A stretch of DNA of 64,000 bases, from assembly GCA_964030475.1 (NCBI GenBank), contig CAXIPT010000004.1, positions 4,580,211 to 4,644,210 of the forward strand. The letters run 5' to 3'. This document shows, piece after piece, positions 1 to 64,000 of the stretch. Below the pieces are notes generated by a model. That model had not been told where the DNA came from, ran no database searches, and saw only the letters and a program-made list of their open reading frames with translations. This DNA comes from Tethya wilhelma (lineage: Eukaryota; Porifera; Demospongiae; Tethyida; Tethyidae). The stretch's first letter is position 1; each line of letters opens with the position of its first letter. The position numbers and the translations under genes are program-made.

Positions 1-618
1 TCTATAAATTCATGCATCCCTGGAAAAATATACTCTGACATTAGTCTCCTGTGTAGCTTAGTTTGATAAAGCTGTACAAATATTAACATACCATAAATCC
101 TTCCCTGAAAAATTAATGAAAAGTTTCTCTGACTGGGACTTCATCTCACTTCGTTTGCGTGAACACAAGCACTTTAATTAGTTTTGACCTCTGACCTTTG
201 ACAAATATGTAGAGCTTTTGCTCTTTGCTAGAGTGGTAACAGTGGGGTAGGTAAGCTTGCAGTTGTTTGTGTGTCTTAAAACGTATATATTATTGAAATT
301 TTGGCTTAAAGTGGTTGGAGCTCATTGGCTATTTTCTCTCAGTAAGTAACGGTTCATTGCTTTTTGTGTACTGAGCCCCAGAAAGTGTGGTAACTTCAAA
401 TAAATACACAGTACAAAAGCCTGCCACATATACACACAATAAGTAGTAATAAGTATACATTATTGTCATCTGAAGAGATTTAATTGGGTTTAAAAAGCGA
501 TATCTTCTTGGACATCCCAAAGTGAATCTAATGTGTCAACTTTCCTCAAGTAATTCTCAGCCTGTAATGCATAGCATGGTGGAAGACCCAATAATTAATG
601 TTAACATTGCATAAAAGT
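1..618. other. Downstream flank of the aldo-keto reductase gene, no gene seen
   Basis: This AT-rich stretch lies 3' of the reductase gene. The only open frame of note is a short minus-strand one at 329-520, which has no recognisable domain and no plausible splice context. I see no RNA gene, transposon end or coding exon here. It presumably contains the reductase 3' UTR and intergenic DNA. Confidence 0.5.
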
Positions 619-1976
619 TTAGACCTTGAGTATCCGGTAGTTCTTATCGAGCTCCTTCAATCTTTTCATGTCTTCTTCATCCAACTCAAGATCCACAGAC
701 TTGAGGTTCTCTGCCATTCTTGCAGGAGTTGAAGTTCTAGGGATAACTACTATCCCACGATGGAGACCAAAAGAGATGCATACCTGGTATAGAACAATCG
801 CAATTCAACTGATAGTCATTATTCTGTATGGTATTGTACCTGTGCTGCAGTTACTTCATGCTTCTTAGCAATTTCCCAAATTACTGGGTCCTCCAGCACA
901 ATAGGTGCTCCATTACTTTTAGCATATTCAGGACCACCAAGAGGAAAGTAGCTTTCAAATATGATCCCTTTTGATAATCGTGCTCATAGTTAATATTCTA
1001 TTTAATTACCCCCAAGCTCTTTTCTGACCTTTCACTCAAAGGTCAAAAGGGGCTAGGGGACAAGGCAAAAATGTTGTTGGCACATGTACAATTTTCTTAC
1101 CTTTGCTCTCACAATATTCTTGTAGCTTAGGTTGTTGGAAGTAAGGATGACACTCCACCTGATTGACAGCAGGTATGATCTTAGCAGTCTTCAGAAGGTT
1201 CTCTGTCTTGGTGATGGTGAAGTTAGAGATGCCTATAGCCTTTGTTAGTCCTCTACTAACACATTCTTCCATTCCCTAATAGAGGAGTGCATCGAGAGGA
1301 CATAGCAAGTGTGGCCACACAAACTTGTCGCTAACCGTCCATTACCTCCCAAACTTTTGCAATCTTCTGGGCATCATAACCTATAACATCACCATCTTTC
1401 AGTGAGCTTAGAACAGTTCCTTTCTTGAGTCGAAATGGCCAGTGGATAAGATAAAGATCAAGGTAGTCCAACTGCAGGTCTTTAAGAGTAGTCTGACATG
1501 CACCAACAACATCATCATGTTCAGTATTCCTATTAATGTACAATTATACCTTTTATCATACAATATAATGTATCATTGTCCTGTATTCTTTAACATACCA
1601 AAGTTTTGAAGTGATGAACAATTCTTCTCGCTTGGCTACACCATTTTTTATGCACTTCTGTAAAGCCCTTCCAATTTCAGCTTCATTCCCATACAAAGGA
1701 GCACAATCAATGTTTCTATAGCCTTTCTTTACCGCAATCTCCACTGTTTCTTCTGACACACGTAGAGTGCTAGTTAATTTATACAAATCACATAAATCTT
1801 TTTATGTCTGAGTGATATAAAATAAAATAAGAATGTAATTTACTGTGATATAACTTAGTATACCTGGCTAGCCAGTTCCTCAGCATTCACAATTATTTAG
1901 ACTGTCCTTACCCAAATCCACTTAAAGGAATTTGAGCCCCAGTGTTTAAATTAGCTGTCAACTTCTTCTGTGCCAT
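619..1976 (-). CDS. Aldo-keto reductase (AKR1-like), 7 exons
   Basis: NAD(P)H-dependent aldo-keto reductase of the AKR family, a cytosolic TIM-barrel enzyme reducing aldehydes and ketones. On the minus strand the start ATG is at 1976-1974 (reads [13 protein letters not shown]) and the stop at 621-619. Inferred exons are 1976-1912, a 15-nt microexon near 1878-1864, 1769-1599, 1529-1346, about 1275-1102, about 991-840 and about 786-619. The catalytic tetrad is visible: Asp in NIDCAP, Tyr in LYGNEAEIG, Lys in ITSKLW and His in LIHWP. The family signatures [14 protein letters not shown] and [14 protein letters not shown] are also present. The total of about 300 residues is normal for the family. 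It is divergent from the cathepsin gene, with 159 bp between start codons. The substrate cannot be predicted, so no paralogue symbol is given. Confidence 0.9.
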
Positions 1977-2135
1977 GATTCGCAGAGCTACAATAAAGAG
2001 AGGGGAGGAGCCGAAGAGAATAAGGTCATGTGCAGATAGGACAGTGCTCTTGTTGCGCATGCGCAAGCACAAACAGGTCAGTTCATGTGATCTATCAAAA
2101 AAGGTTAACTACGTACATGTACATGTAGCCTAAGC
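1977..2135. promoter_or_regulatory. Divergent promoter region, reductase / cathepsin
   Basis: This 159-bp interval separates the start codons of two head-to-head genes and must hold both 5' UTRs and core promoters. It contains a GC-richer patch (ttgcgcatgcgcaag) and a palindromic tacatgtacatgta tract near 2113-2128. No clear TATA box is placed for either gene. A shared bidirectional promoter is inferred from geometry alone. Confidence 0.5.
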
Positions 2136-5100
2136 ATGGTGTTCGCTGTTGTAGCCTTGTTTCTGTCAGCTGTGGTCCTTGTTGTGGACTGTGGATCCGC
2201 TCCATGTAGGGTAGCAAAAAGTAAGTGTCGCTCAATGCATCATGTCTAGATCAGAGCTAATCAGAGTCTCTCTATTTGTAGCAACATTCTTGAAAGGGGA
2301 ACTCATCACATCACCTCTACCTCATACCTACCTGGATGTGAACTCACTTCCAGCAAGCTTCACTTGGAGTGATGTCAATGGAGTAAATTATCTAACTGCA
2401 ACAAGGAACCAACACATTCCACAATGTAAGATTGGTTTTGTAAGTCATTTTCCCCTACTTATCAATTTGTCTACACTGTCGGAAATGTATGTCGTAGTAA
2501 TGAGTTTGATTTCAAAAGTATAGCTATATCTGCACAGAGTAGGCATACATATTACATATTACAAGTCTAGTCTAGACCCCTTTTCACTCTACTTACACGG
2601 CTCACACACTAAACTTGTGCAGGGGAAATTTTGGGCTGACCATTGAAATCACAAACATGTAATTTGTGCTCTGTAATTGTGCCATTATAGCTTCTGTATG
2701 TGTTTAAATCGAGATAACACGCATGGGCATTTTGATGTGGAGTTGCCTGCATTAAGAATGGAGAGCCAGCAACAAAATTCAGATGTAACATTCAAAGCTG
2801 GACACAGACATACTCCCATTTTTTAACCAATCTGCTGTACCTGCTAAGACTTGAGGTTTGTGTGCTTCTTTGAGTGCTTAGATTTTGAAGCCCTGCCTGT
2901 TAATCTGGACAATTTGGTGTGCATTTCTCGAATTCTATAACGTACAGTGTATGAGACTAAGTTTTAAGTTCAATGAGATTTAAGACATGCACTATTATCG
3001 TGATAGTCATTTAACTGAAGCTAGATCTAACTATTACAAGTACAAAAAATATTTATAAGAATGTAGGAATTGCCAAATTATAAGAAAAATAAACAAACAA
3101 GATTATCTAGGAACAGTGGTCAGATTGAGTGAAAGACAAAAAATGCCTTCTCAGTATGCATATGGCAGCCATTAATTTCTATACTCATGAACAATGAACA
3201 TAGTGGACACAGGAATGAACTTGTATCTAGTGACTTTGCTAGAGAGACGAATAACCGATGCCAAAAGCGGTTGATGACAAAGAAACTAAGTTTATTCGTT
3301 CAACAATCAGCTTCTGAAAGTGGGCGCTCTCAGACTAAAATAGTACAAGATAGAAGAATAATAATAAGAAAAAAGATGTAGAGAATTTGAGGTTTTGGCA
3401 TATTTTAGTTCGATACTTTAGTGATGATTTTAGGCCATGTTTTAGGCTTGTTAGAAAGAGAATTCATGTGCTAAGATACATGTAGCTTTAGAATCCTTCT
3501 AGTGCCAAGCACTCATATTTTGCAAAGCTATTGCGTGAATATAAATTGTATTACGCTAATGGGCCATCCATGCTATTCCTATCGACCCAGTACTACCCTC
3601 CTGGGAATATAATTATGCTAAAGCATCCATGTTTATAGGTAAAGTTTTGGTATATCTGGCCTAGCCACAGTTTGGCCAAGCTGAAAGCCTATTTCTTATT
3701 CTACTTAAAGTACTGTACATAGGTCTACAGGTCCTATGCCCCTTGTCTGTTTCACTTTCCAGTTCTTTGGTTAGGCCCTAATTGATGCTTTCAGTTGTAC
3801 TGGCTACATGTACTTCTGTTCTTTGTATGTAACTACAGATCTTCTGTGTACTAATTGTTATACATGTAGAAACACAGAGCATTACTCATTTGTGTCGTAC
3901 CTACACTGTATACAGATTGTGGCTCATGCTGGGCCATGGGACCCACTTCTGCTCTAAGTGATCGTCTTGCAATCCTGCGAAACAAAACATTCCCTCAAAT
4001 AAACTTGGCGCCTCAAGTTATTATCAACTGCAGAGGTGGTGGCAGTTGTGGAGGAGGCAATCCTGGAGGAGTGTATGAATACATCCATGAGAATGGAATC
4101 CCTGATGAGACGTGTCAGAATTATGAAGTGAGTAGGATGTTCCAGTTATGGGATACATTTTGATGAATAATTATGTGAAGATTTCAACAGTTTTGTTGAA
4201 AATGCCTTTTGCTCAATCTTTGGAAAAAGATTGATACAAGAGCTTAACACAGAAGCTTTAGTTTTGGTGCCACTATGTGAATCCAGACACAATGTGTGTT
4301 GCAAGTGAGTATGGTAGCAAATAACAAATTTTCATTGAGATTTGAAAGACACATGCCTGTAGCATGCTTGCTGTGCTCAGAAATCCAAAGATCCTACCAC
4401 TGAAGTGAAGAAAAGAGCTAGGTGCTGTTTCTCCTGTCAATTTCAGTTACCTATTGACACAAACTGTGGTCCATGACCTTAACAATATCTTGTGTTTCTT
4501 GAGCAATTGGAAATCAACAAGTGGTTTACTAGATTACCAGTGACCACCAACTGGTATCCTCATAGATCTTGTGCTTGTGCACAAAACCTCCAGCTCTTGA
4601 TATCTATTTCTACCTTCTATGTTTTTATACTGATGCATGGTCAATGATTTTCCAACTGGTATATGTGCATGTGAATGTATATATATTTTCCCTGTTCATC
4701 AGAATTTTACTAGCTGAGGCACTGTAATGTTGTAACTGTTTGCTCATGTTGTTGTAGGCCAAAAATGGTGAATGTAAACCTCTTGGTGTTTGTGAAACTT
4801 GCTCACCTGGAGGAGGAGTAAGTATTTGTAGTCAGAGGATGTAGTATATATGCATTATTATTGTCTGATCCACCATAATGTAGACTAGCGAATACCGTAT
4901 AGCTAGAAATTTTCAAGGAGTATAAATTTCGCTGTTTTTGTGAATCGTTTGCAATCAGTGAAAATTTTACCTGTAAAATTCTTGGGATCGCATTGCAATA
5001 TATGGGTGGGGCTCAAAAATAAATCGCGAAAAGTTTGCCAATCGCTTTTCTGTGAAAATTTTATTTCTCGAAAATTTATAGCTATATGGTAGTATATTGA

Positions 5101-8100
5101 TTGTGCTAACCCACCCACGTCTATTTGTTGACCACCAGTGTCAAGCTGTGACCCACCATCCTACCTACTGGGTTGGAGATTACGGGGGTGTGAGTGGAGC
5201 TGATCATATGAAGGCTGAGATATATGCTCGAGGACCCATTGGATGTGGCATCGATGTCACCAGTGAATTTGAAGCTTACACTGGTGGAATATTTTCAGAA
5301 AGAAAGCTATTTAAGTTAATCAACCATGAAGTTTCAGTAAGTGGCTTTCGTATTTTAAGAAGTAACATACACTGGTCACCCATAATTTGCTTTGCAACAT
5401 TAATTGAAAGTATAATTATCCATTATATTATATTGCATGCATCCATTTTTGAATTATATGTTTAATGCCACGTTTGTTTGAAACTACTGATCATTTGTGA
5501 CAATCTGTAATGTATTTTGTGTAGGTTGTTGGATGGGGAGTTGAAAATGGAGTTGAATTCTGGCATGTACGTAACTCATGGGGTTCCTACTGGGGTGAGA
5601 ATGGATATGCCAGGGTGATGATGCATAAGATACAGTCATAGAACATAGTACTATAAATTGTTTTGCACCTTTGATTTTTAACTTGGTCTCCAAAGCTACA
5701 TCATGCATGGGGTCATGGATCCTGTGTCGAAATTGATTGGAATGTTTCACATTTTATAATTAATGTGACCTAGATCTGTTATCGACAGTGCCCAGGTGAA
5801 CACAAATAGAGTTTAACTAAAGTTGCAAATGATCATGTAGCAATTGTTGCACAGAAATAAGGATATACCTATTGTTGAGAGTACTTTGTGTTGATGCATC
5901 ATTTAAATTCTTAGGATAACCTTGGGCTGGAGTCTGATTGTGATTGGGGAGTCCCTCTTCTTGAAAGGCCACCTAATCAGCAATTCCAAAACAATCTTCC
6001 TCTTGATCCTAAAAGTTCTTGTGTCAAGAAACCTCAAGTAAGCTAACTTTTGTTCATTTTATATCCCAGCAACCATGATTGTTTTTTTTTTCAGACTCCA
6101 GTAGCTACACATGTGACATCTCCTCAACCTTATACCTATCTCCAACCAGAAGATATTCCAGGGAGTTATGACCCCAGAAATATTGGTGGAAAAGACTTCA
6201 CAACTGTTAACAGGAATCAACATATTCCACATTGTACGTACACAGCAACAGCTAGTACATGTACTGTTATCATTTGAGATTTTATATGTTGTAAATTTGC
6301 TTGCATAATAAATAGTATACTTATGATTCTTTTGTGCAGATTGTGGGTCCTGTTGGGCAATGGCCACTACATCAGCTCTTAGTGACCGCATTAAGTTGTT
6401 ACGAAAAGGAACATTCCCTGATATCAATCTCTCCCCTCAAGTGCTGATTGACTGTGTGACGGTAAGAAATTTTTAGGACAGTGAATTTGTGGGTCCATAA
6501 ACAGTTGTCCTTGACTCTTAAGTTCCTTTTTTGTGAATAGTAAAGTTTACTAATTGAAAAGTGTTTGGGAATATTCTTGTATCATGTTTTTTTCCTGTCA
6601 TTGTACACTTTCTACTTGTATTGTGCTGTTTGTGTGTGTGTGTGACTGTTTCTTTAATACCTGCAGGCTAATAAATCCCATGGTTGTGAAGGTGGAGATG
6701 CTACTGCTGCATACTCATGGATTCTCCAGAATGGAATACCAGATGACACTTGTACTAACTACCTGGCTTCTGACCAAACGTGTGCACCTGAGAATGTATG
6801 TAGAAATTGTGCCCCTGGTAAAGGATGCTTTGCTGTGGAAAATTATCCAAAGGTATAACCTCATTTTTAGGGCATGAAAAATGGGAATAGAGCATCTGTA
6901 AAGCCATTCTTACATACATGGTTCTCTCTCCTTTTGCAAAGAGAAACTTCATATTGTATTTCTGTAGTATCACATAAGTGAGCATGGTCAAATTGCTGGG
7001 GAGTCCAAGATGATGGCAGAGATGTATGCTCGAGGACCTATAGCATGTACTGTTGCTGTCACTAAAGAATTTATTGCCTATACTGGAGGAGTGTTCAATG
7101 ATACCACTGGAGCTAAAGTATATAATTATATTGATTTTTTCCCTTTTCTGCTGTATTATATGTATGCACCACTGTATGTGAATTTTGTGTGCAAAACTTA
7201 ATTTCTTGTGTCTTCTTCATGTAGGCTTTGGATCATGAAGTATCTATTGTAGGGTGGGGAGTAGAGAATGGTGTAAAATTCTGGATTGGAAGAAACTCAT
7301 GTATGTAATTCTGAAGATATAAGATTTTAATTCTGATCACACTCTGAGGCTCGCAGTTTGTTCTAATCTTTGAGATGTTAGGTCAATATTATTGCTGTGT
7401 GAAATCTTATTAGATGAGGTTTGAGCCTTGTCATGCTTAGCTGTTTGAAGTCTATAATTATATACCTACAATGCTACTAGTTTCTTTAGCGAGACTAGCT
7501 CCCAGTCTCCAGCTCCAGCTTAGCACTTGTGCAATGTACATACATAGGCAAACTCAGTTACAGACCTGAGTCAGGAGTCTGAGTCTGAAGAATTTGAAAA
7601 CTGTAGAAAATGACCATGAAGTGCTAGCACTATAAGCAGATGTAGGAGGTTCACCACAAGTGTGAGGTTGGTTTTTAGGCTGATCCACTCAAGCAGCAGA
7701 ACGTACCAAGAATTTGGACATAGTGTACCTCACAGACACTTTTTCCTAACTCATGTGCAAGGGTGCATGGGGTTAAGGCACCTGTATGTAATCTAACTAA
7801 GTGTTTTACAATTGTTACAGGGGGAACCTACTGGGGAGAAGGTGGTTGGTTCAGGTAAGTTCAAGATTTTAAATTATATACTAGGTCTAACCATTCCTAG
7901 CTTATACATGCAATGGCCATGCAATTTTGTCATAGTAATTTTGTGCTGCATGCATGCATGGCCCGTATCATCATAGGCCCTAATTTTTATAACACTACTA
8001 CTATAAAACTCAATCGACGTATGATATCATACATGACGTGCATTGTGTTAATGCTTTTTGCTAGTTTTATAATATTGTACTATGTATCCCATGCAGGCTC

Positions 8101-8163
8101 ATCCGTGGTGTGAACAATCTTGGAGTTGAAGCACACTGTGACTGGGCAGTGCCTAAGTTATAA
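2136..8163 (+). CDS. Tandem (two-domain) cathepsin Z/X-like cysteine protease
   Basis: Papain-family (C1A) lysosomal or secreted cysteine carboxypeptidase of the cathepsin Z/X type, encoded as two consecutive protease units. The ATG at 2136 opens a signal peptide ([17 protein letters not shown]). Fourteen exons join in phase to about 561 residues: 2136-2220, 2282-2425, 3916-4127, 4758-4817, 5139-5336, 5525-5614, 5915-6037, 6095-6233, 6340-6461, 6667-6852, 6968-7117, 7225-7300, 7821-7854 and 8097-8163. Each unit has the cathepsin-Z mini-loop (RNQHIPQ, RNQHIPH), the catalytic CGSCWAM, the His motif ([20 protein letters not shown]), the Asn in RNSWG, and the C-terminal DCDWGVP or HCDWAVP. There is no second signal peptide or in-frame stop between units, and exon 5915-6037 supplies a linker. 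The stop is TAA at 8161-8163. Two overlapping genes are possible, but no start for a second one is seen. Confidence 0.87.
4893..5091. mobile_element. MITE of the taccgtatagc family in a cathepsin intron
   Basis: The left end reads taccgtatagctagaaattt and the right end ttatagctatatggta, forming imperfect terminal inverted repeats around about 200 bp without coding capacity. A close relative lies at 35541-35660 (shared gaaattttcaaggagtataa). The terminal TA on both sides suggests Tc1/mariner-type insertion. It sits in the intron just before exon 5139-5336. Confidence 0.65.
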
Positions 8164-8210
8164 GTGAATATATAATTTTGAACTTAATTTATAATTATAT
8201 TTATTTTTAT

Positions 8211-8216
8211 AATAAA
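8211..8216 (+). terminator. Polyadenylation signal AATAAA of the cathepsin gene
   Basis: A canonical AATAAA lies 48 bp after the cathepsin stop codon. The convergent OPLAH stop is about 250 bp further on, so the two 3' UTRs are short or overlap. Confidence 0.7.
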
Positions 8217-8466
8217 AGGGGATTATTATTATTGACTGATATTACTTTCTTATGCTGACTCTGCACACACGTACATAATAATAATTAATTTTATTATCTC
8301 CCTTATATCTTTTAAAGTTTGTACAAGAAGTGAAAATTTTAATTAAGAAATCATGTGCAATTATAGTGCAATAACAAAAATAATTTACAATAATTTATTA
8401 TTCAAGTTAGAACATACTTATTGTCTAGATCTGGTGGTACTGTGCAGTACTGTTACATGTATAGCA

Positions 8467-11400
8467 TTAAACAGATTCCTGCATACTCTTGAAGGTGGCC
8501 ACACTTCCAGTTGGGTAAAGAGAACCGTGCTTCATTTCAGAGGTGGATGATCTTGAAGCACTAGCCCAGGAGGTATCTTTCAATTTGTCACCAAATCCTC
8601 CCCCACCAGGAGTTTCCAAGTGAAATATAGTCTGAAACAAACACCATTATAGGATGAAGTACCCATGCATGTTTGTCACTATCATCATCCCTGCCCAACT
8701 CGTTAAATCTGCCAACATTGCTTCAAAATTAATATAGTATCAGGACCTCAACTAATCTGACCCAGCTATAGCTAGGAGAGAGAGCTAGGGGCCAATTAGC
8801 ACATACAAAGAGATGCCATTACAGCCGAGCGCCTTAGCGCAAGGCATCTAATCACGACGTATGGCTCAGTTTGCCAGCAAGTGTTTTAATATAATAACAA
8901 TTATATAGTAAAAATTTCAATTTCATAAAAAAGAGCAGTGCTGTAAATAGTAAGGAAACAAGGCATGCATGTCGCAATTTCGGCACATGACTACATTTTC
9001 ATTTTAACTTCCTCAAGCATCCTGTCGTATTAAATATTAATAATTATGATGAGCATTGTTTGAATCATAATTATTAATATTTAATATGACAGGATGCTTG
9101 AGAAAGTTAAAATGAAAATGTAGTCATGTGTCGAAATTGCAACATGCGGCTATGATTCAGTAAGCCCAATCAAGTGGTCTTCCGCTCTTCTAGCTCAGTG
9201 TATATGACATGATTATATGCACAAATCACTGAGTCATTGATTCATAACACAATGATTGCTCACTGCATCATCATTAGATATCAATACTGTACAAGTGGTG
9301 AAAGCAAAGCTAGCGCGAGGCACTATTTTGCACAATGTGTACTCCTAGTTATAATACACTCCATAATGTTATCTGAGAGATAATTGTGATATTCATAGCA
9401 AAATTTAATATCTTTACAAAATTATTGTTAGTTCCCTGATAATCTTACTTACCTCAGGACTGACATCTACAGATTTCTTTCCTCCTAAGTCTACAGGTCC
9501 ATTAGCTGTAATTAAAACATTTCTACCTTTAGCACCATCAGATCCACCTGCAGTTATAATGAATGAATAATATGTTATCGTAACGTTTAGTATGTATAAT
9601 GAAAATTTAACAATGTACCATCAGTGTAAATTGGTCAAATATTCAAAAACTGATATAATGCACCAAGATTTTGACGTTATTATTCTAACTGCCACGCCCA
9701 CAAATTTATTCTTTAGCAACAATTGCGTTCAAGTTTGTCAGTTAGGAAGGAAGAAGAAAAGCACTGTTCTGTCCTCCTGCAAGCGCTCTCTCCAGAGTGC
9801 TCCAGAAAGTTTCCACGAGTTTTGTTAATGCATGCAGTTAGAAAACTACTGTACTGGGAATAATTATTTTATGGAACATACCTTCCATTCCAAAAGGGCT
9901 GAACACCCTTCGTTCAGTGAGAACAGACAGAGTGAGAGGCTTCCTAAACATCATCTCCCGTACTACACCATCACCACCTCTGTACACTCCATCACCACCA
10001 GTACCCTCATTCAGCTGAAAACGAACCAAAATTACTGGATACCTGAATTACAAGGAGAATATATAATAAATGGAATCTCTGACTCAAGTTTTGGTATGTT
10101 ATGCACATGGACTGAACCTTGTTAAAAAAAGATACTTCATTACAGCAATGTACATAATACCTGATTAACATGTACCTGCGTTCCAAAATTTCTGGGTCAG
10201 TGATTCTGGTGTTTGTCATATTAGTGTGAACCCCACTACGACCATGCCAACTGGGACCCTGCATGGTCAAGAACAGAAATGGAGAATTATACACATGTTC
10301 ACACAAAGGCTAAGATACTGAGTGGGTAGCTAGTGATGTGTAGCAGGTGTCAACGTACTGCTCCAGCTCCCCCTGCAACAGTCTCATAGTAGCCAAACGT
10401 GTCATCTCCAAATGTTGTGTTATTCATGCATCCTTGTGAAGCAGCACATATCTTGAAAGCTTTGAACACAACATCAGCAACTCTTTGACAGGTCAGCACA
10501 TTCCCACCAATGACAGCTGCAGTGTCCGATGGATCAAGAATACTTCCCTCAGGAATAATGACTTTAATAGGCTGCAAACATCCCTACACACAAGAATAGA
10601 GAGGATTGCACACTAGCCTGATTCCCAGAGGTACTTTGGGGTTGGTGTACCAAAGCTAAATTATGAGGTGACCATGCTAGCATAACACAAATCACAAAAT
10701 GTAATGTACTCAGGCCATGGAAAACTTGCATGGAGCAAGACCAATATGGTACAATAATTAACTTATAAATACAAATCTTTGATAATTTATGACAAACAAG
10801 AGAGCAGACTACACACAACTTATCAACCATGAACAGTATTACTGTGTTTACCACAATAGCATAATATATTTAGAGTATCTGACACAATATTATACACTTC
10901 TAAATTACTTCATGAAACTAATTGAGTTATATCAGTTAGGACCAATACCTGATTGAGAGGGACATCATGTCCAACCATACATCTGAGGCAGTAAATTAGA
11001 ACTGAAAATGTAACAGCTCTTGGGGCATTGCAGTTGCCATCTGTAATCTGAGGTCCTGTACCAGTGAAGTCAAATAGTGCATTTCCCTGCCACAGAAAAC
11101 AACATTTAATATAAACAAGTTTCAGGAAGAGTAGTAGATTAACAAGAACATCGTGATTAAACTAACATCATCATTTATTTCAATTTTCAAGGTAATCTGT
11201 GACCCGTCATCCATACAGTCACTAGCTCTAAGCACTACAGATGTACAGTCTGCTCTCTCCTATGCAGTAATAGATACATAATATATATTATTATCATAAT
11301 CCAAGCTCTACTGATTATCACATGTACCTTGTTTTTCTCCAGTACATACTTCAGTACTTCCCTCACGGATAACTCAGAATTTTCCTGAGAATTGAAATCG

Positions 11401-14400
11401 AAGTGCATGACTACACGTGCATAGTTCACTACACATATATATGCATGAACACCTAGCACATGCATACCTGAATATGGCCCATGTATGCCTGTACAACATC
11501 CAAACCATAAGCATCAATGAGCTCCTGAACTAGTAATACCCCCTACAGAACAGAGATTACTCACTGTCAGATGTTATAATAATATGCTACTGTATATAAA
11601 CATGTGTAGATCTTAATGATGATTGCAGGGAGGCAGCAGAGACCTGACACTATTATAGTTACTTTTTGATTGGCAGCTACTTGTGCCCGTAAATCACTCA
11701 GATTGTCATGAAGATTCCTTGTCCCGCTGCAGCCAGGGTACTGACTGGGTGCATTCAACAATTCTGTGACACCTGCAATAGTATAGCTCTCATCATACAT
11801 GCATTGATCAGAGTGCAATTAATTCTACTACGATCCTTCACCTTCCTCTTGGAATATTCCATTCTCAACAAGCTTGAACGACTTGGTACACATTCCTTCC
11901 TGCCACAGATACAGTGAGTTAGGTGGCATGGATCCTGTCAAAAAATAAAGAGTTCATGTCTTTATAGGCACATTGCACTGTAATAATGTATAGTGGGTAA
12001 ATTTGGGGAATTGGCGAATTATTCTGCAAATCGCCAAATTTTAAAATCGCCAATCATGCTAAATCCAAATTCACCAGATTTACTCGCTATAACATGGTAC
12101 TGTCTGAAATGGTACTGTCTGAAAAAGGCCTTTAACTTAATCAAACAAAAACAAGTTTTTGTGACCTAAAACATTACCTGGAGTGATGCCACCAATGTCA
12201 GCATGATGACCTCTACTGGCCACAAAGAAGACTGGCTTGTTTTGTCCAGTGTAAAATACCTGATTATAGCAAAAGAATATGTCACATTTATTTACATTAG
12301 ACTGATTTTCAAGCCTTGAACCTTACAGGTGTTATGACGGTGAGGTCAGGAAGATGGCTACCCCCAGCAGCTGGATGGTTACTGAGAAGCACATCACCAG
12401 GCCGAATGTTGTCTCCCAGATGTCCCATCTGTACAAAATACAGTTAAAATTTGATTATGCCATAAAACTATACTTGACCTATTCTGGGAATGTGACAGGT
12501 AAGCTCTAATTCCAAAGGGCAATTAAACCTAACAATTAACTAAGGTTCAAACACACATACAGTATACATGTAGCTCTCAGCAAAAGAAACTGGGATTGCA
12601 TATATTTATAACGAACATGGACAGATAACCTGCACTACACTGACCTGCCACTGAACAGTCTCTTGCATTGCTCCAAGGTGGACTGGAATGTGAGGGGCAT
12701 TGGCCACAAGTCCACCGTCAGGACCAAACAGTGCACAGGAGAAATCAAGCCGTTCCTGTAATTATATCATTATATATAAGGGAAAACCATAAGAGAAACC
12801 ACACAAAAGCTTTCAACTAACAACGTATTCTCTTACTTTAATGTTAGTTGAAATTGATGTTCTTTGAAGTACTCTGTAGGGTAATAAACAATGACATATG
12901 ACATTTTGATACTCTCTTCTAGTATAATTATTAAATACTATTAATTACCTTCCCATTTGTTCTGCTATGCTCATGAACCTGTGTGAAAATATTGAGAGGT
13001 GAATTGTATCCAACTCTTTTCCAATGTTGTAGTGATGTTCACGAACCACCTAGTTTCAAACATATAGCAATTAGTTCAACTTTGCTCAGAGAACATTTGT
13101 ACTACTTGTGAAGTTATTTTAACAGTGTGAATGAGAATACATATTCAACGATGGAGGGGACTAACTCTACCTCAATCTGCACATCTCCATACAGTGTAAT
13201 AGTAGCAGTACACTCTGGTTCTACCAAGATCGTGCTGTAGAGAGAGAATGGAGTTTACATAATTCACACTGTACAACTTAAGTTGGCCAGTGAAGGTCAT
13301 ATTCAATAATAATTCCAATTAAAACTTGTATTTATATAAGCAATAGAAATACACGAAACAAAATACGCTGCTCAAAGCACATAACTGCTTTGGCTTACCT
13401 GTTCTTGTCAATAATAATGGCGGGACCAGCTATAGTGTGCCCATATGTTAACTCTTCAAACAGATAGATGGAGGTCTTTCTAAATCTGTCCCCAAAGAAG
13501 CAGTCCACAATCTAGATACAGTTTATAAAACTACAAATTGATACAGTATTTCAACAAATGAAAAACAAAAGTTGACAAACATCTTTTGTAGTGGGTGGTT
13601 GCGTGGCTTTAGGTAACGGAGTAGGATTGTGAGAACAGGCTTTGGCAACTCCTCTCACACGGATATCGTCCACTATGATAGGGCGTGACGGAATTGTGAA
13701 CCCAAACTCACGTTGATACCTGCAAAGGGATCAATGTTTTGTGACTACTGCTATACATGGTGTGTTAATGACGTTGCAATTATAGATTGAGATAGTGTGT
13801 TTTTCGATAAAACAGTAAATACACTAGGAAATAAAGAAGACTTGAACTAACCTGTTTGTAAAGGCTTTGTAAAAGTCTCCGTGTGCTGAGCAAGGTGTAT
13901 TTTCACCACAGGGCTCAGGACTACACATGAGAGCACAGTCAGTCTTGTCATAACGAAGATGAAGATACGGTGTACAGCTAATGTCATCCCTGAAGATACA
14001 GAAGTACAGAAAGGGACATTATGCTTCATATACAACAGCCAATCTGTTAGTTTACCACAATATAAGTGACAATAGTATACAGGTTGCGAGGCTAGAAAGG
14101 GGAAACTGCTTTTGCTACATAACAAACCTTTTGAAACCTTGACTTTCAAGTTTTTGTACACACTCATCCACTAAAGCATCTATTCTCTCATCAATGTATG
14201 AAAATGATTTAGCTATGAGATAAAGAGATAGATATTACATGTGAAGTAATCAAGCAATAGTTGTAAGTCATTAAAGTTTTGTTCTAACTACTAGCAACAT
14301 ACTGTATACTCATGTAAATGTCTGTACTAAAGTATAAAAAATATTGTCACTATCTACTGATTATGCCATCCAAGCTCTACACCTCAGGCCTTTTCTACTC

Positions 14401-17400
14401 AAATTGAGTTTCACTGGACACTGAGTGCATTAGTGAAGGTATTATAGCAACATTCCTCAATTCCATTTCAAGTCCACTTTGAAATCTACAGTCTTCCATC
14501 TTCAGTTGGTCTACTGATCTCACAGAGTTCTCACAACAACATTCGGAATTTTTTGTAGATTATCTAAACTGTTAGCAAAAACATTGGCTACAATGTACCT
14601 TCATAGTTGAGAGCACAAGGCTCTTGAGCCTCATGAACCACATCAGCAAGTGCCAAACCATAGGCTGATAAGATGCCAGAGTATCGATGAATGAAGACAG
14701 TAGACATGCCTAAACTTCTGGCAATAGAACAGGCATGTTGTCCTCCTGCACCTCCAAAGCAAGCCAAGGCATGTTTGGCTGTATCAAAACCTTTTCCCTG
14801 GACAGTCAGAAAAAAAATCATTTGTATGACAGAAACATGACTAGCAATGCAATACTATAGATACAGTAGTGAAGTGATATTCATGCTAGGCAAGTAGCTA
14901 GGCTCATAGGAACCAATAGATTTTGAAAAAATTCCCAATGTTGCTATAATGCCTATTAGAAAATCATAACTTGATAGAAAAGTTAGTTGACACTGTACCT
15001 GAGTTAGGGCTCTGATAGGTCGACACATCATTTCATTTGCTACATCAATGAATCCCATTGCCACTTGATAACATGACATGCTCTCAGTGTGGGGCCCATC
15101 TTGTGTGGACAGAAATGAATTAACCTACAAATACAGAGTCTTGAGTTAATGTCTGTGTAGTTTGATCTCCGGTGAATAAATTGTTGGCTTCATACACCAG
15201 ACCCTCCACCATACTTAGAAAAAAGAATAGCGGGGAAGGCCTGGCTTACAAGGATGTAAATTGTAACAAAATTGAGTTCATTGAAAAAATATGGATTTGA
15301 TGAAGTGATATGTGAATAGTGATATACTTTCAAACACATTTGTAGATGCATATACTCTTGTGCAGCATTGACAGCTACAGTAAATTAAATGTGCAAGCAT
15401 AACACACTACAGAATACCTCAAATGTCAGTTGCTCAAAAGCATCCATTGTAGCTTTCTTGTTAAGCTCTTCATCTTCACCAGGACCAAATATTTTAGGAA
15501 AGTATCTGCAAGAAGAATAAACACATATTATGTAATGTGCATACACATCGATGCATATGCAAGCGATTAATATCTATAGTAGTATCCAATTTTTGAATTG
15601 GGAAAATCAAGAGCACAATACGATCAAAAGCAACAGTTACATAAACATTTACTCCTCAAATGTACAGAATCTGACATACTCTGGTAGTAGCCTCCCCAAG
15701 CAAAGGTTGGCATCTGTGACAGTAAGTGGTCCATCTGATAGAACAGAGAAACAAAAAAAATGCTACATAGGTAAGCAACAACCCAGTATACAAGCAAATG
15801 AACTCGAGTGGGGAAGCTCTGTCTAGAAATGCGAGTGAATGCGTATGTAGTGAAACTAACTCTTTCCATAACACACTGGTCCTGGATTGGCACCAGCTGA
15901 TTCAGGCCCAACTACAAACAGTCCAGAACGAAAGAATAGCATTGAGCCACCACCAGCTGCAACCGTGTTGATATCAAGCTATAAGAACAACAACATAAGT
16001 GTAGCATAAACTTAACCACCAACATCATCATTGGAAAAAATATATACTAAGTCAAAATTTACCAGCTATATTTAGTAAAGATGGATCACTTCAATATTTA
16101 ATGAAGGCACTGCTGGTGCACAAGCCTCGGCACACTTAGCTAGCTAGTGCACTTATACGCATATGCAAATTGTGAAAAAGAGTGTATGATCATAGATTAA
16201 TAAGTACTCAGCCTTAGTATCAAGAAAACTGATTCTAAATCACGCATTACCAACCCTTGTTTGTCTTTCCAAGGAACACTGAATATCAGCAGCAGCAACA
16301 CAGATTGGACCTGAGTCTCTCAGTACTGGAGTGAGTCACTGGCCTAGTCAGCTGATCATGCGGAGCTAGGCTAATGTCCAGCCACAGACAGACTGAAAAT
16401 CTATACTATCATCATGTTAATAATCTACTTACATAGAAAGCAGGCCAGCCCCTGTCTGTCTTTCCAAGGAACACTGACTAACAGCAGCAGCAGCATCATG
16501 CTGTAACAGCATCACTGAATTTAACACAAATTCTAAATAACGCACACTAAATCAATAGGCGTGGCCTCGAATCTAAGCGCTAAAAAGAGCACAAAAGCCT
16601 CAAATCTCAGCAACAACAGCGTTTTCGGCAGCAAAAACCTACAAATACAGAGTCTTGAGTTAATGTCTGTGTAGTTTGATCTCCGGTGAATAAATTGTTG
16701 GCTTCATACACCAGACCCTCCACCATACTTAGAAAAAAGAATAGCGGGGAAGGCCTGGCTTACAAGGATGTAAATTGTAACAAAATTGAGTTCATTGAAA
16801 AAATATGGATTTGATGAAGTGATATGTGAATAGTGATATACTTTCAAACACATTTGTAGATGCATATACTCTTGTGCAGCATTGACAGCTACAGTAAATT
16901 AAATGTGCAAGCATAACACACTACAGAATACCTCAAATGTCAGTTGCTCAAAAGCATCCATTGTAGCTTTCTTGTTAAGCTCTTCATCTTCACCAGGACC
17001 AAATATTTTAGGAAAGTATCTGCAAGAAGAATAAACACATATTATGTAATGTGCATACACATCGATGCATATGCAAGCGATTAATATCTATAGTAGTATC
17101 CAATTTTTGAATTGGGAAAATCAAGAGCACAATACGATCAAAAGCAACAGTTACATAAACATTTACTCCTCAAATGTACAGAATCTGACATACTCTGGTA
17201 GTAGCCTCCCCAAGCAAAGGTTGGCATCTGTGACAGTAAGTGGTCCATCTGATAGAACAGAGAAACAAAAAAAATGCTACATAGGTAAGCAACAACCCAG
17301 TATACAAGCAAATGAACTCGAGTGGGGAAGCTCTGTCTAGAAATGCGAGTGAATGCGTATGTAGTGAAACTAACTCTTTCCATAACACACTGGTCCTGGA

Positions 17401-20400
17401 TTGGCACCAGCTGATTCAGGCCCAACTACAAACAGTCCAGAACGAAAGAATAGCATTGAGCCACCACCAGCTGCAACCGTGTTGATATCAAGCTATAAGA
17501 ACAACAACATAAGTGTAGCATAAACTTAACCACCAACATCATCATTGGAAAAAATATATACTAAGTCAAAATTTACCAGCTATATTTAGTAAAGATGGAT
17601 CACTTCAATATTTAATGAAGGCACTGCTGGTGCACAAGCCTCGGCACACTTAGCTAGCTAGTGCACTTATACGCATATGCAAATTGTGAAAAAGAGTGTA
17701 TGATCATAGATTAATAAGTACTCAGCCTTAGTATCAAGAAAACTGATTCTAAATCACGCATTACCAACCCTTGTTTGTCTTTCCAAGGAACACTGAATAT
17801 CAGCAGCAGCAACACAGATTGGACCTGAGTCTCTCAGTACTGGAGTGAGTCACTGGCCTAGTCAGCTGATCATGCGGAGCTAGGCTAATGTCCAGCCACA
17901 GACAGACTGAAAATCTATACTATCATCATGTTAATAATCTACTTACATAGAAAGCAGGCCAGCCCCTGTCTGTCTTTCCAAGGAACACTGACTAACAGCA
18001 GCAGCAGCATCATGCTGTAACAGCATCACTGAATTTAACACAAATTCTAAATAACGCACACTAAATCAATAGGCGTGGCCTCGAATCTAAGCGCTAAAAA
18101 GAGCACAAAAGCCTCAAATCTCAGCAACAACAGCGTTTTCGGCAGCAAAAAATGTAATTTTACAAGATCATTCAGATTTATGAACGTAAGTGCCATCAGT
18201 TTTATCGCTAGAGCTGCCTTTCTTGAGATTTCGGTGAGACAGACAGACAGACAGACGGACAAAACAACTACCATAATCCTCTGCACGTGCTACGCACGCG
18301 CCGAGGCTTAATTACTGTAGCATAACTTTAGGAAACAACAGTAGTACACACATGCACATTTATAACAAAAATAAAACTGTAATACCGTATAGCAGGAAAG
18401 TTTCGCAGTGTCAAACTTTCATAATGTATATTACGTATGGACTCGCACAGCTCATCCGCAAAAGTTAAACCGCAAGAATGTTTGACTGGAGACATCCGCG
18501 AAGAATTTCACAGATAAAAACTTTTGCGGATGGATCGTGATCAGTGAAAACTGTGAAAGTTAAACCCCACGAAACTTTCCCGCTATACGGTACTTATGCC
18601 ACCTTAGATACCTGTGGTGCTTGAATACTGATGCCAGCAGTGATACTTTCAAACACATGATCATACTGACCATCATAGCGTGACACATCTGTTGATGTAC
18701 CACCCATATCGAAGCCAATCACTGGTGAATCACTACTGCAATACTGGTGATAGTTGGTTACAGCATAGCCAACCTGTAGAGTAGATGGTAGCATGGTAAA
18801 CCCAAGAGCATCGCAATGCTCATAGCTCCTGGTAAACTGTACCATATACATGAATAAACAGTACTACAAAAAAAATTATTGTACACAATAGTACTATAAT
18901 TTGTTTCGAAACTGAAATAGGCATTAATAAAATTATTGGCAATACAGTCAGACTGCACATAAATTCACATTATAGGACTTGCGGTACACAAGCTGAATAT
19001 TGATAACTGCATGAGCAATAGTAGTATGCAGTTGGTCTGGGAATGAGCCTATAAACACACAGTGCACTATAGGAAGTCAAACCTAAGTACTGTAAGCGAG
19101 AATACAGCTTTTAAGCTTTCAGAGAAGTAATCACCAAAAAGCTGCCAAGAGTAAAAGGTATACCAACTTACCACTCCTCCAGCAGGTCCAGACAAAATTG
19201 CCCTTGATCCAATAAATCTATGAAATCATTTATAATAGTTATACAAGAGTGTGAAACAACATTAATTTGAACAACGGTAAAAATACAGCTCACTTTTCCA
19301 TTGGAGTTAGGCCACCATCTGACTGCATAAACAGCACTTTCAGATTCTCCTATAAAATTGCACCAAACATTTAATTTAAATGGAACAAACACAAAATGCA
19401 ACACTTCTCCAATTAGTTGGCATACCTATTACCTGTTAACTATCTATGGACATGCAAATAACACCAACAGAAATATAATCTTACAGGGTTTTTGAATCCA
19501 GCTGAAAATCCTTGTACATACTGCTGAATACAAGGAGTGAGATAGGCATCAGCACAGGCTGTATAGTATAGTAAATCATGCAAGATAATAAACTTACACT
19601 ATAAAATTATTTGCATTTAAAATTAAACTAATTCAAACTGTCAAACTTCAGATTACTCCTTGGAATAATTCTCAAATTTTGTGCATAATATTATATGCAT
19701 GGTTGATGGAGGTTATTCCTTGTATGCTAGAGTTCATAGTAAGGTTTCTATTCCAACCCTCACCAGTAAATCCTCTGGGTACAATCTTGATCATTGGCAT
19801 CACTTGGGAAGACAAGGACACATGCTCAAATCCCATTTCTGTTGCTACGTTTCCAATGGCTTCTTCATGTGCAGGATATCTGGTGAAAAATGAATCAATA
19901 GTACTCCAATCTAACTACAAAACTGGCGCACGCAACAGCAGTGAGTAATTAATACTTACGTGTAAGAATGCATCAGTACAACACAAAGGCTCTTGATTCC
20001 TTTGGCTAATACAGATTGTAATTTTTCTCTCAACTTTGACTCATCAAGTTTAGTCCAGAGGTGTAGCTAAATATTTTTGGAGATGGCATGACATAAGATT
20101 ATTATCACATTAAATCTACAGTAACTATGAATGCAAGATGTACAATGTTACACTATGCAAGGTCTGTAGGGCTGTGTTGCTCTAGACAGTTCGGGTAATA
20201 TGCTACCATCAAAGATTCGTAACAGCCCCACAAATTTTTTCCTATTTACTCCTCAAAGGAGCAGCCCAGACGTACTTGAGAAACTTTATAACAAGAGGCA
20301 TAAGAGACTATGAACCTTGTAGTTATCACATTGATATACTGTAGACCTCTGATAAATTTGAAGTATACCACACAGAATATCAAAACAGATATAGCCATGT

Positions 20401-22875
20401 TAATTTGTACTATAGTCTATTGCAGCATTTGATTTACCTTTTCTCCAGTTGTGCCATGTATATCAGAACTGAGATTCAGTTCACAATCAGTTCTACTCAA
20501 CACAACTCTTTCTTCCACTTCAACAACCATTTCATAGAGTACTTCGGGCATCAGAATTTTCTAATATAACAAGTAAAAAAAACATTGGAAATGTAATGAG
20601 ACACAGGAATGGCTAAATCGTAAAAAGAACGCAAACAAGATGGAATGGCTGTTAGAGTGTGTGCAGAATTCTTCCTGTATGGGTAGCAAAAGCATGAGAT
20701 CAATACTAAAATTCTAGCTGGTTGTCAACTTGAGATGAAAGTCTGCTATATTCAGCCACATAAAAAATAGTGCACTATACAGTACGTACTATTATAATAG
20801 TGTTTAATAATTACATGACATTATATTAAACTTACAAGGTCAAATATGTTTGGACGAGATTGGTTTCCAATATGGAGTAAATCCCTGAATCCTTTGGTAA
20901 TAACCAACGCAACCTTTTCTCCTTTACGTTCCAAGAGGGCATTAGTGGCCACGGTGGTGCCCATCCGAATCCATTCAATGCATGAGCCATCTAGGGGCTG
21001 GTCACTTGGAAGTTTGACACCAGACTCCTTGGTTGAATTGAAGACAACGGGCAAGTAATAATACTACAACCAACACAAGTATTTGGACTATGATACTATG
21101 ATTGTTGCTTTCTTTGCTTCCATTCCTAAAGAGGAAGAGGAGGAAGGCCTGGTGTATGAAGCCAACATTAGGCTAACAATAAAACTTTTGATTTTGTATA
21201 TCCTACGTACACAACAATAACAACAGTACTATGTCAACTCTTTGGTGAGATCAAGAGTCGGCTTGAAAAGGTTAATCTTTCACTGATCATTCTACACAGA
21301 GTAAGAGCCTCATCTTACTTATCCTATCTCTTGATTATCTGAAGAGAGCTAAATTCAAATGGACTCTGGCCTGCTTAATGGATGGTCGGCATTATTCAAG
21401 TGATTTGAACAAAGCAAAAAATTTACTCGAGTTCAGATATGCTAATAAGATAGTATATAAAACAATTGCGGCTACTAGTGTGTGATGACAGGTTTGTTAT
21501 AAAAAGTTGACAAAATTGGGTAAAGATATTGAGGCTGATCATTAGTTATTAAATTTTAGACTTAGAATACCGTTGTCGCAGTGAATAATGTCCCCCCATG
21601 AATTTTGTCCCCCCCGGACATAATTCACTAGTGAATATTGTCCCCCTTAGTGAATAATGTCCCCCCCTCCAAAAGTATACTATAGAGCTCAGACATCAGT
21701 GATGAATAACTGGAAACACTCTCAAGACTCTTACCAGCATTTTTAGCCAGCATGCAGCCGCGTAGCGTTGTGTACCATGCATACACGTACACCATACTAT
21801 GAATGTGTGGCAAACTTAGCCCCTCCCACTAATTTATTGTGCAGCATAGATCAGTATGCAGCTACTATTAGCTAGCCTAACTTTGTAAGTCATGCAGTGA
21901 CTATAATTGTGCACCATCAGTGTTGAGTCATGACCATACAATGCTTACTTGTGCTATATATGCCCTGTCTTTCAATACAAAGAGCATATTAAACTTTAAA
22001 GTTGAGAGGCGAGGCAAGCTTAGCTATTACATGCTGCAGATAGTTTGGTCTTCCAGGCCTTCCTAGCTGCGTAGCTGAGCCTACAGAATGAGATGCTAAG
22101 CTGCATGCATGCGGTTTGTGTAGAAATGTTTGGGAATTTGGCATCATTTGGAGGGGGGGACATTATATACTGGGGGGGGGGACAATATTCACTAGTGAAT
22201 AATGTCCGGGGGGACAATATGAGGGGGGACATCCCACACTAGGACACCGTAAATGTTTTAATTATGGATCCAAATTTTTTTTTTCAATTTTTCGTTTCGG
22301 ATCATAATTGGAAGCATGGAAAAAACCTCTGGGTACACTTTGGATCATAGATTAGATCACATTTGTGTCGTTGAATATGGTCTAAATGTCTCTCCAAGCA
22401 TTATTAGATCAAACATGACTCCGATTACTAAGACACACTCTACTAATGAAATTACTGGTCTAATTATAAGGACATATATAGTAGGTTCTAGACTTGATAT
22501 TCTTATTGATGCTATAAATAGACTGATACATAAAAACTATAACACGTATGACGTATGCAAATTGATTCTAACTACAAATATAAATAAAATTTAACGTTCT
22601 AATGTTCCGGAAAGTCTGGTGAGTAAGCTCATGAGCTTGAGATTACATCAATCACCCCAGAATTACCTGCCTAGCATAATTTATACATAATTTACATCAT
22701 CAAGTATGTACAACAGACATACCTCTTCTATTACTCTACGTATTGCTTCTCTGGGAGCATCTGGGTACTTTGCGGGATCTTCAGATAGCAACTTCAACAC
22801 ACGAACTTTTCCACTCGGACATTCAGCGTATACATCAGTGAAGGTTCCTCCACGATCAATTGAAAACCTAAACAT
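8467..22875 (-). CDS. OPLAH: 5-oxoprolinase (ATP-hydrolysing), with an internal exon duplication
   Basis: Cytosolic 5-oxoprolinase of the gamma-glutamyl cycle, which converts 5-oxoproline plus ATP to glutamate during glutathione turnover. The minus-strand start is at 22875 ([19 protein letters not shown], the N-terminal hydantoinase A motif) and the TAA stop at 8469-8467. About 30 short exons follow the whole family sequence. Examples are [15 protein letters not shown] (21 kb), [16 protein letters not shown] (18.7 kb), [22 protein letters not shown] (14.7 kb), STNIK (12.8 kb, start of the hydantoinase B half), [19 protein letters not shown] sequence (11.7 kb), [19 protein letters not shown] (10.2 kb) and [11 protein letters not shown] (8.6 kb). 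Expected length is about 1285 residues. Exons 15861-15978, 15680-15734 and 15418-15505 recur identically 1514 bp upstream, so the model may carry 87 extra residues in frame. Introns hold several MITEs. Confidence 0.93.
8823..9325. mobile_element. MITE-like repeat containing a long hairpin, in an OPLAH intron
   Basis: It begins with gccgagcgccttagcgcaag and continues catctaatcacgacgtatgg. The same 60 bp recurs with few changes at 63543-63605. A tagcgcgaggcac sequence near 9311-9323 resembles the inverted start. No open frame is present. Boundaries are approximate and no target duplication was identified. Confidence 0.5.
8967..9147. repeat. Long near-perfect inverted repeat (about 84-bp arms, 13-bp loop)
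   Basis: The left arm starts gcatgtcgcaatttcggcac and the right arm ends with the near-exact reverse complement (gtgtcgaaattgcaacatgc). The arms meet around gagcattgtttga at about 9051-9063. A transcript of this OPLAH intron would form a hairpin of about 80 bp with only a few mismatches. It is either the core of a foldback transposon or a MITE nested in the surrounding repeat. Confidence 0.8.
11986..12099. mobile_element. Short taccgtatagc-family MITE relic
   Basis: The sequence tatagtgggtaaatttgggg at one end and gatttactcgctataacatg at the other form a degraded inverted repeat. The interior shares the ggcgaatt / cgccaaatttt words seen in the copy at 28652-28865. It lies in an OPLAH intron next to the exon at about 12.18 kb. 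Confidence 0.45.
15122..16635. repeat. Tandem duplication inside OPLAH, copy 1 (1514 bp)
   Basis: This unit is followed immediately by an apparently identical copy at 16636-18149. It starts at the splice acceptor of the exon at about 15.0 kb, including the acceptor and first three exon bases. It contains OPLAH exons 15418-15505, 15680-15734 and 15861-15978 plus introns. It ends inside a MITE (after ggcagcaaaaa), which is therefore truncated in this copy. Identity was judged by eye; identical 91-, 95- and 72-codon open frames recur at a 1514-bp offset. Confidence 0.93.
16636..18149. repeat. Tandem duplication inside OPLAH, copy 2 (1514 bp)
   Basis: This second copy contains exons 16932-17019, 17194-17248 and 17375-17492, with the same splice signals as copy 1. 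The three exons total 261 nt (118+55+88), start and end in phase 0, and would insert 87 residues if both sets are spliced. The left end (16638 onward) carries an orphan splice acceptor, followed by MITE sequence instead of an exon. Lack of divergence points to a very recent event or an assembly artefact. Confidence 0.93.
17635..18311. mobile_element. TTAA-ended (piggyBac-like) MITE, minus orientation
   Basis: The ends read aagcctcggc (17636) and gccgaggcttaa (18300-18311). The right end contains TTAA and a (gaca)n tract at about 18238-18256. Its reverse complement aligns with the start of the element at 56611: ttaa, GC-rich end, then ggtagttgttttgtc and (gtct)n. Copy 1 of the OPLAH duplication carries only part of it, so the duplication breakpoint lies inside this element. 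Confidence 0.6.
18383..18592. mobile_element. taccgtatagc-family MITE, complete copy
   Basis: Terminal inverted repeats are taccgtatagcaggaaagtt and aactttcccgctatacggta around about 165 bp without coding capacity. It ends a few bases from an OPLAH exon (its low edge is about 18609), close to that exon's splice donor. TA at both ends is consistent with a TA target duplication. Confidence 0.75.
21200..21573 (+). other. Possible coding relic in OPLAH intron 1
   Basis: The plus strand has an open run around 21330-21485 (reads [20 protein letters not shown]) ending in a stop, without splice context. Together with the short open frame at 22316-22594, on the other side of the inserted MITE, it may be a decayed gene or transposon fragment. 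I do not recognise the family, and chance is possible. Confidence 0.2.
21574..22249. mobile_element. MITE with C/G-tract terminal inverted repeats (about 95 bp)
   Basis: The left arm holds repeated gtgaataatgtcccccc and gtcccccccgg words with ttcactagtgaa in the middle. The right arm is its imperfect reverse complement (ggggggacattat, ttcactagtgaa, ggggggacatcc). The 480-bp core has no recognisable gene. It sits in the first OPLAH intron. The ends ccgttgtcgcagtg and cactaggacaccg may be flanked by TA. The superfamily is unresolved. Confidence 0.7.
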
Positions 22876-23062
22876 GGTCTGCCGGCTGATCAGATCTTGA
22901 GGCTGAGGAGATCAACATGGAATAGCACTGAGTTATTGATTGACCACGTGGCCATGCATGGTTTGACCTCTTGGTTTGACCTCTGACCATTAATTAACCC
23001 TTTTATCACTCTTTTCATCACTCTCTCTTTACTAGCTGAAGGGCAGCTAGGAGTTATAAATT
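22876..23062. promoter_or_regulatory. Divergent promoter region, OPLAH / BPHL
   Basis: This 187-bp gap lies between head-to-head start codons. It includes a direct repeat of gtttgacctc and tgacc words near 22960-22986, and a cacgtg E-box at about 22945. No TATA box is apparent on either strand. A bidirectional promoter is inferred from spacing. Confidence 0.5.
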
Positions 23063-23968
23063 ATGGCAGTTCTGCTTGTAAGATCATCTGTAGGAAAATT
23101 ATCGAAATTCTACTTCAGACGATTGCATACTTCTGGCAAATTCAACCCTCAAGCAGAAATCCATAGCCATAGCCATTGGCCAATTCGTGTTTCTTCTTCT
23201 AAATTCAGCAACATGTCAACTCAATTGCCACACTATGAAAAGAGAGGAGATGGCGAGTATCCTATACTCTGTATTCCAGGTGCTCTGGGTAGTTCAAAGA
23301 CTGATTTTTCTCCACAGCTGGATTATTTTGGGTGCGAAGGGAGTAAATTTACTATCATTGGATGCGACCCACTTGGATACGGATATTCAAGACCCCCTGA
23401 ACGAAAGTTTGAAGTCTCTCCTGTATCATTTTATGCCTTAGATGCTCATGATGCCTACAATGTTATGCAAAGCTTAGGTTTCTCCAAATTTTCTCTCTTA
23501 GGCTGGAGTGATGGTGGTATTTCAGCCATCATACTTGCTGCTTCCTATCCAGAGTCAGTTTCCAAGCTAGTAATATGGGGGGCCAATGCATACATTACTG
23601 ACAAGGATCTTGAACTTTTTGAAAAGGTGAGAGACATTTCTTCCTGGAGTCCAGCTATGCGAAAGCCCTTAGAAGACCTCTATGGTCCCTCATTTCAAAC
23701 GCTGTGGTCAAAGTGGATTGATGCTATGCAAAGTATTCAATCAATAAATGATGGTAATTTGTGTGTGCAAGAGTGTGCCAATGTACAGAGCCCGACTTTA
23801 ATAGTACACGGAGCCAAAGATGCAATGTGTCCACAATTTCATGCCGAGTACTTGAACAAACACATAAAGAGTAGTAAATTAGAGGTTTTTCCAGAAGGAA
23901 AGCACAATCTCCACCTTAAATATAGCAGTGACTTTAACAAGATGGTTGAAAAGTTTCTACTTGAGTGA
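23063..23968 (+). CDS. BPHL: Valacyclovir hydrolase / biphenyl hydrolase-like protein, intronless
   Basis: Alpha/beta hydrolase that cleaves alpha-amino-acid esters in vertebrates. The single open frame of 301 residues aligns along its length with the BPHL family: PGALGSSKTDF, GWSDGG, KLVIWGANAYITD, HGAKDAMCPQFHAE and PEGKHNLHL. The catalytic triad is Ser149 (GWSDGG), Asp253 (HGAKDAM) and His281 (GKHNLHL). The basic, Ser/Arg-rich first 50 residues before MSTQLPHYEK look like a mitochondrial presequence, as in the mammalian enzyme; Met51 is an alternative start. Lack of introns is unusual in this intron-dense window. It is divergent from OPLAH and convergent with the NLR gene (275 bp between stops). 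Confidence 0.96.
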   Translation: MAVLLVRSSVGKLSKFYFRRLHTSGKFNPQAEIHSHSHWPIRVSSSKFSNMSTQLPHYEKRGDGEYPILCIPGALGSSKTDFSPQLDYFGCEGSKFTIIGCDPLGYGYSRPPERKFEVSPVSFYALDAHDAYNVMQSLGFSKFSLLGWSDGGISAIILAASYPESVSKLVIWGANAYITDKDLELFEKVRDISSWSPAMRKPLEDLYGPSFQTLWSKWIDAMQSIQSINDGNLCVQECANVQSPTLIVHGAKDAMCPQFHAEYLNKHIKSSKLEVFPEGKHNLHLKYSSDFNKMVEKFLLE

Positions 23969-24243
23969 ATATTCATAGAAAAGTGTGAGGCAATGCTTAT
24001 AGTAATTATAGTGTATAATAATTATTAATTTTAATTATACCTAGATATGCTACATACATGTGAAACAATTTACACACCATATTTACAATGTAGTAGAGAG
24101 CAAAATGTATCCTTAATATTATGAGAAGAACGAGCTAGTCTAACAATGATATAACCATTAAAATTTTCACAATTGAGGTCAAAAGGTTGAGACCTGGCTC
24201 TACACATAATTATGTACAAAAGTTCAGACAAACTAAGAACAAA

Positions 24244-27200
24244 TTAATATTTACAATATTCTTCCTCTATCTCACTTGCCAAGAGAGGGTTATTAATAAT
24301 CTCAGATCTTAAAGCTTCAACAATAATTTTCCAAGTACATTTGAGTTCAGCAGTAGACTCTAACCATCTTTTTATCAGTTGAGTAAAACAACTATCCGGC
24401 TGATAGAAATTTTCTACCTTAATAGCGTCCAGTGTACCAACATCAATGTTTAGCTCAATTCCAATATTGTACCATTTAGCACGGGCACTCCACATTGCAC
24501 TGAGAACTGTTTTTGCGTCTTTGATAGTTAAATATTCCTCTGCAAAAAGCATTGATAATCATCACAATGGTTGGCTTTTCATGCATGTATACATACTAAA
24601 GAGACTATTAGTATGTAATCAACTTGTGAACAAACCATAAACTTAAATAAAGTACAGTATATAGCCGGTTATTTTGGCGGGAATTAAATTTGGCGAAAGG
24701 GAGCTCAATTGGTATTGGTGAACTTTAATTTTGGCGAATGAAGCATAGAAAGCACATTACGTCATACGGCAAAATTGTATGGTAGCTATGCGTATATGCC
24801 TTCCTTTTGTTTTGCATTTACTAAAGTAGATTTGACAAAGCTTTTCAAGTCATGAAGGTAAGCAACAATCAAAAAAACTGTGCTGAAAGCCTTCTTGCAT
24901 GAATAGTGAAGCTTAATTCTGGCAGTGTAAAAAAAAATACGGGAGGGGCTAATGCACTACAATATCGCCACACAAATAAAGCTTTTGTTTTTAGCCAGGC
25001 AACCAAGCTTTCAAAAGCGATGCTATTGCTTTATAGCCTAAGAATCCCTGCACCTATGTAGCAAGTTTCAATCTTATTTCATGAAGGACTGTGTAGAAAC
25101 GTTGTACCCTTCTTCAGTGGTGTAGCCAAACCAGGGCGTACCAGGGCCTGTGCACTACTACCATTAGTTCACGGTGCCCTACCAAATTACCAATCAGTTG
25201 GCAGTCCGTTTATTCAGTATGAACTAATGTGCACAACAAGACTGTAATTTCAATGGCTGAGACTGATAATGACTGATGTAGCAAGTTTAGACCGTTCTCA
25301 AATGGTATTTTCAATGCCAAATTCTCAAATGGTGGTTCGAAGGTCGATAAGCAAAAAAGGGCGTAGCTCAATTGCTAAAGCGTTGCTTTAGCGGCATCAG
25401 TGCCCTACCAACTGTTAGTGTCTAGCTACACCACTGCCCTTCTTTCGGGATTGTGCTAGCGCATATACGAATTTCATATTCAGGCAATCAGATTAACTTT
25501 GACGATTGGAGAAATTCGCCAATTATGCCAAAATAAAATCCTCGCAAAAGCTTCCAGCTATACGGTATATTATAAGATTTTAGACAATATTGCATGATAA
25601 AGGTAAAAGTAGGTACCGTTGGGCATTCTTCTTTGTGGGATACCAATATCTGTTTCTTCATTGGCCTATAATAGTATGCAAAAATTACAATAATTAGATC
25701 AATTAGCAATATTATGATTCACAGGAGTCTCTCAATGTCCTCTGGCAATGCATAAAAGCTTTGGAAATGTAATGAAAAATAGGAAAAGCATAAGGGAATA
25801 AAGCATACTTTTAAGAATTCTTCCTGTGGCATGCAGCATGATGATAATGTGTTACATAGAAGAATTCGAGCCAATTCAAGCTATTATTTCCCATTTTTTC
25901 AAACTGTGGCTTCTCACTAAGCACTCTTCCAATTGCTCTAGAATATAGCTACAGTATGCAGACGGACGTGTATGCAATAACTCATACTAGTAAATACATC
26001 GTCTATTTGTTGGATATTAGGAAAGTTATTTAAAAAAAAAGGGAACAATTTCAGACCAATTAAGAATCTTCATCATATTAAGACATGCATACTGATCACT
26101 GGGAAATTACATTACATAAATTAGCTTAGAATTCTGAATTCTACAACTGCACACCCATTACAGACTGCATGATAATTTCTAACTTATCCTTGAGCAGAGA
26201 ATTACACTCCCTTGTGGACAATGTACGTGCACATCTTAATTATTTTGTACTGAAGTAAAGTAACTAAATGAACTAAATTCTCAAACGAATACAATCTCAT
26301 GTCTAACGTGAGAGGGCATCAGTGACTTAGACAACAATACATGCCCTCTAGTATTCTTTAGTGAATTAATAGCAATTAAAATAATTTCTAAACTCTACAC
26401 ACCCTGTTGTGGGTAAATCATGTCTCAACTAAAAAGATGTGCAGCTATAGTAATAAAAAACAGCCTTATTAGAGATACACAACTATAAATAGACATGCTT
26501 ATACTCAAGAAAAACAGATTAACTTTTGCTACTTTTCAGACAAAATCCTACAAACTATAGTAGAAAATGTCATCTTTCACTTTCTATCTAGTTCTAGTCA
26601 CCACTATAGCTAGTGCTGTCAACTTCAGAGCCAGTGTCGCAATTAGTAAAAATTATGTAGCAGTTCCAATACAACGAGAGACTACTCCATTGCCCACAAC
26701 AGAACAAAAGACCACTCCTCTTCCAACAACAGGTGACATCACTAGCAGTAGGAATTTCAAAGTGAGTGCAGCAGCATCAGTTGAAAAGTACAAACCTCAC
26801 ACTTTGGAAGGTGCATGTCCTAATTTGTTACATAACAGTGAACTCAAGAAATTCAAGACTGAAATAATCTTTACTATCAGAACACTGATTGAACAACTAT
26901 TTGAGAAGACATTACAATCCCCTACAACCATTTCTTCGTCAGCAATAGAATAGAGTCTGACTACTGAACAGTATGAGTCAGTTCAACAACCCTCCATGGT
27001 TCACAAAGGACCTACACAACCCTACAACTGATGATATTGAGCTACGTCTCTGTTTAAATACTGCCATTCAACGCAGTGATGTGTTACTGGAGTTGATAGA
27101 ACTTTACATACAATAGTTGTATTGAGACTTTAAGTTGTTTGATACTTTGGAAATCCATACAGTTAACTATTAGAACAAATGAGATCATAATAAAGACTTG

Positions 27201-30200
27201 TTTGTTTATTGTGTGTGCTGAATGGGATACTATACTATTACATGTATACATAGTGCTAGCCCTAATTCTTTGATCAGGCCTTGATTATTTTATTGATCTA
27301 CATAATGCACTGAGTACATAAAGAATGTAGTTGAATGCACACAATGTCATATACACATGTAAACTGATAGCTTGCAAAGTAGCCATAGCTAATCTGCAAG
27401 CATTCGTGATGGCATACAGCAACTCAAAGACTAAACTTTGCCCCTGGGAATAGTTCACAAGGGTAGTGAAAGCCTGCATGGCCACTCAATGAGAGACACA
27501 GAAAACTGCAATCTCCAAAGCACATGAAAACATCAAGCTAGTTGTTCAAGAATCAGCTTTTGAAATCTGAGAGGGTCAAGCCAAGGCAGAAGAAGAAGAC
27601 AACGACAATTATTTACTTTGATATTAATTATTAGCACACCATGTTTTTCACAAGAATATTTGTATTGTGCAGATGTACCATTCCTAAGTAACTAGTAGCT
27701 AAATAATATGTGTATACCAAAATACATCGTACACTATGGCATTATTGATATTATTGTCATGTTCATACCTCATTTGTGCCATCCCTTTCAATGAGGAACC
27801 TACTCATGGTGCTGTCACTGAGTGAATTCAAGATGAGGTCAATTTCTGACTTTGACTTATTAATCAATGATTCCTGATCAACCTACAACAGCAAAGATTA
27901 CAAGAAACCAACATTATACTGTAACAGTATACATTCATATCTGTATAAAAATTAGGTTGATTTCTAAAATGTTCTGATCTGCCTAAAATCAAATCTCACA
28001 AGAACTAACGTGGACACTACGATCGGAAATCAATTATATCAAAGCTCCAGGTACTGTGGCAATGGAAGATATCATAGGTTGCCTTTTTAATATCCCAAAA
28101 ATTTTATAGTATAATATTTACTTCTTCTATAGTACAAAGTGCATGAGATATAACTGTTATAGACAAAATAAGTGACAGCTCATTTCTAAAGTTCTAAGTA
28201 CTTCGTTTCTTGGTTCTAAAGCTCAATTTGAAAACATGTATGTATTTGGACAGATCTCAGCAAGAAGAATAGTTTATGTATTTTTACCTAATCCATGTCT
28301 TCAAACTATATAACCAATATTCAATAGAAGTGCCAAAATAATTATTTTCGAATGGAAATTAATAAAGGCAAATGTATCAGCCACTGCTTTGTTACTAAAA
28401 CAAAAACCTTACAATTGTATTCATGTAATACCTTCAATATTCTGTCTCCAACTCTGACACCACCTGATCTGTCAGCAGTGCTTTCAGGTGTGATGTATGT
28501 AATCATGGCCCCAGAATAACCCCAATGAGCTGCTTCGTTAAATTCAAAGCCAAATACACCTGTTGTGTAGATGGAACATCAACAACAATCAACAGAGGAA
28601 GACAATGTTGACCAGATCACCTAGATACAGTGCTAGAAATAATTTGAAAACTACCGTATAGCGGATAAACTTGGCGAGAGTTATATTTGGCGAAAAAGTA
28701 CGCTGCATAGTTTATATGGGTGCACGTGCATATTAAACTGTTTTTTAATTTGCCGATTTGAGGAATAATTCGCCGGAATTGAATCGCCAAATTAAAAATC
28801 GCCAATAATCCCAAAATAAGAATTCACCAAATTTTAAGCCCGCCAAATTTACCCGCTATACGGTAATCTAATTTGAACTTAATTTGAAACAAGCTTAGTA
28901 AGAAAAGTAAAAAGAACGTTTTTTTGTTTTTTCTTTCTCTTGTTTCTCTGGTGATCCTTTAGAATAAAATCTAAAGATTTCACCATGTAGTACTATCATC
29001 ACAAAGTAAAGCCAAACGATTTATGAGAATAAAATTTGTTAAAACCTATATATATAATTATATCATTGTTAGCAAATCAGCAGAATTTGTTTCTCTCAAA
29101 AATGCCCTATTACAGTATACAGACTCATACACTGGAGTAGAAATTTACTACACACAAACATCATTGATTCACATACCATTATCGTCTTTTTGCATGTCTA
29201 GTTGAATGTTGAAAGGCCGTGGATAGGGGCGCCCTGGAGTAATACCAATAAAGAATAGGCACATGAGAATAAGATTACATGATCGTGCCTAAACATACCT
29301 AAAACAGGTAGGTGATCCATATAATGATATCCAGTCTTGGACAGCAATTGAGACTTCAAATCAAACTAAAATATATTTACAACTCATAAACCTCCACAAA
29401 TACAACAACGAAAGAACAATCTTCATTAAACTTACGGATGATTCTCTTTGGAACATTTTCAATGAATCTATCCTTGGTGGTACCTGAACTCTACGAAGAG
29501 AAACCAAGGGTGTTAATAATTCAGTAGTCCACATCCACTATGCAACTAATTTAACAATTAACGCACAAAATGACTACTGAGACACTTGGCTAATACCATA
29601 TAGCTAGTATCTGTAGCTGTACATTACTAAACTAGGACTAACAACAGATAACTATCATAAGACTTTTCCCACACTGTAAGTTGGAGATAATTGAGTCAAA
29701 AAAATTACAACTACAAATATTTACTTCTGAAGCACTGTCCAGGGTTTTCGTGAATATTTATACCCCCAAAAATTACCCACCATACGGTACATGCTTCAGC
29801 ACAGAGGGTTAAATATAATAGACTTACAAACCTTAGTACTTGCTGACTGATGGTATCAAAGCGGATGAATGTGTGCCTGAGTGAATCATTACGTATCTGC
29901 TTGCCAGCCATGTAGCAAGATGTACACAAATCAAAGTCCCAGCATTGGACGCACTTCCACCTCATTCCTAGAAGGGGCTGCTGATCACAGGAATCACAAG
30001 CTACATATTGGTGCTCTAATCCTGCAAAAAATTTCAAGAATACACATAGACTAGTCCAGAGATATACATGCAACACTGTTTTGTAAACTTGAGATAGAGA
30101 TTACTTTCTCAGGTACTTGACGTTTGAATTTTACAGGAGAGATCATTAATTTTAGAGAACACAATCACGTATTTACATGGTACAGCTAAGTGTGAAGAAA

Positions 30201-33200
30201 AACGGGAATTTTTGCATTAAAATTTTATTTTAAATTTTACTACCAATCAAACATTCAACATCATCCATTCAAACATGAACAATGAAGTGGTATACCTAAA
30301 CTCACCTGAAGGGGCATTGTCGATGATCCTAAGATCAAACTTTCCATCAATGCCACAGCGATATTGACCTGTGTTTCCTGAGTCCCATTTCACGAGAACA
30401 TATCTACCGCCATCATGACACCCACTAATCTTCATGATAGTTCCTATGCAGCCCTCTGCTCCGTCTTCATCGGCTGACTGCCAATCTGGACCACGAACAA
30501 CTCTCAAACCAACAGAGAACACCTAGACATAATTATATATGCAAATGATGGTTTCAATTGGTGTAACTCTGTGAAGCCAGGGAAAATGCCAAGGATTAAA
30601 GATACATATACTCTGGCAGAGAAGTCCTTCTGTCAGGTACAAATTTTCTACTATTGATAAGTCCAAAGATTACTATTGTGAAGGGTGCTCACTTGTGCTG
30701 CCACATTTCACCCTTGAAAAACTTCACCATGGTTAAAACAATACTAGCTGCTTGTATACAGATCTCATAGCAACAGCAGCAGTGAGACAATCACATTGTA
30801 TTTCAATATATCAGAACACAAACATTCACAATAATTATTGGGCATTGTCATAGTTGTTTATAGACACTACAATAGAACGGGAAATTGTTTAATTTTTGAC
30901 AGATACGAAAAAATTTTAACGGCAAAAATTTCCCGATATACAGTTTTTCATTTTTCCCATGTGCATGCTCAAATGCTGAATATGCCTCACATGTGCAAGA
31001 AAGGTAAAAGTTTCAGTAAAAATATTTCCAAATCCTTTTGAAACTATGCCACATACACAATCAATCAAACTCACATTTTTCAACAAGGGAAGAGTAATCA
31101 CAGTTTTGTTCACAGTGTTCACTTGAATGCCATCAGTGACGCTAATTGTCAGAGGAACATTGGCATAATGGAGCAAGATGAAGAGAAGAAAATCAGATAT
31201 CAGTTGCCTCCAAACAGGCTCGTTGCAGGAATGAGCTCTTGATGTCTACAAATGAATTAACAGCATGTATCACAACTTTGAGTATTTGATACTGTTCAAA
31301 ACAACTATGGTATCATTGTTGCTTTGGATAAAAGAAACTTAATTCAACCATGCTATAATTCTATCTTTACATGTCTTGCAATTTTATCCTTACAAAGATT
31401 CATACTTTAGTAAATTGTGAAAACAAACCAGTTTGGGAGTGTTAAATGTAGCCTTCAGTCAATAAATATGCAAGTCTATGCAAACTTGTTTCTGGGGGAA
31501 ATTGCCCATTAGCAATATAAACTGAATTTGTAATGCTATAGTGAGCAACCAAGTGAGGGAGATCTAATATAGCATACCTGTACAGAAACTTGGGTCTGAA
31601 TCACCTTGGAGGATATACTTCTAGCTATACGCCAGTTTTCAGCAGACTTCCTGATAGTTTTAAGAGCCTATAAAATGAAGTTAATACAATACTAAAGGAG
31701 TAGGCTTTTTGCAAGTGATGAAGCACATCCTTGTACACTAAAAACTTATGTATGCTTACCTTATCAAGCTTAGACTTTGTATCACTGCATATATTAGAGT
31801 TGTTTTCAATGACTACAGTTGCAATGCGGGGAAATAGAAGTGGCAGTTTATCTATGAGTGCATCAACACCAAGATCATCTAAAGCATTCCCTGTCAGTAG
31901 CCACTTCCATACGTGACTCTTTGCAGCATTTTGCACTTGAGATAGCTGGTCAAGAAGAATCTTCAGATCATCAGAAGTGATACCACAACATTTGCAATGA
32001 AGAAAATCAACATAAGGGCAGAGATAGAGTAGACCAACAAGCACATTTATACTTTCTTGAGTGAAAATGTTCTTGTCAAAATAAACGTATTTGATCATTG
32101 ATTTACTTTGTGGCATTTCCAATAGTTGCCCAACAACTACATTCATTGGTACATGAGGATGTTCCTCTAAGTGCTCGGTAAGATGGCACATTTTCAGGCT
32201 GTATGCCTCAACTCTACATTCGTTGGCAACAATAAGTCGACTAAGAGGCAAAACTCCATTTAAACCAATGGAATTCCCGTCAAGAAAGAAGGACTTGATT
32301 CTAATAGTACCGCTAACTACTCTGTCGGCTAACAATGAGAGACATCTGCTACAGATACTGTTGTCTTCGATAGAAAGAAACTCAAAATATATATGACCAG
32401 AAAGATTGCTAGTGAGAGACTCTACACCATCAAAGCCTAATGAAGTTTTTCTCAAACCCAAAGTGATTGGCCTTTGGTAGTAGGACAGCCTGGACAAGGT
32501 ACTTGCTAATGATTCAAGCTCACGTGAAGTCAGAGCATTCTCTGAGATATCAAGGGCATATAACTTGCAGTAGCTACCTAAAGAGTCTAAAAGCTGACAA
32601 TTAACTTCTGGATCGCTAGATAAAGACTTCACTAGCCAAAGTGTGGACAAATTAGGAAGCTTATGATCACACACCACACCATTCAAAGACTGTATTCCAG
32701 ACACCCCTAATGGGCAACTGGAGAGGTCTAACATACTCAACTTGTTGGATGAGAGAGTATTGACTAGTGAAGATGGATCATCAATCATGTTGCCGCTAAC
32801 ATCTAACACCAGCAGTGAGTATCGAAAGATTTCCAATGCTAGAGAAAATAAGGTCAAAAGCCCTTCATTGGTCAGCTTGTTGCCTCTTAAAGACAACTCA
32901 GACACCTGGAGCTCAGTTGATCTACCAGATAGTAACTTGCCTACTTCACTTACTCCATCGTCACCTAGCTCTGAATTGTCAAAGTTAATCAGAAGGCCAG
33001 GGGCAAGATTAGATTGAGATAGTACAGTTGCTACAGCTACACAGTCGTGTACAGTGTGGGCTTCGTAACTCCCTTTGAGAGCTTGAGTAACTTCGAAGTA
33101 AACCTCTGGATTGGTAGCTTCAAGAGCACAGTGGCAAAGTAAAGCCCGCTTCTCCATTAATATTTGCAAAATGGACACGACAACGCTGTTGGAGAGAGAA

Positions 33201-34537
33201 GTAATCTGTGAACTTACAAGCAAAGGGGCGTAGGTTATTCCAAAGAGAAATCTCCACACCATGTGAAATCGCTTGGAATTAGCATGGAATCTACAAGCAC
33301 GTATTTTCACATTTGGTGGTTGTACTGCAAGGTGTAGCGAAGCTAGGTACTCTTGGAAGGTGAGGTGAAGGAAGTGAAAAGAAGGAACACGTCCAGCCAC
33401 ACCAGACTTACGGGAGTCTGCCCTCTGCAACAAGCCAAATTTGAAATCATCTTTCTTCATTGCTTCAGGCAGCTCTTCAATTGAGAACAGCTGCTGATTC
33501 TTTTCAATAGCATAGAAGGCAAACTCACACAAATTCCAAAACGTGCTCTTCAGATCGAGAGGGATAGAATCAAAACTCTGGAGAGATGGAGTGGTTTCCT
33601 TGTGCTCAGGGAACTTCCGGTGGATATCACGAAGAATGATGTTTAAAATGATGTTGCGATACAGACCACTGAATGTAGCAGGAATTTGGTCATCTTCAGA
33701 GGTGCGCCACAACTGGCAAATTATTGCACAGTTGAGTGGAATACTACACAAGCTAGCAACAAGGGGCTTTTTGCTTAATTGTTCAATAAGAACGGCAGCT
33801 TTCTGAGGCTCATCAGCCATTTCCACCTCAATAAACTCTTTCACATCTTCTTTACTAAATCCAAAGATTTCAATGCATCGATCAATACAGCGAACTTTGT
33901 GGAGTGATGCAGAAGCAGATGGTCTAGATGTAACTAGCAAAGATGCTCGTGAAAGGAATTTACGTGTAACAAGCTTGTACATGAAAGATCCTTCTTGACG
34001 ATCGCTGTCATCAAGCTCATCCCACCCGTCCAGAACTATAAGAACTTTTTCACTATTAATGGCAAGAAGCTCTTCTCTAGATAAAGTGTCAACACTTTCA
34101 TCTAAGTACTTGATAAGATCTACAACAGATCTTGCTGATGCAACCTCCTTATCTCGTAAAGGAAAATGCAACAACAGCTCAAAGTTTTGGAGCACCTCCT
34201 GGTTAGCCCAGTCTTCTGCAGTCTTCGCACAAAAGATCGTCTTACCTGTTCCAGCATCTCCTTCTACAAGAACTCTTAGTACTTTTTTCTTGGTAGATTT
34301 TGGAACAAAAATATCTGCTAAATCAATTGGTGTCCTCTTGAGCTTATCAGTCTTCTCGTCTTCTTCACGTGCTTGACCTCTCTGCCAGTTTGCTGCATAT
34401 CCTTCTTCTTTTTCACTCTCAACAAGCTGCAACTTGATGAGCCTCTCTCCATGAAACAGCTCCTCTACCAAACTCAATCTTTCTCTGTAAGCATCCTTGA
34501 TTGTATCAATATCGACAAAATCTCTGAAGGAAGCCAT
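24244..34537 (-). CDS. NLR-type receptor: NACHT-LRR-MIB/HERC2-ZZ-PDZ-Death, 1403 aa
   Basis: Twelve minus-strand exons join in phase: 34537-31760, 31667-31578, 31245-31075, 30522-30306, 30021-29832, 29490-29436, 29365-29299, 29233-29177, 28559-28432, 27882-27769, 25665-25617 and 24539-24244. They total 4212 nt including TAA. Exon 1 (926 aa) has a short N-terminal region, a NACHT domain (Walker A GDAGTGKT 93-100, Walker B VLIVLDGWDEL 165-175, LVTSRP 201-206) and LRRs (about 540-890, e.g. LSLRGNKLTNEG). The following positions are approximate. A linker follows (927-1013). MIB/HERC2 is at 1014-1085 (GLRVVRGPDWQSADEDGAEG). ZZ is at 1089-1145 (CDSC, CVQC, DLCTSC). PDZ is at 1192-1285 (carboxylate loop FGFEF, then GVRVGDRILKV). 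Death is at 1308-1395 (KWYNIGIEL, TLDAI, LIKRWL, TWKIIVEAL). A cytosolic immune-sensor/adaptor role is inferred. Two adjacent genes would be the alternative. Confidence 0.8.
24658..25568. mobile_element. taccgtatagc-family MITE enlarged by a nested hAT-like insertion
   Basis: The left edge tatatagccggttattttggcg and the right edge ccagctatacggtata are degraded forms of the family ends, with ttggcgaa / ttcgccaa words inside. The interior contains a separate insertion at 25115-25436. It lies in the last intron of the NLR gene. Confidence 0.5.
25115..25436. mobile_element. hAT-like MITE (322 bp) with 8-bp target duplication
   Basis: The termini are cagtggtgtagcca and tagctacaccactg. Directly flanking direct repeats cccttctt (25107-25114 and 25437-25444) are an 8-bp target duplication. 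CAGTGG-type ends and 8-bp duplications are typical of the hAT superfamily. No transposase is present. Confidence 0.8.
26484..26491 (+). promoter_or_regulatory. TATA box of the intron-nested gene
   Basis: A tataaata motif lies 83 bp upstream of the ATG at 26567. With an AATAAA at 27189 it suggests a separate plus-strand transcription unit inside an intron of the minus-strand NLR gene. Confidence 0.45.
26567..27116 (+). pseudogene. Nested secreted-protein gene, probably frame-disrupted
   Basis: The open frame 26567-26953 (128 residues) begins with a plausible signal peptide (MSSFTFYLVLVTTIASA), followed by Thr/Pro-rich sequence (TTPLPTTEQKTTPLPTT) and GACPNLLHNSELKKFK. After its stop at 26951-26953, a different frame reads MSQFNNPPWFTKDLHNPTT, DDIELRLC and LLELIELYIQ before a TAG at about 27114. 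From memory this kind of tail (DDIELRLC ... IELYIQ) occurs in secreted sponge proteins, so the two pieces probably once formed one protein now broken by a stop and frameshift; an unrecognised intron is the alternative. It lies in NLR intron 25666-27768 on the opposite strand. Confidence 0.4.
27189..27194 (+). terminator. Polyadenylation signal AATAAA of the nested unit
   Basis: AATAAA lies about 75 bp after the apparent final stop of the nested secreted-protein unit and is followed by a T/G-rich stretch (gacttgtttgtttattgtgtg), the usual arrangement of an animal poly(A) site. Confidence 0.5.
28652..28865. mobile_element. taccgtatagc-family MITE, complete copy
   Basis: The left end taccgtatagcggataaact and the right end aatttacccgctatacggta form inverted repeats. 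The interior carries tttggcgaa and gaatcgccaaatt words. It is inserted in the NLR intron between the two PDZ-encoding exons at 28559 and 29177. Confidence 0.75.
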
Positions 34538-35700
34538 TTCACAAACTCAAAAGTTAGTTTCCTAATATAAATTGACATAGAGGTATATTATCTACAATGT
34601 GTAATGTAAGGTTCTAGAAGAGTATTATCATTGCAATAATATGAGAAGCCATTGGCAATTCCTGGTTCCTAATTTTGGCATACTCTCTAAATATGTGCAA
34701 AGATCTGGGTGATAAGATTGACAGCGCTAGTTCTTTCAAGTTACACTATAACTGCTGGGTAAGTCTTTCATGCTCAAAATATTCAGCAGATACTCTTGAC
34801 CTCAATTAATGCCTGCATGCACTTGGAGTGAACATTAAACTAAATAATGCTTGTAAGGTTGCTGTATGGCAGACTTTAATATTGGCAGATTGGCAGTTTT
34901 GGTCAGGATGGCCAATATTAAATCCGCCAAATAGTCGATCATTTTTGCACTGCACATAAGGAATACATGTATTGTTGTAAGCACTACATCCAAAATAAAA
35001 CCCACCAATCGTGAAATTTTTGACAATTGGCCAAATATTATTCCCACTCATATTTTGTGCTCATGTGGAAAGACTTTGATTTTAGATATTTGTACTATAC
35101 GACATTAATTAGCCTAGCTCAAGACATTTCTCCATGTACACAATACGATAGAACAATAGCCAGCTTTTGTCATTTCTTCACTGACTCACTCTCACCCAGT
35201 GATTAGCCAGCTACACAACTGTAGCTAGATTGCGCAGTGATAGTCTTTATAGCTAGAATTTTAATTATTTTCCTTTTTACAAATTATACGTATATAGAGC
35301 TATATAGCCACACTTTTCTCTTTGACGACCCTTACCTACAGTGAGTTGTAGGTAAGGGGTCATCAAAGTGATGAAATAATGAGATCTAGCTCACTCCACA
35401 ATATTTCTATCTAACTATAGAACGTACTGGAGTTGCCATACAAAGGTAGCTAAAATCATGACATCTGCCTACATTCTCTGTTCTGTACATTTTTGCCATT
35501 TTAATGTAAGGAGTGAATCCAGGGATTTCACATAAATTATTGTATAGCTAGAAATTTTCAAGGAGTATAAATTTCGCTGTTTTTGTGGATCATTCGGCAA
35601 TCCACGAAAATTTTACCTGCCTTTGCGCAAAGATTTTATTCCTTGAAAATTTCTACGGTACTGCTATGTATATATAGCAAGGGGTCGCTAGCTATGTAGC
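34538..35700. other. Upstream spacer of the NLR gene, with MITE fragments and a small hairpin
   Basis: There is no convincing gene here. It holds the presumed NLR promoter, an inverted-repeat relic around 34862-35045, a 21-bp-armed hairpin at 35320-35368 (tttgacgacccttacctaca and its near complement) and a taccgtatagc-family relic at 35541-35660 related to the copy at 4893. The open frames here coincide with the repeats. Confidence 0.5.
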
Positions 35701-36880
35701 AGACTCCCATATATGCTGTACTTAGATCCACAACCAGGGTCACAAATAGTAACTGCCTAAATTTGGCTGTGACCTTGTGACCGCACAAAAAATTCCCAGT
35801 GACCTTGTGACTGTGGTTGAACAAACGCAAGCTCCAGTTATGACATCATGATTATAATTGTACATCACGTGAGCAAGCGATTGACCTATGTACCCCTGTG
35901 CAGAGTAGATAAGATAGTCAAAGACAGCAGTTATTAGACTATAGATTCTAAACTACTAGAGAATGTGCCCTGCTATAATTATGTCTTATGGATAGTGTAA
36001 GTATCTCTCTTATTAGCTCTCTTGTTTTTTGAGGGCAACTCCTTCATAACCGTGGAGCAACCAAATTTGATCCGGATCCGGCCGTGACCCAGTAACCACA
36101 CAGAAAAAACTTAGGTGACCTTGCCTGTGGTGACCTAGCTTCGTACCCAGGACCCTCCCATCAAGAAGGGACAGGGCCTGGTACACACTGTTTGCGCATC
36201 AGAGCTTATGATAACTTTTTACACTTCATCTACCAAAATGTCAGACAAAGTTCAACTTGGTCTGACGTTTCCGAAGAAGCGTTTTCCTTAAAACTAGATA
36301 ACAGTGTTGAGACTTTTGTCAAAATCTCTCTGCCATTTTTGCACAGATATGAATGGTTAACTTCTTTGCTTTGAGTTAGGAGCACTAGCATCCTCCTCAT
36401 TGCCAAGCTTTCTCACATTACTACTAGCGAACTCACAAAAGAATTATCTGACAAAATGGCAGACCATTGGTCACATGTCCGGACATTCCTTAACTTTAAT
36501 CGGAAAATGTCCTGTGACTGACTGTTAACATAAGCTCTGCGCATAAGCTAAGTTTTCTTAATTTCCCGCAATTTTTTTAATTATATATTACTTTCCACGT
36601 GGACCATCACATGGAGCAAGTAAACGGTTTCCGTGTCACAACTGCTAACCATTGCACCATCGTAGGTCAAAGGTGAGTAACTTTGTAATCTTTTACCGCA
36701 CGGAGAAAAGATATAAACAACTACATAAACAAAGATACCCAAATTCCCAGTGTTGCTGGGTAAATTGAGCATGCGCAAACAGTGTGTACCAGGCCCTCTC
36801 CCTTCTTTTGATGGGAGGGGCCTGGGTACGAGGCCAGTGGTGACCCTAGTCATGGATCTAAGTACAGTGTCTATGGAGTG
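35701..36880. mobile_element. DNA element with 40-bp inverted ends, split by a Mutator-like MITE
   Basis: The end sequences at 35701-35742 (gctgtacttagatccacaac inside) and 36841-36880 (catggatctaagtacagtgt inside) are inverted copies. The element at 36136-36836 sits between them with its own target duplication, so it inserted later. The outer element has no coding sequence that I recognise. Confidence 0.6.
36136..36836. mobile_element. Mutator-like MITE (701 bp) with 9-bp target duplication
   Basis: Terminal inverted repeats of about 60 bp start tagcttcgtacccaggaccc and end gggcctgggtacgaggcca. Flanking direct repeats are gtggtgacc (36127-36135 and 36837-36845). Long inverted repeats with a 9-bp duplication are typical of the Mutator superfamily. 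No transposase frame is present. Confidence 0.8.
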
Positions 36881-37996
36881 ACCAACCCTTTGTATAGTGC
36901 TCACTACTCTCATTATTGGTTTCAACCGGCTTTAATAGGTGCTCAATTTCTTTACATAAACCAGTAACTCAAGTTTGAGATGATTATTATAGTATCAGAC
37001 TATATATATGTATCAGTAAAAATTTGTAGCTAAAATACTTATAGGTCTATACGGTTTGTCTGTCTTGTATACACAAGGCTATATAAAATTATTATATAGA
37101 TCTCTACCTTTCCTCACTGGCCTTCTATAGCAGTCGATATCGAATACCGTGAGAGCAGACAGAGCTTTCAGATGGTCTGTTCACAGTTGTACTGAGTTGA
37201 ATGTGAGCTGAGCATGAGTGGAGTGACCTTTGAACTATAGCATTCCTGTAAATTCCGGAAACTGTGCATTTGCCAGAAATATCTGGCTAGTGGGACTGCA
37301 CTGAATGTGATGTATACTAAATCCTTCAAAAATTAAATGTATGTCTCACAATCAGCAGCATGGTTGACTGGTATCAGTATAATTCTACCAATAATTATTG
37401 CTGTATCTCATAATCATGCAGGACTGAAATAAAAATTATGAGAAAAGCTAGAAATCAAAATCAATAGAGGCACTCTATATGTTCATGTATTTTCTGATTT
37501 ATAGCATAATACTGTCTCATAGATATCAGTGATCCCAGCTGTGAGAAAATTATTCAGTATCCCTATAGCGATGAATGCAAAAAAAGCACTGCATGAGACA
37601 ATCTCTCCAGTCCACTCTATGGCTACATTGTAAGTCATAGTGACTGACATACAGTATTCTGTAGGAGGATAGCTATAATAATAGTACAACACCTATCTGG
37701 CTGGCCTGAGTGAATGTGAGAGACTGAGCTCTGCATGGCAAGGACTCGAGGAATGTCACTAAAAACCTTAATGAAATTACACATCAAGTTATGAGATATT
37801 ATACGAGTGAATTGAAAGCCTTATTGCTTACAAAAAATAGTTAACTTTGACAATTAAAAGATAAGATAGGCCACATTATATAATTATATAATATTATTTA
37901 TATCAAATCACAATAAGCCATTTGTAATATTTTCAACTAAAATACATTAACAGGTTCACACAAACACTGGGATCTTGGAGTATGATAATATTTTAT
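36881..37996. other. Intergenic stretch 3' of the SDR gene, nothing recognised
   Basis: AT-rich sequence without splice-compatible coding exons or transposon ends that I could pair. The short minus-strand frame at 37483-37692 shows no domain. Confidence 0.45.
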
Positions 37997-39194
37997 CTAT
38001 TCTACTTCTAACCCGACCAAATTTGCACTATACTCCCACAACCTCTTACACGCTTCATCATCTAGAGCTCTACTTGCAGGTTTCTTGATAGCACACGAAT
38101 CCCAATACACACCATCTTGTCCTCCTACTTCAGGTGCTATAGCACAATGTAGAGGGGTCTGGGCACCTTGCTTCAATGTCTTCGTGAAAAGGTACATGGC
38201 TATATGAGCAATAGGCTGGGGCAAAAACGAATAAGAATAATTACAGGTATTATAAGACTGTACACATAAACCCAAAAGACTAAAATTTACATCTATAGCC
38301 ACATTATTCAAAGAAACATAAATGGCCCACTGAATCATTTTACTACCATAGTTTTGAAAACTCTATCATCAGCATGCATTCATTCAGTGTACCAATGCAG
38401 ACAAAATTTCCGAATCTTACCTTCAAGATGATGAGCCATCCAGAGAGCAAGTGCCGAGTTATTTCTGTGTATACAGTCCCAGGATGAAGTGAACACACAG
38501 TTACTCCACTTCCTCGGATACGTTTTGCTAGCTCTCTTGCAAACATAATGTTAGCTAACTTACTTCTACAGTAAGACAACTGAGGACTGTATTTTTTCCT
38601 CCACATCATGTCATCAAAATCGAGGTAGCCCGCCATGTGAGCCATTGAAGCCACAACTACGATCCGGCTAGGAGAGCATTCCTTGATTCGGTCAAGTAAG
38701 AGGTTCACCAGAAGGAAGTGACCAAGGTGATTTGTACCGAACTGCATCTCAAAGCCATCTTCTGTGAGGCAATATGGGGTGAACATTACACCAGCGTTAC
38801 AGACGAGGATGTCAACTCGAGGCTCATCAGTCAAAACTTTAGAAACAAATGTGCGTATTGATGCACACGAAGCCAAATCTAACTTCCTGAAGAAAACATC
38901 GTTGTTACCACTCTTACTGCGTATACTATCAACAGCATATTCAGCTTTAGTCTTGTTTCTGCAGGCGATTATAACTCGGCCTCCTCTACAGGCCATCTCA
39001 AGGGCAGTCTCATAGCCAATGCCAGTGTTCCCACCTGTTATTATGATAGTTTTACCATCTAAGCGTCGTTTACTTTTGCAAGCAACTCCATTGACTAAAT
39101 ATATTCGAATGAGATAGTAGAGAATAGGAAGTGATCCAGACAGAGTCAGCAATAACCATGGATTAGAGAGACTGATTCTATCAAAGTATAACAT
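37997..39194 (-). CDS. Retinol dehydrogenase-like short-chain dehydrogenase/reductase (RDH11-14 / DHRS type)
   Basis: NAD(P)(H)-dependent SDR of the RDH11-14 group, membrane-anchored oxidoreductase of retinoids or other lipophilic carbonyls. Two exons (39194-38421 and 38215-37997) join in phase 0 to 330 residues. An N-terminal hydrophobic segment (about residues 12-35) would anchor it. The cofactor motif TGGNTGIG is at 53-60, NAG at 133-135, the catalytic Ser at 183 (VASMAH) and YCRSK at 208-212. The C-terminus (DGVYWDSCAIKKPASRALDD, then RLWEYSANLVGLE) matches the group. The open frame running past 38421 reads into the intron. The substrate is not deducible. Confidence 0.93.
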
Positions 39195-39899
39195 TGTTCG
39201 ATAACTTGAGTACGCGGGCCTAAAAGAATGATTAGGAATAAATTAAGTTGAGAATCATAACAATTACAAAGTGATATGCACGTGCAGTGTATCAGTTGCT
39301 ACGCTTTTGTGCTTCCAACGCTGCAAGATGCTAACTTGCGATCAGGCTCTACCCTAATTTACTACTAGAGGAGAGTCTGTATAGTTTTTTGGACAATAAT
39401 ATTGATTTTAATTTACATTACAAGAATTGTTAGTGAACCTGGAAATATTACTATTGACAATTAACTATTTTCCCTGAGGATAAGCTCATGCAGAACATCC
39501 AGTGACCTAGCAAGAAAGGGTCTGGTGTCCAGACTAGACACTTGTAACCTTTGCTTCAGCCACACCCCTCAAATTATATGGGGCAGAAACTGTCAATCTA
39601 TATATTCTATTAGACAGTCTACAGAAATTATTCTACGCACAATAAAATATTTTTTACTTACTTTATTGAGCTCAAGAATTGTAGCTAGAGTTGAAAACTT
39701 GAGATTGCAATTGAAATACACGACTGGTTTTTCACGTGACAAATGTCATGCGATATCGCGATGCCTTCACGATCACGTCCCACCCACGTAGATAATTTTA
39801 AAATAATTATTATGGTTATTAACTATTATTAACAATAGCTTCATAAAATTAATATTGACTTCAGTTTCATTACTGCAATAATAAAATTTTACTCTGGGA

Positions 39900-41129
39900 C
39901 TAATGGCTACTAACAACAGCAGTGTGGTAGTATGAGCAGTCCACCATAGTAATTGCCGACTTTGGCAATGCATCAACTCTTCTAGGAACATCACACCTGA
40001 ACAAATATCGATGACCTTTAGCCTCTGGATGTCCTAAGCGTCCATCACTGCCACATCCCCAAGTGAAAACACTTCCTTCTCTCGTAACTGCTGTGCTGTG
40101 TATCCCACCACAAGCCACGCCTGTCACACACTCTCCTCCAAACGTGCCAGGATCAATCTTGGTTGGTACATCTCTTGACTCTTGATCATTATGACCTAAC
40201 TTGCCTTTGTATCCATCTCCCCACGAAAATACATGTCCGTCATTTGTACACGCAAGGGTGTGACTGTGACATTCTCCCAAAGAGCAGCTAGCATTAACAA
40301 CCACCACACTAGACAGAGCTGCAACAACTTGCAGTGTGTCTCTGTCAGATTTACCACCTTCTTTACTACGACCTAGTCCAAGTGCACCATCACCTCCACT
40401 TCCTACAGTCATTAGTCGGCCATTATCTGTAATCACAGCTGCATGAGAATACCCACAGGAAACAAATGAAACTCTGTCATCATTTGGCACTTGAACATGA
40501 GTAGGAAGAGTTCGATCATTTGTATCACCATGACCAAGTACTCCATGAGCTCCTGAGCCCCACGACCAAACTGTTCCATTGATACCGATAGCATAATTGT
40601 AATTGAATCCACAAGCAACATGTTTGAATCTCGTACATTCAACCGGAGGGGGAACTCTCACAGGGATCAACTCAAATGGAGAGGCTCTACCTAGTCCAAG
40701 AACTCCATGTGACTTGTTGTAGCCCCAGATATAAATTTCACCCTCACCAGTCACACAGGCAGCATGCCAGAAGCCAGCTGATACTTGGGAAACCTCCAAT
40801 GGTGCAACCAACTCCACTGGAATGCTATGATCTTCCTCTGATCCTGTGCCTAGCCGACCATATTTCCCCCAACCACAAGCAAAGAGTCTCTTAGAATGAT
40901 TTCCATCCTTAGCTGTTACACGACACAGGGCAATAGTGAAATGAGCACCACAAGTGACTTGTAGTGGGTTGGTGCTACGAGACAGTTTCATGACTTGAGG
41001 TATCTCTGCAGTGGCACTCTTACCGTCACCAAGTTGACCATACTTACCAAACCCCCAGGTGTATACAGCCATTACACAACAGAAACCTATATGGATAATA
41101 ATTATTGCAATTATAACTGCTATAAACAC
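39900..41129 (-). CDS. RCC1-repeat beta-propeller protein, intronless
   Basis: Single-exon protein of 409 residues, or 390 from an internal Met (41072) that starts MAVYTWGFGKYGQLG and looks the more natural start. The upstream 19 residues are very hydrophobic and would act as a signal or anchor if used. RCC1-type repeats follow in sequence: FACGWGKYGRLGTG, YIWGYNKSHGVLGLG, WSWGSGAHGVLGHG, TVGSGGDGALGLG, FSWGDGYKGKLGH and FTWGCGSDGRLGH, a seven-bladed propeller in all. Such propellers mediate protein interactions, as in the RCC1 and HERC families. No other domain is attached, so a specific function cannot be assigned. The stop is at 39902-39900. Confidence 0.92.
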   Translation of the reverse strand: MFIAVIIAIIIIHIGFCCVMAVYTWGFGKYGQLGDGKSATAEIPQVMKLSRSTNPLQVTCGAHFTIALCRVTAKDGNHSKRLFACGWGKYGRLGTGSEEDHSIPVELVAPLEVSQVSAGFWHAACVTGEGEIYIWGYNKSHGVLGLGRASPFELIPVRVPPPVECTRFKHVACGFNYNYAIGINGTVWSWGSGAHGVLGHGDTNDRTLPTHVQVPNDDRVSFVSCGYSHAAVITDNGRLMTVGSGGDGALGLGRSKEGGKSDRDTLQVVAALSSVVVVNASCSLGECHSHTLACTNDGHVFSWGDGYKGKLGHNDQESRDVPTKIDPGTFGGECVTGVACGGIHSTAVTREGSVFTWGCGSDGRLGHPEAKGHRYLFRCDVPRRVDALPKSAITMVDCSYYHTAVVSSH

Positions 41130-41819
41130 AAAAAATAGGCCATCTTTATTGACGACTAATTAGCTTAATGAGGACTTTGTAAGTATACACTTATAGCATT
41201 ATAAAAATATTATCCCAACCATGGAGCTGATTGACAACTCTTCAAGGCATGCTTAGTACTTGAATGCCACACATCAAAAGTGACAAATAGATTGCAATCA
41301 GTGCTACAGCACAATCATATCAGAACATATGCATGCAGGCACGATTCTTTTTGCAACCGAATGTCAAGTAACAATTCTACTAGAGAAAGGGAGGCCTGAT
41401 GATCTAAGAGCCAGCTTAATTTTTTCATAGGAAAATGTGTTTTAGTCTGGTATAGACAGGCACATCCCAGATCAATGGCCCACAAAATATTAATGTCAGC
41501 ATGAATTTAAAGGTTGTATTGCATGGAAGCGGCAAGTTTTTGAAAAAAATGGCCCAAAAATCAATACTGAAATTTCCTTGGTTGAAAATACATCATTGGA
41601 ATGCAATTTATGTGTACGGTCTCCTATTCTCTTGTTGACGACATGCACAATATGGCTTCACTATGCGATGTAAATTACTATGCATACAACTTCCGTGCAA
41701 TAGCACGTACCTTTGTGACCTGCATGTGTGAATTGGCATACGAAAGAAATTCAATCACCCATCTTACGGAAATCTACATGATTTTGCCACTATAAACATC
41801 CATACCTGTAGCTACATAC

Positions 41820-42430
41820 TAGTCTCGCGTAGCCAGACCCCTTTCGCTCCGCCTATATGGCTCCGCGGGAAAGGGGTCTGGTGTATCTAGCATCAAAAAC
41901 TTGTGCAGATGGAATGCAATTATTGCATAACAAGCTGGAAAATTTTTCAATTTTTTGGGCGGGGTAAGTAAAATACAGGAGCAGAGTGTGGCAGCGTTAG
42001 CTGCTCTTGGTTGCTATTAGCTGTTGAAAAGATCTGCCATCGCTAAAAATACGTATTTTTTATCTAAGAACCGACGCCGGGGTTTTTCCAAAAGACACAT
42101 ACACTCCTCTTACGTTCAAAAACGACACCACGGCTTTCATTCGTACCTGTGTCAAGGTCTGGCATCCTAGCTTAGCTGTTGCTTCTGAATTTTGTAAATA
42201 GTTCTCGGTTCTTCCAGCAATTTCACTTGAAAACGCCGTTGTGCGATGTTTCTATTTAACGCGCACGGAAGCTATTGATCAATCACAGAGCAATAATTAC
42301 GTGTTCTGTAATTTCATTGGTCAGGCCGAAATTCCTGGCCTCTGCACAACTTTTTGATGCGAGATACACCAGACCCCTTTCCCGCGGAGCCATATAGGCG
42401 GAGCGAAAGGGGTCTGGCTACGCGAGACTA
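41820..42430. mobile_element. Mutator-like MITE (611 bp) with 9-bp target duplication
   Basis: Near-perfect inverted ends of about 68 bp start tagtctcgcgtagccagacc and end with the reverse complement. They contain ctttcgctccgcctatatgg and its inverse. Direct repeats gctacatac flank it (41811-41819, 42431-42439). The high end-to-end similarity suggests a fairly recent insertion. Confidence 0.85.
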
Positions 42431-42444
42431 GCTACATACTATGT

Positions 42445-42575
42445 ATTAGTTATTGCACAAGCACGAGTGCCACATGCCAGATATTGGCACAGTTGTGACG
42501 TATGGCCCAAGGGTTTTACGTCACAACTGTGCCAATATCTGGCATGTGGTCACGAGTGCGTGTGCAATAACTAAT
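42445..42575. repeat. Large palindrome (about 58-bp arms)
   Basis: Left arm: attagttattgcac, then ccacatgccagatattggca and cagttgtgacgta. Right arm: the reverse complement, ending gtgcaataactaat. The central 13 bp (tggcccaagggtt) are unpaired. It lies directly beside the Mutator-like element, which may have landed next to or within this foldback element. Related gatattggcacagttt words recur at about 42635-42655. Confidence 0.75.
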
Positions 42576-43547
42576 TTGTTGCATTAGCAAAACTACAGTA
42601 TTCACTCAAGCGTGCCGATAATGGCATAGTGGTCTGATATTGGCACAGTTTGCCACCTACGCAGTGTGCCATATGCAATAATTTATTATAGTGGCACAGT
42701 TTTCTCTTTGATCTCAAGTGTCAAAATGCAACAAACTTACATAAAACAACTCAAGATATGTGATGAAAATTATTATCACTTTGTAATCAAAGCATCAATT
42801 GTATATCTATGATCAATCAAATTAACGAAGGAACAGTGGTTCAATTAGTCTGGCATATCAAGATATCAAGATTGCTTGAACTGCAAGCTAGGCTGTTTCA
42901 AATTCAAGTGATCAGACCATAGTCTGGCGTATCCAGACCCTTCACGCGTAAAGGGTCGAAGCGATCATTAGTTCAGTGACCACTACACAACTGCAGCACT
43001 AATATGGCTGAGTTCAGGGTTACTCTTGGCTACTGGATCAGAAATTCAGTAAGATGTACAGTTGTACAAACTAGAATTACTTTATCCCCCTAGATACAAA
43101 CTGAGCTTACCTATATGATTTTTACTGTAATTGTGTCACAGCCTGATAAAGTACTATGATGAACAATGAATATATATATACCTTGAAATGCACTTTTCAA
43201 AAAGAACAACTTGTCGGTAGAAATTAACACTGGCTGTATATTCCCTTTGAGTGTCCAAAGCCAATCTGATCTGTGCTCTGGCAGGACCACTAACAGCTCA
43301 GAGCTGTAGCTCAGGATCAGGATCAGCTATCCAAGGCCAGGCCTCAGCCAAACATAGTCACGTGCCCAGACCCCTCCCTCTTTTTACATGTAGATCTATA
43401 CTTTCTACACAGAACGGCTAGGAGCAATCAGTGCTGCATGACATTGTATTGTAGAAATAATGCATTTCCTTAGGGAAGTAAAATTGAATCTTAATTGAAT
43501 ATAATGATATAGCCAGCTATATATTATTACATCATGACTATTAGCCT
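42576..43547. other. Upstream region of the collagen-like gene, no gene seen
   Basis: No coding exon or RNA gene was recognised. There is a small agaccc-type repeat relic at about 42926-42960 (tccagacccttcacgcgtaaagg) and another at about 43360-43390, both resembling fragments of Mutator-like MITE ends. Confidence 0.4.
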
Positions 43548-43549
43548 AG

Positions 43550-43557
43550 TATATAAA
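43550..43557 (+). promoter_or_regulatory. TATA box of the short-chain-collagen-like gene
   Basis: The motif tatataaag lies about 95 bp upstream of the ATG at 43648, a normal core promoter distance given a short 5' UTR. Confidence 0.6.
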
Positions 43558-43647
43558 GACCATGCAGCTAGATTGTGATTGATTGTGCTTGCACCTTACT
43601 AAAGTTATTATAGCCTCAAAATACTGTTCTTTCAACCATCACTAAAG

Positions 43648-44679
43648 ATGTTGCTTATCTGTATTCTGATGGTACTGTGCTGTTCAGCATTGACCAAAGG
43701 TAATCCAGTGTACCCACAAAATTCAGAATTGCACAGCAGATCTATTGTGTTAAATAATAATTGTTGTTGCAATATTTTTTTTTTTCGATAATGAAATTGT
43801 GATTTTATAATTTCAATCAAAACAGGTACCGTGACTCACAAGGAAGATGGTGCAGCGATGGAAAAGGAACAAAAAGCTGTTCAAGCACAAAACCATGCTA
43901 CAAGTATCAATGTTGAAGATAAAGTGAAAGAACAAGAACCAATTGGATATGAGCAATACGACTATGCCCTTGAGGAAGACTACCCCCTCAATGGATTGGA
44001 TGATGCAAGTGAGCAGTGGTGGTGGAGACACTGGAGAAGGAGACACCAAAGGAGGAGAAACCAAAGGAAGAGAAACCAAAGGAAGAAAAACCAAAGGAAG
44101 AGAAACCAAAGGAAGAGAAAAAGCAAGCAAATTAGACAGGTGAAAACAGCTGGTGTTACGTACACTAGATTTGGGAAATCGTCATGCCGTCGAGGTGCTG
44201 AAGTGGTGTACAAAGGAGTAGTAGCTGGCTCATGGTATTATCACAGAGGGGGAGGCTCCAACTATCTCTGCCTGCCTGATCATCCAGAGTACTCTAGCTA
44301 CCGACGTGGTGTACAAGGCTATTCTTACTTATATGGTACAGAGTATGAAGGTTCAATATTGGGTGGTAGGAATAACCACAATGTACCATGTGCTGTATGC
44401 TATGTTCCTAACCGTTCAACAAGCCTCATGGTCCCTGCCAAGATCAACTGTCCTCGCTCATTCACTAAAGAATATGTGGGATACATTATGTCAAATTATC
44501 GTGGTTACTATCGCACAGAGTTCATATGTGTTGACAAGGATCAAGAGATGTTACGTGGAAGTAGCCGAAACACAAATGGAGCCTTGCTGTACCATACGGA
44601 AGTTGCCTGCCATTATGGAATACCATGTTCACCTTACAACAGGCAAAAGGAGCTGACATGTGTTGTGTGCTCCAGGTAA
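43648..44679 (+). CDS. Short-chain (spongin-type) collagen C-terminal-domain protein with a basic repeat instead of Gly-X-Y
   Basis: Secreted extracellular-matrix-like protein. Exon 1 (43648-43699) encodes the signal peptide MLLICILMVLCCSALTK. Exon 2 (43826-44679) continues in phase; the total is 301 residues. After an acidic segment (about residues 50-75: EQYDYALEEDYPLNGLDD) comes a 15-nt tandem repeat giving NQRKR units (about 43 residues, strongly basic). The C-terminal domain of about 170 residues follows with the sponge short-chain collagen signature: YTRFGKSSC, HRGGGSNYLCLPDHPEY, NHNVPCAVCYV, MVPAKINCP, NTNGALLYH and ELTCVVCSR, with about ten cysteines. Family members that I recall carry a Gly-X-Y stretch where this one has the basic repeat. 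A matrix role is inferred. Confidence 0.88.
44040..44120 (+). repeat. Coding 15-nt tandem repeat (ggaagagaaaccaaa)
   Basis: About five imperfect copies of a 15-nt purine-rich unit. All three plus-strand frames stay open through it: NQRKR in the gene frame, PKEEK-type and TKGRE-type repeats in the others. A frameshift on either side would therefore convert a basic tract to an acidic or Gly-spaced one without stopping translation. Confidence 0.75.
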
Positions 44680-46238
44680 CAGTGCGGCATTAGGCCTGAC
44701 TAGCTCTCAGATTTGGACTGAATTATTTATTAGCCATGTGAACACTAAAGGTTACCAAATTATTTGACACTATTAGTCTTAATTACTGTAGCTCCATATT
44801 AATGTTAATAATTAGTTTGCTAGTGTGTGAATTCATTCAATGTATCAAGTCATATTATAGCAGTGGTCCAATTATTGATGATGAACATTATTATTATTAT
44901 TATTAGACAAGAGGAATTCATCAATAAACCATCTTCGAACTTTACAGTGGGTGTAATTGAAAATTAGACAACAGCCATACTACTACATGCCATGTGATGA
45001 AATAGGTGCAGGTGCATGGCATAGATACCACTTCATTACCTCCTAGTATACAGGGGCTACACTGATATATAACCTATTAGCAACATATACTGCAGGACGA
45101 AATTGATCAGAGTTGCATCAGTAATGAATTTAACTTATTGTTGTTGCTTATTGGCTAGCATTTGGACATTTTAACTAGCATTTTAAAATGACCCTTACAG
45201 AAACTAAGCAAGCAATCTATTTCCATACACTCCATGTTTTTTTAACAACATCAAGACTAAGACAAAAGAGTGTCTACCTGACATCGTTCAACACATGACA
45301 TTAGTGGTACAAGGCTAAAACTGGAACAGTACACACGCTTTGATCTATAAATATTTTAATATTAACCACCAAAAAATTAATACAAAAGGAGAGAGATTAT
45401 ACGTAGAATGCCACATCAAATACGTGATCTCTCAAGTAGACACTAATAGCTAGAACAGGCTCACTTGAATGCATCAAATGTGAGATCATTGTACATGCTT
45501 GACATGGGATCACATGTACACTCTCTCTTTCCACATTAGTAGTTAATACTCGCAAGAAACAAGCTTGGGAACAAGGCTATATATGATTTGGTAGCATCAT
45601 CCCCAGGTCTTTCCCTCTTCCTCCTTGCATGGATATTATTATTAGGTGCAGAAAAAAATAATATTCACAAGGGAATGAGGCTAATGATTTGGTATATCCC
45701 TACTAAAATTCTTAATTAGCTTGAACAAACTTAGGAGGCTATAACACATAACATAGTAAATGATGAACATACAATGGGTCACATACACATCTGATACCAC
45801 AAGAGAAACTGTACATTACAACAGTGTCTTCATGTATAAAATTTCTCAGTCAACATTACATGACATTCATGTACATGATTGTATAACTACACAGTCATGA
45901 TGGAAATGGAAATGTTGATAGACATGTTCACTGTGGGAACAATGTCACCACAATGGGAACCAACAGATACGTGAGGGTAAACAGGATAAAAATGTTTATC
46001 AATTGTTACAGTAGTTATAATAATTATGGTACATAATATTATGGCTGGCTTATGATTAGAAAATTCTGCATGAATAGACCAATGATAATGATTTACTTGT
46101 GATTAATAAAGGATACAGATGTGAATATGGTTATGCTCCAGAGAGAGTTTCAAACTAAAAGCAGATTGTAGATTAAAATGTTTACTGGCAGGAAAATTTC
46201 AATCCATTATTAATATCGTATCAGAAGAGAATTGTTGT
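44680..46238. other. Convergent intergenic region between collagen-like gene and YOD1
   Basis: It contains an AATAAA at 44923-44928 that probably ends the collagen-like transcript. No other gene, exon or paired transposon ends were recognised. YOD1 3' UTR occupies the right part. Confidence 0.5.
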
Positions 46239-49200
46239 TTACTTAATTTCTGCAAAATTTGTATGACCATATTTTTCAGCATGACTTGCAGCATCAGCAT
46301 GTCCTTTTAAACCAGTTCCACAAACTAAGCACTTCAATGAGAACTTGGACACATCAGTATACTGGTGAGCCTGTAAAATAATGATACAGTTAGAAGCAGA
46401 ATCACAGCATGACATAATAATCATAGCAATAATGCAAACTACTAACTGTAAGTACCTCATGTGCTTCTTTAGCAAGACTAAGGGCTTGTGCCAATATACC
46501 ATCATCAGTAGTAGAAAACACTGTCCGTAATTTACTTGTCTGAGCATCGATTACCAAAGGATCATAGTGAATACCATCATAAATAAGTAGAGCTCTTTTT
46601 AGGTATTGATGGTCTTGACCTACATACATAGAAACATTATACTCTGTACATACAATAATTTACCCAATAGAAAAGTAATACACTGTGACACAACCCTGCT
46701 TTAATTATGATCAGGATCAAGGAACAAAAGCGTCCTCAGTTGTGAATAAAACACTGTAGTGCTAGTGTCCTGCAGTACTAGCTCCTTACCAAATCTATCA
46801 ATCCTCAAACTCTGTATATCGACTACATCCAACTCCATTTCATAATATTCACTAAATACTGACAACTCTATTGCACCTAATGAGTGTAAAAATGTGAAAA
46901 AAAATACAGTATTGAATTCAAATCAAATGTTTAGGTACACATCTATATATACTCAAAGATAATATAACAGGGTTAGCCGATAGTATAACTGTACAGAACT
47001 TTACAAACAGGTACTATAATTATGGGGTAAATAATAACTTCCTGGAAGGCATCAACATTTTTATTAACAGAATTCTCTGTAAGCATAAATACTCATGCAT
47101 GGATGATGCAATGCTCTGAATAGTGTATATTTTCTTATAAAAGCTATAATACAATATTGCCAGAAGCTCTTGGATATCAAAGCAATATCATCAACCACGC
47201 AATGCATATATTGTTTGCCTGTATGGATGTCCTCTATAGCATGCAGTAGACATGACTGACAACCTAAGTGACAACATTAAATCTGATCTACCGTAGATCG
47301 GGAAAATTTCGTCGCTAAAAAATTTCTGTCGATAACCATTACCGACGAAAATTAAACTTGGCAAAAATATATTTTGGATGGCGATCTTTATCAAATCATC
47401 CGCAATGACGAAAATTTAACAGGTGAAGTATTTTACCAATGAAAATTTCCCCATCTATGGTACTTCATAATTCACTGTATGGTGATCATCACTCAGATGT
47501 ACCTCCCCAAGAGTCATCTTTTAATATCCAGTCTGTGTAGTCTTCAGGTGTTCTACCAAGAACAGATGTAGAAAATTTGTGAGGGCTGGACAAAATGATC
47601 CCAGCAGCTAGTTCTCTAAGCTCTCTTGCAGTTTCTTGTCCACTACAGAGCAGTATCCTACAACATTACAGTACATAGATCTGCATAACAAAACTACATC
47701 TTATAAATGCAGTACTGAAACTTGTCTTGGGGCAGAGTAACTACTGTAGATGCTAAACTCTTCTCAATACACTCCTAAGTCCTACTCTTTCTATAATTAC
47801 TCTAGTAGTCCAAGCATTTCATTATTTGCTTATTGCTAAGTGTACAAAATGTGTGAAGTGTGGTTGCTTTAATACTCAACCAAAGTAGCCACATTATTGC
47901 ACTCTGCATGCTGCTAGAAGACCATTTTCCTAATCAAAACATGCATGAATAAGCAATAGCAGCACATATAGCCTCGTTCCCAGGCTCCCCATTATGGAAG
48001 TGCGCAAAGAAAGAGGGAGCCTGGTATCTAAAATCACGTGGGGTAGAAGGGTGATAGAAGGGTGATTAGTGTGCGTGGGCATGGCGATTGATATCTTAGC
48101 CTGCCCACGCTTTAAATTGGAGTTCAACCGAGTTCAACTGAGTTCAACAGTGGAAAGCAAACGGTAGATTGTGTATTTGTAACAGAAACAGCAAATGGGT
48201 GTTAGAAAGAGTATTATGAGGCTGTCTATGGCTTGAGTCTGCATCAAACTGTCCAAAATTAGCCGACCTGGCAACTTGAATGGCAGAATACTCGCGCGAG
48301 CTGATTTTCTACCAAGTATTGGTAGTGTAGAGCATTAGTAAGTTATACATTATAACCATAGACTATTGATAGACAGTATACTAGTAGCGACTAGCTTTCT
48401 TTACAACTTTGTAGCTGCTCGTAGCGCTCAGCGATCGTGAATATTGCTTCTGTGCGCAGAACCAAGAGTTTGACGTCATAATTCTAACCGCTGCACCCAC
48501 GCATTTATTCTTTAGCAACAATTGACGTCATACACGTGATTTTAGATACCAGGCTCCCTCTTTCTTTGCGCACTTCCATAATTTCCGGTGGGAGGGAGCC
48601 TGGGAACGAGGCTACAGCACATATATATCCTGTAAATGAGGCTTTCCTCAAAACATATTGATCTTTCTCCAACTAGTTCTTGAGTACAACTTACGAGGGC
48701 TTGTTCTTATGATAATCAAAGATACCAATAGTCACAGACATTAAGTTATATACTGAAGTTAGACCTGAATTAACCATGTCAGCAATTCACTGTGGTGGGA
48801 GGGGCTAAGAATGATACTAATTACTCCAAAAATAGTACAAAATAATTAGCTTCATACCCAGGTCTTCCCCATAAAACATGTCCAGATTAACTTTGTAATT
48901 GACAAAATTAGCCTGAAGCTACAATATAATAATATTCACCTTATACTTTCAAATAGGCATGAATTGTTAGCTGGAACAACTCTGTAGGAAAATTAATATA
49001 GAACAGTATTGATCATAATTATACGAAAAGTCTTAGAAGCAAAATCTAGATTGAAACATTAGTTAGGATATCATATTCTGGTTTGTAGGTTTCTCACCTC
49101 TTGAAACACACAAAAGAAACTGAACATAAAAGCTGGGGGAAGGGGTCTGGGACCAATGCTACACTGATGTACATTTACACAAAGCTTACTTTCTTGATAA

Positions 49201-51350
49201 TAAGTGATCTTTCATTTCCATAGTAGTGGGATCAGTTACTGAGGATCGAGAAGAAGAAGCTAATGTTGAGGGTAGGAGTACAGGATGATTCTGATGCTTT
49301 GACAGAGGAGCTCCATTTATCCGTTTTGAAGGTAACATCTCAATGATTATGGTCTCACCAGAAAGAAGATTAAGTGAATCTAGGCTGGTAGATGGATTAT
49401 ACGTTGAGATCTCCTTTGGAGGATAGCCAAACAGAACTAAAGGTGGAGAAGATGATTGAATATACATTTAAAAAATCAAGAAAAAAAGGGAAAAAAAAGG
49501 CAGAAAGTGAAGTTTGAGATGGCACTTTGGAAGTCTAACATCACTTTACAGCCTGGAAAGGTTTGGTAATGGTGAAGGTACATGTATATATACAGAGTCT
49601 TACATTGACTGTTGACAATTTTATTAGCCGAAGCCACTACCAAACTCATCCATAGTACATGCAATATGCCCACGGTGGTATTAATCACTCAATATTTATA
49701 AAGATCAGGAAGAACACTATTGAGCAGACATGGTGGCAGTAGTAGTAACCGTTCAATTTAAATTGCCGTAAAATTACTGAAGCTATAAATATTTCTAACA
49801 AATAGAACTCCATTAGCTCAGTATCCAACACTAGAGAATAACTACAATAGCTATAGTTATTTGTGTTTTTGTCTTGCTAAAAATTAGTTAGATCCGTAAT
49901 AACTCATTCAGAAGTGTTTCATACAGTAGGCAGTCAGATCGCCAGCGTACCAACTTCCGGAATTTTATTTTAAACGTGACGTCATTCGGAAGTGTCATGG
50001 CTGAAGCAAGAAGACAAAGGAGGCGTAAGTGTTTGACCAGTCTTGCAACTTACAGACGCTCGTTTCAGACGCCAGGCATGGTGCTCTAGGATGGAAATTA
50101 GGTAGGCCTGTAAGTATAGCTGGTCTTTTAGCCCAAATTTTTTTCTGTTTGCTCTTTGTGTGCATTTATTTGTGTCAAGCATGTAAAGCAATTTTCCATC
50201 CCTATGTTTTGTTGGCTCGTAGCTACCACATAGTGCATGGGACAAGGCTATTTTTGATATCAAAATGTAGCCTAAGGCGTCCTCTAACTGTTGAACAACT
50301 TTTTAACTTGCATGCAAGTGTCCTCAGAAAATGGCCCTACTTTTAGTCACGTTGTGATCTGTGTTTACAACCACGTTGTAGCTTGATAATCAGTGGGTGT
50401 GTCACTAAGTGGGTGTGTCTACAGTGCTCTAGTTAGAATTTGTCACTAAAGTCACTCTAGCAAGCCCAACACTCACTGTCAGTTGGAAATAACCTATCAT
50501 ATTTTGTTTCTATAGATCTATTAATACCCTCTGAGAAGAATGCAAGCTCAAGACCTGCACAAGCCACCAAATTGCAATGCAATATTTACTGATGTTCATG
50601 ATTGAATTTTCTGAATACTAGATACGGGACACAGAGTGTTTTTACACAAACTTATTACTTAAATATGGTACTTTAAGTTGATACCTGTTTCAGACCCAAG
50701 CTAACCTCCCTCAGCAAATGGCCCACAGATAAAGTGAGGCCCTGCTGGTACAGGGACCAATCCAAACTCCACTTTTACAGAAGCTGGGGAGATGGCACTT
50801 GTAGCAATGGATACAGGAGCAAGATAAGACTATATCTAGTGGATAGCGAACTAATATTCTACTCTGTTGAAGAAAATAGGAAGCAAAATAGTTTTATAGT
50901 ATACGGACAATGTGCACGTCCGTGTCACGTTCGTTTCAAATAAATTTGTATTGCTGCATATGGACTTCCGGTACGCTGGCGATCTGACTGTAGGAAAGTA
51001 GTCTCCATGACATATGTATTGTTATACCCACACAATCTAACCTGGACAACAAAAACAAAAATTTGCTACAGTTGGGGTGTTTAATACAAACATAAATAAA
51101 AGAAAAAGACTCTATGATACCGACGTCATGCATGTATTTATAGGTGAAGTCAGCATAACAATCAATATAATATTATTGTAAACTTACTCTTTTGGAAATC
51201 TGAAGGAATGTTCGTCCTTTCCTGTAGAATATTCTGCAAGCTGGACAATGTTGTATCCTTATCTAGATTCTTCAAAATAGAACGGCCAGCCTTACTTTGT
51301 ACTCTCAGTACCTGCGATAAGCAATTGCCAAAAAAGTACCAAGACCTCAA
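46239..51350 (-). CDS. YOD1: Ubiquitin thioesterase OTU1 / YOD1 (OTU deubiquitinase)
   Basis: p97/VCP-associated OTU deubiquitinase acting in ER-associated degradation. Exons (minus): 51311-51188, 49436-49190, 48981-48940, 47657-47503, about 46876-46792, 46619-46456 and 46370-46239. They join in phase into an N-terminal UBX-like domain ([25 protein letters not shown]), the OTU domain and a C-terminal C2H2 finger ([28 protein letters not shown]). The catalytic Cys lies in a 42-nt exon as PANNSCLF and the His in YDGIHYDPL. The usual Asp of P-A-D-N-S-C is Asn (codon AAC). The start is uncertain: an in-frame Met at 51350, or an ATG at 52364-52362 that is followed directly by a donor (atg|gtaatt) and would join exactly before GTACTGAGA to give MVLRVQSK. 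Introns carry two transposon insertions. Confidence 0.87.
47289..47462. mobile_element. taccgtatagc-family MITE, diverged copy
   Basis: The ends taccgtagatcgggaaaatt and aatttccccatctatggta are inverted repeats resembling the family termini, with TA at each edge. It lies in a YOD1 intron, directly beside the exon at 47503. Confidence 0.6.
47969..48614. mobile_element. Mutator-like MITE (646 bp) with 9-bp target duplication
   Basis: Inverted ends of about 70 bp start tagcctcgttcccaggctcc and end with the complement (ggagcctgggaacgaggcta). Direct repeats cagcacata flank it (47960-47968, 48615-48623). It is in a YOD1 intron. A partial relative lies at 52163-52240 (ggggagcctgggaacgaggc). Confidence 0.85.
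49931..50990. mobile_element. DNA transposon derivative (1.06 kb) in a YOD1 intron
   Basis: The left end cagtcagatcgccagcgtac and the right end gtacgctggcgatctgactg are perfect inverted repeats of 20 bp, each next to an acttccgg word. TAGG on both sides (49927-49930, 50991-50994) could be a 4-bp target duplication. Inside, a plus-strand ATG at about 49997 ([10 protein letters not shown], then a gtaagt donor) and an open stretch at 50734-50943 may be remnants of a captured or transposon gene. The family is not recognised. Confidence 0.6.
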
Positions 51351-51559
51351 TAAATAGAAGAGTGATTACTTTGCAGTTACAAGTAAATTAACAGGCCTAT
51401 AGGCAGAATTTTTGAAAGGGGGATGCATGCATATTGACTGCAAAAACTATCACTTAAAAATAGTAGAAAATCTAGGGGGTCTGGGGGTATGCTTCCTCAG
51501 AAAATTTTAGGGGAAAAAAGGCTAATTTAGGTGAATTCTGGTGCATTCTGTCAGAAAAA

Positions 51560-51705
51560 GTGGTGGTATATAGTGATGGTGGTGATGGTGGTAGTGATGG
51601 TGATGGTGGTAGTGATGGTGATGGTGGTAGTGATGGTGGTGGTGGTGGTGGTGATGGTGGTGGTGGTGATGGTGGTAGTGATGGTGGTGGTGGTGGTGGT
51701 GGCAA
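51560..51705 (+). repeat. Interrupted (ggtgat/ggtagt)n microsatellite
   Basis: A tract of ggtggtgatggtggtagtga-type units lies between the first YOD1 exons. The His-rich and Gly/Asp-rich open frames across it are consequences of the repeat rather than genes. Confidence 0.9.
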
Positions 51706-52364
51706 TGTTTGGATAAGATTTGAAAAGTCACTCTTCAGATGGAATAACCTCATCTACTCACCTACTTTGAATGTCTACATTCTCTGTATGAATCTACTTT
51801 TAGCTGTTTTTTTGGATGCCACAATGAATCATCTGATCTTAGTTTTCTAAATTGACAACCTAAGAGTGAGTTTTAAATTCTGTTTATTTTATTTTTTTTT
51901 TTCTAAATAACTGCTAGCATAGATTTGCTATGGATGTTAAACTCTTTGAGTTAGCTTTATAAGTCAGATTTCTGTTTCTAGTAGGCTTTCTGGATGCAAG
52001 CCCAAAATGAGCTGAATTGCATTTTCAAAATTGACGACCCTGACTTAAGAGTTTGTTCTAAATAATCAACACAAAAGAAAAGGTATGCACGTTGGCACGC
52101 TAAGCAAGGATTTGTACTAAGTGTACCCTAGTAATAATTCAGGTTTCTGATCAATTTTTGCTAGGCTCCCTTCAGGAATATGCCCAGACCCCTTTTGTTG
52201 GGTTTTAGTGGGGGATAAGGGGAGCCTGGGAACGAGGCCAAATCTTTGCACCATCAACTCTCACAAACGAGGTGGTGAGTCCAAATCATATGCACACTAT
52301 TCACAACCCAAATAAATGTATAGTCAAACCGAAAACATTGAGAAGTTGATCTAAGAATTACCAT

Positions 52365-52816
52365 AGAAGGAGGGTTCATGTAAAACTAGTGGGATTGTAC
52401 TTGCATCTGCAAGATGACTGTTTCAGTAGATCTGATCTACAAGTTATCATATAATAATATAAACTACAATAGGCTGTATGTCATGCTCTCATCAGGTGTC
52501 TCATGTATATATATTTATACATTTATATAAAGGCAGCATATCAATATTAAACTCTATGAGGTAAGAGCTAATTTATACACGTACGAAAGAACCTGCCATC
52601 CTTGGAAGTATAGGTATAAATCACAGCAAAAGGCAAAGCAGCAGGCAGAGAGGAGGAGAGTTAGGAACTGGACTGAGGGCAGCCACCAGAGTGCACGTGC
52701 TTCATTGAGTAAGTCACATGACAATTTGATTAACCAAGCCTAGCGCCTAGAGGGCGTTCACTTCTCTTCAAAGGTCGTTGGTGTTCACTTGGCTCTCTCG
52801 TTGCTGGCTTTTTAAA
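52365..52816. promoter_or_regulatory. Divergent promoter region, YOD1 / SBF
   Basis: Head-to-head genes meet here. It contains a cacgtg-like patch (gagtgcacgtgc) at about 52688-52699. No clear TATA box. The plus-strand SBF start at 52817 is preceded in frame by another ATG at 52778. The YOD1 first exon is not certain, so the boundary is approximate. Confidence 0.4.
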
Positions 52817-63443
<10,627 letters not shown>

Positions 63444-63537
63444 TAAAGTGTATGTTAGACCTCTCTCAAGGAAACCAGCAATAATGTTCATGAAGTAACT
63501 GTACAGTGTATATAAGTTTGGCCTACAGAGGTATCAC

Positions 63538-64000
63538 TTAATTGCCGAGCGCCTTAGCGCGAGGCATTTAATCACGACGTATGGCTCAGTTTGCCAGCAA
63601 GCGTTATATATATTATATCATATTATAAGCAAAGTTTTGTCCGTGTGTGTGTGTGTGTGTGTGTGTGTAACGGAGGGTCACCGGAAGTGATGCGACCTCG
63701 AGCTAAAACGCCACTTTTTCTTTGGACTGTGAAAAATGCAAGCTATAAAAAGTGTGCCTGGAGAACTAGCTTAGATAGTACTAGCCTAGGATAGAATCAC
63801 AGGCGCTACAAGTAAGGCTAACTTTTTTTGAGATCGCTGACAAGGCTTACCAGTGGCGTATATATCCGACAAAGAAGCGTGATAGAGAAGCCAATCTTTC
63901 ACAAAAGAAGCGTAGCGAGGGGAAAACTTTTGCTTCTAGGAGTCTGCTTCTCTGTCACTGTACACGAAACACAGCTAGCCAGATAACGAGTTTCTTTGCC
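63538..64000. mobile_element. Repeat element running off the window, related to 8823-9325
   Basis: It starts ttaattgccgagcgccttag, and its first 60 bp match 8823-8885 with few changes. TTAA at the edge again suggests a piggyBac-like family. A (tg)n tract lies at 63640-63668. The right end is not visible. It would be in the next SBF intron. Confidence 0.5.

Follow-up and report, generated by a model that had tools for sequence, protein, structure and literature searches.

On the minus strand of the window, the 64,000-nt stretch of the Tethya wilhelma genome analysed here (contig CAXIPT010000004.1), positions 34537 to 24244 very probably carry a single gene that belongs to a small subfamily of NLRs and joins a NACHT-LRR receptor part, a Mind-bomb-like module and a C-terminal Death domain. 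The gene was modelled with 12 exons, and the joined frame comprises 4209 nt that specify 1402 amino acids and a stop codon. All 11 introns have GT-AG borders and compatible phases, as proposed by the sequence-only reading, whose count of 1403 codons agrees with the frame but includes the stop. The joined protein has the order NACHT-LRR, linker, MIB_HERC2, ZZ, PDZ and C-terminal Death; the same order had been read from the letters, and a Pfam search, homologous copies and AlphaFold models bore it out.

The signalling mechanism that we propose on the basis of this domain composition is tentative, with its chances a little short of even. In a closed state, the LRRs and the NACHT domain would hold the protein shut until a microbial or damage cue opens it, whereupon the NACHT domains may assemble into an oligomer. 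The clustered C-terminal Death domains would then nucleate a death-domain adaptor or a kinase/caspase platform, and the MIB-ZZ and PDZ domains could act in docking, drawing a client or a membrane scaffold to this platform. Without a RING domain, the protein itself would transfer no ubiquitin. The sequence itself shows that the second MIB repeat has decayed in the window copy and that a phase-symmetric PDZ cassette precedes the Death exon. The explanation as a whole, comprising the gene and the signalling model, stands evenly poised in our estimation.

Exon 1 (31760..34537, on the minus strand like all exons of the model) encodes amino acids 1-926, including the start codon, a short N-terminal segment, the NACHT domain (amino acids 88-240), a helical/winged-helix region and the LRRs. 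In the joined protein, the NACHT domain was detected by Pfam with an E-value of 3.8e-23 and 82.6 bits (curated cut-off 26.7), and its translation contains the stretches GDAGTGKT, LDGWDEL and VTSRP, which we take to be NACHT motifs with the roles commonly assigned to them. The LRR_6 profile scored 1.1e-5 and 25.5 bits (cut-off 23.4) when the LRR part was scanned alone and 15.9 bits, under the cut-off, in the scan of the full protein. The AlphaFold (AF2) model of exon 1 (pLDDT 82.8) matched NLRP3, NOD2, NLRP9 and NLRC4, and its best 50 fold matches were NLR structures or NLRP-containing oocyte complexes, with E-values of 1.1e-17 or better. The protein has the features by which animal NLRs are recognized, i.e. 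a NACHT ATPase domain and LRRs directly behind it; no N-terminal death-fold effector domain of the canonical order was found, amino acids 1-80 being free of Pfam matches. P0067, a relative that is open over the full length of exon 1, shows 73% identity across 100% of it, which argues against a decaying copy in the window.

The receptor part is followed by two linker exons with GT-AG borders and phase 0-0, exon 2 (31578..31667; amino acids 927-956) and exon 3 (31075..31245; amino acids 957-1013). Exon 2 has positional counterparts in the paralogous loci L062, L064 and L065, and exon 3 in L062 and L064. The linker sequences of the window copy are only weakly similar to those of the paralogs, and when the genome was searched with the L064 linker, those of the window gene, L062 and L063 were not found. 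Exon 3 contains a hydrophobic stretch that represents a candidate membrane helix, the best mean hydropathy over 19 residues being 1.68-1.87 in three copies.

The Mind-bomb-like module starts with exon 4 (30306..30522), which encodes the first MIB_HERC2 repeat (amino acids 1018-1080; Pfam 4.7e-18), and exon 5 (29828..30021), which encodes the ZZ zinc finger (amino acids 1089-1124; Pfam 9e-11), both over the curated cut-offs in the joined protein. Exons 4-8 matched the MIB1 structure 4xi6 with 2.4e-44, and the PDB matches of the ZZ part included ZZ domains of MIB1, HERC2, KCMF1 and p62; a role as N-degron reader, suggested by p62, was considered but is not claimed. Exon 6 (29436..29490) preserves the shortened beginning of a second MIB_HERC2 repeat and corresponds in the alignment to the PPRAGAR..GIF exon of L062, whereas exon 7 (29299..29365; 67 nt, phase 0-1 as in L062) contains its end (FDLK...YHYMDHLPVLG) and exon 8 (29177..29233; phase 1-1) is a spacer. 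Only the ends of this repeat are left in the window copy and its core is missing, while the repeat is present in L062; an exon similar to exon 7 stands behind MIB-ZZ in other loci too. Exons 6-8 are thus the remnant of a second MIB repeat, and the tail therefore appears to derive from the MIB-ZZ-MIB module of Mind bomb. The decayed repeat had escaped the first reading of the DNA, which placed the start of exon 6 at 29483. By homology with L062, the junction of exons 5 and 6 is more likely 29832/29490, with the donor after 29832; according to the sequence letters and the L062 phases, this choice leaves the frame intact and lengthens the protein by one residue. Pfam detected no ankyrin, RING or HECT domain in the joined protein (ankyrin and RING at E<=1), and one RING-like pattern gave nothing across the six unspliced frames of both strands of the window, in agreement with the earlier claim that RING and HECT are lacking. 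From this composition it can fairly be inferred that the protein would recruit rather than catalyse.

Exons 9 (28432..28559) and 10 (27769..27882) encode the two parts of a PDZ domain, which was detected with 1.2e-6 and 29.2 bits in the full protein (cut-off 23.2) and with 33.6 bits when this part was scanned alone. The best PDB match is a Scribble PDZ chain, with 1.2e-8 over two PDZ domains and 9e-4 for the better domain alone. Exon 11 (25617..25665) is a micro-exon of 49 nt with GT-AG borders that is required to restore the frame. Exons 9-11 total 291 nt and are entered and left in phase 1. Among the copies read, this cassette is confined to the window copy: the gene model of L062 includes no PDZ domain, and no counterpart of the micro-exon was found there. 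A MIB-ZZ module next to a Scribble-like PDZ domain might also point to a regulator of Mind-bomb clients, which would compete for Notch-ligand tails or other substrates, tie the state of the NLR to endocytosis or cell contacts and be anchored at polarity complexes by its PDZ domain. The N-box found in Jagged and Delta is a ligand of the MZM module of MIB1 (PMC11887331). However, the window copy lacks the core of its second MIB repeat and may therefore no longer bind peptides in the known way, and the Death domain is left without explanation; this role is considered improbable.

In the signalling model preferred here, the output would come from exon 12 (24244..24539), which encodes the C-terminal Death domain and the stop codon. 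The window domain scored 17.0 bits by Pfam, below the cut-off of 22.6, and is nevertheless accepted on four grounds. First, the homologous tail copy in L066 reached 31.6 bits, above the cut-off. Second, an alignment of 24 rows was built, for which 20 of the 75 Death positions of the genome had been fetched and from which the second L062 copy and L065 (stop in the piece) were left out; Death was detected at E<=0.01 in 21 of the 24 rows, including that of the window gene. Third, the profile built from these rows found FADD at 1.8e-4. Fourth, the AlphaFold model is helical (pLDDT 91.6) and its first 20 Foldseek matches were all death domains, with probabilities of 0.97-1.00, TM-scores (by query) of 0.55-0.71 and E-values of 0.06-0.9; the death domains of FADD, ankyrin and TNFR1 were within the first nine (E 0.06-0.2), and no Foldseek match reached 0.001. 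The predicted structure of exon 12 is accordingly the helical bundle of the death fold. A hidden N-terminal Death domain was also considered, and five death-domain queries and the profile, run over the whole window, gave exon 12 as the only significant match. The only two other matches cover 26-27 residues near 52-53 kb with E 0.3, and no second Death domain was significant in the six unspliced frames. These searches, along with the lack of a Pfam match in amino acids 1-80, uphold the C-terminal placement that had been read from the sequence.

A C-terminal death-fold domain that signals from behind NACHT-LRR has a precedent in human NLRP1 (PMC7483925). By analogy, the receptor part could be degraded or cleaved and a C-terminal PDZ-Death fragment freed to signal, and a ubiquitin-linked module does lie directly before the part that would be released. 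NLRP1 differs in having a FIIND, a CARD and an N-terminal PYD, where the window gene has MIB-ZZ, PDZ and Death; the FIIND (ZU5-UPA), which in NLRP1 and CARD8 is the self-cleaving domain and without which NLRP1 is not released, was absent by Pfam from the whole protein at E<=1 and from the linker alone at E<=10, which makes release of this kind quite improbable.

The fusion itself is repeated elsewhere in the genome. A same-strand MIB match lies 3065, 3428, 3628 or 3766 nt downstream of NACHT in four of the 102 scored NACHT matches, that of the window gene included, whereas 0.034 such pairs would be expected under uniform placing; a fifth NACHT+MIB copy has a frame-shifted NACHT exon. Apart from the window gene, NACHT-LRR is followed by MIB in L062, L063, L064 and P6. 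The model of L062 comprises 12 exons with an intact frame of 1455 amino acids, i.e. a complete NACHT-LRR-MIB-ZZ-MIB-Death gene with two MIB stretches by Pfam, and at the junctions common to both genes its intron phases agree with those of the window gene, provided that 29832/29490 is taken. The remaining copies are less complete: no ZZ was found in L063 and its Death domain is weak (Pfam 0.075), the P6 MIB match is without the first 11 profile positions, and neither L064 nor P6 showed a Death domain in the DNA that was fetched. At L065 and L066 the tail was seen, but no NACHT exon within the 10 kb that were read, and L066 carries a stretch of N upstream. The fusion read from the sequence is upheld but is not unique to this gene, the PDZ domain alone being peculiar to the window copy among those read.

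These loci also bear on the possibility that the model is an artefact, with two neighbouring genes wrongly united, or describes a pseudogene that is not expressed. The linker is poorly conserved, and exon 1 is disrupted in two of the four other NACHT+MIB loci by an in-frame stop (L064) or a frameshift (P6). Nevertheless, the recurring NACHT-MIB spacing, the intact frame of L062, the full-length open P0067 and the intact frames and splice sites of the window gene render an artefact or relic highly improbable. Two adjacent genes in place of one are very unlikely as judged from the DNA, and this reading was dropped in view of the repeated NACHT-MIB distance and the model of L062.

The NACHT-LRR exons of the NACHT+MIB copies have diverged to 31-35% identity and yet the NACHT-MIB adjacency persists, which again favours one gene. 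Between the window gene and L062, identity is 59% in the MIB exon, 45% in ZZ, 40% in Death and 33% in NACHT-LRR. Mind bomb is an E3 ligase of Notch ligands, and in plant NLRs with integrated domains the fused piece serves as a decoy. In the same way, MIB-ZZ might be a bait, such that a pathogen factor attacking Mind bomb would bind or modify the receptor copy and switch the NLR on. The tail is a detached copy of the front part of a host-type ligase, without its ankyrin and RING parts; the MIB exon is the part most alike in the two genes; and the decayed second MIB repeat and the PDZ domain present here but not in L062 fit fused domains that need only resemble the target. On the other hand, no factor by which a pathogen attacks Mind bomb is known to us from sponges, and the same conservation would be expected from binding of a host partner or recent copying of the tail; we consider a decoy unlikely. 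Plant NLRs share the fusion of host-protein fragments, but contain NB-ARC rather than NACHT, and homology of the fused pieces is not claimed. In a wider sense, the subfamily might be the animal counterpart of plant integrated-domain NLRs, with a substrate module captured from Mind bomb to serve as bait or as an arm for docking clients, further modules (here PDZ) swapped by phase-symmetric exon insertion and the death-domain output moved to the C-terminus; by analogy this is conceivable, though doubtful.

The relationships of the two halves were deduced from separate trees. Of the 30 MIB loci fetched, 16 entered the MIB-ZZ tree together with eight database proteins, L018 being labelled as tail on its MIB exon alone. 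The NLR-tail modules formed one group with a support of 89/89 (usual threshold 95), and none of 500 label shuffles was as low; its neighbours were other MIB genes of the same genome and MIB2 of Geodia. The best database match of the L062 tail is likewise a Geodia barretti protein named MIB2, and this name recurs in many others among the matches listed. A first NACHT tree kept only four of the 30 fetched NACHT loci due to a narrow motif filter, and the MIB label required four changes (264/500 shuffles). In the larger NACHT tree, 12 of the 30 loci had been taken on the wrong strand, of which eight were dropped and four remain as a junk group. It contains a clade of 13 rows (100/99) with the five NACHT+MIB genes, L047, L053, the tandem copy of L063 and five database proteins. 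Here the MIB label required five changes, a number that none of 500 shuffles exceeded, and the MIB genes are therefore not one branch on the NACHT side. The tails were lost or moved in the other rows, or were not looked at there. Since the copies are related, the five do not represent five separate events.

Compared with MIB1 and MIB2, the window gene shares the MIB_HERC2-ZZ module but has a decayed second MIB repeat, lacks REP, ankyrin and RING, and is fused behind an NLR. PIDD1 is an LRR-Death protein without NACHT, MIB, ZZ and PDZ, which shares the C-terminal Death domain behind LRRs; it is represented by PDB chain 2of5_H in the Death profile search. Sponges have large NLR repertoires with little-known outputs, and a receptor family with a death domain and a ligase module for Notch ligands in one chain would provide, for an early animal lineage, a concrete link between NLR sensing, ubiquitin and endocytosis, and cell death. 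With this family, the idea that NLRs incorporate pieces of host proteins as bait could be put to the test in animals, and L062, a sister gene without PDZ, offers a natural comparison for the contribution of that domain.

The sponge Dysidea avara has bona fide NACHT+LRR genes of the classes NLRD, NLRC and NLRX (PMC12909245). These share the NACHT-LRR core, and in the NLRD class the Death domain, but the Death or CARD domains are N-terminal, unlike the Death domain behind MIB-ZZ-PDZ in the window gene, and the words MIB, HERC2 and PDZ are absent from the main text. In T. wilhelma, an N-terminal Death domain beside NACHT at C8:2768237 was doubted as a canonical NLRD, since it is nearly identical to the L066 tail domain and may thus belong to an upstream gene. 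Better canonical examples are three genes on C15 in which NACHT is preceded by a Death match at a distance of 1711, 1729 and 1980 nt, and two more such pairs are 3779 nt (C2) and 5571 nt (C15) apart.

The window gene, located on the minus strand at 34537-24244, comprises 12 exons with GT-AG introns that join into a single frame of 1402 residues. The NACHT (aa 88-240), MIB_HERC2 (aa 1018-1080), ZZ (aa 1089-1124) and PDZ (aa 1199-1270) domains of the joined protein scored above the curated Pfam cut-offs, in agreement with the sequence-only reading that a NACHT-LRR exon is joined to these modules; the LRR part passed its cut-off only if scanned alone. Exon 1, as modelled by AlphaFold (pLDDT 82.8), had structures of NLRP3, NOD2, NLRP9 and NLRC4 among its best fold matches. 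Among the matches listed, the nearest named relative of this exon is from Halichondria panicea. Since the database relative P0067 is open at full length, with 73% identity across the entire query, the sequences suggest that one or more further organisms have retained the receptor. Neighbouring long open frames at 23060-23968 (+), 38343-39242 (-) and 39900-41159 (-) are by Pfam alpha/beta hydrolase, short-chain dehydrogenase and RCC1 repeats. A 129-aa frame with a hydrophobic, by eye signal-like start lies on the opposite strand within intron 10 (26564-26953, +), and a 294-aa frame at 43795-44679 (+) carries a basic arginine/lysine repeat and cysteines, with no Pfam match at E<=0.1.

A search of the assembly (124.6 Mb in 204 contigs, the window included) yielded 34 Pfam MIB_HERC2 matches and 176 NACHT candidates, 102 of which were scored. 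In four cases, namely the window gene and the loci L062, L063 and L064, NACHT is followed on the same strand by a MIB match 3065-3766 nt further downstream, whereas uniform placing of the 102 NACHT matches and 21 MIB clusters predicts 0.034 such pairs at a distance of up to 4 kb. P6 (C2:8246501-8260300) is a fifth locus with this order, its NACHT exon being frame-shifted. The adjacency is retained in copies whose NACHT-LRR exons share down to 31-35% identity with exon 1 of the window gene. L062 was modelled as a whole gene of 12 exons and 1455 aa, consisting of NACHT-LRR, linker exons, MIB, ZZ, a second MIB, a spacer and Death, and its intron phases equal those of the window gene at shared junctions if the window exon 5/6 junction is placed at 29832/29490. 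Because the spacing recurs, the adjacency outlasts divergence and L062 forms a complete model, little room appears to be left for two adjacent genes, the case that the sequence-only reading had itself named as its refutation. The NACHT+MIB copies are related, and one shared fusion may underlie them all. The L064 linker exon, used as a genome query, gave four matches (L064, P6, the tail locus L065 and a site that follows a further NACHT match, at C2:8276262, by about 3 kb). It did not find the linkers of the window gene, L062 and L063, whose correspondence is limited to position, phase and a weak pattern. At L062, the gene end with the last MIB exons, spacer and Death is tandemly repeated past its stop (8170-9372), nearly identical by eye. 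At L065 (C2:7621001-7631000), a MIB-ZZ-Death tail with linker exons is preceded, at the expected place of the NACHT exon, by frames that by eye resemble endonuclease and reverse transcriptase.

Exon 12 alone reached 17.0 bits against Pfam Death, below the cut-off of 22.6, but its assignment as a C-terminal Death domain was upheld by relatives, profile and structural model. It shares 39-47% identity with 16 of 23 relatives aligned from the same genome and 24-38% with the other seven; 21 of the 24 aligned rows matched Pfam Death at E<=0.01, and a profile of these rows found FADD at 1.8e-4. The exon 12 model (pLDDT 91.6) matched the death domains of FADD, ankyrin and TNFR1 with a probability near 1, the Foldseek E-values of this short chain being 0.06 or weaker. 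No second significant Death match was detected in the window. A comparison of 102 NACHT and 75 Death positions placed Death within 10 kb downstream of NACHT only in the window gene and L062; a pairing at 12.9 kb on contig C15 involves a Death match with a closer NACHT partner. The usual N-terminal place is represented on C15, with Death 1711, 1729 and 1980 nt upstream of three NACHT matches; other pairs with Death upstream have distances of 2616 nt (C8, doubtful), 3779 nt and 5571 nt. The C-terminal Death type belongs to a large family, as 75 of the 110 genome matches to the tail, the window's own included, lie wholly or mainly there.

The tail had been described as MIB/HERC2 plus ZZ, and both domains are present, but a remnant of a second MIB repeat in exons 6-8 had been overlooked. 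Pfam recognizes two MIB stretches in the L062 tail, and exons 6-8 align with both ends of the second. Its core exons, which measure 53 and 72 nt in L062, are missing from the window gene; exon 7 has 67 nt and phases 0-1 in both. The window tail can thus be regarded as a worn version of the MIB-ZZ-MIB module known from Mind bomb, and exons 4-8 matched the MIB1 structure 4xi6 at 2.4e-44. The PDZ exons 9-11 (291 nt, phase 1 at either side) stand between spacer and Death exons that adjoin in L062, a pattern typical of a cassette that entered by exon shuffling, unless it was lost from L062. No close copy of this PDZ was found in the genome, the best other match being 8e-4.

For the window tail, none of the 66 matching database proteins combined NACHT (PF05729) with MIB_HERC2 (PF06701), nor did any of the best 120 of 957 matches to the L062 tail; the lack of this pair in the best 120 of 159 exon-1 matches carries little weight because most resemble unspliced assembly frames. 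Searches of the open literature on NACHT with MIB_HERC2 or HERC2, or on sponge NLRs with Mib or Mind bomb, yielded no such receptor. A figure legend on the NLR repertoire of Dysidea avara names Kix, TNFR, caspase, ubiquitin, Litaf and COR as partner domains and does not include MIB, HERC2 or PDZ (PMC12909245). The NACHT-LRR-MIB-ZZ-PDZ-Death architecture looks undescribed within the databases and open literature searched. As a variant among NLRs, it has a precedent for each of its principles: NLRP1 for a C-terminal death fold, and plant NLRs with fused host domains for the fused modules.

NLR cores such as those of NLRP3 and NLRC4, whose kind is included in the exon 1 fold matches, are shut at rest, opened by a cue and assembled via NACHT. 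In the window protein, a MIB1-type module and a PDZ would be placed between sensor and output, with MIB-ZZ and PDZ as putative docking arms. In MIB1, this module recognizes and binds the N-box that Jagged and Delta carry (PMC11887331). The main rival to the docking arms reads MIB-ZZ as a bait.

A MIB-ZZ tree was calculated from 24 rows, comprising 16 loci of the same genome and eight database proteins. A single group (89/89, under the usual 95; label shuffles as low in 0/500) unites the eight rows that bear the NLR-tail label; it adjoins further MIB genes of this genome and a MIB2 of Geodia, and the window copy is its first branch. As these rows group together, a single capture from a Mind-bomb-like gene probably supplied the module. 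Among the matches listed, the nearest named relative of the L062 tail is from Geodia barretti. In a larger NACHT tree, which also took in four wrong-strand rows standing as a junk group, the five NACHT+MIB genes fall inside one 13-row clade (100/99), intermixed with three copies of the same genome without a visible MIB and five database proteins represented by NACHT rows only. The MIB label requires five changes, the same as in shuffles (500/500 as low). NLR tails have either been lost or moved, or escaped notice. ZZ fingers could be read in six NLR tails (L011, L012, L013, L016, L017 and L020), and all six carry an extra stretch ahead of the last histidine (NDSLRH, NDSLEH, KDSLEH or KDSLDH) that is absent from MIB1 and from the remaining MIB loci whose ZZ could be read (L002-L008 and L019). 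MIB_HERC2 clusters within long open frames at C7:5011226-5025722 (-), with 400-661 aa, and at C1:16103741-16121550, with 467-546 aa, represent genes of another kind than the NLR-tail MIB.
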